A stretch of DNA of 64,000 nucleotides from an uncultured Sulfitobacter sp. (GTDB lineage Bacteria; Pseudomonadota; Alphaproteobacteria; Rhodobacterales; Rhodobacteraceae), in contig CANMXJ010000002.1 of the NCBI GenBank assembly GCA_947501805.1, forward strand, positions 248,001 to 312,000, written 5' to 3'. The notes beneath the pieces were generated by a model, which did no database searches, was not told the origin of the DNA, and worked only from the letters and a program-made list of their open reading frames with translations. Made by a program: the position numbers and the translations under genes. This document shows, one piece after another, positions 1 to 64,000 of the stretch (the stretch's first letter is position 1; every line of letters starts with the position of its first letter).

Positions 1-741
1 AATCAGAACTGGCTGGCCGAGGCGTTGGTAGCGAAAGGGTTCGTTGTTGCCGCCATCAGTCACCCCGGCACCTCGACGTGGTTGCGTGATCCCGATCAGG
101 CCCGTGAATTGTGGGAACGGCCCAAAGACATCAGTCGTGTGATTGATCACGCGCTTTCTGATCCGGTGCTACGCGCGCAGATTGATCCGGATCGGATTTA
201 TATGGCCGGTCATTCGCTGGGCGGTATGACGGCAGTGGCATTGGCCGGAGGACGGTTTGATGATGCCAGGGTCGATGCGTTTTGTAGCGCCCATCCCGAT
301 GACACCGGCTGTGATGTTCTCAAGCTCTGGAATGTCGCTGAAACGCCGCAGGACGTGGCGGCGATGCAAGCTGACCTGTCCGATCCGCGTATCAAGGGTT
401 TCGGGGTTTTCGACCTTGGTGCAACCCAGACATTTTCGGCGCGAAGCCTCGCTGCGATAGTGCGTCCAATGTTGGTGATTGCGGCCCCCTTGGATATCGG
501 AGGCTTGAACCTCGATGTGGAATCGCGCGCTTTGCGGGCGGCCTTGCCCACAGGAAATGTGACCTATCTGGAGCCGGGGACTCTATCGCATTTTGATTTT
601 CTGGGTGTGTGTAAACCTGCTGCGGTTGCCATTCTGGCCGAAGAAGAGCCGGGCGATGAGGTGATTTGCATCAATGGACAAGAAGAGCGCGAGGCGGATC
701 ATGCTCTGATTGTCGAGGCGGTGGTGACAGCGTTTCAATAG
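1..741 (+). CDS. Alpha/beta hydrolase (dienelactone hydrolase/PAF-acetylhydrolase type), 5'-truncated
   Basis: The reading frame is open from the first base of the window, so the true start lies upstream and the protein is N-terminally incomplete. The nucleophile elbow GHSLGG is visible at about residue 70 of the visible part, and a late SHFDF supplies the probable catalytic His. The spacing and the Cys-containing insertion after the elbow (CSAHPDDTGC) resemble predicted dienelactone hydrolases and PAF-acetylhydrolase-like esterases. The substrate cannot be told. It is not obviously linked to the next gene, which has its own ribosome binding site. Confidence 0.7.
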   Translation, partial: NQNWLAEALVAKGFVVAAISHPGTSTWLRDPDQARELWERPKDISRVIDHALSDPVLRAQIDPDRIYMAGHSLGGMTAVALAGGRFDDARVDAFCSAHPDDTGCDVLKLWNVAETPQDVAAMQADLSDPRIKGFGVFDLGATQTFSARSLAAIVRPMLVIAAPLDIGGLNLDVESRALRAALPTGNVTYLEPGTLSHFDFLGVCKPAAVAILAEEEPGDEVICINGQEEREADHALIVEAVVTAFQ

Positions 742-848
742 GACGGGCGGCTTGCTTGGTTCAGACCGCGGGGTTTGCGACTCCGCTGTTTGGCTTTTTG
801 TGTTCAGTGGGTAGCATGGGTCTCAATTCAACAGGAGAGGGGACGCGC

Positions 849-1544
849 ATGTGTGGACGTATGGCGGTGACGTTGCCTCCTGATGCCATGGCGAAATTGT
901 TCGCTGCGGTCCCCGACAACGATCTGCCACGGGTGCCGAATTACAACGTCTGTCCAACCAACAACGTGCATATCGTTGCGCAAGGACCTGACGGACGGCG
1001 GCAGCTCAAGGGGATGCGATGGGGGTTTATCCCGCGATGGTACAAAAAACCTGCGGCTGGGCCATTGCTGATCAATGCACGTGCAGAAACGCTTGCGGAG
1101 AAGCCCGCGTTTCGCAATGCCGCGCGCACGCGGCGCGGGCTGGTGATCGCAACGGGCTTTTATGAATGGACGAAGGATGCCGAGGACGGCCGTGACCCGT
1201 GGTATATTTCGCGCGCAGATGCGACCCCGTTGGCCTTGGCGGCGATATGGCAGGACTGGCATGGAACCGAGGGAGAGATCATCACATCCTGCGCGATCGT
1301 AACGACAGGTGCCAATGCGCCGATGCAGGCAATCCATCACAGGATGCCCGTTGTTATTGCAGAGCCGGACTGGCCGCTCTGGCTGGGCGAAGCGGGCAAG
1401 GGGGCGGCAACGCTGATGCAGCCGCCAGCAGATGAGCTGCTGACGTGGCACCGCGTTGACCGCACCGTCAATTCCAACCGCGCCAGTGGCGCAGAGCTTA
1501 TCTCCCCCCTGACAGTGACTGCCAAAGGGGTGTCCTCGCTCTAG
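849..1544 (+). CDS. SRAP-domain protein (abasic-site crosslinker, YedK/HMCES family)
   Basis: The 231-residue protein begins MCGR, as expected when the initiator Met is removed to expose the catalytic Cys2 that forms a thiazolidine crosslink with abasic sites in single-stranded DNA. Other family landmarks are visible: Asn77 in LINARAE, Glu106 in GFYEW and His163/164 in HHRMP. The start at 849 is preferred over an upstream extension because the Cys must be residue 2 and CAGGAGAGG lies just upstream. Length matches the family. It probably protects replication forks. It stands alone and converges with the next gene. Confidence 0.9.
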   Translation: MCGRMAVTLPPDAMAKLFAAVPDNDLPRVPNYNVCPTNNVHIVAQGPDGRRQLKGMRWGFIPRWYKKPAAGPLLINARAETLAEKPAFRNAARTRRGLVIATGFYEWTKDAEDGRDPWYISRADATPLALAAIWQDWHGTEGEIITSCAIVTTGANAPMQAIHHRMPVVIAEPDWPLWLGEAGKGAATLMQPPADELLTWHRVDRTVNSNRASGAELISPLTVTAKGVSSL

Positions 1545-1555
1545 TTTGCGCAGGC

Positions 1556-1879
1556 TTAGTTGCCGCGAATGATCTCGCCAACCGCTTCGCCATCTTCACT
1601 GGCGAATGTCAGCGGCGTCGCGTGTGTGAGGTTCAAACGGTAGGTTGCTTCCGGGGCGATGTTGCCTGAGGTCCAGGACTCTTCCGGACCGTTGATGACA
1701 TGAACCGCATCGCTTACGTTGCGAAAGATGATATTGTCGCCTTTGTTTGCATAGATCACGGACGGAAAATAGCTTCCGTCATTGATCAGGACTTCGACGT
1801 TGTCGGCAGACGCGGCACCAGCAGAAAAAGACAGTGCAGCAGCAAGGGCGCAAACGCCAGTGCGGTAAGAAATAAGCAT
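1556..1879 (-). CDS. Small secreted cupredoxin-fold protein, copper ligands apparently missing
   Basis: 107 residues with a Sec signal peptide (about 1-25, cut after ASA). The remainder resembles the plastocyanin/amicyanin fold: FPSVIYANKGDNIIFRN followed by a VHVI strand and a C-terminal strand PLTFASEDG. A type 1 copper site needs a Cys and a second His in the last loop. I see one plausible His in VHVI but no Cys in the mature protein, so blue-copper electron transfer is unlikely. The start has a good ribosome binding site (AAGGAG). It may be a structural or binding relative of the family. Confidence 0.65.
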   Translation of the reverse strand: MLISYRTGVCALAAALSFSAGAASADNVEVLINDGSYFPSVIYANKGDNIIFRNVSDAVHVINGPEESWTSGNIAPEATYRLNLTHATPLTFASEDGEAVGEIIRGN

Positions 1880-1979
1880 AGTAATGCTCCTTGTAACGGC
1901 CCCACCCGGTCACAGATGATTTTCATTAAACGGTAAATGCGGCGAAAGTTTGGCAGCTGGCCGTTTTTTCGCCAGATGC

Positions 1980-2879
1980 TCAGGAGTTTTCAGGCGTTGC
2001 AGCCTGCCCTGCCAGCCAGGTCCGGAACGAGCCCAAGGCGGCCCCGTCATCACGTGCTTCGGGCCAGACCAGATAGTAATTGCCGATGCTTTGCGAGCTT
2101 TGATCAAAGGCCAGCATCAGTTGTCCGTCCCGCAGGTAGGGCTCAGCAAAAAATGTCGGCAGCAACGCGATGCCAAGGCCGTGAATGGCCGCCTGAGCCA
2201 TAGTCGAGAACTGGTCGAACATCATGCCTGCAGGTGGTTCGCCTTTTACGCCAAGTGCCGTGAGCCACCGCGCCCAACCGCGTGGCCGTGTTTCCAAGTG
2301 CAACAGAGGATGATTTAGAATGTCCTGCGCATCCGTCATCGGGGCGTCCAGCAGATCGGTGGCGCAAACGGGCACGACGGTTTCGGGCATCAGGGGCAGG
2401 TAATGCACACCCGGCCAGTCTTCGTGACCAAAGTGAATAGCAGCATCAAAAGCACTGTCCTGAATGGCAAAGGGTTTGAGGCGTGTGCTGAGGTTTACGG
2501 TCACCTCGGGATGGGTGCGCGCGAATCCGCGCAGCCGGGGGGCCAGCCAATGCATCCCGAAGGCGGGCAGGATGGCGAGGTTCAGGGAGCCCCCTTTGGG
2601 ATTTGTGCGCACCGAGACCGAGGCCTGCGCCAGTCTGTTGAGGATTTCGCGTACCTTTACGACATAGGTTTGGCCCGCTTCTGTCAGCGTCAACTGGCGG
2701 CCCTGACGGGTGATCAGCGCCACATCCAGTTGTTCCTCAAGGGTTTTTAGCTGCCGGCTGATCGCGCTTTGTGTCAAAGAAAGCTCTTGCGCCGCGGCAG
2801 TGGCGCTGCCGAGCCGCGCAACGGCTTCGAAAGCCAGCAATGCAGAGATGGAAGGGAGGAAGCGGCGCGGGGCTATCAT
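1980..2879 (-). CDS. LysR-type transcriptional regulator, likely regulator of gcdH
   Basis: 299-residue LysR family protein. An N-terminal winged HTH (LLAFEAVARLGSATAAAQEL, then LTQSAISRQLKTLEE) is followed by a two-lobed substrate-binding domain. The GcvA-like style of the HTH and the divergent position directly upstream of gcdH suggest that it controls glutaryl-CoA degradation and senses glutarate or a related acid; this is inferred from position. An in-frame ATG at 2894 would add five residues (MRKSH). Neither start has a strong ribosome binding site. The roughly 100-bp gap to gcdH must hold both divergent promoters. Confidence 0.85.
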   Translation of the reverse strand: MIAPRRFLPSISALLAFEAVARLGSATAAAQELSLTQSAISRQLKTLEEQLDVALITRQGRQLTLTEAGQTYVVKVREILNRLAQASVSVRTNPKGGSLNLAILPAFGMHWLAPRLRGFARTHPEVTVNLSTRLKPFAIQDSAFDAAIHFGHEDWPGVHYLPLMPETVVPVCATDLLDAPMTDAQDILNHPLLHLETRPRGWARWLTALGVKGEPPAGMMFDQFSTMAQAAIHGLGIALLPTFFAEPYLRDGQLMLAFDQSSQSIGNYYLVWPEARDDGAALGSFRTWLAGQAATPENS

Positions 2880-2978
2880 ATGACTTTTTCTCATACATGC
2901 AGGACAAAGCTTCGATAGTCTTTTGGCTGAAAATTTGCAATAAGGCGGGCAAACAACGCCTCTATGAAAGGAATTGCC

Positions 2979-4202
2979 ATGAACGCCGAAACTCCCGTGC
3001 TTCGCGCCAAAGATGCCCCTGATCTGGGAACGTTTGATTGGTCCGACCCGTTCCGTCTGGACAGCCAGCTGACCGAAGACGAACGCATGATCCGCGACTC
3101 CGCGCACGCATATGCGCAGGAAAAGCTGCAGCCACGCGTCATCGACGCCTATGCAAACGAGACAACGGATGCGAACATCTTCAAGGAGATGGGCGAGATG
3201 GGCCTGATGGGCGTCACTATCCCCGAGGAATATGGCGGGCTGGGCGGTAACTATGTCTCCTACGGTCTGGTTGCGCGTGAAGTCGAGCGTGTTGATTCCG
3301 GCTATCGTTCCATGATGTCCGTGCAAGCCAGCCTTGTGATGTATCCGATCTATGCATACGGCTCCGAAGCGCAGCGCAAGAAGTTCCTGCCCAAATTGTG
3401 TTCCGGCGAATGGATCGGCTGTTTCGGCCTGACCGAGCCTGACGCGGGTTCCGACCCTGCAGGCATGAAAACCCGTGCGGTGAAAACGGCAAACGGATAC
3501 AAACTGACCGGTTCAAAAATGTGGATTTCGAACGCACCGATTGCGGATGTGTTTGTTGTCTGGGCCAAGTCAGAAGAACACGGCGGCAAGATCCGCGGTT
3601 TCATTCTGGAAAAAGGCATGAAGGGCCTGAGTGCCCCCAAGGTTGGCAACAAGCTGTCGCTGCGCGCTTCCATCACCGGTGAAATTGTCATGGAAGATGT
3701 GGAAGTGGGCGATGATGCGCTGCTGCCGCATATCTCCGGTCTGAAAGGCCCCTTCGGCTGTCTCAACCGCGCACGCTACGGTATTTCATGGGGTGCGATG
3801 GGCGCGGCAGAATTCTGCTGGCACGCTGCACGCCAGTACGGTCTGGATCGCAAGCAGTTTGGTAAGCCCTTGGCGCAAACACAGCTGTTCCAGAAGAAAC
3901 TTGCAGATATGATGACCGAGATTTCATTGGGCCTTCAGGGGTCTTTGCAGGTCGGCCGATTGATGGATCAGGCCAATGCGGCACCTGAAATGGTGTCCAT
4001 CGTCAAGCGCAACAACTGTGGCAAGGCGCTGGATATCGCCCGTCACGCCCGCGACATGCATGGCGGCAACGGCATTTCCGGTGAGTTTCAGGTGATCCGC
4101 CATATGATGAACCTTGAAACAGTGAATACCTACGAGGGCACGCATGACGTTCATGCCTTGATCCTTGGGCGTGCGCAAACCGGGCTTCAGGCATTTTTCT
4201 GA
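2979..4202 (+). CDS. gcdH: Glutaryl-CoA dehydrogenase
   Basis: 407-residue acyl-CoA dehydrogenase that oxidises and decarboxylates glutaryl-CoA to crotonyl-CoA, the late step of lysine, tryptophan and glutarate breakdown. Family marks: [17 protein letters not shown] (FAD-binding), KMWISNAP, and the C-terminal [16 protein letters not shown] that carries the catalytic Glu. This last motif is characteristic of GcdH. The ATG at 2979 follows AAAGGA at the right distance; the ATG at 2964 lies inside that ribosome binding site and is rejected. It is divergent from the LysR regulator and followed after 95 bp by a dehydrogenase E1 gene. Confidence 0.93.
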
Positions 4203-4297
4203 TGGTGTAGTCGCGCAAGCGCGATATGAGTTTAAGAGCCAAGTGAAGCAGGGGCGCGTGGGAAACACGGGCCTCTGTATTTTTATGTGAGGGTGTT

Positions 4298-6475
4298 ATG
4301 GATCGCGTTTCTATTGTGCATGAGAATTTTCTGCGGCGGGTTGCGGCGGAGGATTTTCCGGCAGGTGTCACGGATATCGACGCTTTGGGCGTTGATGAGG
4401 CGCTTGGGCTGTATCGCTCGCAGGTCTTGTCGCGGGCACTCGATCTGCAAAGCCGGGTAATGCAGAAGGCGGGGCAGGGGTTTTACACAATTGGCTCGTC
4501 CGGCCATGAAGGGATGGCCGCCCTGGGGTATGCCTTGCGAGTCGATGACATTGCGTTCCTGCACTATCGTGATGCCGCGTTCCAGATTGCGCGCGCGGCC
4601 AAGGCCGGGCAAATTGGCATGATGCGTGACATGTTATTGTCATTTGCGTGCTCGTCCGAGGATCCGACAAGTGGTGGACGGCATAAGGTGCTTGGATCGC
4701 GCCCGTTAATGATTCCGCCACAGACTTCTACGATTGCCAGTCACTTGCCCAAGGCTGTTGGTGCAGCTCATTCCGTAACGCTGGCGCGGCGCAACCGGCC
4801 CGAGCATGCGATCCTGTCACGGGACGGCATTGCGATGTGTTCTTTTGGTGATGCCTCGCTGAACCACTCGACAGCGCAGGGCGCGATCAATGCGGCGGGA
4901 TGGACCGCTGTGCAGGGCATTCCTTTGCCATTGCTGTTTGTCTGTGAGGACAACGGAATCGGCATTTCCACCAAAACGCCTGCGGGGTGGGTCAAGGCCT
5001 CCATGTCGGCGCGACCCGGCCTGACGTATTTCGAGGCGGACGGATTGGACATCTTTGCAGCAACTGCGGCGGCGCAAGAGGCTGCAGAATGGGTGCGCAT
5101 TCACCGCAAGCCTGCATTCCTGCATCTGCGCACTGTACGGCTTTACGGACATGCGGGACCGGATGTTGTGACATCCTATTTGCCAAAGGCCGAGGTCGAG
5201 GCTGACGAGGCGCATGACCCGCTGTTGTATTCTGCGCGCGGGTTGGTTGCGGCAGGTGTGTCGCCGCAAGAAGTTGTCGATATTTACACAACGACACTCG
5301 AAGAGGTGGCGGCAGCCGCTGAGGAAATGGCGCAGATTCCGCGGTTGAAAACCGCTGATGACGTGATGGCAAGCCTTATACCGCCAAAACGCGAAGTGGC
5401 GCTTGCCAATGGGCCAAGCCCAGAACAACGCGCCGAGATTTTCGGCGGCGATATGGCGCAGATGGATCAACCGCAGCCGATGTCACGGCTGATCAACTGG
5501 GCGTTGCATGATGTGATGCTGGAACACGCAGAGACCCTGCTGATGGGGGAGGACGTGGGACGCAAAGGGGGCAATTACGGTGTCACCCAGAAGTTGCACG
5601 CGCGGTTTGGTCCGGCACGGGTAATCGACACACTGCTGGATGAACAGAGCATTCTGGGGCTGGCGATTGGTCTGGCGCATAATGGGTTCATTCCGATGCC
5701 GGAAATCCAGTTTCTTGCCTATCTGCACAATGCCGAAGACCAGTTGCGCGGCGAGGCGGCAACATTGCCGTTCTTTAGCAAGGGCCAGTGGACCAATCCG
5801 ATGGTCGTGCGTATTTCGGCGCTGGGCTATCAGAAAGGGTTCGGCGGACATTTCCACAACGACAATTCCCTTGCCGTGTTGCGCGATATTCCGGGGCTGA
5901 TCATCGCCTGCCCGTCTACAGGCGACGAGGCTGCGATGATGCTGCGAGAATGTCATCGTCTGGCGCGGGAAGAGCAGCGTGTGGTGATATTCCTGGAACC
6001 GATCGCACTCTATCCGATGCGTGATCTTGTGGAGCCAGGGGATGGCGGCTGGATGCGGCATTATCCGGCACCGGATCGCCGGATCGAAGTTGGAAGTGTT
6101 GGCGTGCATGGGGAGGGCGGGGATCTTGCGATTGTTAGCTATGGCAACGGTCACTACCTCAGCCGTCAGGCGCAGCATGATCTGGCAGTCAAGGGGGTCG
6201 CGGCGCGGGTGATTGATCTGCGCTGGCTGGCACCTTTGTCCCAAGATGCCTTGATTGATTCTATCGGGGATCGTCCGGTCCTGATCGTCGATGAATGTCG
6301 CCGCACGGGCGGACAGGCAGAGGCGCTTATGGCGCTTTTGACGGAGCATGGTATCGCGCGTTTTGCCCGGCTGACTGCGCAGGACAGCTTTATCGCAACA
6401 GGGCCTGCTTATGGTGCAACCCTGCCTTCGCGGGAAGGAATTGTGCAGGCAGCCGAAGCGCTTTTGGCGGAATAA
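4298..6475 (+). CDS. Fused alpha-beta 2-oxoacid dehydrogenase E1 component (TPP-dependent)
   Basis: 725 residues combining an E1-alpha half (about 30-350) and an E1-beta half (about 390-725) in one chain. The TPP-binding segment is seen as GDASLN (184-189) with a downstream Asn in GAINAA; the beta half has MGEDVGRKGGNYGVT and the transketolase C-terminal region (AIVSYG, VIDLRWLAPLS). Such enzymes decarboxylate 2-oxoacids and pass the acyl group to a lipoyl E2. No E2 or E3 gene lies nearby, so it must borrow them. The position after gcdH hints at 2-oxoadipate, the precursor of glutaryl-CoA, but branched-chain oxoacids are equally possible. Confidence 0.8.
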   Translation: MDRVSIVHENFLRRVAAEDFPAGVTDIDALGVDEALGLYRSQVLSRALDLQSRVMQKAGQGFYTIGSSGHEGMAALGYALRVDDIAFLHYRDAAFQIARAAKAGQIGMMRDMLLSFACSSEDPTSGGRHKVLGSRPLMIPPQTSTIASHLPKAVGAAHSVTLARRNRPEHAILSRDGIAMCSFGDASLNHSTAQGAINAAGWTAVQGIPLPLLFVCEDNGIGISTKTPAGWVKASMSARPGLTYFEADGLDIFAATAAAQEAAEWVRIHRKPAFLHLRTVRLYGHAGPDVVTSYLPKAEVEADEAHDPLLYSARGLVAAGVSPQEVVDIYTTTLEEVAAAAEEMAQIPRLKTADDVMASLIPPKREVALANGPSPEQRAEIFGGDMAQMDQPQPMSRLINWALHDVMLEHAETLLMGEDVGRKGGNYGVTQKLHARFGPARVIDTLLDEQSILGLAIGLAHNGFIPMPEIQFLAYLHNAEDQLRGEAATLPFFSKGQWTNPMVVRISALGYQKGFGGHFHNDNSLAVLRDIPGLIIACPSTGDEAAMMLRECHRLAREEQRVVIFLEPIALYPMRDLVEPGDGGWMRHYPAPDRRIEVGSVGVHGEGGDLAIVSYGNGHYLSRQAQHDLAVKGVAARVIDLRWLAPLSQDALIDSIGDRPVLIVDECRRTGGQAEALMALLTEHGIARFARLTAQDSFIATGPAYGATLPSREGIVQAAEALLAE

Positions 6476-6593
6476 ACAAGCAAAGACGAATCGCATCGGC
6501 CGGACTCTTCCGTTGTTGCAGTCTCATGTATTGCTTTAAGATTTTTCTTTAAAGTATTGTTAATGTTTAGTTAAGTAGGATTAAGTTTTCTGA

Positions 6594-6609
6594 TTGCACA
6601 CGTGTGCAA
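6594..6609. promoter_or_regulatory. Perfect 16-bp palindrome, probable LacI-type operator
   Basis: TTGCACACGTGTGCAA is a perfect inverted repeat with a central CG, the hallmark of LacI/GalR operators. It sits in an AT-rich 209-bp gap, 76 bp before the ABC ATPase start, at the head of a 17-gene run that itself encodes a LacI regulator (16160-17191). A possible -10 GATAAT at 6619-6624 would put the palindrome over the -35 region, as expected for repression. Binding by that regulator is inferred. Confidence 0.6.
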
Positions 6610-6684
6610 AAAATTCTTGATAATATTTCCAAGCTGCCCCAAGCTACTTCCACTGCCGCTGCTGGTGGATCTACGGGGGACGTC

Positions 6685-7737
6685 ATGGCCGAAATCCAAC
6701 TGCGCAATATTAACAAACGCTGGGGCAGCTTTGTCGGTGTCGAGAATTTCGACCTGACAATTGCTGACGAGGAATTCCTTGTGCTGTTGGGGCCGTCGGG
6801 CTGTGGCAAGACCACAACGATGCGGATGATCGCGGGCCTTGAAGACATCACCGAGGGCGAGATCATAATTGACGGAAAAGTCGTGAACGATCTGGACCCC
6901 AAGGACCGGGACGTGGCGATGGTGTTCCAGTCCTATGGCCTTTACCCGCATATGAACGTCTATGAGAACATCCGGTTTCCGCTAAAGGTACGCAAGGTTG
7001 ATCCAGCTACCCATGACGAGAGGGTGCGCCGCGCCTCTGCGATGGTGGAGCTGGATGAGTTTCTGCACCGCAAACCTGCAGAACTGTCGGGTGGACAACG
7101 CCAGCGTGTTGCTTTGGCCCGCGCGATTGTGCGCGAGCCGAACGTGTTCTTAATGGATGAGCCGCTCTCGAACCTTGACGCTAAATTGCGTGTCAGCACG
7201 CGTGCACAGATCAAGAATCTGAGTCATGAACTCAAGGTGACAACCGTCTACGTAACACATGATCAGATCGAAGCGATGACACTGGCGGATCGTGTCGTGG
7301 TGATGAAGCAAGGCCGCGTGCAGCAGGTCGGAACGCCGACGGAAATCTACGACAATCCGGCTAACACCTTTGTGGCCTCCTTTATCGGGTCGCCTGCGAT
7401 GAACCTTATGGACGGCGCGATCAGGGACGGAGTCTTTGAGGGCGCAAACGTGCGCATCGAAGGGCTGAAAGCTGCTGACGGTGAGGTCACTTTGGGGTTT
7501 CGGGCCGAGGATGCGGCGGTGTCCGACACACAAGCCCAGATTAACGCCCCCGTCTATACCATTGAATTGCTTGGAGATGCTGTGATGCTAGCCGTTAAGG
7601 CAGGAGGACAGCTGGTGTCTGTCAAAGCGCATAAAGAATACCGGGCGGTTATCAAAGACGCAGTGTCTTTCTCGGTTCCGCCCGCCATTTGTCATATATT
7701 TGACCGCGCAACGGGCGAGCGGATCAGCGTAGGCTGA
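6685..7737 (+). CDS. Sugar-type ABC transporter ATP-binding protein (MalK/UgpC class)
   Basis: 350 residues. Walker A GPSGCGKT, Q-loop VFQSYGLYPHM, signature LSGGQRQRVALARA, Walker B VFLMDEPLSNLDAK and switch His in VTHDQ are all present in order. They are followed by the TOBE/OB C-terminal regulatory domain (from about 240) typical of CUT1 importers. The ATG at 6685 follows GGGGGA; an earlier in-frame GTG start at 6604 would run through the palindromic operator and is rejected. It is the first gene of the 17-gene run and powers the importer with the three following genes. Confidence 0.92.
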   Translation: MAEIQLRNINKRWGSFVGVENFDLTIADEEFLVLLGPSGCGKTTTMRMIAGLEDITEGEIIIDGKVVNDLDPKDRDVAMVFQSYGLYPHMNVYENIRFPLKVRKVDPATHDERVRRASAMVELDEFLHRKPAELSGGQRQRVALARAIVREPNVFLMDEPLSNLDAKLRVSTRAQIKNLSHELKVTTVYVTHDQIEAMTLADRVVVMKQGRVQQVGTPTEIYDNPANTFVASFIGSPAMNLMDGAIRDGVFEGANVRIEGLKAADGEVTLGFRAEDAAVSDTQAQINAPVYTIELLGDAVMLAVKAGGQLVSVKAHKEYRAVIKDAVSFSVPPAICHIFDRATGERISVG

Positions 7738-7770
7738 TCATGAATACCCTCGAAAACGGGGGGTGCGAAC

Positions 7771-7795
7771 GGATGCAGTCTTGCAAGGTGCATCC
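7771..7795 (+). other. Intergenic RNA hairpin between ATPase and binding-protein genes
   Basis: GGATGCA and TGCATCC form a perfect 7-bp stem around an 11-nt loop, in the 86-bp gap before the substrate-binding protein gene. There is no T tract, so it is not a simple terminator. Such hairpins often set differential mRNA stability in ABC operons; it could also be a DNA-level operator. Confidence 0.4.
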
Positions 7796-7823
7796 CAAAT
7801 AAAATGCAACAGGGAGTTTGCAA

Positions 7824-9044
7824 ATGATGTTGAAGAAACTGGTACTTGCGGGTGCGATCAGCCTGATGGGCTCGACCGCATTTGCTGCGTGTTCATATGA
7901 GAACACCACTGAAATCAAGATGTTGTCGGCGGGCTTTGAAGCGTGGAAAGCCGTTACGGATTCCATGGCCGAGTGTGGTAACTTCCAGGCTGAACTAGAT
8001 CAGGAATTCCGCACGAAACAGCCAGCTGCATTTGAAGCGAACCCGTCCCTTTATCATCTTGGTGGTGTGTCCAACGGCACAATCACACCCCTGCTGAATG
8101 CTGAAACCATCCGTCCGCTGGATGATCTGGTTGCGAAGTACGGTCAGAATCTCAAGCCCAACCAATTGATCAAGATTGATGGCAAGATCATGGCTGTGGC
8201 GATGATGGTGAACACGCAGCACTTGATGTACCGCTCTGACATCCTGTCGGATCTGGGCATCGCGGTCCCAACGTCATGGGACGAGGTTTACGCCGCCGCT
8301 GGAAAAATCAAGGAAGCGGGTGTGGTGGATTATCCCCTTGGCGCGACAATGAAATCCGGTTGGAATCTAGCTCAGGAATACGTGAACTTGTTGCCCGGTC
8401 ACGGTGGCGCATTTTTTAATGATGACAACACATCGGCAGTTAATTCAGACGCGGGTGTTGCAGCACTTGAAACGATGAAAGCAGCGTTGGCCTTTACCGA
8501 TCCGGAAGTTCTGGTGTCGGATTCGACCTATGTTCAACAGCAGTTCCAACAGGGTAAAATCGCTATGGCGAACCTCTGGGCATCGCGCGCCGGTGCGATG
8601 AACGATGAAGCTGAAAGCCAGGTTGTGGGCAAGGTTGCAATGGCGGCAGCGCCAACTGCCATGGAAGGCGGCGCGCCTGCCACGACGCTTTGGTGGGACG
8701 GCATTGTCGTAGCTGCCAACATCACGGATGAGGAGGCGGACGCTGCATTCCGTCTGGCGATGGAAGGTCTCGACAAAGAAACGGTTATGGCGAACAATGA
8801 CGCTGCGATCTGGCTGATCGAAGGTTTTACACCTGGTCCATTGTCCGAAGGTGCCATTGCCACGGCAACGGCAAACCCGGCCCCACCACCATACCCGTCA
8901 ACAACCCGTATGGGCCTGATGCACACGGTTCTTGGCAACGAGATCCCGGCATTCCTGACAGGCGAACGTGACGCAGTCGCAACGCTGGCCGCGATTGACG
9001 AAGCCTATACGACAGCTGCCAAGGAAGCAGGCGTGCTGAAGTAA
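7824..9044 (+). CDS. Periplasmic substrate-binding protein of CUT1-type ABC importer
   Basis: 406-residue precursor with a Sec signal peptide (about 1-20, ending AFA, then ACSYENTTE). The rest is a family 1 extracellular solute-binding protein: WDEVYAAAGKIKEAG and the hinge and lobe arrangement of MalE/UgpB-like proteins. The ligand cannot be read from sequence; the adjoining enzymes suggest an oxidised or methylated small molecule rather than a plain sugar. An ATG at 7824 with AGGGAG seven bases upstream is preferred to the upstream TTG. Hairpins flank the gene on both sides, fitting the higher expression that binding proteins usually need. Confidence 0.9.
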   Translation: MMLKKLVLAGAISLMGSTAFAACSYENTTEIKMLSAGFEAWKAVTDSMAECGNFQAELDQEFRTKQPAAFEANPSLYHLGGVSNGTITPLLNAETIRPLDDLVAKYGQNLKPNQLIKIDGKIMAVAMMVNTQHLMYRSDILSDLGIAVPTSWDEVYAAAGKIKEAGVVDYPLGATMKSGWNLAQEYVNLLPGHGGAFFNDDNTSAVNSDAGVAALETMKAALAFTDPEVLVSDSTYVQQQFQQGKIAMANLWASRAGAMNDEAESQVVGKVAMAAAPTAMEGGAPATTLWWDGIVVAANITDEEADAAFRLAMEGLDKETVMANNDAAIWLIEGFTPGPLSEGAIATATANPAPPPYPSTTRMGLMHTVLGNEIPAFLTGERDAVATLAAIDEAYTTAAKEAGVLK

Positions 9045-9099
9045 GTAAAACGGCAGGTCGGGGTATCCTGGCCTGTCACACCACCGCTGCGGGTTTTGT

Positions 9100-9123
9100 A
9101 GACGACATTTTGCCAGGTCGTCT
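9100..9123 (+). other. Intergenic hairpin downstream of the binding-protein gene
   Basis: AGACGAC and GTCGTCT pair perfectly around a 10-nt loop in the 134-bp gap between the binding-protein gene and the first permease. No T tract follows. It probably protects the upstream mRNA or attenuates the permease genes. Confidence 0.4.
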
Positions 9124-9178
9124 GCCAAGACCGCACCACACGAAACGATAGCGCGCAAACACAGGACGGGGGGACAAA

Positions 9179-10204
9179 ATGAACTTCAAGACATTCTTTG
9201 CCTTTGTGGCCCCGTCGGTTTTCATGATGATCCTGTTCATCGCATTGCCGCTGGTCTCTGTGTTCATACAATCGTTCCAGATCACCCAACCTGTCATGCA
9301 GCAAGTGGAGGTGGAAACCTGTACGCCCGGTTTTGTGACGCAAACCTGCGTAACCGAGCAAAAGACAGTTCCGGTCATTGGCGATGATGGTAAAATCCAG
9401 ACCACTACCGAATGGGTTGGCCTGCGCAGTTATCGCAGTGTCTTGCAAATGGACAAGGTCTGGGAAGCGGTCTCTTCAGGGCGTTTACGTGATATCTTGC
9501 AGATCGACTTCTGGAAGGCGTTGCGGTTTACCCTGATGTTTACTCTGATCACGCTGCCCCTTGTCATCGGTGTTGGATTGTTGATTGCCCTGACGGTCAA
9601 TAACGCCTCGCGGCGTGTGCGCGGCCCGATAATATTTGTGTCGTTGCTGCCGTTCATCATCACACCGGTAATCGGATCCTTGTCGATCTACTGGCTCTTT
9701 GTTGGTGACGGTATCCTGACCGCAATGATGGAGCGCTGGAGCGGCACGAATATTTCGATGTTCGCCCAAGCCTGGACAATCGAATTGCTGATGTACTTCT
9801 ACCGCGTCTGGCATGTGGCACCTTTTGCCTTTGTGATCTTTTATGCAGGTCTGCAAACGGTGAACATGGACACGCTGGAATCTGCGGTGATTGACGGCGC
9901 AAACCGGTGGGAGCGTCTGCGCCATGTGATCATCCCGCATCTGATGCCGCTGATCGTGTTCATCGCGCTTATTCATTTGATGGATTGTTATCGTGTGTTC
10001 GATGAAATCATCGGATTTCGCTCTCAGGCGCATGTAATTTCGCTACAATGGCTGACTGTTGATTTCCTGACACCGGACGACGCAGGCAACCGCGCCATCG
10101 CACGGGCCTCTGCCTCGGCCATGCTGACGATGATCGGGATCGTGCTTCTGCTGATCCTGCCATTGCGCCGCACATGGCGGGACCATAAAGGGAGCGCGCA
10201 CTGA
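9179..10204 (+). CDS. ABC transporter permease (MalF/UgpA class)
   Basis: 341 residues with about six transmembrane segments. The ABC permease EAA loop is visible in the C-terminal third (VIDGANRWERLRHVIIPHLMP). A periplasmic loop after the first membrane segment (about residues 40-85) is expanded and has two Cys residues (CTPGFVTQTC), which could form a disulfide. It pairs with the next gene, whose ATG overlaps the stop codon by one base, to form the membrane channel of the importer. Confidence 0.9.
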   Translation: MNFKTFFAFVAPSVFMMILFIALPLVSVFIQSFQITQPVMQQVEVETCTPGFVTQTCVTEQKTVPVIGDDGKIQTTTEWVGLRSYRSVLQMDKVWEAVSSGRLRDILQIDFWKALRFTLMFTLITLPLVIGVGLLIALTVNNASRRVRGPIIFVSLLPFIITPVIGSLSIYWLFVGDGILTAMMERWSGTNISMFAQAWTIELLMYFYRVWHVAPFAFVIFYAGLQTVNMDTLESAVIDGANRWERLRHVIIPHLMPLIVFIALIHLMDCYRVFDEIIGFRSQAHVISLQWLTVDFLTPDDAGNRAIARASASAMLTMIGIVLLLILPLRRTWRDHKGSAH

Positions 10205-11364
10205 TGAGTGAAACGTCAAAAGCCATGCGGCAATCCTTGGGCCTGCGTCTGTCATCCTCCGCTTTTCTGGTGTTCTGGTGTGTGATCGCGGCCTTTCCGA
10301 TCCTGTGGATCGCAGTGATGAGCGTGAAATCTCCGGTGGATGCTTTTGCAGATAGTCCGTGGGCTGTCATCTTCGGCCCCAATACCTTGGCGCGCGGGGA
10401 CGGGCTTTCGGTTCTTGATATCGTGTTGGGGCTGGTGGTTCTCTATGTTGCAATCCGTTGGATGTTTACGCGCCTGCCTGCACTGGTCGCGCAATACAGC
10501 CCCGCAGGTTTGGTTGTTTTAGGCTGGCTTGTGGGTGCCGCGGTTTACGCGATCCTGTTTATGGTGGTGTTCTTTGGTCTCTTGCCCTTGATCCTTTCAC
10601 CCCTGAACGCTGTTCTTGGTCCGTTGGGGGAACCGGTCTTGGGGCTCACCACCCAGCATTACATTGCAGTTTGGGGCGAGAACGAGTTCTATCGCAATTT
10701 CATGAACTCCATGCTTGTAACGGCAGGTGTTGTGACAATCTCGCTTACCGTTGGCACGTTGGCAGGTTACGGTCTTGCGCGTTCCGGCTCTGATCTGGCG
10801 TTCTGGCTGCTGATCCTCGCGTTGATCTTTCGCGCTCTGCCGCATTCGGTGCTGGTTGCAGGTTATCTACCATGGTTCATCAATTCCGCCGAAATTCTGC
10901 GCCCGATCTTCGGGGAACTGTCGCCAACGCTTTATGGCCAACCCTGGGCTGTGATCGCTGTGCTGGTTTCGATTAACCAGCCGTTTACCATCTGGATGCT
11001 GCGTTCTTTCTTCCAGAACATCCCTGCGGAACTTGATGAGGCGGCCCGGGTCGACGGCTGTTCGCATTTTCAGGCTTTCCGCCGGGTGATCATGCCGGTG
11101 ATGTGGCCGGGGGTGATCACCACGGGGCTGTTCAGCTTCTTGTTGGGATATAACGACTTTCTGGTGACATCTTTGTTGCTGGACGCCCAGAACCAGACGA
11201 TGGTCCCAGCCATTGCCGGCTATTTCAACCGCGAGACAACAACCACGGATCAGGTTGAAGCGGTCGCGGCAGCCGTGTCGATCACCGCACCGTTGTTTTT
11301 ACTGGTGATGGTATTCCAGCGCCAGATTGTCAGCGGACTAACAGCAGGGGCAGTCAAGGGATAA
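10204..11364 (+). CDS. ABC transporter permease (MalG/UgpE class)
   Basis: 386 residues, longer than the usual 280 or so for this class. The EAA loop reads LDEAARVDGCSHFQAFRRVIMPVMWP. The extra length comes from an insertion after the first membrane helix, with additional hydrophobic segments at about 75-140 (LDIVLGLVVLYVAIRW and LVVLGWLVGAAVYAILF). The core is otherwise canonical. It is translationally coupled to the preceding permease gene. A 103-bp gap follows before the enzyme genes. Confidence 0.9.
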   Translation: MSETSKAMRQSLGLRLSSSAFLVFWCVIAAFPILWIAVMSVKSPVDAFADSPWAVIFGPNTLARGDGLSVLDIVLGLVVLYVAIRWMFTRLPALVAQYSPAGLVVLGWLVGAAVYAILFMVVFFGLLPLILSPLNAVLGPLGEPVLGLTTQHYIAVWGENEFYRNFMNSMLVTAGVVTISLTVGTLAGYGLARSGSDLAFWLLILALIFRALPHSVLVAGYLPWFINSAEILRPIFGELSPTLYGQPWAVIAVLVSINQPFTIWMLRSFFQNIPAELDEAARVDGCSHFQAFRRVIMPVMWPGVITTGLFSFLLGYNDFLVTSLLLDAQNQTMVPAIAGYFNRETTTTDQVEAVAAAVSITAPLFLLVMVFQRQIVSGLTAGAVKG

Positions 11365-11467
11365 TGCATGTTTTTATAAAGATATGGAGCAGGCTTTTGC
11401 GAAACCCTGAGATGTGTAGATGAAAGGGACAAGACCAGAACAGGCGGTGTTGACCCGAGATACCGAT

Positions 11468-11962
11468 ATGTCGAAAACCCAAGAGACCAAGCGCGTCATT
11501 GAGACCATGGTGGACGGGTTAAATGATCACACGATTGACGGGATCGGTGCGTTCTTCCACGAGAGTTTTCGTTGGATGGGCAATGCAGGCTGCGGGCAGA
11601 AAACGGGCTTGAAAGCGTTTCAGGACAATTGGCAACGCCCTTTTCAGGCGGCCTTTTCCGACAAGGTCTGTGTTGATGAGGCGCGCCTGTTTATGGGCGA
11701 ATGGGCCGCCGCCTTTGGTCGACAGGAGGCGACGCATTCAGGGGAGTTCATGGGGGTTGCCCCGTCCGGTAAACGTATCGAGATCCGGTACATGGATTTC
11801 TGGAAAGTGAGCGAGGGCAAGATCGAGGACAATTGGGTCATGGTCGATTTCCCCCATGTGCTGGCCCAGCTTGGTGTGGACGTCTTTGGTGGCGAGGGTT
11901 GGGAAGCTTTTGATCGGGGCGAAAAACACCACCAAGGCCGGAGAACACATGACGCAAGCTGA
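11468..11962 (+). CDS. SnoaL/NTF2-like protein (single domain)
   Basis: 164 residues with one NTF2/SnoaL-like alpha+beta barrel. The C-terminal half (IEIRYMDFWKVSEGKI and NWVMVDFPHV) is clearly related to the C-terminal domain of the protein at 14091-15140 (IEMRSLDFWRIENGLI, NWVLVDLLHV). Members of this fold include cyclases, isomerases and small-molecule binders, so chemistry cannot be assigned. An in-frame ATG at 11420 would add 16 residues; neither start has a convincing ribosome binding site. The 3' end overlaps the methyltransferase gene by 14 bp. Confidence 0.75.
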   Translation: MSKTQETKRVIETMVDGLNDHTIDGIGAFFHESFRWMGNAGCGQKTGLKAFQDNWQRPFQAAFSDKVCVDEARLFMGEWAAAFGRQEATHSGEFMGVAPSGKRIEIRYMDFWKVSEGKIEDNWVMVDFPHVLAQLGVDVFGGEGWEAFDRGEKHHQGRRTHDAS

Positions 11963-12683
11963 ATGGGATAGGTCTGCCGATGCGTGGATCGCTGGAATGG
12001 GCAGCAAGGGCGATCCCACGCGTACCTGTATTCTGGATGCACCCATGCTGGCGGCACTTCCTTCAGAGGGTGAAGTGCTTGATATCGGCTGCGGTGAAGG
12101 GCGCTTTTGCAGGATGATGCAAGCGCAGGGCTTACGCGCCGTGGGCATTGACCCAACAGCCGCCCTGTTGGATCAGGCGCGGAAACGAGATCAAGAGGGT
12201 CACTATGTGCAAGGGCGGGGCGAGGCGCTGCCGTTCGAGGATAGCCGTTTCGATGCGGTTGTCTTCTATCTCAGCCTGATTGATATCGCGGAGTATCAGA
12301 AAGCCGTTTGCGAAGCCGTACGGGTGCTGCGCAATGGAGGGCGTATCGTCATCGCCAATCTGCATCCTCATGCCACTGCGCGACCGCTTGATTTCGCCCC
12401 GCAAGACAGCTCCTGGTTGTCGCGCCAAGGCGGGAATGCGGTGTATGTGACGGATGAAATGATGCTGGAGCGAGCGCAGACCGTCGCATGGTCGGGCTTG
12501 CGTATTACAAATTTTCACCGGCCTTTGTCGGCCTATATCCAAAGCCTTTTGCAAAGAAACCTGAACCTGATCTCCTTCACGGATCCCCCCTACACCGGAG
12601 GGGATGACGTATTGGCGAGCAGATGGCGTCGCATGCCTTGGGCGTTTCAAATGGTCTGGGAAAAGAAGGACAGTTCACCATGA
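11949..12683 (+). CDS. Class I SAM-dependent methyltransferase
   Basis: 244 residues. Motif [12 protein letters not shown] at about 43-53, an acidic loop after [12 protein letters not shown], and [19 protein letters not shown] followed by [15 protein letters not shown] are the UbiE/Methyltransf_11 pattern for small-molecule methyl transfer. The start at 11949 lies inside the preceding gene and has GGAG upstream. The stop overlaps the next start as ATGA. Substrate unknown. A methyl-donating enzyme in the same operon as a MetE-like methyl acceptor enzyme suggests methylated intermediates. Confidence 0.85.
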
Positions 12684-14008
12684 CGATCACATATCTCAAG
12701 CGCGGCAAATCGGACGCTGAGCGCAGCGATGAGGATGCGAAAACACGACAGATTGTCGAGTCGACCTTGCAGGACATCGAAGCCCACGGAGATGCTGCCG
12801 TGCGCGAATTGTCCAAGAAATTCGACAATTACACGCCATCCAGCTTCCGGTTGTCACAAGACGAGATTGATGCGTTGATCGCGAAGGTCACGCCGCGCGA
12901 GATGGAAGACCTCAAGTTTGCTCAGGAAAACGTCCGTCGCTTTGCACAGGCGCAGCGGGAGTCGATGCTGGACATCGAAGTAGAAATGCAGCCCGGCGTG
13001 ATCCTTGGCCACAAAAATATCCCCGTGCAATCGGTGGGCTGTTACGTGCCCGGCGGCAAGTTTCCCATGGTTGCATCGGCGCATATGTCTGTGGCGACGG
13101 CCGCTGTTGCAGGTGTGCCGCGCATCATTGCCTGTACACCGCCGTTTAACGGCGAACCCAATCCTGCGGTGATTGCCGCGATGCATCTGGGCGGAGCACA
13201 CGAGATTTATGTTCTGGGCGGTATTCAGGCGGTGGGTGCCATGGCGATTGGTACAGAAACAATTGATCCTGTGCATCTTCTTGTCGGACCCGGCAACGCC
13301 TTTGTTGCTGAAGCAAAACGCCAGCTTTTTGGAAGGGTCGGCATTGACTTGTTTGCCGGACCTACTGAAACGATGGTGATCGCCGATGAAACGGTGGACG
13401 CGGAACTCTGCGCGACGGATCTGCTGGGACAGGCGGAACATGGCTATAACAGCCCTTGCGTGCTGCTGACCAACTCCGAAAAGCTGGCGAAAGAGACGCT
13501 GGCAGAGATTGACCGTTTGCTCGACATCCTCCCCACCGCTGGTACGGCGCGTGTCTCATGGGAAGACTACGGCGAGGTGATTGTCTGTGATACCTATGAC
13601 GAAATGCTGGCGGTGGCAGATGACATTGCGTCCGAGCATGTGCAGGTGATGACGGACCGCGATGACTGGTTTCTGGAACACATGACCTGTTATGGTGCGC
13701 TGTTCCTTGGGGCGCGGACCAATGTAGCAAACGGGGACAAGGTGATAGGAACCAACCATACGCTGCCGACAAAAAAGGCGGGGCGCTATACCGGCGGGCT
13801 TTGGGTTGGGAAGTATCTGAAAACGCACTCCTATCAGAAGATCACCACGGATGAAGCAGCGGCTGAGATCGGAGCTTATGGGTCGCGGTTGTGCATGTTG
13901 GAAGGGTTTGTGGGACACGCCGAGCAATGCAATGTGCGGGTGCGACGTTATGGCGGCGTGAATGTGCCCTATGGTGAAGGTGCGCCTGCGCGGGAGGCGG
14001 CGGAGTAG
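12680..14008 (+). CDS. Histidinol dehydrogenase-family NAD-dependent dehydrogenase (non-histidine paralogue)
   Basis: 442 residues covering the whole HisD fold. Zinc-site Gln251 and His254 (GQAEHG), the catalytic pair Glu319-His320 (IASEHV), TNHTLPT and His413 (VGHAEQ) are present. Where HisD enzymes have the zinc-ligand Asp (LADFQK), I read Ser384 (THSYQK). No other histidine-biosynthesis gene is near. HisD paralogues such as HpsN oxidise sulfopropanediol in roseobacters and Cupriavidus, so an alcohol-to-acid four-electron oxidation of another substrate is likely. It is coupled to the methyltransferase gene by an ATGA overlap; two hairpins begin at its stop codon. Confidence 0.82.
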
Positions 14009-14061
14009 GTTCACCAGCCCCGTTGAGGGGCTGGTGAACCTGTGAGAGACGCTGTCTCTCA
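14007..14061 (+). terminator. Two back-to-back perfect hairpins at the end of the hisD-like gene
   Basis: The first stem is 15 bp without mismatch: AGGTTCACCAGCCCC, loop GTTGA, then its complement (14007-14041); it starts within the stop codon. The second is 8 bp: TGAGAGAC, loop GCT, GTCTCTCA (14043-14061). Neither is followed by a T run, so this may be a Rho-linked pause, a processing site or an attenuator inside the operon rather than a simple intrinsic terminator. Confidence 0.55.
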
Positions 14062-14090
14062 AACTCTCTGGGATTTGGAACCATTTGGAA

Positions 14091-15140
14091 ATGATGGACA
14101 AACAAACGGATCACAAGGCTTTGCTCGCGCCCTTGCGCGCCGCGATGTATGATTTTGACGGTGTTGCCGCGCGTGCGGCGTTGCATTCTGTTTGCGCGCC
14201 GGATGCGGTGTTTCGGCTGGCTTTCCCGTTTGAGACACGTGTCGGTGTAGATGCGTATTTTGATGCGGTTTATGCGCCCCTTTTGCGGTCACTGCCTGAT
14301 CTGGAGCGGCGAGACCATATTGTGATGGCGGGGCCAACGCCAACAGGAGACGATTGGGTTGGCTGTTGCGGATTCTATTGCGGAACTTTCGAGAGCGCAT
14401 GGCTGGATATTCCGGCAACAGGTCATCTGGTGCATATGCGCTTTCACGAATTCTATCGCGTGGTGGACGGCAAAATTGTCGAGATGCAGGCGCTGTGGGA
14501 TATTCCGGAAGTGATGATGCAGGCAGATGCCTGGCCGATGCAGCCGTCTTTGGGACGGGAATGGCATGTGCCTGCTCCGGCGAGCAATGACGGAATTGTG
14601 CCGGGGCCCTATGACGCGGAGGCGGGACAAGCCAGTTGTGGGCATATCATTGAGATGCTTGAGTATCTCGTGCGTTTTCCGAGCCAAGGGGGCCCGGAGG
14701 TTATGGAGATGGACCGGTTCTGGCATCCGCGTATGACGTGGTACGGGCCTGCGTGCATCGGCACCGGGCGCGGCCAACGCGGGTTTCGCCACTGGCACCA
14801 GATACCGTTTCTGAATGCGATGCCGGATCGGGGACAACAGGATGAGGGTTTGACGTTTCATTTCTTCGGGGATCGTAACTATGCTGCCGTTACGGGCTGG
14901 CCCAACATGGTGCAAAGCATAACTGCCTCGGGATGGTTGGGGATTGCGCCAAATGGGCAGCAGATAGAGATGCGGTCGCTGGATTTCTGGCGCATCGAAA
15001 ACGGGCTGATCCGTGAAAACTGGGTGTTGGTGGATCTTTTGCACGTCTATGACCAGATCGGCGTGGATGTGTTTGCTCGTATGCGTGAATTCAACAAGGC
15101 GCGACATGGATTTGACCCAGAAACAGGAGTGGCGCTGTGA
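14091..15140 (+). CDS. Tandem SnoaL/NTF2-like protein (two domains)
   Basis: About 349 residues made of two NTF2/SnoaL-like domains (roughly 10-150 and 175-340). The second domain is a paralogue of the single-domain protein at 11468-11962. The first contains CCGFYCGTFESAWLDIPATG and ends in a strand (FHEFYRVVDGKIVEM) matching the fold. ATG codons at 14091 and 14094 are both possible. The stop codon overlaps the GTG start of the SDR gene. A catalytic role (isomerase, dehydratase or cyclase) is possible but not shown. Confidence 0.75.
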   Translation: MMDKQTDHKALLAPLRAAMYDFDGVAARAALHSVCAPDAVFRLAFPFETRVGVDAYFDAVYAPLLRSLPDLERRDHIVMAGPTPTGDDWVGCCGFYCGTFESAWLDIPATGHLVHMRFHEFYRVVDGKIVEMQALWDIPEVMMQADAWPMQPSLGREWHVPAPASNDGIVPGPYDAEAGQASCGHIIEMLEYLVRFPSQGGPEVMEMDRFWHPRMTWYGPACIGTGRGQRGFRHWHQIPFLNAMPDRGQQDEGLTFHFFGDRNYAAVTGWPNMVQSITASGWLGIAPNGQQIEMRSLDFWRIENGLIRENWVLVDLLHVYDQIGVDVFARMREFNKARHGFDPETGVAL

Positions 15141-15895
15141 AATTGCCTAAAGCCCCTTCGTTTGATTTGACTGGAAAGCGCGCGCTTGTAACGGGTGCGT
15201 CTTCAGGCATTGGTCTGGGTTGCGCTGTGGCCTTGGCCGATGCTGGTGCGCATGTTGTGTTGGCTGCGCGACGTGCGAAAGTGCTGGGTGAAGCGGTTGA
15301 GTTGATGCGCAAGGAGGGCTGGTCGGCTGAGGCGCTGACCTTTGATCAATCCGACATGGGTGCGATTGATGCGGTGTTCGAGCAACCCTTTGATGTGGTA
15401 TTGAATTCGGCAGGGCTTGCGCGTCATTCGCCAGCGGTTGAAGCAGATCCGGATGATTTTGACGCCGTTATGGCGTTGAATGTGAAGGGCGCTTATTTCC
15501 TGTCAGCGCGTGCGGCGCAGGCTTTGATGGCGGCAGGTAAAACCGGCTCAATCATCCATATCTCCAGCCAGATGGGCCATGTGGGTGGCATTGATCGCAC
15601 GGTCTATTGTGCTTCCAAACATGCGGTTGAGGGGATGGTCAAAGCAATGGCGATTGAGTGGGGGAAGGCAGGGATACGGATCAATACGATCTGTCCGACC
15701 TTTGTGCGCACCGCCCTGACGCAACCGACTTTTGACAACCCTGAACGTTACAAATGGATCATGGAAAAGATCAAACTGCCCCGTGTGGCCGAGGTTGAGG
15801 ACATCATGGGCGCTGCGCTGTTTTTGGCCTCTGATGCTTCGGCGATGGTAACTGGTACATCGATGCTGGTGGATGGCGGATGGACAGCGGGATGA
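15137..15895 (+). CDS. Short-chain dehydrogenase/reductase
   Basis: 252-residue classical SDR. The cofactor motif TGASSGIG is at 19-26; an Arg-rich stretch after the second strand (AARRAK) suggests NADP or loose preference. The NSAG motif, catalytic Ser143/144, Tyr157 and Lys161 (YCASK), and the C-terminal GTSMLVDGGWTAG are present. It starts with GTG overlapping the previous stop. With the HisD-like enzyme it supplies two alcohol/carbonyl oxidation steps in this locus. Confidence 0.9.
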   Translation: MKLPKAPSFDLTGKRALVTGASSGIGLGCAVALADAGAHVVLAARRAKVLGEAVELMRKEGWSAEALTFDQSDMGAIDAVFEQPFDVVLNSAGLARHSPAVEADPDDFDAVMALNVKGAYFLSARAAQALMAAGKTGSIIHISSQMGHVGGIDRTVYCASKHAVEGMVKAMAIEWGKAGIRINTICPTFVRTALTQPTFDNPERYKWIMEKIKLPRVAEVEDIMGAALFLASDASAMVTGTSMLVDGGWTAG

Positions 15896-16167
15896 GCGAA
15901 CATCGACCCGATACACATTTCGATTTAGAGGCTTGCCTGAAAGCGAAAGCCGAACAGGCTTGGAACGATATGCCGTCTGAGGTGGCGATTGCATTGCGGA
16001 AACAACTTTTTACGCTGAAACCGTTTGATGCCATCAAAGAAGTGGGCCGCTATTACAAAGAAGGGTGTTGGTCCATTCGGCCCTATCCGGATGTATCCGG
16101 TTTCGGTGAGCTAGGCCTTGTTGGTGCGAGCTATATGCACAAGAGACTGAGGGAGCGCGATGCCTGA
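15892..16167 (+). CDS. Small protein of unknown function (91 aa)
   Basis: Starts at an ATGA overlap with the SDR stop codon and overlaps the LacI gene by 8 bp, so the position in the operon supports it as a real gene. The sequence is hydrophilic, with DLEACLKAKAEQAWNDMPSE near the N-terminus and a C-terminal IRPYPDVSGFGELGLVG. There are no membrane segments or signal peptide. I do not recognise a family. Confidence 0.65.
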   Translation: MSEHRPDTHFDLEACLKAKAEQAWNDMPSEVAIALRKQLFTLKPFDAIKEVGRYYKEGCWSIRPYPDVSGFGELGLVGASYMHKRLRERDA

Positions 16168-17191
16168 GAAATCTGTCACCTCCAAACATGTCGCTGAAAA
16201 GGCCGGTGTCAGTCGCTCCGCTGTGAGCCGGGTGTTCACGCCGGGTGCCTCGGTCAGTCCGACAACAGCGGCAAAGGTGCGCGCGGCGGCGCGTGCATTG
16301 GGATACAGACCCAACGTGCTGGCTCGAAGTTTGATTACGGGGCGCAGCCGGATCATCGGTTTGGTCGTGGCTTATCTTGAAAACCAGTTTTACCCCGAGG
16401 CAATCGAAAAGCTGTCGAAGAATTTGCAATCAAAGGGCTATCACGTGCTCGTTTTCATGGCCTCTAATGACACCGAAGCCACACAGACTGTCATTGATGA
16501 ATTGTTGGACTACCAGGTCGATGGCATCATCATCGCCTCAGTTGGCTTGTCAAATGATCTGACGCGGCGCTGCGAGGATGCGGGCATACCAATTGTCCTG
16601 TTCAACCGTGACCAGTTTGATGACCGCCTGTCCAGCGTGACCTCTGACAACATGGCGGGTGGGCGCAAGCTGGCCGCGTTTTTACTTGCAGGGGATCACA
16701 AACGCATCGGACATATTGCCGGATGGGAAGGGGCTTCGACCCAGATCGACCGCGAAGCTGGCTTCAAGGCGGGGTTGATGGAGGCGGATATGCGTATCGT
16801 GGCGCGCGGTGTCGGCAACTTCAGTTTTGAGGGTGCTCAAGCCGCGACCAGAGAAATGTTCGATCGCGATGATCCGCCCGATGCGGTGTTTGTTGCCAAT
16901 GATCACATGGCTTTTGCGGTGATGGATGTGCTCCGGTTCGAGTTGGGATTTTCGATTCCAACCGATGTGTCGGTAGTCGGGTACGACGATGTGCAAATTG
17001 CCGCTTGGGCCAGTTACGATCTGACGACGGTGCGGCAGCGTGCCAACGTGATGGTTGAACAGGCTACCGACCTTTTACTGGCGCGCATCGAAGATATAGA
17101 CACACCGCCCAGACGCCTCTGTATTGACGGGCCATTGATCATTCGCGGCTCTGCCCGCATCCCAACAGGAACTGAATATGCACGGATTTAA
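16160..17191 (+). CDS. LacI/GalR-family transcriptional regulator
   Basis: 343 residues. The HTH lies at about residues 7-26 (TSKHVAEKAGVSRSAVSRVF), followed by the hinge helix (LARSLITGRSRIIGL) and a periplasmic-binding-protein-like sensor domain. It is embedded in the middle of the operon it probably controls; the palindrome at 6594-6609 is the obvious candidate operator. Its effector should be the imported compound or an intermediate. The start has a GGGAG just upstream, inside the preceding gene, and the 3' end overlaps the next gene by 14 bp. Confidence 0.9.
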   Translation: MPEKSVTSKHVAEKAGVSRSAVSRVFTPGASVSPTTAAKVRAAARALGYRPNVLARSLITGRSRIIGLVVAYLENQFYPEAIEKLSKNLQSKGYHVLVFMASNDTEATQTVIDELLDYQVDGIIIASVGLSNDLTRRCEDAGIPIVLFNRDQFDDRLSSVTSDNMAGGRKLAAFLLAGDHKRIGHIAGWEGASTQIDREAGFKAGLMEADMRIVARGVGNFSFEGAQAATREMFDRDDPPDAVFVANDHMAFAVMDVLRFELGFSIPTDVSVVGYDDVQIAAWASYDLTTVRQRANVMVEQATDLLLARIEDIDTPPRRLCIDGPLIIRGSARIPTGTEYARI

Positions 17192-18146
17192 CAACAAATT
17201 CAAAGACTTTCCGGACTACATTATTGGGATCACCAAGGAAATCTGGGAAGATCGCGGCATCGCGACCCTGCACCAGTATTACTCGGATGATATTGTTGTA
17301 CGGTCGCCCGGATCAGTGGTGATCGGCAACGAGGCCGTGATCGGTGCGACGATGGCGACGCTGGCAGAGTTTCCGGACCGGACATTGCTGGGGGAGGATG
17401 TGATCTGGTCCGGTACGCCCGAAGCAGGCATGCTGTCTTCGCATCGGTTGCTGTCCACAGCCACGCATTTGAACGATGGTATGTACGGGGCGGCGACCGG
17501 CAAGAAACTGGTGTACCGGATCATGGCCGACTGTCATGCGATCAACAACCAGATCAACGACGAATGGCTGATCCGGGATCAGGGTGCAATTGTCCGCCAG
17601 ATGGGCTGGGAGCCAAAACAATATGCCGCTGATCTGATCGAACGCGAAGGCGGGCCGGAAAACTGTGTGCAGCCGATGACGCCGGCAATTGACCAGCCGG
17701 GACCGTATAAGGGGCGTGGCAACGACAATGAATGGGGGGCAAAATACGCTGATATTCTGACTGGAATAATGGGCGCGGATTTTGCCTTGATCCCGCGCGA
17801 ATATGATCGCGCAGTGGTCACCGAATACCCCGGCGGTGTGACAGGACACAGCCACGCATCGGTTGATGAGTTCTGGATGGGCCTGCGGGCGTCTTTTCCG
17901 AATGCGACCTTTCAGATTGACCATGTGATCGGGCGGGATGATCCGTTGATGCCACCGCGCGCAGCTGTGCGTTGGTCGTTGACTGGCAAGCACGACGGTT
18001 GGGGGACTTTTGGCACGCCAACCGGAAAGGACGTTTATGTTCTGGGGATCAGTCACGCCGAGTTTGGGCCTTGGGGCCTGCGTCGGGAATATACGATCTA
18101 TGACGATGCCATGATCTGGAAACAGATCCTGCTGCAAACGGGTTGA
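17178..18146 (+). CDS. Tandem NTF2/SnoaL-like protein (two domains)
   Basis: 322 residues with two NTF2-like domains (about 10-150 and 175-320). Visible marks are LHQYYSDDIVVRSPGSVVIGN near the start of domain 1, and DEFWMGLRASFPNATFQIDHV and GISHAEFGPWGLRREYTIYD in domain 2. It is more diverged from the other NTF2-like proteins here than they are from each other. It overlaps the lacI-type gene by 14 bp. Function unknown; repeated use of this fold suggests substrate binding or isomerisation steps. Confidence 0.7.
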   Translation: MHGFNNKFKDFPDYIIGITKEIWEDRGIATLHQYYSDDIVVRSPGSVVIGNEAVIGATMATLAEFPDRTLLGEDVIWSGTPEAGMLSSHRLLSTATHLNDGMYGAATGKKLVYRIMADCHAINNQINDEWLIRDQGAIVRQMGWEPKQYAADLIEREGGPENCVQPMTPAIDQPGPYKGRGNDNEWGAKYADILTGIMGADFALIPREYDRAVVTEYPGGVTGHSHASVDEFWMGLRASFPNATFQIDHVIGRDDPLMPPRAAVRWSLTGKHDGWGTFGTPTGKDVYVLGISHAEFGPWGLRREYTIYDDAMIWKQILLQTG

Positions 18147-18160
18147 GGCTGGAGGGCGCG

Positions 18161-18787
18161 ATGACATCTTATGCTGACATCATGTTTACCCCGGACGTTC
18201 AGGCAGAGCAGGCGCGTGTCGGCAGCAAAGGTAAGTACAACAACCGATACGAAGCCAAACAAGACGAACCGTTGGGCAAGAACGAGCAGGATTTTCTGAC
18301 GTCACGCACTTCGATCTACATCGCCTCTGTTAACAGCCTTGGCTGGCCCTATATCCAGCATCGCGGCGGGCCTTTGGGGTTCATCAAGGTGCTTGACCCC
18401 ATTACAATCGGGTTCGCGGATTATCTTGGCAACCGCCAGCTGATCACCAAGGGCAATCTGAATACCGATGACCGCGTGTCGATCTTCGCAATGGACTACG
18501 CCCGCCAAGCGCGTCTGAAATTGCAAGGTCACGCGACACTTGTGGATGCTGAAGAGGTTCCTGACTTGATGGCGCAGCTACAGACCGAAGGGCAGGGGCG
18601 CGTGCAGCGCGTCATGACCATCCGGCTTGCTGCTTGGGACTGGAACTGCCCGCAATTCATCACACCCCGTTTTGATGCCGCTGAAATGACGGCCCTTGTT
18701 GGCCCTGAAATCAGCCGTCTGGAAACCCGCAACGCCACGCTTGAGGCTGAAGTTGCCGATCTGCGCGCGCAATTAAGGAAGACATGA
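18161..18787 (+). CDS. Pyridoxamine 5'-phosphate oxidase-like FMN-binding split-barrel protein with C-terminal coiled coil
   Basis: 208 residues. The segment SIYIASVNSLGWPYIQHRGGPLGFIKVLD and the following GFADYLGNRQLITKGNL, DDRVSIFAMDY match the split-barrel flavin-binding family related to PNPOx. The last roughly 25 residues (ISRLETRNATLEAEVADL) form a predicted coiled coil. ATG at 18161 has GGAGG upstream. The stop overlaps the bicupin start. It could be a flavin reductase or flavin-dependent oxidase; no substrate can be named. Confidence 0.75.
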   Translation: MTSYADIMFTPDVQAEQARVGSKGKYNNRYEAKQDEPLGKNEQDFLTSRTSIYIASVNSLGWPYIQHRGGPLGFIKVLDPITIGFADYLGNRQLITKGNLNTDDRVSIFAMDYARQARLKLQGHATLVDAEEVPDLMAQLQTEGQGRVQRVMTIRLAAWDWNCPQFITPRFDAAEMTALVGPEISRLETRNATLEAEVADLRAQLRKT

Positions 18788-19755
18788 TGACCCCCTTGGA
18801 AATGGAAAGCCGGATCGTACGTTACGGCGATCTGCAACCCTGTAAGACTGCCTTTATCGACGCTCATACGCCGGGCAGTGACCAAAAAGAGAATTTCACG
18901 ATTATCGGGGGGGGCGTGTCTGAATCCCCCGATCAGCATGTGCACATTGCTATCCCGCACGGGTTCAACATCGGTGCTGCGGGCCAGCCGCCCAAATGCC
19001 GAAACTCGTTGCACAGCCACCGCACTGCTGAGGTTTTTTTTGTTCTTAAAGGGCGCTGGCGGTTCTTTTGGGGGCGCTACGGCACGGCGGGCGAGGTGAC
19101 GCTGGAAGAGGGTGATATCATCAACATCCCCACCGGGATTTTTCGCGGGTTCGAAAACATCGGCACGGATTACGGGATGATCATGGCCGTACTGGGTGGC
19201 GACGATGCGGGCGGTGGTGTGATTTGGGCACCGCAAGTGATCGAAGACGCCAAGGATCACGGTCTCGTTCTGGGCGACAATGGCAAGCTTTATGACAGCA
19301 AGAGGGGCGCAACCTTGCCCGAGGGTGTGAAACCAATGCCCTTGCTAAGCGAGGAAGAGCTGAAAACCTATCCCGAGCCAAGCACGCAAGAGGTCGTGCC
19401 GTACTATGTGGCGCGTTACCTTGATATGGTCGCTCTGTCCGATCGCAAACCGGCGCTGGTGATTGGCGAGAATGGCATGCTGCGTGACAAACCGGGGTTT
19501 GAAGTTGGTTTCATGACCCGTGAAAGCGCAAGTGCCGAGATGCACAGCCATGACAAACCAAGCGTGTTGATGCCGATGCGCGGGCATTGGCGGGTGGAAT
19601 GGGAAGGCGGTCATGGTGCAACATTGGCACCTGGTGACACCATGTCGGTGCCGGAGAACCTGATGCACAATGCAGTACCGTCCATGACCGGCCATGCGTC
19701 CCTTTTTCATGTTGTGGCCACAGGCGATCCTGCCGGTTTGACATGGACGCAGTGA
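18784..19755 (+). CDS. Two-domain cupin (bicupin) protein
   Basis: 323 residues with two cupin barrels. The metal-binding motif of the first is LHSHRTAEVFFVLKGRW (about 76-92) with a later PTGIFRGFEN. The second is AEMHSHDKPSVLMPMRGHW with PENLMHNAVP. Both retain several His residues, so metal binding, and dioxygenase or isomerase activity, are possible. It begins at an ATGA overlap with the flavin protein gene. No recognised specificity. Confidence 0.75.
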   Translation: MMTPLEMESRIVRYGDLQPCKTAFIDAHTPGSDQKENFTIIGGGVSESPDQHVHIAIPHGFNIGAAGQPPKCRNSLHSHRTAEVFFVLKGRWRFFWGRYGTAGEVTLEEGDIINIPTGIFRGFENIGTDYGMIMAVLGGDDAGGGVIWAPQVIEDAKDHGLVLGDNGKLYDSKRGATLPEGVKPMPLLSEEELKTYPEPSTQEVVPYYVARYLDMVALSDRKPALVIGENGMLRDKPGFEVGFMTRESASAEMHSHDKPSVLMPMRGHWRVEWEGGHGATLAPGDTMSVPENLMHNAVPSMTGHASLFHVVATGDPAGLTWTQ

Positions 19756-19756
19756 C

Positions 19757-20728
19757 ATGCGGCTGATTGCTTTCATCTTGTTGTTTACACTTTCCACCAG
19801 CTCTTTGTTTGCACAGGGGTGGAGTGCAAAAATCACATCTGACAGCGCTTATGTCGGGGGGTGGGCAAGTATTCCGGGCAACGGTGTGGGGTTCTCTTGC
19901 GCGGCGCGTTCGCCGCTGAACGGGTCTGTGATAGACAGCCAATGGTTTGAAAGCAGCATCGCACAGCCCTGGTGGTTTCTGGTTCGTATTTCGGAAACGC
20001 TTATTCCGGCCTCCATCCAGCAGCGCGCAGATGTCGTCCTGTTTGTGGATCAGACGGGATATCGCTTGCCACCGGTCTTTCACAACGAGTTGGAGGGCGG
20101 TTGGCAGGTTGAGTTGCCAATGCGTGATCCGATGTTTGCAGCCATGGCGGGTGCGTCGCGACTGGTGCTGCAGGTCGGCGCGGAATCCGCATGGGAGTTA
20201 CCAGTGGCGCAGCTTGGGTCCGCACTGGACGAGTTGCGGCAGGCCTGCGCGGCGACGTGGGTTACCACAGGATATGCACCGCCAGCGGATTTTGGCGCAA
20301 TCGCTTCGCGCCCTCAACCACCCCCTGACGGCGGTGCCTATCTGCGCCAAGCCGCAGAGGGGTTTGCCGCGTCCAATTGCAGTGATTTTTTTGTCCTCGG
20401 TGAAGGGGCACTGCGCAGCGCAAATATCGACGGTGACGGCATTCCCGATATCGTCTTGGATTATAACAACATCACTTGCAATAACGATGGCCGACGCCCC
20501 GGAGTTTGCGGCGCATCACTTTGTTCAATTGATGTTTTCCTCAGCAAGACGTTTGCGCGAAGTGGGCAACCGGAACAGCTTTTGGGCATGTCGTCTGATC
20601 TGGTGCTGTTAACAAACGGCAATCACGCGGTCGTAACAAGTGGCAACCTGTCCATGTGTCAAAGCACACAAGGTTGCGCGTTCTACTGGTATTGGAACGG
20701 CAGTGCATTCACAGAACTTCAACAATAG
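19757..20728 (+). CDS. Secreted protein of unknown function with Asp-rich calcium-type loop
   Basis: 323 residues with a clear signal peptide (about 1-19, cleavage after LFAQ). The mature protein has several Cys residues likely to form disulfides and a loop ANIDGDGIPDIVLDYNN resembling FG-GAP or dockerin calcium loops. It starts one base after the bicupin stop codon and is 12 bp from the next gene, so it belongs to the operon. It is the only exported protein in the run apart from the binding protein, which is unusual for a cytoplasmic pathway. Function not recognised. Confidence 0.7.
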   Translation: MRLIAFILLFTLSTSSLFAQGWSAKITSDSAYVGGWASIPGNGVGFSCAARSPLNGSVIDSQWFESSIAQPWWFLVRISETLIPASIQQRADVVLFVDQTGYRLPPVFHNELEGGWQVELPMRDPMFAAMAGASRLVLQVGAESAWELPVAQLGSALDELRQACAATWVTTGYAPPADFGAIASRPQPPPDGGAYLRQAAEGFAASNCSDFFVLGEGALRSANIDGDGIPDIVLDYNNITCNNDGRRPGVCGASLCSIDVFLSKTFARSGQPEQLLGMSSDLVLLTNGNHAVVTSGNLSMCQSTQGCAFYWYWNGSAFTELQQ

Positions 20729-20740
20729 AGGCGGCTCGAT

Positions 20741-21871
20741 ATGACCATCAAAACAACACATGTGGGATCGCTTCCGCGCACGCAGGACGTGGTTGATTTC
20801 ATTTTTGCGCGTGAGAATGAAAACGCCTATGATCCGGCCGCGTTTGACGCCTGTATGACAGCGGCAGTGTCAGACACGGTTGCCAAACAGGTGGCCGCCG
20901 GGGTCGACATCGTCAGCGATGGCGAGACCTCCAAAATCAGCTATGCTACTTATGTCAAAGACCGCTACACCGGATTTTCCGGTGACAGTCCGCGTAACGC
21001 GCCCGCAGACCTCAAGGCCTTTCCGACCTTCCTCAAACGTCTGGCCGAAGAGGGCGGGACGCCGCAATATGCGCGGCCCATGTGTACGGGAGAGGTAAAG
21101 TCCAAGGGGCAGGGCGAGTTGCAAAAGGATATCGCCAATCTGCAAGCGGCGATGAAAACACATGGCGTGGATCGTGGCTTCATGAATGCGGCGTCACCCG
21201 GTGTGATTTCGCTGTTCCTGCAAAATGATTATTACAAAACGCGAGAGGCGTATCTTGCCGCTCTGGCTGATGCGATGAAGGAAGAATACGAAACGATTGT
21301 GGCTTCGGGGCTGGATCTACAGCTTGACTGTCCTGATCTGGCCTTGTCGCGCCACATGTTGTTCAATGATCTATCCGATGCGGAGTTTCTCAGGATCGCC
21401 AACAGCCACGTTGAGGCGTTGAACCACGCCTTGCAAAATGTGCCGCAAGACAGGGTGCGGATTCATATTTGTTGGGGGAACTACGAGGGTCCGCATGTCT
21501 GCGATATCGGTATGGACAAAGTGTTCGATACCCTGATGAGCACAAAGACCCGTTATGTACTGTTTGAAACGTCCAATCCGCGTCATGCCCACGAATGGAC
21601 CGTCTTTCGGGATCGTAAGTCGGATATTCCCGACGACAAGATCCTGGTGCCCGGCGTGGTGGACACGACTACCAATTTTGTGGAGCACCCCGAAGTGGTG
21701 GCGCAACGGGTTGAACGCTTTGCGGGAATCGTCGGCAAGGAACGTGTGATCGCAGGATCGGACTGCGGCTTTGGTACTTTCGCAGGGTTTGGCGCGGTGG
21801 ACCCCGAGATTGCCTATGCAAAACTGGCCGCCCTCAGCGCAGGCACAAAACTGGCCGGAGCGCGCACATGA
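20741..21871 (+). CDS. MetE-like cobalamin-independent methyltransferase / CoM-transferase family protein
   Basis: 376 residues corresponding to the C-terminal catalytic barrel of MetE. Zinc ligands are visible as His242 and Cys244 (RIHICWG), Glu276 and Cys342 (SDCGFGTFAG). The N-terminus TTHVGSLPRT is typical of stand-alone MetE-like proteins, which include epoxyalkane:CoM transferase and methyl-cobamide or thiol methyltransferases. Because the N-terminal half of true MetE is absent, it is unlikely to be the housekeeping methionine synthase. The stop overlaps the RraA-like start (ATGA). Confidence 0.8.
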   Translation: MTIKTTHVGSLPRTQDVVDFIFARENENAYDPAAFDACMTAAVSDTVAKQVAAGVDIVSDGETSKISYATYVKDRYTGFSGDSPRNAPADLKAFPTFLKRLAEEGGTPQYARPMCTGEVKSKGQGELQKDIANLQAAMKTHGVDRGFMNAASPGVISLFLQNDYYKTREAYLAALADAMKEEYETIVASGLDLQLDCPDLALSRHMLFNDLSDAEFLRIANSHVEALNHALQNVPQDRVRIHICWGNYEGPHVCDIGMDKVFDTLMSTKTRYVLFETSNPRHAHEWTVFRDRKSDIPDDKILVPGVVDTTTNFVEHPEVVAQRVERFAGIVGKERVIAGSDCGFGTFAGFGAVDPEIAYAKLAALSAGTKLAGART

Positions 21872-22560
21872 AGGAAACCCTGCATAAACTCCTGAAGCGC
21901 GTGGACACGCCAACCGTATGCAATGCCATCGAGGTGGCACAGGGCAAGCGCGGGTTCAACGATTTCACCCGCGGCACGATGCTGTGTTCCGCCCCTGACA
22001 TAGCGATGGTGGGTTATGCCCGCACCGCCCGTATTCAGGCGGTCAAAGCACCGGCGGAAGCGCCTGATGTCATCAAGGCGCGGCGGATGGCCTATTACAA
22101 ATATATGGCTGAAGGGCCGCGCCCGGGTATCGCGGTGGTGCAAGATATGGATGTGCCAAACGCGATTGGTGCTTATTGGGGCGAGATCAACACAAATGTT
22201 CACAAGGCTTTTGGCCTCGCGGGTGCGCTCACAGATGGTGTGATGCGTGACCTTGGCGATCTACCGGACGGGTTTCCCGTGGTCGCAGGGTCGGTTGGGC
22301 CCAGCCACGGGTTCGTGCATGTGATCGACTACGATCAGCCGGTAGAGATTTTTGGCATGACGGTGCGCCCCGGCGCTCTTGTTCACGCGGATCGGCACGG
22401 GGCATTGGTCATCCCTCAAGATGTCGTGCCCGATCTGGAAGTGGCGATTGCGCAACTGTTCAAATCCGAGAAAGTCGTGCTTGACGCCGTGAAAGGCAAA
22501 CAGATCGGCTTTGCGGAGTTCGAGGCAGCTTGGGCCGCGTTCGAGGCGTCGCGGACCTGA
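21868..22560 (+). CDS. RraA-like protein, possible 4-hydroxy-2-oxoacid aldolase
   Basis: 230 residues of the RraA/HMG aldolase fold. The active-site pattern is seen in WGEINTNVHKAFGLAGALTDG followed by VMRDLG, where Arg and Asp hold the metal and oxoacid in HMG/CHA aldolases. RNase-E inhibitor RraA proteins are shorter (about 160 residues), so an aldolase or decarboxylase role in the pathway is favoured. It is the last gene of the 17-gene run and converges with the enolase-superfamily gene 23 bp away. Confidence 0.75.
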   Translation: MKETLHKLLKRVDTPTVCNAIEVAQGKRGFNDFTRGTMLCSAPDIAMVGYARTARIQAVKAPAEAPDVIKARRMAYYKYMAEGPRPGIAVVQDMDVPNAIGAYWGEINTNVHKAFGLAGALTDGVMRDLGDLPDGFPVVAGSVGPSHGFVHVIDYDQPVEIFGMTVRPGALVHADRHGALVIPQDVVPDLEVAIAQLFKSEKVVLDAVKGKQIGFAEFEAAWAAFEASRT

Positions 22561-22583
22561 AACATGCCAGCAAACATGCCAGC

Positions 22584-23816
22584 TTAGTCTTTGTGCACTG
22601 GGGCACCACCCTCAAAGGAATTGCCGTTCACATAATCGCAAGACTCCTCCTGCATCTGCAAATGCAGCCCGTCACCGGTGTAGGGGTTGGCACGTGCCAG
22701 GTCTTCATCCACGTCAATGCCGAGACCCGGTGCAGTGGGCGCTGGGATGTATCCGTCCTCTACGCGTATGCTGCCTTTGATCAATTGATCATGGAATGGC
22801 GTTTCAATTGTTTCGGCCATCAACAGGTTCGGGATGCTCACCCCAAGATGGATGTTCGCCGCCCATTCCACGGGACCAGCATAGAGATGCGGTGCCATTT
22901 GCGCGTTGTAGACCTCGGCCATGGCCGAGACTTTTTTCATCTCCCAAATACCTCCGGCACGGCCCAGGGCAGGTTGCAGGATTGTCGCCGCTCCAGCGCG
23001 CAGGACAGGCGCAAATTCGGCCTTGGTGGTCAGGCGTTCCCCCGTTGCAACGGGGATGCGCACGGCGCTGGCAACTTTGGCCATTTCGGCGACGTTATCC
23101 GGCGGAACGGGTTCTTCATACCAGAGGGGCGAATAGGGCTCGATCGCCTGACCCAGCCGGATTGCACCAGCGGTCGTGAATTGCCCGTGGGTGCCAAATA
23201 GCAGATCGGCCTTATCGCCCACCGCCTCTCGGATCGCTTTGCAAAAAGCCACGGATTGCGAGATATCCGACATCGCAGGCATATGCCCGCCGCGCATCGT
23301 GTAGGGGCCGGCAGGGTCAAACTTGACGGCCGTGTAGCCGCGCGCGACGCAATCTGCGGCTGATTCCGCTGCCATTTCGGGCGAGGTCCAGAAGGCGGTC
23401 AGATCATGGTGGAGCAGGGGATACAGATACGTATAGGCGCGCACGCGTTCGTTCATCACACCACCAAGCAGCGCATAGACGGGGCGATCACGGTCTTTAC
23501 CCAAGATATCCCAGCAGGCAATCTCAAGCCCTGAAAACGCGCCCATAACGGTCAGGTCTGGACGTTGGGTAAAACCCGACGAATAGGCGCGGCGGAACAT
23601 GCGTTCAATGTTTTCCGGGTTTTCGCCCTGCATATGGCGCATAAAGACGTCTTCAATCACGTGGCGCATCGCTTGCGGTCCGATGGTGGAGGCGTAGCAT
23701 TCACCCCAACCCACAATCCCCGTGTCTGTGGTCAGCTTGACCAATATCCAATACCTGCCGCCCCAGCCGGGGGCGGGAGGCGCAGTGATAATCACGTCGA
23801 GGTCTTGAAGCTTCAT
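22584..23816 (-). CDS. Enolase-superfamily enzyme (mandelate racemase/sugar-acid dehydratase type)
   Basis: 410 residues: capping domain then TIM barrel. Visible landmarks are Lys165 (AVKFDP), FGTHGQ (207-211), Glu234 (WYEEPVPP), Glu260 (TGERL) and His310 (APHLYAG). The arrangement is closest to galactonate or mannonate dehydratase-like members. The first metal ligand, usually Asp in DFHGR-type motifs, appears replaced at Gly208/Thr209. It is translated from an ATGA overlap with the HD oxygenase gene, so it is the fourth gene of the adh-oxygenase operon. Substrate unknown, probably a hydroxy acid. Confidence 0.8.
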   Translation of the reverse strand: MKLQDLDVIITAPPAPGWGGRYWILVKLTTDTGIVGWGECYASTIGPQAMRHVIEDVFMRHMQGENPENIERMFRRAYSSGFTQRPDLTVMGAFSGLEIACWDILGKDRDRPVYALLGGVMNERVRAYTYLYPLLHHDLTAFWTSPEMAAESAADCVARGYTAVKFDPAGPYTMRGGHMPAMSDISQSVAFCKAIREAVGDKADLLFGTHGQFTTAGAIRLGQAIEPYSPLWYEEPVPPDNVAEMAKVASAVRIPVATGERLTTKAEFAPVLRAGAATILQPALGRAGGIWEMKKVSAMAEVYNAQMAPHLYAGPVEWAANIHLGVSIPNLLMAETIETPFHDQLIKGSIRVEDGYIPAPTAPGLGIDVDEDLARANPYTGDGLHLQMQEESCDYVNGNSFEGGAPVHKD

Positions 23817-24409
23817 GCGATATCTTTCTGATGGGCTGCGACAACACGGGCGATCATCGGGGCGTAATGATCGAAATCAGGTGTGGTGATGGCGGGGTCT
23901 TTGCCTTGATCATCCCAGATGCGGACCTGCACGATGGCATCAACGTTCGGTTCCTTGGCAAAGGCCGCGACTTCGTCCGCATCCATCGGGCCACCTTGCA
24001 AGTTCAGCGTATGAACGGAGGCGTCCGATAATTGCCTGAAATACGCCGGATCGGTTGCGCAGAGATAGCGTTTTGCAGCGACATGGTGAAGGATCGGGTC
24101 GGTCACTGCTTTGGGGAAAAACGGGGCCAGTACCCGCGCGCCTGCTTCTTCGTGCAGGTTGTCGGTGCCTTGTGCCAGCGCGTCTTCTGGGAATTCGTTG
24201 GTGTAATGCCCAATGTCATGCAACAGCGCAGAGACAATCACAGGTTCCGCCGCGCCTGCCTGCTCGGCCAACTGGGCAGCCTGTAGCATGTGTTGGGACA
24301 TGGTGACGCGCTCGCCCAGATAGCTTTCGGCACCGCGGCGGGCAAAGATATCGCCGATGAAATCAACAATGGTATCGGCGTTGAGGGTGGTCATGTCGGG
24401 TGCGTTCAT
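23813..24409 (-). CDS. HD-domain mixed-valence diiron oxygenase, PhnZ/TmpB family
   Basis: 198 residues closely following PhnZ: YLGE (Tyr30, Glu33) lid motif, His40, LLHDIGH (His64, Asp65, His68), His86 (LHEEAGA), His108/109 with VAAKRYL, LSDAS, LQGGPMD, and Asp166 in IWDDQGK. In PhnZ and TmpB these residues bind two irons and the alpha-hydroxyphosphonate and cleave the C-P bond. The gene overlaps the 2-oxoglutarate oxygenase gene upstream and the enolase-superfamily gene downstream by 4 bp each. C-P bond cleavage here is inferred from residue conservation and pairing. Confidence 0.8.
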   Translation of the reverse strand: MNAPDMTTLNADTIVDFIGDIFARRGAESYLGERVTMSQHMLQAAQLAEQAGAAEPVIVSALLHDIGHYTNEFPEDALAQGTDNLHEEAGARVLAPFFPKAVTDPILHHVAAKRYLCATDPAYFRQLSDASVHTLNLQGGPMDADEVAAFAKEPNVDAIVQVRIWDDQGKDPAITTPDFDHYAPMIARVVAAHQKDIA

Positions 24410-25533
24410 GGCGTTGCCTCCAGTGCTGCGAGGGTGGACAGAAGGCCGTCACGATCTGCATAGCAGCCCTGTAACCAACGGGTGCCCGCGCCGGAGTATC
24501 CTTTGCGGGCATGCAGAACGCGGGTGTTATCAACGACAAACGCCTCGCCGGGTGCGAGTTTGAATTGTACCTCCGATGCGGGATCGTCGATGATCCCGCT
24601 TAGACGGCGGTAGGCGGCGTAATAGGCGGGCATTTTGTCAAACGGAACATCCACCAAGGGCGCGGAAGAACGGGCGTTGAACCGCAAGGCGTGCAAGACG
24701 CCATCCGGGGAGAGCTCGATCATCGGACGGCGGCTGTGTAGGGCCACGCCATCGCTGCCAGTGTAGCTGAACCGCGCACAGTAGCTTGTCAAAAGTTCAA
24801 AGCCTTCGGGGTCTTCGTCGCGCAGTCTTTGAGCTGCGGCAAACCCGTCAACCACCATGTTTTCGCCACCCGTCGCGGAGTTCTCAAGGCAGGCCAACAC
24901 TTGCACGGTGGGCTGTGGATCGCGGTAGGGATTGTCGGTATGCGCCTGCAGGCCAAGGCCGGTGTAAGCAAGGTTGACGGGGCTCACTTCAGTGCGCACT
25001 TCAAACAGCCGCCCGTAATTTGTTTCGCGCACGAAACCGAACAGCGCGACGATATCAAAGAGACTGCCTTCGCTGACAGGCACCCCCGTGACCTTGGCAA
25101 GACCATAGCGCCGCATCGCGCCAAGCCAGTCCTTGAGTGCCGCGCTGCCCGCTTGCATCTGGGTCAGATCGGCAGTCGGAATTGCAGAGTTGAGGGCGCT
25201 GTTCCAGCTCTGCGCATGATCAGGCAGACGTCCTTTGGCAGTCTCGTGCGTCACATCGTAGGCATGTTCGCGCAGCCAGTCAGTGCGGAAAGAAACCGTC
25301 TTGCTGTCAGCTGCGAATGTCACCTGAACCCTGTCATCCACCACTTTGGTATCGGATAATGCGCAATCCTCGGGCAGGTCCGCCAAGGTGATCAGCCGCT
25401 GCCCGTTACGCGGATCACGGGTGTCTTCGTCTTGGGCATTGTCGCGCAGCCAGACGCCGTGAAAGCGCAACACTTTGGTGTTGTCATCCAGCTCAAGGAC
25501 TTGACCCTTTGAAGTAAGGTGCGCCGTGATCAT
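24406..25533 (-). CDS. Fe(II)/2-oxoglutarate dioxygenase, gamma-butyrobetaine hydroxylase-like, TmpA candidate
   Basis: 375 residues. An N-terminal GBBH-like domain (FHGVWLRDNA) precedes a TauD-type domain with the iron facial triad His198-x-Asp200 (AHTD) and His341 (VLHARKG) and 2-oxoglutarate Arg352. The zinc Cys residues of eukaryotic GBBH (CPC..C) are replaced by AQDEDT. Genes of this type paired with a PhnZ-like HD oxygenase encode TmpA, which hydroxylates trimethylated aminoethylphosphonate. The ATG has GAAAGGA upstream and the stop overlaps the HD gene, so stoichiometric co-expression is expected. True carnitine biosynthesis is less likely. Confidence 0.78.
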   Translation of the reverse strand: MITAHLTSKGQVLELDDNTKVLRFHGVWLRDNAQDEDTRDPRNGQRLITLADLPEDCALSDTKVVDDRVQVTFAADSKTVSFRTDWLREHAYDVTHETAKGRLPDHAQSWNSALNSAIPTADLTQMQAGSAALKDWLGAMRRYGLAKVTGVPVSEGSLFDIVALFGFVRETNYGRLFEVRTEVSPVNLAYTGLGLQAHTDNPYRDPQPTVQVLACLENSATGGENMVVDGFAAAQRLRDEDPEGFELLTSYCARFSYTGSDGVALHSRRPMIELSPDGVLHALRFNARSSAPLVDVPFDKMPAYYAAYRRLSGIIDDPASEVQFKLAPGEAFVVDNTRVLHARKGYSGAGTRWLQGCYADRDGLLSTLAALEATP

Positions 25534-25553
25534 GCGGTATCCTTTCGCGGGTG

Positions 25554-26645
25554 TCAGTTGTGATCAAACAGGATCACATTGCGCCGTGCGGCACCGCTTT
25601 TGGTATCCGCGATTGCTTCGTTGATCTGCTCCAGCGTCCAGCGGCCCGAGATCAGTTCGTCCAGTTTCAAACGCCCTTGCAGGTAGAGATCAACCATCCA
25701 TGGAATATCCCGCTGGATCACCACATCACCCATTTTTGAGCCGACCATGCCTTGACCCATAAACGCCATCGTGACGGGTTCATAAGATGACAGGTCTCCC
25801 GAATGGGGCATGCCGACCATGATCACCTTGCCACCCCCTGCAAGATAACGCGGAGCAGCGTCATAGGCAGGAATCGCGCCCACAGTGACAATCACAGCAT
25901 CCGCGCCGCGCCCCATGGCCTTGATTGCGCCGCGCCATGGTTTCGGGTCTGATGCCAGCACGCCATCCGTTGCGCCAAACTCCTTTGCAACCGCCAGCTT
26001 TTCTTCGTTCATGTCCACCGCTACGATGCGCCGCGCACCGGCGATCCGCGCGCCCTGGATGGCGTTCAGACCCACACCGCCCGCGCCGATTACAACCACA
26101 TCCTGACCCGCACGCAGGCCCGCGGCATTGACCACCGCACCCACGCCCGTGATCACACCGCAAGCAATCAGCGATGCCGCGTCTTTGGGAATGTCGGGGC
26201 TGATTTTCACAACCTGCGCTTGCTCTACGACAACCTTTTCGGCGAAGGCACCCGACGCCATTGCCTGATGCAACTTGCCTCCATCCGCCGTCTTGAGTGG
26301 TCCGAAATCACCGTCATAAGGTGTCTCGCAGACCGTCGGTTTACCCCCTGCACAAGACGGGCAGGAGCCGCAGGCCCGGATCAAGGTCACAACAACACTG
26401 TCTCCTGCTGCCAGACCTTTGACTGCCGGTCCAGTTGCGCTGATCCGGCCCGCCGCTTCATGCCCGTAGACTGCTGGTAGTGATCCGCCCCATGCGCCTT
26501 CTGCATAGGAAATGTCGGAATGGCAGATCGCGACAGCGTCCAATGTTACCTCGACTTCGCTGCCTTCAGGTGCGCGCAGGTTGACATTTTCAATGACCAG
26601 CGGCTCTGCGAAAGCATGGGCGACGGCGGCTTTTATCTGGGGCAA
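25554..26645 (-). CDS. Zinc-dependent alcohol dehydrogenase (class III-like MDR)
   Basis: 363 residues. Catalytic zinc residues are in AICHSDI and YGHEAAG; the structural zinc lobe has four Cys (CGSCPSCAGGKPTVC); the nucleotide fold has GAGGVGLNAIQ. Start is TTG at 26645, supported by AAAGGA in the mRNA upstream. It is first in the four-gene operon with the two oxygenases and the enolase-superfamily gene, 20 bp before the dioxygenase gene. It may handle the aldehyde or alcohol released after oxidative cleavage, but formaldehyde or other alcohols are possible. Confidence 0.85.
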   Translation of the reverse strand: MPQIKAAVAHAFAEPLVIENVNLRAPEGSEVEVTLDAVAICHSDISYAEGAWGGSLPAVYGHEAAGRISATGPAVKGLAAGDSVVVTLIRACGSCPSCAGGKPTVCETPYDGDFGPLKTADGGKLHQAMASGAFAEKVVVEQAQVVKISPDIPKDAASLIACGVITGVGAVVNAAGLRAGQDVVVIGAGGVGLNAIQGARIAGARRIVAVDMNEEKLAVAKEFGATDGVLASDPKPWRGAIKAMGRGADAVIVTVGAIPAYDAAPRYLAGGGKVIMVGMPHSGDLSSYEPVTMAFMGQGMVGSKMGDVVIQRDIPWMVDLYLQGRLKLDELISGRWTLEQINEAIADTKSGAARRNVILFDHN

Positions 26646-26667
26646 GGGCTGTCCTTTCTGTGCGGGG

Positions 26668-26689
26668 TTCAGGTCAAGCTGACCCTGAA
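26668..26689. promoter_or_regulatory. Imperfect inverted repeat upstream of the alcohol dehydrogenase gene
   Basis: TTCAGGTCA and TGACCCTGAA face each other across AGC, with a single unpaired base. It lies in the 85-bp gap between the MFS gene end and the adh start. It could be the operator of the downstream operon or a transcript-end hairpin of the upstream one; no T tract is present. Confidence 0.3.
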
Positions 26690-26730
26690 AACCTCAGCCG
26701 CGCAAGCACGGATGCGACACGGGCGGGTGT

Positions 26731-27939
26731 CTATGACGTCACGTTTGATCGGTCACGGCGTATTAGAAAGATCACCAGCGCAAGGATCATCAGGGCCGAA
26801 GCCGCCAGAAACGGCGCGCCTGGCGCGTAGATCGGTGCGTCAACTTTCGTAAAATAGGCAAACGTCGCGGTCATCGCGAGCGGGGAGATGATCATCGCAA
26901 GCGATGAAGCGGAGGTCAGCGCGCCTTGTAACTCGCCTTGTGCATTGTCTTTGACGCGGCGCGACATGATGCCTTGCAATGCGGGCGGGATCACGCCTGC
27001 CAAGGCGGCGATGGGTGTCAGAAACAACGTGATTGTACCAGAGGTTATAAGCCCGATGCTGACATAGGTGCCAATCGCGCAAAGCAATCCGGCGACAACC
27101 GTGCCGCGTTCACCCAGCCATCTGAGCGTCATACGAATGACGCCTGCTTGCACCACTGCCATGGTAATGCCGAACAACGCAAGGGACAGCCCAAGGATAG
27201 ACGGCCCCCAGCCAAACCGTTCCTGTCCGAAGTAGGCCCAGACCGAAGGGTAAACAGCAAAGGCCACATGGTAGAGGAAATAAATCGTCAGCAATTTGCG
27301 CACGCCAGGCAGTTTTCCCAGTTGTTTGACCGCACCCAACGGATTGGCGCGACGCCAGTTGAACATGCGGGCTTTGTCAGGGGTGAGGGTCTCTTTCAGG
27401 ACAAACCAGCCTAGAATGACATTCATCGAGGCCAGAATGGCCGCGGCCCAGAACGGTGCGCGGGTGCCGTATTCTGCCAGAAATCCCCCGATCACAGGCC
27501 CGAGGACAAAGCCCATGCCAAAACCGGCACCGATCAGACCAAAATTTTTCGTGCGATCTGCCGAGGACGAGATATCAGCCATGTAGGCCGCCGCTGTGGC
27601 TTGGGTTGCGGCGGTGACGCCGCCGACGAGGCGGGCGGCCAGCAGCACCCAGATGCTACCGGCTATGGCCATGACCACGTAATCAAGCGCCATAACTACC
27701 AGCGAGGCCAGCAAAACGGGGCGGCGGCCAAAGCGGTCAGATAGTCCGCCCAAAACGGGACCAAAGATAAACTGCATCACAGCAAAAGATGTGGTGAGGA
27801 TACCACCCCAGAGCGCCGCTTCGCTGAGACCCCCGCCATTCACGCTGCGGATGAGGTCCGGCATCACGGGCATCATCAGCCCGATGCCCATGGCGTCGAT
27901 CATCACTGTGATCATGATAAACGCGACGGCGGGGCGCAT
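26731..27939 (-). CDS. MFS transporter of the TetA/drug-exporter type
   Basis: 402 residues with 12 predicted membrane helices. The loop 2-3 motif GGLSDRFGRRPVLL and the motif C region LGPVIGGFLAEYGTRAPFW are those of TCR/Tet-type proton antiporters. It lies 3 bp downstream of pcaB as the last gene of the overlapped operon. Efflux of aromatic or acid intermediates would fit its context. Specificity is not readable from the sequence. Confidence 0.85.
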   Translation of the reverse strand: MRPAVAFIMITVMIDAMGIGLMMPVMPDLIRSVNGGGLSEAALWGGILTTSFAVMQFIFGPVLGGLSDRFGRRPVLLASLVVMALDYVVMAIAGSIWVLLAARLVGGVTAATQATAAAYMADISSSADRTKNFGLIGAGFGMGFVLGPVIGGFLAEYGTRAPFWAAAILASMNVILGWFVLKETLTPDKARMFNWRRANPLGAVKQLGKLPGVRKLLTIYFLYHVAFAVYPSVWAYFGQERFGWGPSILGLSLALFGITMAVVQAGVIRMTLRWLGERGTVVAGLLCAIGTYVSIGLITSGTITLFLTPIAALAGVIPPALQGIMSRRVKDNAQGELQGALTSASSLAMIISPLAMTATFAYFTKVDAPIYAPGAPFLAASALMILALVIFLIRRDRSNVTS

Positions 27940-27942
27940 CAG

Positions 27943-29268
27943 TCAGAGTGTCTTTGCACGTTGGGCAAATGAGAGAGCTTGGGCAGGGGCGTGTCCCATG
28001 CCTTTTGCCGGGTCAAACACCTCCGCAGGGAGATCCGGATAGGCTGCCAAAGCAAGATCCTTGAGGGGGACCCGCTTGTCGCGGGCATCAAGGCAAAGTG
28101 ATTTTGCCGCTGCTTGCGCTTCGGGTCGTGGCATCAGGTCAGCCAAGGCAAAACTGAGGGCTTCTGCGTGGATCAGGCCCAGATTTCCGCCCAAGGCTGC
28201 ATGCATCTGGATGGGATGCGGGGCCAGTCCTGTACTCAGAGCCTTTGCGTGTTGAAGGGCAGCGGCCAAACACAGCGAAAGTTGCGGGACCACCATCCAT
28301 TCGGTGAACCACGCCGCGCCATCGCGTTGATGTTGATGTATCGCGCTGATCTGGAGGCTGCTGCGCAGTCCGGTAAACTGATGACTAAGCGCAACAATTG
28401 CGCTGGGCCGAACAGGGTTCTGCTTTTGCGGCATTGTTGAGGAAGCACCGGAACCGCCCAAAGCGACTTCGCCCGCCTCGCTGGCGGTCAATCCGATCAG
28501 AGTTTGTCCCATATGCGCAAGGGCTGCGATAACCTGTCCCTGCCAGTCGGCGATGCGCAGAACGGGTGCGCGGTCGGTGTGCCAGCTGCGAAACGGGTCA
28601 GACAAACCAAGTGCTTTGGCAAGCTCTGCGCGGGTTTCACTGGCCTGTGATCCCAAAGCAGATGAGGTTCCCGCAGCGCCGGAGAGCGAGACGAAAAGCG
28701 ATGAAGCTCGTAAGTCTTCCAGAGCATCCAGCGCGTCCAAAAGGGGAGCCCCGAATTGTGCGAGCACTGTGCCCCAAGAAGTTGGAGTTGCCTGCTGGCC
28801 GTACGTGCGCGCCGGCATTGGCAGGTGTGCGTGCTGTTCGGCCTGTTGCCCTAATGCTCTCAGAATTTCGCGCAAATCACTTTCGACCAAGGCCAGTGTT
28901 TGACGTAAACGCAGCATCAAAGCGGTGTCGATGATATCTTGGCTGGTCGGCCCCCAATGCACGAATTGCGCATGTTCCGGCGCGTTCATCTCGGCGCGAA
29001 ACGCAGCCACCAAACCCGGCACGCTAACGCCGTTTTCACCCGTGGCAGCAGCTATTGCGCCCGGATCAATCTGGATTTCCATGCTGGCACGGTGGATCGC
29101 GGCGGCAGATAGTTCAGGAATGACGCCGAGGTTGCCCTGCACCTTTGCCAAGGCCCCCTCTACCAACAGCATTGCGCGAATGGCGGCGGTATCGGAAAAC
29201 AGCCGCCCCGCGTCACCCGTATTGAAAAGCTGTGCAAAAAGCGGGCTGTCAAAAACGCTGGCTGCCAT
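27943..29268 (-). CDS. pcaB: 3-carboxy-cis,cis-muconate cycloisomerase
   Basis: 441-residue fumarase/aspartase-superfamily protein. The superfamily signature is GGSGASSTMPQKQNP; the N-terminal SPLFAQLFNTGDAGRLFSD is typical of PcaB rather than argininosuccinate or adenylosuccinate lyase. It converts 3-carboxymuconate to 4-carboxymuconolactone in the protocatechuate branch of the beta-ketoadipate pathway. Its ATG overlaps the pcaC stop (TAATG). No protocatechuate dioxygenase genes lie beside it. Confidence 0.88.
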   Translation of the reverse strand: MAASVFDSPLFAQLFNTGDAGRLFSDTAAIRAMLLVEGALAKVQGNLGVIPELSAAAIHRASMEIQIDPGAIAAATGENGVSVPGLVAAFRAEMNAPEHAQFVHWGPTSQDIIDTALMLRLRQTLALVESDLREILRALGQQAEQHAHLPMPARTYGQQATPTSWGTVLAQFGAPLLDALDALEDLRASSLFVSLSGAAGTSSALGSQASETRAELAKALGLSDPFRSWHTDRAPVLRIADWQGQVIAALAHMGQTLIGLTASEAGEVALGGSGASSTMPQKQNPVRPSAIVALSHQFTGLRSSLQISAIHQHQRDGAAWFTEWMVVPQLSLCLAAALQHAKALSTGLAPHPIQMHAALGGNLGLIHAEALSFALADLMPRPEAQAAAKSLCLDARDKRVPLKDLALAAYPDLPAEVFDPAKGMGHAPAQALSFAQRAKTL

Positions 29269-29672
29269 TATCTGTCCGTCTCGTGTGTTTCCCAGACTTT
29301 CTTGGCGATATTGATGGCGTGGTTGGCTTTTGGCACGCCCGCATAGATCGCAACATGTTGGAAAGCTTCCATGATATCGCTCTTGCTGGCACCCGTGCGC
29401 ACGCAGGCCCGCACGTGCATTTCGACTTCGTCGAAGTTGCCGGTGGCTGCCAGCAACGCGAGGGTCAACATCGACCGCTCGCGTCGGCTTATTGCGTCAG
29501 AAGCCCAGACATTGCCCCAAGCACCCTCAGTGATCAGCCCCTGAAACGGCATGTCTTCGGGCGTCATGGCACTGTTGGCGCGGTCCACGTGGGCGTTGCC
29601 CAACACTTCGCGGCGGACCTGCATGCCGCGTTCATAGCGTTCGGATTTGGCGAACCGGTCAGACATGGCCAA
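29268..29672 (-). CDS. pcaC: 4-carboxymuconolactone decarboxylase
   Basis: 134 residues of the AhpD-like CMD family. ERYERGMQVRREVLGNAHVDRA at the N-terminus and WGNVWASDAISRRERSMLTLA, then HVRACVRTGASKSDIMEAFQH, are close to PcaC. It decarboxylates 4-carboxymuconolactone to the enol lactone used by PcaD. It overlaps pcaD by 14 bp and pcaB by 1 bp, indicating a single transcript. Confidence 0.92.
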   Translation of the reverse strand: MAMSDRFAKSERYERGMQVRREVLGNAHVDRANSAMTPEDMPFQGLITEGAWGNVWASDAISRRERSMLTLALLAATGNFDEVEMHVRACVRTGASKSDIMEAFQHVAIYAGVPKANHAINIAKKVWETHETDR

Positions 29673-30447
29673 CTCCTTTCAAGAAATCAGTGAGGACTTG
29701 CGCGAATTCCTCGGGCTGTTCCACGCAGGGCAGGTGGCCTGCTTTGCGGATCAGGTGGAATTTGGAACCGGGGATCAGGTCAACTGTTTCGCGCACCAGA
29801 TCCGGCGGGGTTGATCCGTCCTCGGTTCCCGCAATGCCAAGCGTTGGCAAGCGTAAAGCACTGGTCGTTGTGTAAAAATCCGTACCTGAGATCGCCGCCG
29901 AACACCCCGCATAGCCGTCATCCTCGCCGCGCACCAACATGTTGCGCCACAGCTCCAACTCGGGAGACTTGCGAAAATCGGCCGAGAACCATCGTTCCAT
30001 AACACTATCAGCAAGCGCTTCGACACCGCCGGACTTCACCGCGGCGATACGTTCTTCCCACATCTGGGGATTGCCAATTTTTGCAGCAGTGTTGGACAGC
30101 ACCATGGCGCGGATCAGGTCTAGGCGTTTGATGGCCAGCCCTTGTGCAATCATTCCGCCAATGGACAGCCCGACAAAGACACTGCCCCGGGCATCCAAGT
30201 GATCCATCAGTTTTTCCACATCGCTGATCAATGCGCCCATCGCGTAAGGACCGGTAGGACAGGATGACAGCCCGTGCCCCCGTTTGTCATAGCGGATAAT
30301 GCGCAAGCCTTTTGGCAGCAACGGCATGATTGGATCCCATAGGCGCAGATCAGTACCAAGGGAGTTGGAAAACACCACGGTTGGCCCGTCATCAGGTCCG
30401 TCCACACGGTAATGCAGGCGGACCTCGCCAGTATCAAAAAGTTTCAT
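29659..30447 (-). CDS. pcaD: 3-oxoadipate enol-lactonase
   Basis: 262-residue alpha/beta hydrolase. FSNSLGTDLRLWDP near the N-terminus, the nucleophile elbow GLSIGGMIAQG, Asp in GTEDGSTPP and His in AGHLPCVEQP match PcaD. It hydrolyses the enol lactone to 3-oxoadipate. It starts at an ATGA overlap with the phosphoesterase gene and is followed by pcaC. The order pcaD-pcaC-pcaB is that of roseobacter pca operons except that pcaHG are absent. Confidence 0.9.
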   Translation of the reverse strand: MKLFDTGEVRLHYRVDGPDDGPTVVFSNSLGTDLRLWDPIMPLLPKGLRIIRYDKRGHGLSSCPTGPYAMGALISDVEKLMDHLDARGSVFVGLSIGGMIAQGLAIKRLDLIRAMVLSNTAAKIGNPQMWEERIAAVKSGGVEALADSVMERWFSADFRKSPELELWRNMLVRGEDDGYAGCSAAISGTDFYTTTSALRLPTLGIAGTEDGSTPPDLVRETVDLIPGSKFHLIRKAGHLPCVEQPEEFAQVLTDFLKGVGHV

Positions 30448-31643
30448 TTTGTGCCCTCGCGCATTTGGATTGTTGCCATGATTTGACCGTGATCAGAGGC
30501 CAGCTTGTTATATGGGGCCTCTGGATGGCTGCCATCGGTCAGATGGTCGTTAAGGACCGAGAAATAGGACATTTCGCCGATGTGGTGCCGCCAGTGCGGG
30601 ATGAAATGGCGCGACATCAGGATCTGGTCGATGCTCTCGTAAGTGCCGCCAAACGCTGCCGTATAGATCATGTCACGGGCGCTTTTGCGCACAAACATTT
30701 TTTCGGCGGAATGCAGGCGTACAGCGTCAATGTCTTCGGTGATTTGCGCGGCCTCTGAGGCGCTGTAGCGATCGCCGCGATGTTCGGCATCATGGCGCAG
30801 CATCCATTCGTAATTCTTGAACGGCACTTCTCCTGTTATGATTTCTGAACTCACCGCGGTTTCATTGTCGTTGAGATCACCCAACACCATGACGGGACGG
30901 CCTTGTTTGAGTTCGGCTATGATTGCGCCGCGCAGGACCCATGCTTCGGCCATGCGCCGCATTGCGGCACGTGCGGCACCCAAGGCGCGCCCAACCGGAT
31001 CGTAGTTTGTAAGATCGGCTTCGGAAGCGTGTGATCCGTCTTTCGGGCGGATATACTCGCCAAGCTTTGATTTCAGGTGGCAATTGAAGATGGTGACGGT
31101 TTGATTGCCTATCTGCACGCGCACCTTGAGGATCGGGCGGCTGAGGTTCTGGATGGTGAAATGACCGCCTTCATCCCCGTCGAAAGTCTGAAAGGGGATG
31201 TTCAACGGCTGGTCAAATGCCTGAATAATCTGTGGTGCGTCGGTGAAACCCAGACGTGACAGAATCGCAACGCCGGGTCTGCGACGGCCTGCTTCGCCGT
31301 CATGGATGTTGGGCGCAAAAGCCAGCGATGCGTTCTCGTAATTGCGGTATTCCAGATGGCGAAAGATTGCGCGCTTGCGGTAGCGTTTGTCGGAACTTGG
31401 CATTGCATCGGCATTGCTGGCAGCGCCATACCTGTCTGCACGCGCGATGGTGTCCTGCAGGGCCGTTTCCTCGAAAATTTCCTGAAAACCAATGATGTCC
31501 GCGTTCATCGCGACCAGTTGATCTGCCAGCCAGTCTTCTTTCCAGGCATATTCCTCGGGCGTGTAGGACTGGAATTTGTAGTATTCCTTGTCCGGTCCGA
31601 TCAGGTTCTTGACGTTGAAACTGGCGATAGTGAATTCGGTCAT
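30444..31643 (-). CDS. Endonuclease/exonuclease/phosphatase-fold phosphoesterase
   Basis: 399 residues of the DNase I-like EEP fold. The catalytic series is visible in order: Asn in SFNVKN, Glu in GFQEIF, His in NCHLKS, Asp and Asn in LGDLND, and Asp-His in ASDHG. Family members cleave nucleic acids, sphingomyelin or inositol phosphates. There is no signal peptide. Its place between a threonine dehydratase-like gene and pcaD, with ATGA overlaps on both sides, gives no clear role. Confidence 0.8.
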   Translation of the reverse strand: MTEFTIASFNVKNLIGPDKEYYKFQSYTPEEYAWKEDWLADQLVAMNADIIGFQEIFEETALQDTIARADRYGAASNADAMPSSDKRYRKRAIFRHLEYRNYENASLAFAPNIHDGEAGRRRPGVAILSRLGFTDAPQIIQAFDQPLNIPFQTFDGDEGGHFTIQNLSRPILKVRVQIGNQTVTIFNCHLKSKLGEYIRPKDGSHASEADLTNYDPVGRALGAARAAMRRMAEAWVLRGAIIAELKQGRPVMVLGDLNDNETAVSSEIITGEVPFKNYEWMLRHDAEHRGDRYSASEAAQITEDIDAVRLHSAEKMFVRKSARDMIYTAAFGGTYESIDQILMSRHFIPHWRHHIGEMSYFSVLNDHLTDGSHPEAPYNKLASDHGQIMATIQMREGTK

Positions 31644-32611
31644 GCAAGGGTCTCCAATGCGCGGGCGAACATGGGTGCGTCCACGTTGCCGCCGGATATG
31701 GTGACGATGACATCATCACCTTCAATCTCGTCTTTACGAAACAGGGCAGCTGCAAGTGCTGCGGCACCGCCTGGTTCAGCGACCAGTTTGAGGTGTGAAA
31801 AAGCATGTGCCATGGCCTGCAGCGCCTCTTTCTCGGTGATCACAAGGCCGGGACCAACCAGCCGCTTCATGATCGGGAACGTCAAATCACCGGGTTGCGG
31901 GGTGATAATCGCATCGCAGATATTGCCGGACGTCTTGCTATTTCGTTCAATCCTGCCAGAGCGCAGGGAACGGGTGACATCGTCAAAGCCTTCAGGCTCG
32001 GCGGGGCGTACTCGCAGGGTGGGCGCATCGGCCTCAAGGGCGAGGGCAATGCCCGAGCTCAACCCCCCACCGCCGCAGCAGACAATGACATCCGCGTTTG
32101 TGATGCCATGTTCGCCGGCTTGGGCGGCAATCTCGAGACCACAGGTGCCTTGCCCAGCGATGACTTGTGGCTCATCAAATGGCTTGATCAGGGTCAGGCC
32201 TCTTTCTTCGCTGATGGCCGCGCCAATCCTGTCGCGGCTTTCTGTGTCGCGGTCATAAAGCACCACTTCTGCACCATACGCACGGGTATTGTCGATCTTC
32301 ATCTTTGGGCTGTCAGAGGGCATGACGATGACCGAAGAAACACCGTGCATTTTTGCTGCCAATGCAACGCCCTGCGCATGATTGCCGCTGGAGAATGCAA
32401 TGACGCCCTTGTTTCGCACTTCTGGTTCCAGAGCAGACAGGGCCGACCATGCCCCGCGAAATTTGAAGCTGCCCGTGTGCTGTAGACACTCCGGCTTTAT
32501 CCAGACACGACGTCCTGCAATGTCATCGAGAAAGGGGGCATTTAACAGCGGTGTGCGGCGGATATAGCCATTCAATCGTGCATCAGCACCGCGGATCATT
32601 TCGATGTTCAT
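31640..32611 (-). CDS. PLP-dependent threonine/serine dehydratase-like enzyme
   Basis: 323-residue fold-type II PLP enzyme. The PLP lysine is in GSFKFRGA, the substrate-carboxylate loop is SSGNHAQG and the phosphate-binding glycine loop is CCGGGGLSSG. It lacks the C-terminal ACT-like domain of biosynthetic IlvA, so it is a catabolic dehydratase, serine racemase or 3-hydroxyaspartate dehydratase type. Start 32611 is chosen because it makes an ATGA overlap with the hydrolase stop; a longer start at 32629 is less likely. Confidence 0.85.
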   Translation of the reverse strand: MNIEMIRGADARLNGYIRRTPLLNAPFLDDIAGRRVWIKPECLQHTGSFKFRGAWSALSALEPEVRNKGVIAFSSGNHAQGVALAAKMHGVSSVIVMPSDSPKMKIDNTRAYGAEVVLYDRDTESRDRIGAAISEERGLTLIKPFDEPQVIAGQGTCGLEIAAQAGEHGITNADVIVCCGGGGLSSGIALALEADAPTLRVRPAEPEGFDDVTRSLRSGRIERNSKTSGNICDAIITPQPGDLTFPIMKRLVGPGLVITEKEALQAMAHAFSHLKLVAEPGGAAALAAALFRKDEIEGDDVIVTISGGNVDAPMFARALETLA

Positions 32612-33435
32612 TTCAACCGCTCCAGCCATTCATTCAGTGCCGTCACCGCCTCCGGTTCATCCAGAAAAGGGACGTGGCCCCTACCGGGAACGCTGCCAAG
32701 GATCATATCGGGGCTGCGTTTTTGCATCTCCACCACGGTTTCATGGCTGAGAAGATTGGAGTTTTGCCCGTGGATCAGCGCTAGTGGCAGGTCTGCAATC
32801 GCGTCAAAGAACGGCCACAGATCAACGTCGGGCCCGTCCATCGCCGCCAGCACCGCGTCGCGCAATTTGGGATCGTAGGTGATCTTTAAGCCGGTCTCCG
32901 TCAGTCTGAAATGTTTCTTTGCCTCTTCCAACCAGCGGCTGTCCGGCACATCCACAAAATCCACAAATGCCCGGGCCAAGGCGTCTGCTGCCTCTGCATG
33001 GGTCTTCGCAGCCGGATTGAGGCCGATGACATGGCGGATCACAGCAAGGCCACCCGGTTCGATAAACGGGCCAACATCATTCAGCGCAATGCCGAGCAAT
33101 CTGTCGTGCGCACCTGCCGCCAGACCCATGGCATTGAGCCCGCCACGCGATGTGCCAAGAATCGCGACCTTTTCCAACCCCAGATGATCCAGCAGTTCCA
33201 GCACATCACGGCATTCAACCGGCAAGGCATAGTTCTGCCAGTCGGGATCAAAGTCGGATTGCCCGCGTCCGCGATAGTCCAGTTTGATCAATCTGTTACC
33301 CGCCAGATGCGGCGTGACATAATCAAAGTCTGCGGTCGTGCGGGTCAGGCCGGCTAAACAGAGGATGGGCAGGCCGGTTCCTTCATCGGTATAATACAGG
33401 GAAAGCCCGTCTGACGTGGTGAAATGTGCCATCAT
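32608..33435 (-). CDS. Alpha/beta hydrolase
   Basis: 275 residues. Nucleophile elbow GTSRGG, acid position in HGQNSN (an Asn where Asp or Ser-Asp is common) and His in GRGHVPFL. The fold resembles carboxylesterases and C-C hydrolases of the MhpC/EstB group. It starts at an ATGA overlap with the dehalogenase gene and ends overlapping the dehydratase gene. Substrate unknown. The unusual acid position leaves activity slightly uncertain. Confidence 0.82.
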   Translation of the reverse strand: MMAHFTTSDGLSLYYTDEGTGLPILCLAGLTRTTADFDYVTPHLAGNRLIKLDYRGRGQSDFDPDWQNYALPVECRDVLELLDHLGLEKVAILGTSRGGLNAMGLAAGAHDRLLGIALNDVGPFIEPGGLAVIRHVIGLNPAAKTHAEAADALARAFVDFVDVPDSRWLEEAKKHFRLTETGLKITYDPKLRDAVLAAMDGPDVDLWPFFDAIADLPLALIHGQNSNLLSHETVVEMQKRSPDMILGSVPGRGHVPFLDEPEAVTALNEWLERLK

Positions 33436-34118
33436 ATACCTGCCAGTTCCGGGATGCCTGTCAGATCATGCAACACATGTGCGGGTTTCCATGGCAAGCG
33501 GTCCATCGGATCGTTACTGCGGTTGACCCATGCGGTTAGGAAACCGTATCCGGTTGCGGCAGCCGCGTCCCAACCGTTTGAAGAGACAAACAAAACTTCG
33601 TCCTTGCTGCATCCAAAGTGCGCGCCGACCAGATCATAAACTTTTGCATCCGGTTTGAAGATCCCCACACTTTGCACAGAGAGGGACACGTCCAGCGCAT
33701 CGCCAATTCCTGCGGATTTCACGGCACCCTCCAGCATATCGGGCGACCCGTTGGACAGGATCGCGGTGTTCAGCCCTGCGGCTTTCAGGGAAGCCAGCAT
33801 CGCGGGTACCTCCGGATAGGCCTGCAATTCCCAATAAAGCGCCAAAAGCCGTTTGCGCAGCGCGATATCGTCTCCATGATCGGTTTTTGCTAAAGCCCAA
33901 TCCAACCCGTTTTGCGTAACTTCCCAGAAATCGGTATGGGCCCCTGTTACGGCCCGCAGCCACGAGTATTGCAATTGTTTCAGCCGCCAATGTTCGGCCA
34001 AGACCATCCAATCGTCCTTGATTGCGCTGTATTGCGGCTCTGATGCGGCTTGTCGCGCAGCGGCACCGACATCAAACAAGGTGCCGTAAGCGTCAAAAAC
34101 GCACGTCGTGGTGGGCAT
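33432..34118 (-). CDS. Haloacid dehalogenase type II (L-2-haloacid dehalogenase-like)
   Basis: 228-residue HAD-fold protein. Nucleophile Asp9 with Tyr11 (FDAYGTLFD), motif II Ser in SNGSPDML, Lys in FKPDAKVYDL and the motif SSNGWDAAAA. The Tyr after the nucleophile and the SSNxWD motif are specific to L-2-haloacid dehalogenases rather than generic phosphatases. It hydrolyses 2-halo acids to 2-hydroxy acids. Start 34118 has GAGGAG upstream in the mRNA. It is the first gene of the eight-gene operon running down to the MFS transporter. Confidence 0.85.
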   Translation of the reverse strand: MPTTTCVFDAYGTLFDVGAAARQAASEPQYSAIKDDWMVLAEHWRLKQLQYSWLRAVTGAHTDFWEVTQNGLDWALAKTDHGDDIALRKRLLALYWELQAYPEVPAMLASLKAAGLNTAILSNGSPDMLEGAVKSAGIGDALDVSLSVQSVGIFKPDAKVYDLVGAHFGCSKDEVLFVSSNGWDAAAATGYGFLTAWVNRSNDPMDRLPWKPAHVLHDLTGIPELAGI

Positions 34119-34300
34119 AGATCGTCTCCTCGAACTCCGCTCAGACTTGCACGGCGCGCAGCCGTGGAAAAGGCCCGAAATTGTACCAAAGTGGGCGGGG
34201 TTTACATCGCGCAAAGGCTTTGCCATTTTGCACGCTATCCGGAGCACCTGCGCAGATACGCGGCCTCCCTCCCTTCCCCCCTACATTTTTGGAGTTTACG

Positions 34301-34729
34301 ATGGCTGAAGTGAAGTCAGGCGATACAGTTGCAATTCATTATACCGGCACTTTGCTGGACGGCAGCACCTTTGACAGTTCCGAAGGGCGCGACCCGTTGG
34401 AATTCGAAGTTGGATCCGGCCACATCATTCCCGGTCTGGACGTGGCACTGCCCGGCATGACTGTCGGTGAGAAAAAGGTCGTTAAGATCGCCTGCGCGGA
34501 TGCTTACGGTGCGTTGAATCCCGAAATGCGCCAAGCGGTCCCACGTGAGGGAATCCCCGCCGATATTCCGCTTGAGGTGGGCACGACTTTGCAGATGCAG
34601 ACACCCGATGGTCAGGCATTGCCGGTCATGGTGGTCGAAGTAGACGAGGCAACTGTGACGCTGGACGCCAATCACCCGCTTGCGGGCAAAGATCTACAGT
34701 TCGATATCGAGCTGGTCAGCATCAACTGA
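34301..34729 (+). CDS. FKBP-type peptidyl-prolyl isomerase (SlyD-like)
   Basis: 142 residues beginning VKSGDTVAIHYTGTLLDGSTFDSS, then GSGHIIPGLDVALPGM, as in SlyD-type FKBPs with an inserted flap domain (about 70-125). It isomerises prolyl bonds and acts as a folding chaperone in the cytoplasm. There is no metal-binding His-rich tail. GGAG precedes the ATG at 34301. It is divergent from the dehalogenase operon and convergent with the next gene, whose stop is immediately adjacent. Confidence 0.92.
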   Translation: MAEVKSGDTVAIHYTGTLLDGSTFDSSEGRDPLEFEVGSGHIIPGLDVALPGMTVGEKKVVKIACADAYGALNPEMRQAVPREGIPADIPLEVGTTLQMQTPDGQALPVMVVEVDEATVTLDANHPLAGKDLQFDIELVSIN

Positions 34730-35221
34730 TCAATTGCCAACTTTCATACTGCCCATGGCTTGACCCAACTGGTCGGCCATGGCCGCGGTATCATCAATTG
34801 TTTCGCCACGAGAGGAACGGCCTTGCGCCGTGCCTTTGGCAGCGGGGCCAATACCGGAAAGCGGATTGGCCTTGGCAAAGCTGTGGCGGTTGACCTTAAC
34901 CGTATGCTTCGAGCGGAGCGGTGCAACTTCTTCGGGTTGCGCTTCGGCGATGCGGTTTTGACGTTGCGCCTGGCTTTGAGCATTTGCCATCCAGGTTTTC
35001 ATGAAAGACGGCCCACCAGAATCGGATGATCCTCTGAGTGCCGAAATGCCGTCAACACCAGCGGACATCAGTGCAAGACGCAACTGTGGTTCGCTGCGCA
35101 GGGTCGATGCGACGGTGAGCACCAGCACCAGACTTACAATCTTGGCCCAAAAGCGCGCACGCTTTGAGCGGTCACGGCGGGCTTCCAACACTTCGTCGGC
35201 GTATATATCTTTGAAATCCAT
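34730..35221 (-). CDS. Single-pass membrane protein of unknown function
   Basis: 163 residues. An N-terminal charged stretch (ADEVLEARRDRSKRARF) precedes one transmembrane helix (about 29-42, IVSLVLVLTVAS), then a low-complexity Ala/Ser/Gln-rich region probably in the periplasm. An upstream ATG at 35290 would add 23 residues. I do not recognise a family. It lies between the FKBP gene and an RNA methyltransferase gene, convergent with the first. Confidence 0.6.
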   Translation of the reverse strand: MDFKDIYADEVLEARRDRSKRARFWAKIVSLVLVLTVASTLRSEPQLRLALMSAGVDGISALRGSSDSGGPSFMKTWMANAQSQAQRQNRIAEAQPEEVAPLRSKHTVKVNRHSFAKANPLSGIGPAAKGTAQGRSSRGETIDDTAAMADQLGQAMGSMKVGN

Positions 35222-35351
35222 AAATGTTATCTGCATGGAAATCTGGGCAAAAATTTGACGACTTGGCGCAAAATCCGAAATTCCCGACATGTTCTTTTGA
35301 AAATAGGTGTTCGCACTCGCAGGTCTCTCTTTATCCCTCTATGTAGCGGAC

Positions 35352-36467
35352 ATGAGTGATACAGAACCGTTTGAAATCTTCCTTGTCTGCGCGCCCGGTG
35401 TTGAAGAGCTGCTCTGCGCCGAAACCGCTGAAAAGGGCTTTGCCTCTCCTATGGTCAGTCCTGGTGGTGTGACGATCATAGGGGGGTGGCCCGAGGTCTG
35501 GCGGGCCAATCTGGAATTGCGCGGTGCGGTGCGCGTGTTGGCGCGGATTGGCAGCTTCATGGCGTTCCATCTGGCACAACTGGACAAACGCGCACGCAAG
35601 TTTCCTTGGGGGGATATCCTGCACAAGGATGTCCCGGTCAAAGTTCAGGTAACCTGCAAAGCGTCCAAGATTTATCATGCTAAGGCTGCAAGCCAGCGTA
35701 TTGAAACTGCGTTGACCGAAAATCACGGGATCACGCTTTCTCCCGACGCTGAAATGGTGGTGAAAGTCCGCATCGACGACAATCAGGTGACGATCAGCCT
35801 TGATACCACGGGCGAGGCTTTGCATGTTCGCGGCCACAAAGAAGCTGTCGGCAAGGCACCGATGCGCGAGAATCTGGCGGCCATGTTCCTGCGCCAATGC
35901 GCATATGACGGGCGTGAACCTGTGGTCGATCCGATGTGCGGATCCGGCACCTTTCTGATAGAAGCGGCAGAGATCGGTGCGGGGCTGCAATCTGGGCGTA
36001 GTCGCTCCTTTGCTTTTGAAAAGCTTTCATCTTTTGATGCGAATGCCTTTGAGGATATGCGCCGTCCTGCTTCTGGTGTGGACTTGAGCCAGAGGTTTTA
36101 CGGCTCGGATCGCGATTCAGGGGCGGTACGCAACGCGGGCGCAAATGCACAGCGGGCAGGGGTTGCGGACTGGATCACATTTGCTTGCCATGGTGCGGCA
36201 GAAGTGCGCCCGCCCGATGGGCCGCCCGGACTGGTCATCGTGAACCCACCCTATGGCGGCCGGATCGGCAACAAGAAATTGCTCTACGCGTTGTATGGCA
36301 GCTTTGGTCAAACAATGTTGACCCATTTCAAAGGCTGGCGCGTCGGATTGATCACATCCGAACCCTCATTGGCCAAAGCCACAGGCCTGCCGTGGAAACC
36401 GCAAGGCCCGCCCGTGGCGCATGGCGGCATGAAAATCTGGCTCTGGCAGACGCCACCTTTGCGTTAG
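35352..36467 (+). CDS. THUMP-domain class I rRNA methyltransferase (RlmL N-terminal-like)
   Basis: 371 residues. A THUMP RNA-binding domain (about 1-155) is followed by the UPF0020 methyltransferase domain with PVVDPMCGSGTFLIEAA (SAM-binding) and VIVNPPYGGRIG (the NPPY catalytic motif for N-methylation of a base). It resembles the RlmL half that makes m2G2445 in 23S rRNA. The ATG at 35352 is the start that begins just before the THUMP domain (FEIFLVCAPGVEELL). Convergent with fabI. Confidence 0.88.
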   Translation: MSDTEPFEIFLVCAPGVEELLCAETAEKGFASPMVSPGGVTIIGGWPEVWRANLELRGAVRVLARIGSFMAFHLAQLDKRARKFPWGDILHKDVPVKVQVTCKASKIYHAKAASQRIETALTENHGITLSPDAEMVVKVRIDDNQVTISLDTTGEALHVRGHKEAVGKAPMRENLAAMFLRQCAYDGREPVVDPMCGSGTFLIEAAEIGAGLQSGRSRSFAFEKLSSFDANAFEDMRRPASGVDLSQRFYGSDRDSGAVRNAGANAQRAGVADWITFACHGAAEVRPPDGPPGLVIVNPPYGGRIGNKKLLYALYGSFGQTMLTHFKGWRVGLITSEPSLAKATGLPWKPQGPPVAHGGMKIWLWQTPPLR

Positions 36468-36566
36468 GCTGTCGGCGAAAAAAGAAAGGTGCGGTTGTTC
36501 ACCACACCCTCCTCTTTTTGGCCGTAAATATCGTCCGCACTTTCAACACGCGCTGTGCTGTGCGTT

Positions 36567-37364
36567 CTAGAGATGTTCTGCCTGCGGCATACCCAGAATA
36601 TGATAACCACCGTCGACGCGAATGATCTCACCCGTGGTGCAGGCGCCTGCGTCCGATGCCAGATAAACTGCCGTTCCCCCAACCGCCTCAAGGGTCGCAT
36701 TCGAGCGTAGGGGAGCGTTCATGTCGGTATGTTTGTAGGTCTTGCGTGCCCCGCCAATCGCAGCCCCTGCCAGCGTTTTCATCGGACCGGGCGAGATCGC
36801 GTTGACGCGGATGCCTTCTGGACCCAGATCATTTGCCAGATAGCGGGTCGCGCTTTCAAGTGCCGCTTTGGCCACACCCATCACGTTGTAGTTGGGCACA
36901 ACGCGGTTCGATCCCTGATAGGTCAGGGTCATCAATGTACCACCGTTTTCCACCATCAGCGGATGGGCGCGGCGGGCCACTTCGATAAAGCTGTAGGCCG
37001 AAATGTCCATCGAATGTTTGAAATTGGTGCGGCTGGTGTTCAGGAAGCGCCCTGTCAGTTCGGATTTGTCTGAAAACGCAATGGCATGCACGACAAAGTC
37101 GATGGTCGGCCAGCGTGCGCCCAATTGTTCGAACGCCGTGTCGAGCGAGGCATCATCCGTTACATCCACATCCACCATGAAGTCGGACCCGACGGAGTCG
37201 GCCAGCGGTTTGAGCCGTGAACCAAAGGCTTCGCCTTGATAGGTGAACGCCAGTTCTGCGCCCGCTTCTGCCATTGCCTTGGCGATGCCCCAAGCGATGG
37301 AGCGTTCGTTTGCGACACCCATGATCAAGCCGCGCTTCCCTTTGAGGAGTTCTGACATGTTCAA
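36567..37364 (-). CDS. fabI: Enoyl-ACP reductase (NADH)
   Basis: 265 residues. N-terminus LLKGKRGLIMGVANERSIAWGIA is the FabI form of the nucleotide-binding loop, and the catalytic Tyr and Lys lie in YNVMGVAKAAL. It reduces trans-2-enoyl-ACP in fatty-acid elongation. It follows fabB by 3 bp on the same strand; the two are cotranscribed. In many alphaproteobacteria fabA heads this operon; here fabA is separated by 3.8 kb. Confidence 0.95.
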   Translation of the reverse strand: MNMSELLKGKRGLIMGVANERSIAWGIAKAMAEAGAELAFTYQGEAFGSRLKPLADSVGSDFMVDVDVTDDASLDTAFEQLGARWPTIDFVVHAIAFSDKSELTGRFLNTSRTNFKHSMDISAYSFIEVARRAHPLMVENGGTLMTLTYQGSNRVVPNYNVMGVAKAALESATRYLANDLGPEGIRVNAISPGPMKTLAGAAIGGARKTYKHTDMNAPLRSNATLEAVGGTAVYLASDAGACTTGEIIRVDGGYHILGMPQAEHL

Positions 37365-37367
37365 ATC

Positions 37368-38597
37368 CTATCCGTTAAATTTCGACAGGATCATCGACCC
37401 GTTGGTGCCACCAAATCCGAAGGAGTTGGTCATCACTGAATCCAGTCCAGCATTGTCCACCCGGGTGGTCGCAATTTCGGCGGCGTCCAGTGCAGGATCC
37501 AGCGTTTCCACGTTGATTGAAGGCGTGATGAAATCGTCCTTTAGCATCAGCAGGCAAAAGATCGCCTCCATGGCACCGGCAGAGCCTTGCCCGTGACCTG
37601 TCATGCTCTTGGTTGAACTCACAGGCGGCGTGCTGCCTTGACCAAAGACGCGGCGGACTGCTTCGATCTCGCCGACGTCACCCACGGGTGTCGAGGTGCC
37701 GTGTGCGTTGATATAGCTGACCTTACGTCCTTCTGGCAGGGTTGCCAGTGCCAGTTCCATGGCGCGCTGGCCACCTTCGCCGGAGGGGGCCACCATGTCG
37801 TGTCCATCCGATGTGGCCGCAAATCCGGTGACTTCGGCATAGATCGTTGCGCCGCGGGCCAGCGCATGATCAAGGTCTTCGAGCACCACCATGCCGCCAC
37901 CGCCCGTGATCACAAAACCGTCGCGATTGGCGTCAAAGGCGCGGGATGCCTTTTCGGGTGTGTCGTTATATTTGCTGCTCATTGCGCCCATGGCGTCAAA
38001 CAGGCAGGACAACGTCCAGTCCAGTTCTTCACCCCCGCCGGCAAACATTACGTCCTGTTTGCCCAGCATGATCTGTTCTGCCGCCGCTCCGATGCAATGC
38101 AACGATGTCGAGCAGGCCGAAGTAATCGAATAGTTGATGCCTTTGATCTTAAAGGCTGTCGAAAGGTTTGCGCTGATTGTGGAGGACATGCACTTGGGCA
38201 CTGCAAACGGCCCGATACGTTTTGTGGCACCTGTCTTGTCGACAATATCATGCGCCGCTTTCATGGCAGAGGTCGACGGCCCTCCGGAACCCGCAATCAA
38301 ACCCGTGCGCGGGTTGCTGATCACATCCTCGCCAAGTCCTGAATCTGCAATCGCCTGCTCCATCGCAAGATAGGCATAGGCTGCACCCTGTCCCATGAAC
38401 CGCAATGTGCGCTTGTCGATGTGATCGGCCACATTGATCTTGAGCGTGCCTGCAACTTGGCTCCGGAAGCCGTGTTCGACCATCTCGGGGCTGGTCTCGA
38501 TACCCGAGGTGCCCGCCTTCAAAGACGCAGTGACTTCTTCGGCGTTATTCCCGATGGACGAGATGATACCAAGACCTGTGACAACAACCCGTTTCAT
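37368..38597 (-). CDS. fabB: 3-oxoacyl-ACP synthase I
   Basis: 409 residues. Catalytic Cys162 (SACSTSLHC), His in [11 protein letters not shown] (about 298) and His in [10 protein letters not shown] (about 333) form the thiolase-fold Cys-His-His triad; the GHGQGSAGA form marks KAS I. It elongates the unsaturated acyl chain made by FabA. Start 38597 ([10 protein letters not shown]) is preferred over an 18-residue upstream extension. It is followed by fabI. The 108 bp upstream separate it from a LuxR gene on the same strand. Confidence 0.95.
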
Positions 38598-38704
38598 GAG
38601 CAAACCTCTGGTTTGATGCGGCGCATGGGCAGCACTCCTTATAATAATCAACTCTGTTTAGGATAGGAGGGCGTCGCGGCGCAACCAAATAGGGCGCGCG
38701 CGCT

Positions 38705-39433
38705 TCAGCGCAGGATGTGCAAGCCCAATGCACGGGCCACAGCTGCAGAGTTAGAACTTACCACAAGTTTGCGCCGCAGGCTCATGCAGGCCTTGGCGAC
38801 CCAGTTGCGGCTGACGCCGCTGGTTTGCGCGATTTGTTGTTGGGACATGCCGTAGAACAGGAGGTGCAGGTATTTTACCTCGTTTTCCGTCAGGCCCAGT
38901 TTGCGTTCGGCGGCTGCGCCCAATTTGATGTTGATCTTTTCGTGCATCTCGACCGCTGATCCCATCGCGGCATAGAGTACCTGTTTGCTCAGGATTTCGT
39001 TCTTGCGCCCACCGGAGAATCCGGCACCTGCCATTGGATTGTTGCGTAGTTGGTACAGGAAGTCATAGGTCATACCGTATTTCAGGCCTTGCACCATCAA
39101 CCCCGCATATTTGGGCGAAATAAAGCGTTTCTGTTTGGCGTAAAAGGCAATCGAATAAGGCGGCTGGCTTTGGCACAGGCTGGAAAGCATTTGGCTAAGA
39201 TCGTTTTGAAAGTAGTACTCGATCCAGTCGGGATGCCCGCGCATCAGGTAGCAATTGATCAGGTCGGGACCGTCCGTGTTCACAAATGCAGAGCAATAGG
39301 TGAAATGCGTCAGCCCGTACTCCAGCCAGCGGTTTGCATAGCTGTGGAATAGGTCACAAATGCCTTGCTGGTCCGCAGGCGACAGGCCGCATTCATCCGC
39401 AAAGGTTTCGTGAAAAATATAGTCTTGGAGCAT
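38705..39433 (-). CDS. LuxR-family transcriptional regulator (autoinducer-binding type, no adjacent luxI)
   Basis: 242 residues, normal LuxR length when started at 39433. The N-terminal domain has HPDWIEYYFQND, matching the Trp...Tyr...Asp signature of AHL-binding pockets, though the usual Pro after Asp is missing. The C-terminal HTH is LTENEVKYLHLLFYGMSQQQIAQTSG and SRNWVAKACMSLRRKL. No luxI-type synthase is within the window, so it is a LuxR solo or pairs with a distant synthase. A 20-bp dyad lies 60-80 bp upstream. It is divergent from the acidic small protein gene at 39631. Confidence 0.85.
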   Translation of the reverse strand: MLQDYIFHETFADECGLSPADQQGICDLFHSYANRWLEYGLTHFTYCSAFVNTDGPDLINCYLMRGHPDWIEYYFQNDLSQMLSSLCQSQPPYSIAFYAKQKRFISPKYAGLMVQGLKYGMTYDFLYQLRNNPMAGAGFSGGRKNEILSKQVLYAAMGSAVEMHEKINIKLGAAAERKLGLTENEVKYLHLLFYGMSQQQIAQTSGVSRNWVAKACMSLRRKLVVSSNSAAVARALGLHILR

Positions 39434-39493
39434 GTGCTCTAGATGCCCTGAAAAAAGATCTGTTGCCTGCCTTTTTTTGACGTTGTGCGGGGT

Positions 39494-39513
39494 TTGTCCA
39501 TATTTATGGACAA
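39494..39513. promoter_or_regulatory. 20-bp dyad, possible LuxR (lux box-like) operator
   Basis: TTGTCCATATTTATGGACAA consists of two perfect 8-bp arms around ATTT. Its length equals that of lux boxes. It lies between divergent genes: 61 bp before the LuxR start at 39433 and 118 bp before the gene at 39631, so it could serve either or both. Binding is inferred from position only. Confidence 0.45.
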
Positions 39514-39630
39514 TCACGGGCGTGTAGGTGGAAAACAAGGTGAATTTCCTGCCAACCTGATCAAGTCTTTGGAAATGCGTACTTTCTGTAACGGTATGCA
39601 CGTATGAAACACTTGCAAGGAGAGCCGAAA

Positions 39631-40056
39631 ATGAGCTTTGATCCCGAGATGAGACTGCCAACCATCGTCGTGAAAGGCGAACGCGGACAGGACCAGCAAC
39701 AGATCGATCGCCTGAAGGATCAGGTACGACAGGATGATGCGGCAGGCTTTGACGATTGTCCTGTGTTTTATGAAGGGGGTGGTGGTGGCGGCTTGCCCTA
39801 TTACATGGATTCCAGCGCGATGCTTGAATTGGCACTTTCCGATATGAAGTCGCTTGGCGATGGTGTCTTCGAATTCACGCTTCTGGACACCTTTTATGCG
39901 GACTTGGATGGAAATGGAATGCGTGATGCATGTGACCCGATTTACGAGGCTGGTCATACCACCACCATTAATACACTGGGTGGCGACGCCGCTGATGCGC
40001 GTGAGTCGTTTACAAATCTCTGGCAATTGTTGCCACCGCAGTATGACATGTTCTGA
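39631..40056 (+). CDS. Small acidic protein of unknown function with Gly run and Asp-rich loop
   Basis: 141 residues, strongly acidic, no signal peptide. An N-terminal charged region (IVVKGERGQDQQQIDRL) is followed by a six-Gly run (FYEGGGGGGLPYY) and an EF-hand-like DLDGNGMRDACDP that could bind calcium. AAGGAG stands before ATG 39631; an upstream in-frame ATG at 39604 is less likely. It is divergent from the LuxR gene and shares its upstream region with the 20-bp dyad, which makes it a candidate LuxR target. No family recognised. Confidence 0.65.
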   Translation: MSFDPEMRLPTIVVKGERGQDQQQIDRLKDQVRQDDAAGFDDCPVFYEGGGGGGLPYYMDSSAMLELALSDMKSLGDGVFEFTLLDTFYADLDGNGMRDACDPIYEAGHTTTINTLGGDAADARESFTNLWQLLPPQYDMF

Positions 40057-40092
40057 CGCCATGGCAGGTCAAAGAGCGCCTCAACGTGTGCT

Positions 40093-40281
40093 TTAGCTGG
40101 CCTTCTTATTCATGAACACGTAGATCACCTCGCCGTCGGCATCCACGATGTCGTCGGCGACAATCATCCCAGGGTTGCAATTGTGGATCACAGGAATGGC
40201 ACCAATCCTGTCAGTCAGCATTTCGCGTTCAGGGCGGGCCATGTTTCTGTGCGATACAACGCCCGCTTTTAAGGCCCGGTC
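40093..40281 (-). pseudogene. fabA: Decayed 3' end of a second fabA copy
   Basis: Read on the minus strand this stretch contains ARPEREMLTDRIGA and later IVADDIVDADGEVIY. The intact FabA has [14 protein letters not shown] and [15 protein letters not shown]. About half the last 50 residues match, in register, and weaker similarity (AL..G.V) continues a little upstream until a stop at 40282-40284. The rest of fabA is absent. An ATG at 40242 would allow a 49-residue peptide, but the catalytic His and Asp lie outside it. It shares the orientation of fabA and fabB, so it may mark the old fabA-fabB junction. Confidence 0.7.
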
Positions 40282-40415
40282 CTATCTCTTTGACAAGTAG
40301 AACCGCCCCAACGGCTTGATTTAAAACTGGTTTTGGAACACTATCTGAAGTGGCTTATGCCATTGCGCCGCTTACTCCAGTGATCTTGACCATTATCTAT
40401 CGGGCTTTTCCCAAC

Positions 40416-42152
40416 ATGACCCAAGAAGACGCTTCCCCATCAGATTTGCCCGCATTGGTCGATCTGACTTATTCGGCCACGACTGATCCGGGGCGATATG
40501 ACGAGTTAGTTCAGGTCTGGGAACAATACATGTCCGGGCTTTCGAGCAGTGAAATCGAGGATGCGCAACAAAACCACTTGCGGCATTTCAACCGCGCGCT
40601 TGAGATATTCGAGCGGATTGGCCGCCAGAAACACCAGCAGGATCGCGCAGACAGGGTTGTCGAGTTGTTTGATGTGCCAGCCTTTGTGATGGATCGCAAC
40701 GGCGTGGTGTTGCAGACCAACAAGATGGGTGAAGCGGGTCAGCTGTCGATTTCCTATGACGGTGCCGCAGAAGACAACGGGTTGTCCTTACTTGATCGCG
40801 AGGCGCTGAAGTCTGCTATTTCGCGGCTTCAGCAGGGTGCTCCTGTGGCGCTCATTCCGGTGCACGACAGCACAGATCGTTTGATGGATTGCGCTGTGAT
40901 CACCGCGCTGGAACAGGGTCAGGGCGAAGGGGACCGGTTTCTTCTGGTGTCAAGCGGACCCTCCTTGAGCGAAGAACAGCTTGCCAGCCTTCAGCAACAG
41001 TTCAACCTCAGCGATTCTGAAACGCAAGTTCTGGTGGCTTTGCTTCGGGGAGAAACAGTCGCCGAAATCTCGCAACGCCGCGGGGTTGGCGAAGCGACAA
41101 CACGCACGCAGGTTCGCAAGCTGCTTGAGAAAACCAGCAGCCCGACATTGGCAGACCTGATCCGGCAGGCGACGTTGATCTCGGCGCAGATTACCGCTGT
41201 CGGTTTGGCGCAGAAGCTGACCGCGAAGGAAGAGGCTGCGGCGGTTTCATATGACCGTATCCTGACGTCTGACGGACGATTGCTTGCTTATCGCGATTTC
41301 GGTGATCCGGAGGGGCGTCCGGTTTTGTTCATACACAACATGATCGGTGGCGCAATCTGGACCCGCAAGATGGAACAGCTGGCCCGTGCGCGGCGCTGGC
41401 GCATCATTGCGCCCTCGCGGCCCGGTTTTGGGCTGTCTGACAGTTATCCCGCGCGGGATATGGAATTGGTGCGCAAGACCTGTTCGGACATGCGCGCCTT
41501 GCTGGACCAGTTGGGCATTGATCGTGCATTGGTGATCGGCATGATCTCTTCTGCGGGGGTGGGCATCCGATTTGCCAAGGATCACCCTGATCGTGTGGTT
41601 GGGTTATTAAACGTCTCACATGCGGGCGTGATTGATGATGAATTGATCGACGGCATGGCCAATCCGTCACGAGCCATGGCCAAGACCTATCGCAAGTCCG
41701 CGACCGCGCTGCGCTTTCTGATCCGTGTTGCTGTGGCATCGGTTGATTTGCTGGGACCGACACAAATGCTGCGTTCCAATTTTCGCCGCTCTGAGCCGGA
41801 CGCACTGTTATTTGAGGACAAGGAGCTGGTGGATGCCATCGGTCAGGGCTTGCAACACGCAATAGCGCAGGGCGGAGAGGCCTTTTCCCGCGACGGATTT
41901 GTCTCATTGAATGATTTCAGCAAAGAGCTGCGCAGCCTGACCTGCCGCGCTGTGTGTCTGATGGGCAGCGAGGATGTGATGTATCCGACCACCCATGCTC
42001 TGCGTTTGATGAAAGGCATTCCCAACTACGAAGCCGTTGTTCTGGAAAATGCCGGGCAATTCGTTTTCTACGGGCGTTTCGGCGAAGTGCTGGATGTTAT
42101 GGACGGTATTTGGCAGGACGGTCAGAGGTTAATTGCAGTCGCTGCCTCATAA
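40416..42152 (+). CDS. LuxR-type HTH fused to a catalytically degenerate alpha/beta hydrolase domain
   Basis: 578 residues. N-terminal sensor-like region (about 10-180), LuxR HTH at about 198-250 (LSDSETQVLVALLRGETVAEI and ATTRTQVRKLLEK), then an alpha/beta hydrolase domain (278-570). The hydrolase core is well preserved (GRPVLFIHN, APSRPGFGLSD, FAKDHPDRV, acid Asp520 in GSEDVMYP), but the elbow reads GMISSAG instead of GxSxGG and the catalytic His is Gln548 (ENAGQFVFY). This suggests a ligand sensor rather than an enzyme. A GTG start at 40350 is possible; 40416 fits the family N-terminus. It lies between a fabA remnant and intact fabA. Confidence 0.85.
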   Translation: MTQEDASPSDLPALVDLTYSATTDPGRYDELVQVWEQYMSGLSSSEIEDAQQNHLRHFNRALEIFERIGRQKHQQDRADRVVELFDVPAFVMDRNGVVLQTNKMGEAGQLSISYDGAAEDNGLSLLDREALKSAISRLQQGAPVALIPVHDSTDRLMDCAVITALEQGQGEGDRFLLVSSGPSLSEEQLASLQQQFNLSDSETQVLVALLRGETVAEISQRRGVGEATTRTQVRKLLEKTSSPTLADLIRQATLISAQITAVGLAQKLTAKEEAAAVSYDRILTSDGRLLAYRDFGDPEGRPVLFIHNMIGGAIWTRKMEQLARARRWRIIAPSRPGFGLSDSYPARDMELVRKTCSDMRALLDQLGIDRALVIGMISSAGVGIRFAKDHPDRVVGLLNVSHAGVIDDELIDGMANPSRAMAKTYRKSATALRFLIRVAVASVDLLGPTQMLRSNFRRSEPDALLFEDKELVDAIGQGLQHAIAQGGEAFSRDGFVSLNDFSKELRSLTCRAVCLMGSEDVMYPTTHALRLMKGIPNYEAVVLENAGQFVFYGRFGEVLDVMDGIWQDGQRLIAVAAS

Positions 42153-42415
42153 ATTTTGCTGCTATCCACAATTTTGTGGATGTCGGTACGTTCAAACCTC
42201 TTTCTAGTGGGGGAACGATTTTGAACGGAACGATACTTGAAGAAATTGGAAACGTCAGGCTGCCAAGAATTTCTGGCCCAGTCACGCCAGATGACCTCCT
42301 CGATCAGCAGGTGAAACTGCGGGTCGAGGAGGAATTTTCCCGCCTTTTCCTAAGTCGATTGCACGGTCGTCCCGCGTGTTTGAGGGGTGTCATCTGACGC
42401 CAATTGCGGCGTGAA

Positions 42416-42925
42416 TCAGCTTTCGGACAACGCCACTTTCATGTCCTTGACCTCGTATATCACCTCACCATCCGCTTCTACGATGCCGTCAGCGACCCCC
42501 ATGGTCAGGCGGCGTGTCTGGATCGCCTTGGTGAAATCAATTTTGTAGGTCAGCATTTTGCGGTCAGGGCGCACCATGCCTTTCAGCTTCACTTCGCCCA
42601 CACCCAAAGCATAACCGCGCCCCTGCCAGCCGCGCCAGCCGAGGTTGAAACCCGTCAACTGCCACAGACCGTCAAGACCAAGGCAGCCGGGCATAATCGG
42701 GTTGCCAGGAAAGTGGCAGTCAAAGAACCAAAGGTCAGGTGTAATGTCGAATTCGGCCGTGATGTGGCCTTTGCCATGCGCGCCGCCGTCGCCGGAGACA
42801 TCGGTGATCCGGTCCATCATCAGCATCGGCGGGGCGGGCAGTTGTGCATTGCCGGGGCCGAACAACTCGCCAGCGGCGCATTTCAACAAGGCTTTTTTGT
42901 CAAAGCTGGTGGGGTAATCGGCCAT
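42416..42925 (-). CDS. fabA: 3-hydroxydecanoyl-ACP dehydratase/isomerase
   Basis: 169 residues. Active-site His is in [12 protein letters not shown] and Asp in [10 protein letters not shown], as in FabA. It dehydrates 3-hydroxydecanoyl-ACP and isomerises trans-2 to cis-3-decenoyl-ACP, starting unsaturated fatty-acid synthesis. It is divergent from irr, a common alphaproteobacterial arrangement, but fabB-fabI, its usual operon partners, are 3.8 kb downstream beyond the LuxR genes. The 263 bp beyond its stop, up to the LuxR-hydrolase gene, show nothing definite. Confidence 0.95.
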
Positions 42926-43057
42926 GGTGCGGCTCTCCTGCTGCGGCGTGAAAATCTGGTGCGGTTTATCTTGCGCGGGTCGCTATCGCAATACCAGTGC
43001 TGAGCGCAGTGGCATGACCCTCCCCGCGACAAAGTTGCACTTGAGTGCCACATTTCT

Positions 43058-43096
43058 GGTTTTCAATTGAAAACCATTCGCAAGACACCCTATATT
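43058..43096 (+). promoter_or_regulatory. Promoter of irr with an 18-bp palindrome over the -35 box
   Basis: -35 TTGAAA (43067-43072) and -10 TATATT (43091-43096) are spaced by 18 bp, a good housekeeping promoter. The -35 sits inside the perfect palindrome GGTTTTCAATTGAAAACC (43058-43075), so a protein bound there would block RNA polymerase. The palindrome does not match the classical ICE or Fur box. It lies 133 bp from fabA and 50 bp from irr. Confidence 0.6.
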
Positions 43097-43124
43097 GCTA
43101 GGCAGGATCAAAACGGAGCAATCC

Positions 43125-43544
43125 ATGACACAGACGCATCAAGAGATCGGTACCCGCTGGCTGGAGGACGCTGGCGTGCGCCCGACCCGTCAACGAGTGA
43201 CCTTGGCGCATTTGTTGGTGGGGGACGGGCAGCACCGCCATGTCACTGCCGAAAGCCTGTTTGATGCTGCCAAGGGGCAGGGTGAATCCGTGTCACTGGC
43301 CACAGTTTACAACACGCTGCGCGCATTCTGCGAGGCTGGGTTGTTACAAGAAGTGACGGTAGATGGGTCCAAGAGCTACTTTGACACCAATACGCACGAT
43401 CATCCGCATTTCTTTTGGGAAGATGACGGAATGCTAACGGATGCACCGTCCGACCAGTTGGTGATTTCAGGTCTGCCTGAAGCGCCACACGGAGCCGAGA
43501 TTGCCTCGGTTGATGTCGTGATCCGGCTGCGCCGCAAGGCTTAA
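43125..43544 (+). CDS. irr: Fur-family iron/heme-responsive regulator Irr
   Basis: 139 residues. Winged-helix DNA-binding domain (GVRPTRQRVTLAHLL, then SLATVYNTLRAFCEAGLL) and the Irr-type His motif NTHDHPHFFWEDDG. Cys-rich zinc sites of Fur are absent, as usual in Irr. In Rhizobiales and Rhodobacteraceae, Irr represses or activates iron genes according to heme status. CGGAG precedes ATG 43125; a 10-residue longer start is less likely because it would overlap the -10 box. Convergent with a glycosyltransferase gene. Confidence 0.9.
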   Translation: MTQTHQEIGTRWLEDAGVRPTRQRVTLAHLLVGDGQHRHVTAESLFDAAKGQGESVSLATVYNTLRAFCEAGLLQEVTVDGSKSYFDTNTHDHPHFFWEDDGMLTDAPSDQLVISGLPEAPHGAEIASVDVVIRLRRKA

Positions 43545-43551
43545 ACCGGTA

Positions 43552-44421
43552 TCAGAACCACTGCCCCGGTTCCATCAGTCCCAAGTCCAGCAATTGCCTA
43601 GAGTGCCATTCAAACGGCGTCGAATTGTGCCATTTGAAACTGTCGATCTCGAATTTGCTGCCCGGATTGCTTTTCAGCGCCTTGGCCGTACGGAACGAGC
43701 AGATTGCCGAGGTAATGTTATGGTGCCATGGGCAGGCGTAGGTGTTGTATTCCTCATCGTTGAACGTGTGGTCCCAACGGATGCGCAAACCTTTCTTGGC
43801 GCGAAACAGGGGGATACGGTCGATCTTGCGCCGGATCGCGGGGACGTGTTCTTCGTAACGCCAACGCAGCCCGCCAAAAAAATCAAGCTGCCGTTCCTTG
43901 GGATGATCGTGATTTTCCGGATCGGGACGCGCGAGTGCGTAATAACCCGACCGGTCCATATGTGCGCTGTCCAGTGAAACCGCATCAGGATGTTTGTGCA
44001 GATCCTCGGCGTAAAGATCAATGACATAGGCCAACATAGCATCGCGGCGTTCTTCATTATGAAAGGCGAGCATTTCCACAACATTGCGGGTCTCGCAGAA
44101 CGGAAAGAAGAAGTATTCAGCATTATAGCAAAAGTAGACCCATTGCCCTGCCATCGGATCCATCAGCGTATTTATCGCCGTTTCCATCGCGTTGTCGGCT
44201 GACATATTATAGTTGACGCGGATGATCGTTTCTTCAAGGTCACGGGGAAGATCAAACATGTCCGGCATAAGCGCAATCGTGGCTTTGAAACCCATTTGCT
44301 GATGATGGCGCAGGCTGGTCGCGATTTCCACATCATCTTCGACCATGACAATGGCAATCGGCCCTTTTGCAAGGATCGCACGTTCAGCGTCAATCATCTG
44401 GGTCAGGCTGGCGTAGTGCAT
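43552..44421 (-). CDS. Glycosyltransferase family 2-like protein
   Basis: 289 residues, with MHYASLTQMIDAERAILAKG and IVMVEDDVEIATSLRHHQQMGF at the N-terminus, resembling the Glyco_tranf_2_4 type common in roseobacters. EDD could be the nucleotide-sugar/metal acidic motif. The C-terminal half is rich in aromatic and His residues (CPWHHNITSAI, FKWHNSTPFEWH). No membrane segments. It ends 8 bp from the irr stop, convergent. Acceptor is unknown; surface polysaccharide is the likely target. Confidence 0.65.
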   Translation of the reverse strand: MHYASLTQMIDAERAILAKGPIAIVMVEDDVEIATSLRHHQQMGFKATIALMPDMFDLPRDLEETIIRVNYNMSADNAMETAINTLMDPMAGQWVYFCYNAEYFFFPFCETRNVVEMLAFHNEERRDAMLAYVIDLYAEDLHKHPDAVSLDSAHMDRSGYYALARPDPENHDHPKERQLDFFGGLRWRYEEHVPAIRRKIDRIPLFRAKKGLRIRWDHTFNDEEYNTYACPWHHNITSAICSFRTAKALKSNPGSKFEIDSFKWHNSTPFEWHSRQLLDLGLMEPGQWF

Positions 44422-44535
44422 GGGGCCTCTGCTCGTGTCGTTTTGACATAGAATCGGTTAATTCGGCGTGCATTGCAAGCGATGGGTGCGCCTGCTAGAC
44501 GACTGCTGAATTCCTACAGGTATTGGACAAGACCC

Positions 44536-45846
44536 ATGACCGCGCCCAAAAAGCTGTTTATCAAGACCTATGGCTGCCAGATGAACGTGTATGACAGCGA
44601 ACGCATGGCCGAAGCCATGGGCGGACAGGGCTATGTAGAAACCCAAAGTGCTGATGACGCGGACATGATCCTGCTCAACACCTGTCATATCCGTGAAAAA
44701 GCTGCGGAGAAGGTGTATTCGGAATTAGGGCGGCTGAAGCCGCTGAAGGATTTGAAACCTGACTTGAAAATCGGTGTGGCAGGATGTGTTGCGCAGGCCG
44801 AAGGGGCCGAGATCATGCGCCGCCAGCCTGCCGTTGATCTGGTCGTAGGGCCGCAAAGCTATCACCGCTTGCCCGCCATGGAAGCCAAAGTGCGTGCAGG
44901 CGGCACAGCACTTGATACGGATTTTCCCGAAGAGGACAAATTTGAACATCTCAAGGGGCGTGGTCCCAAAGGCAAACGCAATCCGGCCGCCTTTTTGACT
45001 GTGCAAGAGGGCTGCGACAAGTTCTGCGCGTTTTGCGTTGTACCTTATACACGTGGCGCGGAAGTCAGCCGTCCGGCTGCACGCGTGCTGGAGGAAGCCC
45101 GTGATCTGGTGGAACGTGGCGTGCGCGAAGTCACCTTATTGGGTCAAAACGTCAACGCTTATCACGGACATGAGGGCGGGCTGTCCGGCCTTATCCGCGA
45201 TTTGGCCAAGGTCGATGGGCTTGAGCGTATCCGCTACACCACCAGCCACCCCAACGACATGGACGATGACCTGATCGCCGCTCATGGCGAGGTGCCTGAA
45301 CTGATGCCCTATCTGCATTTGCCTGTGCAATCGGGTTCCGATCATATCCTGAAACGGATGAACCGCAGCCACACAGCCGAAAGCTATCTGCGCGTGATTG
45401 AGCGTATTCGCGCGGCCCGTCCCGATATCATTCTGTCCGGTGATTTTATTGTTGGTTTTCCTGAAGAAACGGATGCCGATTTCGAGGCAACGATGGAGTT
45501 GGTGCGTCAGGTCAAATATGGCTACGCCTATTCGTTCAAATACTCGACCCGTCCGGGCACACCTGCTGCTGAACGCACGCTTGTGGACGTGGACGTGGCT
45601 GATGCACGGCTGCAAACGCTGCAATCGTTGATCACCCGACACCAACGCGAGATTCAGGAAAGCATGGTTGGACGCGATGTTTCAGTCCTGATCGAACGCG
45701 CCGGGCGAGAAGCTGGGCAGATGCTGGGCAAGTCGGAGTATCTGCATTCGGTTCATATCGAGAATTGCACCGGTCAGATCGGGGACATCGCCAAGGTAAG
45801 AATCGTTGAGGCAAAAACCAACTCGTTGACAGCGCGACACCTGTAA
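44536..45846 (+). CDS. miaB: tRNA-2-methylthio-N6-dimethylallyladenosine synthase
   Basis: 436 residues. N-terminal MTTase domain with Cys at [16 protein letters not shown] and GCVAQAEG (auxiliary 4Fe-4S), radical SAM cluster CDKFCAFC, and C-terminal TRAM domain. It adds the methylthio group to ms2i6A37 in tRNAs reading UNN codons. ATG 44536 begins [17 protein letters not shown]; a longer frame from 44473 has no support. A 214-bp gap follows with no gene I can see. Confidence 0.95.
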
Positions 45847-46060
45847 TCGGGCGCACAACTTGAAAGGGCATCGGCCTGTAATAGTGCCTTTGCCGCAATT
45901 TTGCCACATTTTCATATGTTTGCGCTGAAAATTAACACTAAATGTAGATATCAGTGCTTCACAGTCTCGGAAATATTACCTAACGTGTCTTCGTATGCGG
46001 AGCGTACAAACCGATGGTTTGTAATGTTCTTCGTGGGGGAATTGATAAAAGGAAAAAGCT

Positions 46061-46648
46061 GTGGTGAACACAATCTCCAAAGCGATCCGAGCTGTGGCGA
46101 GCCTGTCACTCGCAGCCGCGATCGCGCTGCCAGCGACTTTTGTGGCAACAGGTGCAGATGCGCAAACTAAATCTCAGAGTGGTCGTGATCGTGGTATTTA
46201 TACACCAACGATCTGGGTTGATCCCGATGGGTGTGAACACTGGGTGATGGATGACGGCGCGGAGGGATATATGACCCCTCATACCAGCCGTCAGGGCATT
46301 CCGGTGTGTCGTCGCGGCAATGTGTGCGGCGTGATGAATTCCGACCAGTTTTTTGCGACAGACAGCTATCGTATTCACAAAGCAGGCAAAGCGCGTCTGG
46401 CGAATTTCTTTCGCACGACCGGCGCTGTTTCCTACATCATTACGGGCCACACCGACAGCCGTGCTTCTGATGCCTACAACATGAAGCTTAGCTACAACCG
46501 CGCCAACGCTGTAGCCGCAATTGCGGCGGCAAACGGTGCGCGCATTGCTGATGTTCGCGGTTACGGCGAGCGCCTTCCGGTTGCGGCCAACAATTCATCG
46601 CATGGGATGGCTAAAAACCGTCGCGTCGAAATCATCTGCATTCGCTAA
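46061..46648 (+). CDS. OmpA-family envelope protein with a Cys-containing N-terminal motif
   Basis: 195-residue precursor. Signal peptide about 1-35 (ends ADAQ). Then a 37-residue segment (IWVDPDGCEHWVMDDGAEGY ... PVC) and a C-terminal OmpA-like peptidoglycan-binding domain (GHTDSRASDAYNMKLSYNRA, NRRVEI). The segment recurs in the next gene. It starts at GTG 46061 with AAAGGAAAAA upstream. It is probably periplasmic, linking peptidoglycan to another envelope component. The two genes are 11 bp apart and end at a strong terminator. Confidence 0.85.
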   Translation: MVNTISKAIRAVASLSLAAAIALPATFVATGADAQTKSQSGRDRGIYTPTIWVDPDGCEHWVMDDGAEGYMTPHTSRQGIPVCRRGNVCGVMNSDQFFATDSYRIHKAGKARLANFFRTTGAVSYIITGHTDSRASDAYNMKLSYNRANAVAAIAAANGARIADVRGYGERLPVAANNSSHGMAKNRRVEIICIR

Positions 46649-46659
46649 GGGGACGTGAC

Positions 46660-46989
46660 GTGAACAAATCCAAAATTATTCTCGGCCTCACTTGCGCCAT
46701 GGGCCTGACTGCTTGTGCCGGTCCCGGTGACTTCGAGGGGGTCTTTCGTGGCCTGCCTTCGGATAAAACCATAGATCGCGGCATCAACAGCCACCACCTG
46801 AGCACATTGCAGGCTGGTATCTGGGTTGACCCAAACGGTTGTGATCACTGGATCATTGACGATGGTGTTGAAGGGTATCTGTCTGCCCGTCTGGACAAAT
46901 ACGGCAAGCCTGTTTGCTCCGGTGTTGCACCACCCACGCACACCGTTGGCGATTTCAAAGGCGGTTCCAACATTCCGGATCCAAACTGA
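46660..46989 (+). CDS. Small lipoprotein sharing the WVDPxGC motif
   Basis: 109-residue precursor. Lipobox LTAC with Cys19 (GLTACAGPGDFEG) marks it as a lipoprotein. Residues about 48-85 (IWVDPNGCDHWIIDDGVEGY, then GKPVC) are a close match to the N-terminal segment of the preceding OmpA-like protein, with the two Cys and the Trp residues conserved. It has no OmpA domain. It is probably cotranscribed with the preceding gene, and perhaps a partner in the same envelope complex. Confidence 0.75.
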   Translation: MNKSKIILGLTCAMGLTACAGPGDFEGVFRGLPSDKTIDRGINSHHLSTLQAGIWVDPNGCDHWIIDDGVEGYLSARLDKYGKPVCSGVAPPTHTVGDFKGGSNIPDPN

Positions 46990-47015
46990 TCTTGGCTGAG
47001 AACATCAGCATGATC

Positions 47016-47047
47016 GGGCCGGAGTGTTTAGCACTCCGGCCCTTTTT
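47016..47047 (+). terminator. Strong intrinsic terminator after the lipoprotein gene
   Basis: GGGCCGGAGTG, loop TTTAG, CACTCCGGCCC, then TTTTT: an 11-bp perfect GC-rich stem with a T tract 27 bp after the lipoprotein stop. It ends the ompA-like/lipoprotein transcript. It also argues against phoH starting in this region. Confidence 0.92.
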
Positions 47048-47119
47048 GCGTTTTCGGGCTGTTTTTTGTGCTGCGAAAGCCTATCTGCCTGTAACCTTCC
47101 TGAACCCAAGGAGCCTGCC

Positions 47120-48130
47120 TTGCCACCTAGTGATCTGATGACGCCTGCGCCCGTTGGCGACCCTGTTGTGCTAGAGTTTCCCGATAACCGCCTGCTGATT
47201 GATCTATGCGGGGCCTATGATGCACATCTTGCGGCTATCGAAAAATCGCTCGAAGTACAGATTGTGCGGCGGGGCAACCATCTGAGTATCTTGGGTGATC
47301 CGGAGGCGCAGCAACAGGCCGAAGGTGTTTTGAACACGCTTTATGCGCGACTGGAAAGCGGTCGCAAAGTTGCGCAAGCCGAAGTTGAGAGCCTGCTACG
47401 CATGGGCACGCCGGATACGACGCGTAACGCGGACCAAAGCGCGCAGCCCAAAATACAGGTCGGTGAGACGTTCGAAATCCAGACCCGGAAAAAACGGGTG
47501 GAACCGCGTACCGAGGCGCAAAAAGCCTATGTGAAATCGCTGTTTGATGACGAACTGACTTTTGGCATTGGACCGGCCGGAACCGGCAAAACCTATCTGG
47601 CGGTTGCTGTGGGCATCAACATGTTCATCGGCGGCCATGTGGACAAGATTATCCTTAGCCGTCCTGCGGTCGAGGCTGGTGAAAAGCTGGGTTATTTGCC
47701 CGGAGATATGAAGGATAAAGTCGACCCTTACATGCAGCCGCTCTATGATGCGCTGAACGATTTCTTGCCGGGCAAGCAACTTGCCAAACTTATCGAAGAG
47801 AAACGTATCGAAATCGCCCCGTTGGCTTTCATGCGTGGCCGTACCCTGTCCAACGCGTTCGTGGTGCTGGACGAGGCCCAGAACGCGACCTCCATGCAGA
47901 TGAAGATGTTTTTGACCCGCCTAGGCAAAGGTTCGCGCATGGTGATTACAGGCGACCGCACGCAGGTTGATCTGCCGCGCGGTGTGCAATCGGGTTTGGC
48001 TGATGCTGAACGATTGCTCCGTGACATTCCGAAAATCAGCTTCAATTACTTCACCTCCAAGGATGTGGTCCGTCACCCCTTGGTTGCCGCCATCATCGAA
48101 GCGTATGAAGCCGATAACCCGACAGGATAA
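47120..48130 (+). CDS. phoH: PhoH-family ATPase
   Basis: 336 residues. KH-like N-terminal region (about 40-110), then the PhoH ATPase core: Walker A GPAGTGKT, SRPAVEAGEKLGYLPGD, Walker B VVLDEAQNA and GDRTQVDLPRG. A TTG start at 47120 has AAGGAG six bases upstream; an ATG at 47138 is the alternative. It sits at the head of phoH-ybeY-corC-lnt, a conserved cluster tied to rRNA maturation and membrane integrity. Confidence 0.93.
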   Translation: MPPSDLMTPAPVGDPVVLEFPDNRLLIDLCGAYDAHLAAIEKSLEVQIVRRGNHLSILGDPEAQQQAEGVLNTLYARLESGRKVAQAEVESLLRMGTPDTTRNADQSAQPKIQVGETFEIQTRKKRVEPRTEAQKAYVKSLFDDELTFGIGPAGTGKTYLAVAVGINMFIGGHVDKIILSRPAVEAGEKLGYLPGDMKDKVDPYMQPLYDALNDFLPGKQLAKLIEEKRIEIAPLAFMRGRTLSNAFVVLDEAQNATSMQMKMFLTRLGKGSRMVITGDRTQVDLPRGVQSGLADAERLLRDIPKISFNYFTSKDVVRHPLVAAIIEAYEADNPTG

Positions 48131-48181
48131 CCCGCGTAGTCTCTTGGTTCCGCGCCTGAGCATGGCCCAGGAGCAGAGCGT

Positions 48182-48703
48182 GTGAAAGAACTGCTGATGC
48201 AGAACATGGACATTGAGATCGAAGACCCACGCTGGTCAACGCTCGATTTTGAAGGGCTGGCCGCGACTGCTGTCAAAAGCACACTTGCGCATCTCGGTAT
48301 CAAGTCCGAGGATGCTGAAATCAGCATCCTCGCCTGCGATGATCAACGCATTGGCACGTTGAACGCCGCGTTTCGCGACAAGCCGTTGCCGACAAACATC
48401 CTGAGCTGGCCCAGTGAAGAGCGCGGCGCGATTGCACCCGGGGGGCAACCGGCCAAAACAAATGCAGGACCGGACGGCCTTGTCGAACTTGGCGATATCG
48501 CCATTTCATACGACACCTGTGTTTCCGAAGCCTCAGCGGCAAACAAACCGGTGGCCCATCACATTACCCATCTGATGATTCATGCTACCCTTCACCTACT
48601 CGGCTATGACCACGAAACTGCGCAGGATGCTGCCTTGATGGAAGGGCTTGAAGTCGTAATACTTGGCAAATTGGGTCTGGATGACCCATATAGAGAATCG
48701 TAG
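48182..48703 (+). CDS. ybeY: Endoribonuclease YbeY (16S rRNA 3'-end maturation)
   Basis: 173 residues. The zinc motif HATLHLLGYDH with the preceding THLMI, and ILSWPSEE, identify YbeY. It processes the 3' end of 16S rRNA and takes part in ribosome quality control. A GTG start at 48182 with AGGAG eight bases upstream is preferred over internal ATGs at 48197 and 48206. The phoH stop is 51 bp upstream; corC follows after 35 bp. Confidence 0.93.
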   Translation: MKELLMQNMDIEIEDPRWSTLDFEGLAATAVKSTLAHLGIKSEDAEISILACDDQRIGTLNAAFRDKPLPTNILSWPSEERGAIAPGGQPAKTNAGPDGLVELGDIAISYDTCVSEASAANKPVAHHITHLMIHATLHLLGYDHETAQDAALMEGLEVVILGKLGLDDPYRES

Positions 48704-48738
48704 GGGCCAATTGGTGCCGTTTCACAAGACAGGATAAA

Positions 48739-49638
48739 ATGGGCGATACAGACGGATCATCTAACGCAGCGCCAAGCGCGCGACCGGATGAGGATATAGA
48801 ACCGCAAGAAGACGCAGCCAACAAGACGGGCGGCTTCTTTTCTCGCGTGATCGGGGCGCTTAGCCCCTCGGACACAGATCAAGACAGCGTATTTACACCG
48901 CCGCCCGTTGATCGGGTGACCGCGCGCGGCATGATTAACCTGCGCCGGATGCGCGTGGATGACGTCGCCATTCCCAAAGCAGACATCGTGGCGGTCCCTG
49001 TAACGGCCAGCCTTGATGAATTGGTTGCGGTCTTCAAAGAAAGCGGCATGACACGTCTGCCCGTTTATGATGGTACGCTTGATACACCGGTTGGCCTTGC
49101 GCATCTCAAAGACCTTGCTTTGCAGTATGGCTTTAACGGCAAATCAAAGGGCTTTGATATTCTGGAAGTGGTGCGTCCGCTTTTGTTTGTGCCGCCCTCC
49201 ATGAGCATTGGTGTGCTGTTGACAAAGATGCAGGCCGAACGCCGCCATATGGCACTGGTTATTGACGAATACGGCGGCGTGGATGGACTTGTGACCATCG
49301 AAGATCTGATCGAACAGGTCATTGGCGAGATCGAAGATGAACACGATGTGGATGAAGGAAACTTCTGGAGCATTGAAAAACCGGGCACTTATCTGGCGCT
49401 GGCGAAAACCCCACTTGAGGATTTCGAAGCCGAGATTGGGCATTCGCTGACGGACCACGACGATGTGGACGAAGAAGAGATCGACACGCTGGGCGGTCTG
49501 GTCTTTATGTTGTCGGGGCGCGTCCCGACCCGTGGTGAAGTCGTGTTGCATCCTGATGGCCCCGAATTCGAAGTGATCGACGCCGACCCGCGCCGTATCA
49601 AGCGCCTGCGCGTGCGCACCCAGGGACCAAACGGGTGA
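48739..49638 (+). CDS. corC: CorC/HlyC-type CBS-domain protein
   Basis: 299 residues. Two CBS domains (about 70-190: ARGMINLRRMRVDDVAIPKA, DKLVAVF-like repeats and LVTIEDLIEQVIGEIEDEHD) followed by the CorC/HlyC transporter-associated domain (LGGLVFMLSGRVPTRGEVV). There are no membrane segments, as in the soluble CorC type. It is linked to Mg/Co efflux with CorA-like transporters. The stop overlaps the lnt start (GTGA). Confidence 0.9.
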   Translation: MGDTDGSSNAAPSARPDEDIEPQEDAANKTGGFFSRVIGALSPSDTDQDSVFTPPPVDRVTARGMINLRRMRVDDVAIPKADIVAVPVTASLDELVAVFKESGMTRLPVYDGTLDTPVGLAHLKDLALQYGFNGKSKGFDILEVVRPLLFVPPSMSIGVLLTKMQAERRHMALVIDEYGGVDGLVTIEDLIEQVIGEIEDEHDVDEGNFWSIEKPGTYLALAKTPLEDFEAEIGHSLTDHDDVDEEEIDTLGGLVFMLSGRVPTRGEVVLHPDGPEFEVIDADPRRIKRLRVRTQGPNG

Positions 49639-51140
49639 CAGCCCTTTCGGGTGGGTGGCGGCAAGTTGCAATGGCTGGCACCTTGGGTGCTTTGGCCGCT
49701 TTCGGACAAGCCCCGTATGATCAGCCATTGATGCTGATGGCCGGTCTGGTCGGGGCGGTCTATTTCTTTCAATACAGCAAAACGGACCGTCAGGCGGCCG
49801 TGTTCGGATGGGCCTTTGGCACCGGGTATTTTGCCCATGCCCTGCAATGGATTGTGTCGCCTTTTATGGTCGACGTTGCACGCCATGGATGGATGGCACC
49901 GTTTGCGCTGGTTCTGCTGGCTGCTGGCCTGGCCCTGTTCTGGGGCGCGGCATTCTGGGCGGCGCGGCGTTTGGATCAAAATCGCGCATGGCCGCTGATC
50001 CTGTGTCTGCCTGCTGTCGAATTGATCCGCGCCTATATTTTCACGGGATTTCCGTGGGCCATGCCGGCGCAGGCTCTGGTGAATAATCTGGCGGGGCAGG
50101 GACTGGCTTTGGCCGGACCTTATGCGTTGAACCTTGGCGTGATGGCGGTGGCAGTTGTTCTTGGCACCCACGCGCGCAACGCTGTGCAACGTGTTGTTCG
50201 TTTTGGTGTCATACTATTTGGTCTGGGCGCATTGGTTCTGCCACCGATGATGCCGGATGCGGTACTGGGTGATCACAGCATCCGCCTGATCCAACCCAAT
50301 GCCCCGCAACGCGACAAGTGGGATCCCGATAAAATTCCCGTGTTTTTTGACCGACAATTACGCTTTAGCGCAACACCGCCTGCTGATGGCGTGAAAGCGC
50401 CCAATCTGATCCTATGGCCTGAAACTGCGATTCCGTGGTCATTGGATTATGCCGGAACGGCCCTTGTCCAAATCGGGGCCGCAGGCGGGCAAGCCCCCGT
50501 TGCACTCGGTGTGCAGCGGCGTGATGATCTGCGGTTTTACAATTCAATGGTGGTGCTGGGGCAGGACGGCTCTGTGGCACAGGCCTATGACAAACACCAC
50601 CTTGTGCCTTTTGGTGAATACATGCCCTTTGGTGATGTTCTGGCCAACTTCGGTATCTATGGATTGGCAGCGCAAGCAGGCAATGGCTATTCATCGGGGC
50701 CAGGGGCCAAATTGCTCGACTTCGGACCGCTTGGCAAAGCCTTGCCGCTGATTTGCTACGAGGCGGTCTTTGCCCATGATGTGAATGCCGCACCCGAGCG
50801 TCCTAATTTCCTGATCCAGATCACCAATGATGCCTGGTTTGGCAAAGGTGCCGGGCCGCGACAACATCTGGCGCAAGCGCGTATGCGCGCGATTGAGCAG
50901 GGATTGCCTTTGGCACGTGCCGCAAACACTGGTATTTCAGCGATGATTGACCCATATGGGCGGATCACAGCATCGCTGCCGCTGAACGAGGCCGGTTTTG
51001 TCGACGCGGCTTTGCCACAACCACTGGCAGCAACGCTTTATAGCCGGACAGGTGATTTTCCGTTTGCATTTGTGTTGCTGTTGGGACTCGCAGCTGCGGC
51101 ATTCTCGACACGCAAACGTCAACAAGCGGTTAGCGATTGA
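49635..51140 (+). CDS. lnt: Apolipoprotein N-acyltransferase
   Basis: 501 residues. N-terminal membrane helices (about 6-7, to residue 210) precede the nitrilase-like periplasmic domain. Catalytic Glu in LILWPETAIPW, Lys in YDKHHLVPFGEYMP and Cys in LICYEAVF form the triad. A final C-terminal helix (FAFVLLLGLAAAAF) closes the protein. It adds the third acyl chain to lipoproteins. GTG start overlaps corC. Confidence 0.94.
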   Translation: MTALSGGWRQVAMAGTLGALAAFGQAPYDQPLMLMAGLVGAVYFFQYSKTDRQAAVFGWAFGTGYFAHALQWIVSPFMVDVARHGWMAPFALVLLAAGLALFWGAAFWAARRLDQNRAWPLILCLPAVELIRAYIFTGFPWAMPAQALVNNLAGQGLALAGPYALNLGVMAVAVVLGTHARNAVQRVVRFGVILFGLGALVLPPMMPDAVLGDHSIRLIQPNAPQRDKWDPDKIPVFFDRQLRFSATPPADGVKAPNLILWPETAIPWSLDYAGTALVQIGAAGGQAPVALGVQRRDDLRFYNSMVVLGQDGSVAQAYDKHHLVPFGEYMPFGDVLANFGIYGLAAQAGNGYSSGPGAKLLDFGPLGKALPLICYEAVFAHDVNAAPERPNFLIQITNDAWFGKGAGPRQHLAQARMRAIEQGLPLARAANTGISAMIDPYGRITASLPLNEAGFVDAALPQPLAATLYSRTGDFPFAFVLLLGLAAAAFSTRKRQQAVSD

Positions 51141-51179
51141 CCGCTATTGCGGGTCTCGCTAAGCCGAACCAAATCCCTA

Positions 51180-51225
51180 TGCCACAACGGCTTCCTGACG
51201 TGGCATGTCAAATATTATTGGAGCA
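51180..51225 (+). promoter_or_regulatory. SAM/SAH riboswitch upstream of metK
   Basis: P1 helix TGCCAC (51180-51185) with GTGGCA (51200-51205); the enclosed loop AACGGCTTCCTGAC carries GCTTCC, which can pair with the TTGGAGC at 51218-51224 to form the known H-type pseudoknot. The pairing hides the metK ribosome binding site (GGAG), so ligand binding would shut off translation. The conserved CACAACGGCTTCCTGACGTG core is that of the Rhodobacterales SAM/SAH class. Confidence 0.9.
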
Positions 51226-51228
51226 GAT

Positions 51229-52410
51229 ATGTCCCGACAGAACTATATTTTCACCTCCGAGTCTGTCTCGGAAGGTCATCCCGACAAGGTTTGTGACCGC
51301 ATTTCGGATGCTGTTCTGGACGCCTTCCTGACCGAAGAGCCAGAGGCGCGTGTCGCAGCAGAGACGTTTGCGACGACCAACCGCGTGGTCATCGGAGGCG
51401 AAGTGGGCCTGTCCGATCAATCCAAACTCAAGGAATACATGGGCCGGATCGAAGACATCGCGCGCGCCTGTATCAAAGACATCGGTTACGAGCAGGAGAA
51501 GTTTCACCACGCGACCTGCAAGATCACCAATCTGCTGCATGAACAATCAGCCCATATTGCCCTAGGTGTTGATGCCAGCGGCAACAAGGAAGAGGGTGCG
51601 GGCGATCAGGGGATCATGTTCGGCTACGCCACGGATGAGACGGAACAGTTGATGCCAGCCCCAATTCACTATGCGCATGCCATTCTGCGCCGTCTGGCCG
51701 AAGTGCGCAAAGACGGCACCGAACCGACATTGCGGCCAGACGCCAAAAGCCAGCTTTCCGTGCGTTACGAAGGGGGGAAGCCGGTTGGCGTGTCATCGAT
51801 TGTTTTGTCAACACAACATGCGTCAGTAGATCAGACCAGCGCAGACATTCGCGATATTGTTGAACCCTACATCCGTGAAGTGCTGCCGGATGGCTGGATC
51901 GACAACGATACGGTCTGGCATGTGAACCCGACGGGTGTTTTTGTGATTGGCGGTCCTGACGGGGATGCGGGCCTTACCGGACGCAAGATTATTGTGGACA
52001 CATATGGTGGTGCAGCCCCGCATGGCGGCGGCGCGTTTTCGGGTAAAGACCCAACCAAGGTCGACCGCTCGGCGGCCTACGCTGCGCGCTATCTGGCCAA
52101 AAACGTGGTTGCTGCGGGCATGGCGAAGAAATGCACGATCCAGCTTTCCTATGCGATCGGCGTTTCAGAGCCGCTGTCGATCTATTGCGATACCTTCGGG
52201 ACAGGCGAAGTAGACGACGTCGCCGTTGAAAACGCGATCCGCAAGGTGATGAGCCTGACACCGCGTGGTATTCGCGAACATCTGCAATTGAACAGGCCAA
52301 TCTATCAGCGTACTGCTGCCTATGGCCACTTTGGCCGCGCACCGGAAGCTGACGGCGGGTTTTCGTGGGAAAAGACAGATTTGGCGGCACAGCTTAAAGC
52401 GGCTGTTTGA
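51229..52410 (+). CDS. metK: S-adenosylmethionine synthetase
   Basis: 393 residues: [20 protein letters not shown] at the N-terminus, [12 protein letters not shown] and [16 protein letters not shown] mark MetK. It makes SAM from methionine and ATP. The ATG at 51229 lies just after the riboswitch-controlled GGAG; the ATG at 51205 is inside the riboswitch P1 helix and is rejected. Feedback control by SAM through the riboswitch is expected. Confidence 0.97.
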
Positions 52411-52895
52411 TCCTGCGGCGGGCAGCGCCTGTTCAGCGCGGCGGAGTGGCTTTTTTGAGCTGCTTCCTCGGGGTGTTTGGCATTGCCTGCTTTCCGCGTT
52501 TTCGGGCCGGACGATGGTGATTCATAGTTGGCTGATTTGTCAGTCGAGATATGAGACATGCGGCGCGAATTTCCGGTCGCGAATTTCCCACGTGTCATGA
52601 GAGCGCTATATTTGCTCTCAACTTTTCGGATGAACGGCATCGTGCTTTAGTAAACGGCTCTCGATTGTCAGAATGGATTGATCTGCCTCCCGTTTCGCGG
52701 TGATCGCTCTTGGGCAGAATGCGGCGCAATTGCCTCTGAGAACCCCGACCATCGGAGCTGGCAAGCATACGTCAGGCCGGTGAGCTCTGCCAAACGGATG
52801 GCATTAGCGTAATTTTTGGTGAAGGTGATGTTGATGATCTGGTTATCCGGTCAGTTGATCCTGACGGCGAGGTGAGCTTGTTAATAGTACAGCCG
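52411..52895 (+). other. 485-bp stretch without a clear gene; possible ORF remnant near its end
   Basis: A TTTTTT run at 52451-52456 may mark the metK transcript end, though I do not find a clean stem. From 52740 to 52922 one frame on the plus strand is open for 60 codons with protein-like composition (ISVIFGEGDVDDLVIRS, then VDPDGEVSLLIV), but no ATG, GTG or TTG starts it and stops lie just upstream in frame. It reads as the tail of a decayed gene and overlaps the end of the opposing receiver gene. Nothing else is recognised. Confidence 0.4.
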
Positions 52896-53651
52896 CTAAT
52901 GTCTGCGTGGCGCAAAAGGTGAGGGCGGCCTTTCCTGTTTCGCCGAGAACGGTGGCAGGACATTCTTGAACTGACGCTCTTGCAGATCGGACAACAGCTT
53001 TGCGCCGTCCTCACGCTCCATTTCGATCAGGAAGGCCCAGAGGCTCATGCAGTTCTGTTCTATAGCCCCCAACCCTTCAGCAGGGTGGTCCAAAGGACTT
53101 GTCCGCAGGTGGCGTATCTGGCGTAACAGGCGGCTGACCATTGGTTTCACGTCACGTGCAGAACGGGCTGAACATCGCGACAGTAAGTGTTCAACAGTCG
53201 CGGTTGTGAAATCTGCGCCGGGTTCCAAGACCACCTGTTGCCCCACTGCAATCGCTTTTGAGACAACCTTGGCAAAGCTGTCCTTGGTCAGATCGTCCTT
53301 GGACAGATACCCTGCGCAGCCAATTTCGCGGGCTTGTTGTGCAACTGCAGGTTCAACCTGCCCGGAAATCAGCAAAGTTGCTGTATTCAGATTGCGTGGG
53401 CTGAGTTGAACCAGCGCGAGGGCGTCCAGCCCGCTGCCATCGGGCAAAACGTAGTCGATCAGGATCAAGCCAAAGGTTTCCGTTTCAAGCAGATCAGAGA
53501 ATTCCAATAGGGATTTTGCATTGCTGATTGCAATCGGGAAAATCAGACCCGAACACAGACGCGCCAAACGGTGCCGGTCAAAGCGTTCGTCATCAAGGAT
53601 CAGCACCGGCATCGGAACCGAAGTGGAAGAGGGGCCGGTAGAAGCAAGCAT
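52896..53651 (-). CDS. Response regulator receiver-domain protein, output region unknown
   Basis: 251 residues. Receiver domain at about 14-135: acidic pair in LILDDERFD, phospho-acceptor Asp in LILIDYVLPDGSGLDAL (about 66), Lys in YLSKDDL. The C-terminal region (about 140-251) has no DNA-binding motif I recognise; it is helical with several Arg residues. AAGGA precedes the ATG at 53651. No histidine kinase is adjacent. Divergent from trmB. Confidence 0.8.
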   Translation of the reverse strand: MLASTGPSSTSVPMPVLILDDERFDRHRLARLCSGLIFPIAISNAKSLLEFSDLLETETFGLILIDYVLPDGSGLDALALVQLSPRNLNTATLLISGQVEPAVAQQAREIGCAGYLSKDDLTKDSFAKVVSKAIAVGQQVVLEPGADFTTATVEHLLSRCSARSARDVKPMVSRLLRQIRHLRTSPLDHPAEGLGAIEQNCMSLWAFLIEMEREDGAKLLSDLQERQFKNVLPPFSAKQERPPSPFAPRRH

Positions 53652-53756
53652 GGATGTATCCTTTGCAGTGTTTCAGTCAGCCTAGTACGGTGGGATTAAC
53701 TGCGAATTAATGGCAGGGCATTGCAGGCCTGCGTTCTGCAGGCTAAAGCCCGCGCC

Positions 53757-54458
53757 ATGAATACACCCAACCGTCCCCGCCGAAACTTTTATGGTCGCCT
53801 CAAGGGCAAATCCCTCAAGCCTTCGCAGAAAGGCTATATCGAGGAGGATTTGGCCGATTTGTCGCCCGGCCCGGTGAGTTGGGAAGATAACCCGGAACGC
53901 AAGATGCTGGATCTGGAGGCTTTGTTTGGGGGCAATCCGGTCTGGCTTGAAATCGGATTCGGCGGCGGCGAGCATATGGTGCATCAGGCCGCTGCAAACC
54001 CACAGGTCGGCATTATCGGATGTGAGCCCTACATCAACGGCGTGGCCATGTTGTTAGGCAAAATCCGGCGCGCGGGCGTAAAGAATGTCGCCGTGCATCC
54101 CGGAGACGTGCGCGACATGTTTGACGTCTTGCCCGAAGGGTCGATCGAGCGTGCGTTTCTGCTGTATCCCGATCCATGGCCAAAATCGCGTCATCACCGT
54201 CGCCGTTTCGTAACCGAAGAGCATCTGGTGCCGTTGGCACGCGTCCTGAAATCCGGATCCATTTTTCGCGTCGCGACGGATATCGAGGATTATGTGCGCC
54301 AGACTTTGGAAGAAGTGCCGAAGTTCGGTTTTGAATGGCTGGGCGAGCGACCATCCGATTGGCGTGATCCATGGGACGACTGGATCTCGACGCGCTATGA
54401 GCAAAAGGCGCTGCGCGAGGGTCGCGTGCCTCATTACCTGACCTTCCGTCGGACGTGA
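53757..54458 (+). CDS. trmB: tRNA (guanine-N7-)-methyltransferase
   Basis: 233 residues. WLEIGFGGGEHMVHQA (SAM-binding), GCEPYINGVAMLL, and FLLYPDPWPKSRHHRRR, the last being characteristic of TrmB. It forms m7G46 in tRNA. ATG 53757 begins MNTPNRPRRNFYGRLKG, the usual alphaproteobacterial N-terminus; a 12-residue longer frame is unsupported. It is followed after 106 bp by aroA. Confidence 0.95.
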   Translation: MNTPNRPRRNFYGRLKGKSLKPSQKGYIEEDLADLSPGPVSWEDNPERKMLDLEALFGGNPVWLEIGFGGGEHMVHQAAANPQVGIIGCEPYINGVAMLLGKIRRAGVKNVAVHPGDVRDMFDVLPEGSIERAFLLYPDPWPKSRHHRRRFVTEEHLVPLARVLKSGSIFRVATDIEDYVRQTLEEVPKFGFEWLGERPSDWRDPWDDWISTRYEQKALREGRVPHYLTFRRT

Positions 54459-54564
54459 CATGGCTGGCTCTGGCCTGAAAAGACTTGGTTTGGCGTGTGC
54501 CTTGGCATGGACGGGGTATGGTCGCTGGGCTAGAACCGTTCCGAAGTAGATTAAGGACGTCTTT

Positions 54565-55917
54565 ATGTCAGGCCACGGTACTCCCATTCCAATGACTTCA
54601 ACCGCCTGCGGGCCGTTGGCTGGTACTGCAAAGGTGCCGGGGGACAAGTCGATCTCGCACCGTTCGTTGATCCTTGGCGCGATGTGCATCGGAAAGACAA
54701 CGATCGAAGGTCTGTTGGAGGGCCAGGACGTGCTGGACACGGCAAAAGCCATGCGTGCGTTCGGGGCCGAGGTCACGGATCACGGTGGCGGTTCTTGGTC
54801 GGTAGTTGGCGTTGGTGATGGTGGCTTCGCAGAGCCGGAGAACGTCATTGATTGCGGCAATTCCGGCACTGGTGTGCGGTTGATCATGGGGGCGATGGCA
54901 ACCTCACCGATTGTTGCGACCTTTACCGGTGACGCCAGTCTAAACGGGCGGCCCATGGCGCGGGTGACTGATCCTTTGGCGCTGTTTGGCTGTCAGGCCG
55001 TCGGGCGCAAAGGCGGGCGGTTGCCAATGACACTTGTCGGGGCTGAAACGCCTGTACCAGTGCGCTACACCGTGCCGGTGCCTTCTGCACAGGTGAAATC
55101 GGCGGTTTTGCTGGCGGGGCTTAATGCGCCCGGTCAGACAGTTGTAATCGAGGCCGAAGCGACGCGGGATCACACGGAAAGGATGCTGGCAGGGTTTGGC
55201 GCCGAGATTGCGGTAGAGGATACAGACGCGGGCCGTGTGATCACGCTGACCGGGCAACCTGAATTGAAACCACAACATATTGAAGTGCCGCGTGATCCGT
55301 CTTCGGCGGCGTTTCCGGTCTGTGCGGCGTTGATCGTGCCGGGATCGGATGTCCTGGTACCCGGAATTGGCCTGAACCCGACGCGGGCAGGGTTGTTTAC
55401 CACACTGCGGGAAATGGGCGCGGATCTGACCTATGAAAACGAGCGGATCGAGGGCGGCGAACCGGTTGCAGATTTGCGTTCGAAGTTTTCGCCTGACCTG
55501 AAAGGGATTGAGGTGCCGCCTGAACGTGCAGCGTCAATGATTGACGAATACCCTGTGCTATCTGTTGTGGCATCATATGCGCAGGGGGACACGGTGATGC
55601 GCGGTGTGAAAGAACTGCGTGTCAAGGAAAGTGACCGGATTGATGCCATGGCTGTTGGGTTGCGTGCAAACGGCATAGAGGTTCAGGACGGGCCGGACTG
55701 GTGGATTGTATCGGGCAAGGGCCACGGCAATGTAGCCGGTGGCGCACTTTGTGCGAGCCACTTGGACCACCGTATTGCGATGTCGTTTCTGATTTTGGGC
55801 ATGGCTAGCCAGAACCCTGTAAGGGTTGATGATGGTGGACCAATTGCAACGTCATTTCCGATCTTCGAACCGTTGATGCAGCAATTGGGCGCACAAGTTG
55901 TAAGGACAAACAAATGA
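54565..55917 (+). CDS. aroA: 3-phosphoshikimate 1-carboxyvinyltransferase (EPSP synthase), class II-like
   Basis: 450 residues. Class II motifs are present: [19 protein letters not shown] and NPTR. It joins PEP and shikimate-3-phosphate in aromatic amino acid synthesis. At the position of the glyphosate-tolerance Ala of the CP4 enzyme (NAATG) it has Gly (NSGTG), so the insensitivity of CP4 cannot be assumed. The last codon overlaps the next gene start by 4 bp (ATGA). Confidence 0.95.
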
Positions 55918-56420
55918 GCCGTATCCTAAAGATTATGGGGCTGCAGTCCGCCGCCCTTTTCATCGCGCTGGTCGTATTGGCCAAGTTTATGATTGAACCC
56001 GAAGGTTTCACCATATTCGACTCTCATTTCGGCGGATATTCCGTTGCAGAAGCGCGCGATTTTCTAACCGCGCTCAGTGAAAAACAGACCCAAACCTACC
56101 TGGGGCTGTTTCGCACATTGGACACCGTCTTCCCTGTCCTTCTGGCGCTGACATTAGCAGGGGTGATCTGGACACAGGCGCGTGCCATGCACGTGGCAGT
56201 GCGCGCCGTGATTGCACTAAGCCCTTGTGTCTATCTCGGGCTTGATCTGGCGGAGAACGCAAGCATAGCCCTGTTGCTGGTTACTGGTCCGCAAGTCTCG
56301 GCTGGGGCGATCTTGCAGGCCAGCGCTTATACCGTCGCAAAGTGGATTTCGCTGACATTGGCGATGCTATTGGCGGTTTGGGCATGGCGACTGGCCCCTA
56401 AAGACGGTCCAACCGCATGA
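55914..56420 (+). CDS. Membrane protein of unknown function between aroA and cmk
   Basis: 168 residues with four predicted membrane helices (about 9-27, 68-88, 95-118 and 133-158). The loop between helices 1 and 2 contains [20 protein letters not shown]. It overlaps both aroA and cmk by 4 bp (ATGA at each junction), so it is cotranscribed with them. I do not recognise a family; it may be a small conserved integral membrane protein. Confidence 0.7.
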
Positions 56421-57046
56421 AGACCACTCAAGGGTTCACTGTTGCGATTGACGGACCTGCAGCATCCGGCAAAGGAACAATATCCAAAGCTGTGGCCGCG
56501 CATTTTGGCTTTGCCCATTTGGATACCGGGCTTCTTTACCGTGCTGTTGGTGCGAAAGTCCTGTTGGGAGTGGACCCGCTTGAGGCGGCGCTGGCATTGA
56601 TGCCGGATGATCTGGACGGGGACGCGCTGCGCACGCCCGACGTTGCGCAGGAGGCCAGTAAGGTCGCCGCCTTGCCTGATGTTCGGGCGGCGTTGGTTGA
56701 TTTCCAACGCAGTTTTGCGGCCCGTGCAGGAGGCGCAGTCCTGGACGGGCGCGACATCGGGACGGTGATTTGTCCCGGCGCGCAGGTGAAACTGTTTGTG
56801 ACGGCGAATGCTGTGGTGCGGGCGCGCCGCCGGTTTGAGGAATTGTCAGGCAAGGGCATCGAAACTACTTTTGATGACGTGCTTGCGGATGTGCAGGCCC
56901 GCGACGCACGCGATATGGGCCGCGCGGATGCGCCGCTGCGTGCGGCCGAAGACGCCATTGAGGTGGACACTTCAGATATGGCGATTGCAGATGCTGTTGC
57001 TGCCGTTGTGACCTTGATCGAAGCGAAACAGACGGCGCTGGGCTGA
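56417..57046 (+). CDS. cmk: Cytidylate kinase
   Basis: 209 residues. P-loop [15 protein letters not shown] at 14-28, [26 protein letters not shown], and the Lid region with RARRRFEEL are all as in CMP kinase. It phosphorylates CMP and dCMP. It starts at an ATGA overlap with the membrane protein gene. The usual neighbour rpsA is 3 kb further on, separated by a secreted protein gene, rsmJ and a KAP NTPase gene. Confidence 0.95.
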
Positions 57047-57056
57047 GCCGTTTTGG

Positions 57057-57079
57057 TTGATCGCAGGTAAGGCGATCAA
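57057..57079 (+). terminator. Hairpin just after cmk
   Basis: TTGATCGC, loop AGGTAAG, GCGATCAA: an 8-bp perfect stem beginning 11 bases after the cmk stop codon. No T tract follows, so it may be Rho-assisted or an mRNA-stabilising 3' end. Confidence 0.45.
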
Positions 57080-57152
57080 GGCCGCTTCACCCAAAGGTGT
57101 GTCGTATTTCATCAGGATTTCGGTCTAGGGTATCACAAAGGAGTGCTGTCCG

Positions 57153-57719
57153 ATGATCCGTACGATTTGTTTTCTTGCAATGGTGTGGCCCCATGTGGCG
57201 TTGGCTCAGGACGTCGAAACCCCGGATGTCGAGCCGCCCCTAGTCGCTGAACCTCTCGCGCTTGAGCCGCCCATGACGCTGCAGCGGTTGGCAGCAATTG
57301 TGCAAAGCCTTGATCCGGATGTGGTTGTCCATGGCCCTGCGCTTGAGTTCACTTTGCAGGATATTCCGGTGATCGTGATAGCCGACGCGCGCGCAGACAG
57401 GATGCGTGCGATGGTGCCAATTGCCAGCGCGGACGGGCTGGATGAGACGGACTTGCGGCGGATGATGCAGGCGAATTTCGACGCGGCACTGGATGCGCGT
57501 TACGCCATAGCCAACGGGCGCTTGTGGGGGGTGTTCATTCATCCGCTGTCACCCTTGGAAAAAGACGAGTTTCTCTCAGGCTTGGTGCAAGTGCTGACCG
57601 TCGCAAAGACCTACGGAACCGGTTACACGGGCGGTGCCGCAATCTTTGGCGGCGGGGACAGTAACGGGATCTATCGCGAGTTGCTGGAAGAGTTGAAGAA
57701 AAAGGGTGAGGCGTTGTGA
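57153..57719 (+). CDS. Secreted protein of unknown function
   Basis: 188-residue precursor with signal peptide (about 1-18, ends ALAQ), a short Pro-rich segment (VETPDVEPPLVAEPLALEPP), then an alpha/beta domain: LQRLAAIVQSLDPDVVVHG, FTLQDIPVIVIAD, ADGLDETDLRRMMQANFD. It ends with a Gly-rich loop (YTGGAAIFGGGDS) and a charged helix. The domain looks like a YbjN/T3S-chaperone type fold but I would not assign it. Convergent with rsmJ. Confidence 0.65.
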   Translation: MIRTICFLAMVWPHVALAQDVETPDVEPPLVAEPLALEPPMTLQRLAAIVQSLDPDVVVHGPALEFTLQDIPVIVIADARADRMRAMVPIASADGLDETDLRRMMQANFDAALDARYAIANGRLWGVFIHPLSPLEKDEFLSGLVQVLTVAKTYGTGYTGGAAIFGGGDSNGIYRELLEELKKKGEAL

Positions 57720-57744
57720 TAGTGGCGCGTATCTGCGCCTGTTC

Positions 57745-58347
57745 TTATCCCACCATAAACACATCGTAGCGCGTTGATTTACCCATAATTTGATGGGAAC
57801 AAGTTCGAATACCCTCCATCGGATCAGCCTTGGCAGGCCATTTCAACACCACGCGGTTACGGGCATGTTTCAACGCGGTTTGCATTAGCTCAACGGCGTC
57901 TTCATCCGTCCCGACAATCTCACGCACCTGGCGCAACTCGCGTTTGACCAGTGCCGAGTTTTTTCGTGGCGGGTGCATCGGGTCAATCAGAACGGCTTCA
58001 CCAGCCAAATCAGGCAGCAATTCCTTTGCGTCGCCTTGCAACAATGTCATCCTGCCCATGATCTCGCGAAATACACCGCCTTCTTGCGCGGCGCGTTCCA
58101 TGCCATCGGCCAGCAAAGCGTGCATCTTTTCGGAGCGTTCGATTAACGTCACCTGTGCGCCCAATGAGGCCAGCAGGAACGCATCGCGGCCCAAGCCCGC
58201 TGTCGCATCGACGATCATTGGCGTCTTACCTGCACGCAACCCCATCGCTTTCGCCAAAGCTTGCCCCCGCCCGCCGCCAAATCGCAGGCGGTGGGCGACA
58301 GCGCCGCTGACAAAATCAACGCGTAGGCCGGTGTTGGTTTGGGTCAT
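57745..58347 (-). CDS. rsmJ: 16S rRNA m2G1516 methyltransferase
   Basis: 200 residues. SAM-binding PMIVDATAGLGRDAFLLASLGAQ, LIERSEKMHALLADG, and catalytic VLIDPMHPPRKN are RsmJ marks (the DPMxP motif in place of NPPY). It methylates G1516 of 16S rRNA. The start may be 58347 (MTQTNTGLRVDFV) or 58368, seven residues longer. Neither has a strong ribosome binding site. Divergent from the KAP NTPase gene. Confidence 0.88.
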   Translation of the reverse strand: MTQTNTGLRVDFVSGAVAHRLRFGGGRGQALAKAMGLRAGKTPMIVDATAGLGRDAFLLASLGAQVTLIERSEKMHALLADGMERAAQEGGVFREIMGRMTLLQGDAKELLPDLAGEAVLIDPMHPPRKNSALVKRELRQVREIVGTDEDAVELMQTALKHARNRVVLKWPAKADPMEGIRTCSHQIMGKSTRYDVFMVG

Positions 58348-58527
58348 GGGAGGTTCTCTTGTTTCCATTGGAGCAGATAGGATTGTGACATTTGGAGATG
58401 GTGATCAGAATAGCGTTTAGTTTGCGCCGCTGGAAGATTGTGAGAAGAAAAGTAAATGATTGTAGCTTCTGGCTTGCAGACAATCACCAGTATCTGCCAT
58501 CTAGGGTTGTGACGATGGAGAGGAAGA

Positions 58528-59898
58528 ATGGTGCAATTGGATAAAGGCAAAATTTGAGAGGGCGACCTTTTAGGTTTTGCGGATCGCGGAGAGGCCTTTA
58601 CCAAACTAGTGACGTCGATTGACGATCACCGAACCATTTCAATCGAAGCTGGATATGGACGCGGCAAGACGTTCTTTCGCGAACGGTGGGCGCAGGAGTT
58701 GGAAGCGGTATGCGAATGCGTTGTGCAGATTGATGCGCGCCTGTCAGATCATTCTGGGGATCCGGTTGTGACGTTTTTGGGGGCGCTGTTGGGGCTGGTG
58801 CCTGAGAAAGAAACCAAGAAACGGGACGCTGCTTTTTCTGTCGGCAAGAAAGTCGCAATCGCTGGCGCGAAAGCTGTTGCAAGGGCGGCCTTGCGTGAAG
58901 GCGTCGATGAACTTGCGGGGGCGATGGCACCGCAGGACGGTGAAGCCAGTAGTTTGCAAGGCATCGCCAAAGCTGCGGGGCAGGATTTGTCCAAGGCAGC
59001 GGGAGATTTGATCGCGACGCAGCTTTCCGCCGAGAAGGCGCGGATGGAGTTGGGAGATCAGCTCAAGAATTTGCATGCCCAGATCACGGAAGGGCGGGAA
59101 ACGGACCGGATCATCATCCTGATTGACGAGTTGGACCGTTGTCATCCCGACTATGCGATTGCGCTGCTTGAAGCGATGAAGTTGGTGTTTGATCAGGATG
59201 GGTTTGTTTTCGTTCTGATGGTCAATCGGGAGTATCTGGAGAACATCGCAAGTCATCGTTTCGGCGGTACGGTTAAGGGTGAATTCTACCTCGATAAGTT
59301 CGTGGATCTACGGCTGAAGTTAGAAGCGGATGACGTTGCAATTGCAGAGGCTGTCGAATTGTTGGCTTCAGACTTGCCACTAGAGATCCCATTTGGGGAA
59401 AATCCAGTATTTGGCCTTAAGGCGGCAATTGACCTTGCTTCGAAGCTTGCACCTGCCAGCGGTTTGTCGATGCGCCAAATCAAGCGTATTCTTGAGCGGG
59501 TCGAACTCGCCTGCCGCCTTTACAAAGATAGGCCAATCGATGCCCCCTTGCTAATTTGGTTGGCGTTCCAAGAAGTCGCTTTTTCGAAGGGTGAGAAAAT
59601 CAAAGGGGTATCGCTAGTTAGGGCTAAAGTCACACCAGAATATGCTGAGAAGCTGCTTTCAACACGTCCTTCTGGGCGAAGTATGCAGGACGAAGAAACC
59701 TGGGTCGGCCGAAAAAACCACGACTTAGTTAGTGAATTTCCGGAACTGGCCTCCCTCAACATTAAGGAATGTCGCGCACCTGAAGATGGCCAAAACTACT
59801 ATCCATATTATTTGGTTTTCAACTTCTTGGCTCCTCATTACATCCCTGAACACCAAGCCATGCTGGAAGCCGTCCATAAGCTACAAGTCGCCGACTAA
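58528..59898 (+). pseudogene. KAP-family P-loop NTPase gene with an in-frame stop at codon 10
   Basis: ATG 58528 has a good ribosome binding site (GAGAGGAAGA) and reads MVQLDKGKI, then TGA (58555-58557), then EGDLLGFADRGEAFTKLVTSIDD in the same frame, continuing 440 codons to 59898. GDLLGFADRGEAF is the conserved start of this family, so the frame was once continuous. Walker A (GYGRGKT), Walker B with IIILIDELDRCHPD and the C-terminal region are intact. A GTG at 59-codon-independent position 58609 could start a 429-residue product but has no ribosome binding site. KAP NTPases are membrane- or defence-associated. Read-through or sequencing error are alternatives. Confidence 0.7.
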
Positions 59899-60109
59899 CT
59901 AATATTGCCATCCCTAAAAACCTAAGCTATACGCGCAATTGTCTAAGGGGCGGATACAAGCTTCGGGCGCGATATCTCAGGCGGGGTCGGATTCATCCGG
60001 CCCTCTTTCTTTTGCGTACCGATGCCCAAACCAACGACCAATTCACACCCAAGACCGGCGGAGACAACCGCACGGCCAGAAACAAGACCTAAAGGAAACG
60101 TATACCTAC

Positions 60110-61783
60110 ATGTCAAATGCTATGGACGAATTTGAAGCCCTGTTGAACGAGAGCTTCGAGATGGACACCCCAGAAGAGGGTTCTGTTGTAAAAGGTAAGG
60201 TGATCGCAATCGAAGCGGGCCAAGCCATCATCGACGTCGGCTACAAAATGGAAGGCCGTGTCGAGCTGAAAGAATTTGCTGATCCCGGCGAATCCCCGAA
60301 AATTGCTGTTGGCGACGAAGTCGAAGTGTTCCTTCGTCAGGTCGAAAACTCCAAAGGCGAAGCTGTTATCTCTCGCGAGATGGCCCGCCGCGAGGAAGCA
60401 TGGGACCGTCTGGAAAAAGCCTACGCCGCAGAAGAGCGCGTCGAGGGTGCGATCTTTGGTCGTGTCAAAGGCGGTTTCACTGTGGACCTTGGCGGCGCTG
60501 TGGCGTTCCTGCCCGGCTCTCAGGTCGATGTGCGCCCCGTGCGCGATGCTGGCCCTCTGATGGGTCTCAAGCAGCCGTTTCAGGTTCTCAAAATGGACCG
60601 TCGTCGTGGCAACATTGTTGTCTCGCGTCGTGCGATCCTTGAAGAATCACGTGCCGAACAGCGTGCCGAAGTTATCGGCAACCTGACCGAAGGTCAGGAA
60701 GTTGACGGCGTGGTCAAGAACATCACCGAATACGGTGCGTTTGTTGATCTGGGCGGCGTTGACGGCTTGTTGCACGTCACCGACATGGCATGGCGCCGTG
60801 TGAACCACCCGTCCGAGATCCTCGCCATTGGCGAAACGATCAAGGTACAGGTCATCAAGATCAACAAAGAGACACACCGTATCTCCTTGGGCATGAAGCA
60901 GTTGCAGGAAGATCCATGGGATCTGGTCGCGGCCAAGTACCCGCTGGAATCCACTCATACTGGCCGCGTGACCAACATCACCGATTACGGTGCCTTTGTT
61001 GAGCTGGAGCCAGGTGTTGAAGGTCTGGTGCACGTTTCCGAAATGTCCTGGACAAAGAAGAACGTACACCCCGGCAAGATCGTATCTACGTCTCAGGAAG
61101 TTGAAGTCATGGTTCTGGAAATCGACGGTGCCAAGCGCCGCGTTTCCCTTGGTCTCAAGCAGACCATGCGCAACCCATGGGAAGTGTTTGCAGAAACACA
61201 CCCAGAGGGCACGGAAGTCGAAGGCGAAGTCAAGAACATCACCGAATTCGGTTTGTTTGTTGGCCTCGACGGCGACATCGACGGCATGGTGCACCTGTCC
61301 GACCTGTCGTGGGACCAGCGTGGCGAAGAAGCCATTCAGGATTACCGCAAGGGCGACACGGTTCAGGCTGTTGTCTCCGAAGTTGACGTCGAGAAGGAGC
61401 GTATCAGCCTCTCCATCAAAGGTGTCGGCGGTGACAAGTTTGCAGAAGCAGTGGGCGGCGTGAAGCGCGGTTCTGTTGTGACTGTGACCGTGACTTCCAT
61501 CGAAGATGGTGGCATCGAAGTGGAATACGAGGGTATGAAAGCCTTCATCCGCCGCTCCGATCTTTCGCGTGACCGTGCAGAGCAACGCCCAGAGCGTTTC
61601 TCGGTTGGTGACAAAGTCGACGTGCGCATCACAAACGTGGATGCAAAAGCACACCGTCTTGGCGTTTCCATCAAAGCGCGTGAAATCGCGGAAGAGAAGG
61701 AAGCGGTTGAGCAGTATGGCTCCTCTGACTCCGGTGCATCCTTGGGTGATATCCTTGGCGCGGCGCTGAAGGGCGACGACTAA
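60110..61783 (+). CDS. rpsA: 30S ribosomal protein S1
   Basis: 557 residues with six S1/OB repeats, each carrying the GAFV(D/E)LGG-type and VS/R(I)SLG-type strands; the last segments end with GASLGDILGAALKG. It brings mRNA to the ribosome. Start 60110 follows AAAGGAAA and begins MSNAMDEFEALLNESFEM, the usual S1 N-terminus; the frame open from 59939 is leader RNA. The 211-bp leader after the KAP gene could carry S1 autoregulation. A clear terminator follows at 61813. Confidence 0.96.
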   Translation: MSNAMDEFEALLNESFEMDTPEEGSVVKGKVIAIEAGQAIIDVGYKMEGRVELKEFADPGESPKIAVGDEVEVFLRQVENSKGEAVISREMARREEAWDRLEKAYAAEERVEGAIFGRVKGGFTVDLGGAVAFLPGSQVDVRPVRDAGPLMGLKQPFQVLKMDRRRGNIVVSRRAILEESRAEQRAEVIGNLTEGQEVDGVVKNITEYGAFVDLGGVDGLLHVTDMAWRRVNHPSEILAIGETIKVQVIKINKETHRISLGMKQLQEDPWDLVAAKYPLESTHTGRVTNITDYGAFVELEPGVEGLVHVSEMSWTKKNVHPGKIVSTSQEVEVMVLEIDGAKRRVSLGLKQTMRNPWEVFAETHPEGTEVEGEVKNITEFGLFVGLDGDIDGMVHLSDLSWDQRGEEAIQDYRKGDTVQAVVSEVDVEKERISLSIKGVGGDKFAEAVGGVKRGSVVTVTVTSIEDGGIEVEYEGMKAFIRRSDLSRDRAEQRPERFSVGDKVDVRITNVDAKAHRLGVSIKAREIAEEKEAVEQYGSSDSGASLGDILGAALKGDD

Positions 61784-61812
61784 CCAAGCGAACCAACGGA
61801 TTAAAATTGAGA

Positions 61813-61843
61813 GGCCCTGCGCATAAAGCGCGGGGTCTTTTTT
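61813..61843 (+). terminator. Intrinsic terminator of rpsA
   Basis: GGCCCTGCGC, loop ATAAA, GCGCGGGGTC, then TTTTTT. The 10-bp stem has two G-U pairs. It lies 30 bases after the rpsA stop. The 212 bp from here to ihfB show no gene. Confidence 0.9.
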
Positions 61844-62055
61844 GCGAATCGGTCTTGGGAAAAGTGCGTAGAAATACGTGCAACGGCAGGTTGCTGCCGA
61901 TCAACGCTGCTGATCACGTAAAAAATCACTGAAAAACAGGGAGTTCCCGTCAGAATGTCCCCGGAGCGACACTGGACTGTCTTCCCGTAGCAGATGTTTT
62001 TTCCTATAGTCGTCCAAAATCGACCAATAAGAATTGTCTCTCGGGGGGATACGAA

Positions 62056-62340
62056 ATGATACGGTCAGAACTGATCCAGAAAATTGCGGACGACAATCCA
62101 CATCTTTATCAGCGTGATGTAGAGCGGATTGTGAATACGATCTTTGATGAGATCACAGGTGCCATGTCCAAAGGTGATCGTGTAGAGCTGCGCGGATTTG
62201 GCGCGTTTTCAGTCAAGAAACGGGATGCAAGGGTAGGGCGAAACCCGCGTACCGGCGAAACCGTCCATGTCGAAGAAAAACATGTACCGTTCTTCAAAAC
62301 CGGAAAATTGCTCCGGGACAGGTTAAACGGGAAAAGCTAA
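62056..62340 (+). CDS. ihfB: Integration host factor subunit beta
   Basis: 94 residues, [26 protein letters not shown] at the N-terminus and [23 protein letters not shown] at the beta-ribbon DNA-bending arm (with the key Pro in RNPRTG). It binds and bends DNA with IhfA. The start follows GGGGGA. Its stop overlaps the lapA start (TAATG). The rpsA-ihfB order is conserved in Gammaproteobacteria and Alphaproteobacteria. Confidence 0.95.
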
Positions 62341-62690
62341 TGCGTTACGTTCGCTATCTTTGCATCGCCATCTTCGCTTTGGCGCTTATTTCGGTTGCTT
62401 TGGCAAACCGCTCTATCGTGACCTTGCAGATGTTGCCGCAAGAGGTTGCGGGCTGGTTTGCAGTGAACCCGACTGCACAACTTCCATTGTTTCTGGTGAT
62501 CCTCGGCAGTATTGTCGCCGGTCTGCTGGTTGGTTTTGTTTGGGAATGGATCCGTGAATATGGCCAGCGTGCCGAAGCTGCCCGCCAGGCCCGCGAAATG
62601 CGGCGGCTTGAGCGTGAAGTGGCGCGGTTGAAGGGCGAAAAGCATCAGGGCAAAGACGACGTGCTGGCGCTGTTGGATGAGGCTGGCTAA
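62340..62690 (+). CDS. lapA: LapA-domain membrane protein
   Basis: 116 residues with two membrane helices (about 5-25 and 45-68) and a cytoplasmic C-terminal coiled coil ([19 protein letters not shown]). The pattern is that of LapA/DUF1049 proteins encoded next to ihfB, involved in lipopolysaccharide assembly regulation with LapB in enterobacteria. No lapB gene is here. It overlaps ihfB by one base. Confidence 0.85.
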
Positions 62691-62697
62691 CGTCCTC

Positions 62698-63345
62698 ATG
62701 CCCGTTGATGTCAATGTAAAGATTTGCGGGTTACGCACGCCTGCTGATGTAGCCGGAGCTGTCGCCGCAAACGCGCGCTATGTCGGTCTGAATTTTTTTG
62801 CGAAATCCCCACGATTTCTGCCTCTGGATGATGCTGTATCCGTTGTGCAGAGTGTACCTGTTGGTGTGTGCAAAGTCGCGCTTGTGGTGAATGTCGACAA
62901 CAGTATGCTTGACGATCTGGTCGCGCATGTACCGTTGGACATGCTTCAATTGCATGGTTCAGAAAGCCCCGAACGGGTGCAGGAAATCAAAGCACGTTAT
63001 GGTTTGCCAGTGATGAAAGTGGTCGGTGTCGCAAGTGCGGACGACCTTGTGAGCCTTGAGACCTATATGCAGGTCGCAGACCAGATACTTGTTGATGCGA
63101 AACCGCCCAAGGATGCGATCCTGCCGGGTGGCAATGGATTGGCGTTCGACTGGAACCTTATTGCGGGGCGAAAATGGGCTGTGCCGTGGATGTTGGCCGG
63201 TGGGCTCAATCCGGGAAACGTGGCACAAGCGATCGCGATGACAGGGGCGCGACAGGTCGACGTCGCCTCGGGCGTGGAAAGCGCCCCGGGTATCAAGGAT
63301 GCCGCCCTTATGGCGGCATTCTGTAGCGCTGCAATGGCTGCATAA
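62698..63345 (+). CDS. trpF: Phosphoribosylanthranilate isomerase
   Basis: 215 residues. [21 protein letters not shown] (catalytic Cys in KICG), [12 protein letters not shown], and [12 protein letters not shown] at the C-terminus are the TrpF motifs. It performs the third step of tryptophan synthesis. Start 62698 ([11 protein letters not shown]) lies 7 bp after lapA; a longer frame from 62677 is unlikely. Convergent with the phosphomannomutase gene. Confidence 0.95.
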
Positions 63346-63371
63346 GGGCAGGGCCCAAGGCGCGTGACGCC

Positions 63372-64000
63372 TCAGATCGTTTGATCGTAATCGCCCACGC
63401 CATCCTCGCTGCGGATCACAGTATCAATATCCTTGAAGATAGCCCGCATTTCGGCTTCTGACGTGGGGCTCTCGCAAACAACAACTAGGTTCGGCGTGTT
63501 CGATGAGGCGCGCACAAGACCCCATGCGCCGTTATCAAGGATCACGCGGGCGCCATTTACAGTGACCACTTCCTTGATTGGACGTCCCGCGATTTCATCC
63601 CCGTTCTTATGTTTTGCGACCAATTTGGCGACGAGGCGCTCTAGAATATTGTATTTGTCCTCATCTGACGCATAAGGCGACATGGTTGGCGTGGCCCATG
63701 TTTGTGGCAGGGCTTTGCGCAAGTCGGACATCGACATGTCCGGGTTCCGGTCCATCAGTTTACAGATTTCAACCGCGACGCGCATGCCGCAATCATATCC
63801 GCGCCCGATGGGTTCAGCGAGGAAGTAGTGGCCGGATTTTTCGAAGCCGGCTAATGCCCCGATTTCCTTAACGCGGCGTTTCATGTGGGAATGACCGGTT
63901 TTCCAGTAGTCCGCTTTGACCCCGTGTTTGATCAGTTCGGGATCAGATGCAAAAAGCCCCGTCGACTTGACGTCGGCAACGAAGGTCGCGCCCGGGTATA
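63372..64000 (-). CDS. Phosphomannomutase/phosphoglucomutase (5' part outside the window)
   Basis: The frame runs to the window edge, so the N-terminal domains are missing here. Visible: FVADVKSTGLFASD, KADYWKTGHSHMKRR (the sugar-phosphate-binding part of domain 3), EPIGRGYDCG, and the C-terminal domain with RVILDNGAWGLVRASSNTPNLVV, where RASSNTP binds phosphate. The enzyme interconverts hexose 1- and 6-phosphates, feeding surface polysaccharide synthesis. No start can be given. Confidence 0.9.
   Translation of the reverse strand, partial: YPGATFVADVKSTGLFASDPELIKHGVKADYWKTGHSHMKRRVKEIGALAGFEKSGHYFLAEPIGRGYDCGMRVAVEICKLMDRNPDMSMSDLRKALPQTWATPTMSPYASDEDKYNILERLVAKLVAKHKNGDEIAGRPIKEVVTVNGARVILDNGAWGLVRASSNTPNLVVVCESPTSEAEMRAIFKDIDTVIRSEDGVGDYDQTI

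What the first reader, a model, noticed from the sequence alone, without database searches (positions are those of the whole stretch)
40416..42152. LuxR-type regulator fused to an alpha/beta hydrolase that has lost its catalytic residues
Seen: a LuxR HTH lies upstream of a full hydrolase domain in one 578-residue chain; the elbow is GMISSAG rather than GxSxGG (nucleophile aligns to Ile377 or shifts to Ser378), and the His position is Gln548, while the fold and Asp520 stay. Established: plant receptors such as GID1 use hydrolase folds with lost catalysis to sense small molecules. Inference: a bacterial one-component regulator using a pseudo-hydrolase as receptor.
Basis: partly seen in the sequence, partly recalled or inferred. 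Interest (0 to 1): 0.75.

Follow-up and report, generated by a model that had tools for sequence, protein, structure and literature searches.

The report
Gene regulator built on dead hydrolase
A marine bacterium carries a DNA-binding protein whose second half is an enzyme-shaped domain that has lost its cutting residues yet is well conserved in many relatives, so it probably senses a small molecule instead of cutting it.

Summary
In detail: 40416-42152 (+) encodes 578 residues with a LuxR-like HTH and a complete alpha/beta-hydrolase fold: Ile377 at the nucleophile, Asp520 kept, Gln548 for the catalytic His. The loss is a family trait: of 139 distinct fused members examined (P0001 included), 92 have Gln548; 90 of these keep the Asp, 1 has Ser at the nucleophile. 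In the Gln class the cap is more conserved than the core (32 of 39 disjoint pairs; 8 of 14 in other fused members; 2 of 28 overlapping pairs of a stand-alone enzyme), so it is maintained, not decaying. Best reading: an orphan PAS-HTH one-component regulator whose pseudo-hydrolase is a ligand receptor. Ligand, target and DNA binding are undetermined; no gene neighbour is shared across the subclade. New variant of a known kind.

The parts
40416..42152 (+). whole gene, 578 aa: N-terminal helices, PAS-fold domain, LuxR-like HTH, linker helix, pseudo-hydrolase
40437..40664 (+). N-terminal helices, residues 8-83 (Trp35, His57 invariant and Tyr19 near-invariant in the 24 rows of A2)
40668..40970 (+). 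PAS-fold domain, residues 85-185; the least conserved part
40971..41150 (+). LuxR-like HTH, residues 186-245
   Evidence: GerE weak here, 17 of 18 members; helices in the model
41151..41252 (+). linker with long helix, residues 246-279
   Evidence: model
41253..42146 (+). alpha/beta-hydrolase fold without catalytic Ser or His, residues 280-577
41538..41552 (+). nucleophile elbow G375-M-I377-S378-S; Ile377 in the nucleophile place
41637..41933 (+). helical cap of the hydrolase, residues 408-506, the most conserved region of the 7-member subclade
   Evidence: helices
41973..41975 (+). Asp520, retained acid
42057..42059 (+). Gln548 in place of the catalytic His

Best explanation
A one-component transcription regulator in which a PAS - LuxR-like HTH module (the order seen in VqmA and EL222, recalled) is followed by an alpha/beta-hydrolase domain that has become a receptor. 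SHOWN: domain order, intact predicted fold, loss of Ser and His, Asp kept with Gln in place of His across a large family, purifying selection with the cap more conserved than the catalytic core. INFERRED: a small ligand, perhaps like the ester, lactone, diketone or acyl substrates of related hydrolases, enters the old active site and is held, not cut, with Asp520-Gln548 and residue 377 shaping the pocket; cap closure is passed through the linker helix (246-279) to the HTH and changes dimerisation or DNA binding. PAS may add a second signal. Ligand and target genes unknown.
Against: No ligand, no DNA site, no gene neighbour shared across the subclade. The conserved cap could equally be a dimer or inter-domain surface, and the HTH is about as conserved (cap above HTH in 22 of 39 pairs). 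47 of 139 members do not have Gln548. Ser378 and His481 are invariant in the 7 subclade members, so a non-classical active site is not ruled out. The PAS domain may be the real sensor. Pair tests share deep ancestry, the survey was first seeded with Gln-type sequences, and P0001/L008 cap dN/dS was not measurable.
Confidence: 0.6

Rival explanations
1. The dead hydrolase is a structural part: it dimerises the protein or holds the HTH or PAS domain, and the signal comes through PAS alone.
For: PAS fold next to the HTH as in VqmA and EL222; the cap is more conserved than the core, as a protein interface would be.
Against: Asp520 and Gln548, which align with catalytic residues of solved hydrolases, are kept together in 90 of 92 Gln-type members, which an outer interface would not need (pocket position inferred, not measured); PAS is the least conserved domain.
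Confidence: 0.2
2. The domain is still an enzyme with a rearranged active site, for instance Ser378 with His481, or a reaction that needs no Ser.
For: Ser378, His481 and Asp520 are invariant in the 7 subclade members; complete triads exist in 10 of 139 members.
Against: Residue 378 is A or G in 69 of 95 Gln-type rows and 481 is H in 10 of 95 (the 95 include 3 duplicates); 378 sits one step past the elbow nucleophile.
Confidence: 0.12
3. The hydrolase half is a decaying remnant without function.
For: Ser and His lost; residue 377 varies widely.
Against: Low dN/dS and cap conservation; Gln at 548 in 92 of 139 rather than random letters; open frames in many genera.
Confidence: 0.03

Closest known systems
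PAS-LuxR one-component regulators (VqmA, EL222; also the TraJ PAS domain)
   Same: PAS-fold N-terminal domain before a LuxR-like HTH
   Different: Those end with or near the HTH (recalled); here the HTH is in the middle and a whole hydrolase domain follows
Meta-cleavage product hydrolases and esterases of the alpha/beta-hydrolase fold (HsaD, BphD, 9wlv)
   Same: Fold and acid residue
   Different: No Ser nucleophile, His replaced by Gln, fused to a DNA-binding module
BzdR (HTH fused to a dead shikimate kinase)
   Same: Enzyme-derived, inactive effector domain on an HTH (PMC3602430, abstract and concluding remarks)
   Different: Different fold, HTH-XRE type, known inducer benzoyl-CoA
Plant gibberellin receptor GID1 (recalled, no call)
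   Same: Hydrolase fold with lost catalysis used to hold a ligand
   Different: Not fused to DNA binding; as recalled GID1 keeps Ser and loses His, here both are lost; ligand here unknown

Membership tests
Alpha/beta-hydrolase fold | Significant profile match and fold | tested here: met
Serine hydrolases | Ser in the G-x-S-x-G elbow | tested here: not met
   Ile377
Serine hydrolases | Catalytic His | tested here: not met
   Gln548
Serine hydrolases | Catalytic acid | tested here: met
   Asp520
LuxR/GerE regulators | GerE match at the curated cut-off in P0001 itself | tested here: not met
   17.9 bits against 23.5; hence 'LuxR-like'
LuxR/GerE regulators | GerE match among aligned relatives | tested here: met
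   17 of 18 members of A4 at E up to 0.01, best 4.6e-11
LuxR/GerE regulators | HTH at the C-terminus (recalled as usual) | tested here: not met
   HTH at 186-245 of 578
Acyl-homoserine-lactone LuxR receptors | Autoinducer-binding domain | tested here: inconclusive
   No such Pfam row at E up to 1; the N-terminal half gives PAS folds, but absence from a list excludes nothing
PAS-LuxR regulators (VqmA, EL222) | PAS fold before the HTH | tested here: met
Pseudoenzyme ligand receptors (BzdR, GID1) | Ligand binding that changes output | not testable with these tools
   needs biochemistry
One-component regulators | Candidate input and DNA-binding domains in one chain | tested here: met
   domain order; regulation itself untested

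The most novel reading that the evidence does not exclude
Rhodobacteraceae and related bacteria carry a large, diversified family of hydrolase-fold hormone-type receptors wired directly to DNA: the Ser-His-Asp enzyme became an Asp-Gln binding pocket under a conserved cap, members with intact triads record the enzyme state, and each subclade reads a different small molecule. It would be a bacterial counterpart of GID1 joined to its own transcription factor.
Probability: 0.4. Interest if true: 0.75.

Novelty: new variant of a known kind. Interest (0 to 1): 0.57.

Why it matters
Enzyme-derived sensor domains on bacterial regulators are a known idea (BzdR), but in the searches (held open-licence library only; listings seen, capped in 78 and 92) I saw no account of an alpha/beta-hydrolase pseudoenzyme in that role. 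The family holds fused members with intact and with dead triads, both in one genome in the case of G130 (L184 and L046), so the step from enzyme to receptor can be tested directly, and unknown marine signals could be found through the receptors.

Tried and rejected
Link to fatty-acid genes: P0001 lies between fabA and fabB/fabI. The orthologue L129 and the subclade loci L131, L133, L134 and L135 show no fabA or fabB, nor a close fabI; L132 has a FabI-type reductase (60% over 256 aa) about 4 kb from its copy (flanks of up to about 10 kb, crude frame calling). One of six, so no operon inference.

Shifted nucleophile Ser378: not conserved in the wider Gln class, but invariant in the subclade, so left as a rival.

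Arg335 as a receptor mark: 139 of 139 fused members, but 2 of 5 ordinary own-genome hydrolases have Arg there too, so it is not specific.

Single origin of the Gln state: the quick tree (99 rows) needs 11 changes for Gln versus not-Gln and 8 for intact versus not; P0001 with L008 and L060 is starred at 99, deeper placement is open, long branches are present and the root is not inferred. No number or direction of losses is claimed.

First genome-contig scan found nothing; alignment A2 was too diverse for a scan; A3 worked. Paper searches returned no paper; others showed no such fusion among the titles listed (78: 15 of 536 shown; 92: 12 of 140 shown); only passages of PMC11878206 and PMC2447327 were seen. 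By sequence, the 60 rows shown of 273 PDB matches cover the hydrolase part only.

Limits: the genome sets overlap. The 139 are not an even sample: the first profile was made of Gln-type rows, an intact-seeded profile followed; most rows that came without a locus were not read. Ten of 149 distinct rows were dropped for lacking an HTH or a full hydrolase in the alignment. One of them, L146, is a full-length relative that had been misaligned: its elbow reads GHMSG and its His place is Ser, so it is dead but not Gln-type. Loci L149-L153 matched over short stretches only and were not examined. Cap/core pairs (493 of 540 in the Gln class) overlap; the disjoint pairs are the ones to use.

Full report

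THE ACTIVE SITE. Against 9wlv and HsaD the elbow reads G375-M-I377-S378-S-A-G with Ile377 in the nucleophile's place, Asp520 is the kept acid and Gln548 stands for the His. Five ordinary hydrolases found in the same genome, aligned in the same way, keep a full triad (3 S-D-H, 2 D-D-H). So the residues were read rightly.

IS THE LOSS CONSERVED? Profile searches, on overlapping genome sets, covered 295 genomes of the family (64 hits at 1e-50), 244 of the order (68 at 1e-40) and 398 of the phylum (36 at 1e-35). A scan of named species gave 23 loci, of which L131-L148 were read (17 complete). After removing 3 duplicates 149 distinct rows remained, 139 of them, P0001 included, with HTH and near-full hydrolase. 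Gln at 548: 92 of 139. Of these 92, 90 keep Asp520; the nucleophile place holds Gly 40, Met 28, Leu 12, Ala 4, Ile 3, and Ser, Cys, Glu, Arg and Phe once each. The genome's own second copy (contig C12, 23% identity) is also Gln-type, with elbow TQGND. The family code f1 is Rhodobacteraceae by inference: three of its contigs have the lengths of, and the hydrolase sequences are identical to, named records of Rhodalgimonas, Arenibacterium and Marimonas.

Ten of 139 fused members keep a nucleophile, Asp and His: eight Ser (L114, L117, L120, L125, L163, L168 in family f61 of another class; L184 and L185 in f1), L111 with Cys and L076 with Asp. L184 and L185 came from a profile seeded with f61-type members. 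Genome G130 holds both an intact (L184) and a Gln-type copy (L046). The other 37 members have neither Gln548 nor a whole triad. In a quick tree of 99 rows P0001 groups with L008 and L060 (starred, 99), all Gln-type; the intact fused rows other than L076 lie in another part, near frames without HTH, but deep branches are weak and the root unknown. Five frames without an HTH met on the way (L179, L180, L182, L186 near a contig end, L193) show S-D-H in the alignment windows.

IS IT MAINTAINED? In the P0001 subclade of 7, mean pairwise identity is 0.65 in the cap, 0.55 in the core, 0.53 in the HTH and 0.35 in PAS. For L133/L134 dN/dS is 0.008 in the cap, 0.083 in the core, 0.022 in the HTH and 0.40 in PAS. 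Of 12 pairs tried, cap and core could both be measured in 9, and the cap was lower in 8 (simple counting method, many synonymous distances saturated, P0001/L008 cap not measurable; in some pairs the HTH is lower still). In disjoint pairs of the Gln class the cap beats the core in 32 of 39 (p 7e-5) and the HTH in 22 of 39; in the other fused members it beats the core in 8 of 14; the two sets differ (Mann-Whitney p 0.005). In 8 orthologues of a stand-alone hydrolase of the genus the cap beats the core in 2 of 28 overlapping pairs. The cap is therefore under unusual constraint in the Gln class, as expected of a ligand lid, though an interface would look alike.

HOW IT LIKELY WORKS. Inference: a ligand sits in the former active site and is not cut; Asp520-Gln548 holds part of it; the cap closes; the linker helix carries the change to the HTH. 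Foldseek's close folds include BphD H265Q and S112A/H265Q, engineered with the same His-to-Gln swap (no paper on them was found). BzdR is the conceptual precedent: its dead chimera, unlike the active one, answered inducer in vivo (PMC3602430, abstract and concluding remarks). Neighbour genes give no clue: none is shared across the window, L129 and L131-L135; the near-identical L133 and L134 share some with each other, and a FabI-type reductase is shared by the window and L132 alone.

VERDICT. Real, conserved, probably functional; a pseudo-hydrolase receptor on a PAS-HTH regulator is the best reading (0.6), with ligand, target and even DNA binding unproven. A new variant of the known kind 'regulator with enzyme-derived sensor'.

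Noticed in passing
window 38652-42415, between fabB (37368-38651, -) and fabA (42416-42925, -): The fabA-fabB gap looks like an insertion hot spot in the genus: of 20 FabA loci fabB follows within 74-208 bases in 9, after 0.9-1.4 kb in 4, and is not within the held flank in 7, the window's included, whose gap is 3.8 kb.
   Followed up: partly
window 38705-39835 (-): Second regulator beside P0001 with a weak GerE-type HTH (17.7 bits, below cut-off); no Pfam match outside the HTH stretch.
   Followed up: no
window 39604-40056 (+): Open frame of 150 aa without a Pfam match, with an ADLDGNGMRD stretch; may or may not be a gene.
   Followed up: no
L184 (G130:C23) and L185 (G144:C12): HTH-hydrolase fusions with intact Ser-Asp-His in the same bacterial family; candidate regulators that may still cut their ligand.
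   Followed up: partly
L076, L084, L109; L111: Fused members with Asp (L076, L084, L109) or Cys (L111) at the nucleophile place and His kept; L084 and L109 have Ser at the acid place.
   Followed up: no
G540, G575, G576 and others (rows): Frames of roughly 380-480 aa match only the N-terminal and HTH part of the profile (about 43-283), suggesting that the PAS-HTH module also exists without the hydrolase.
   Followed up: no
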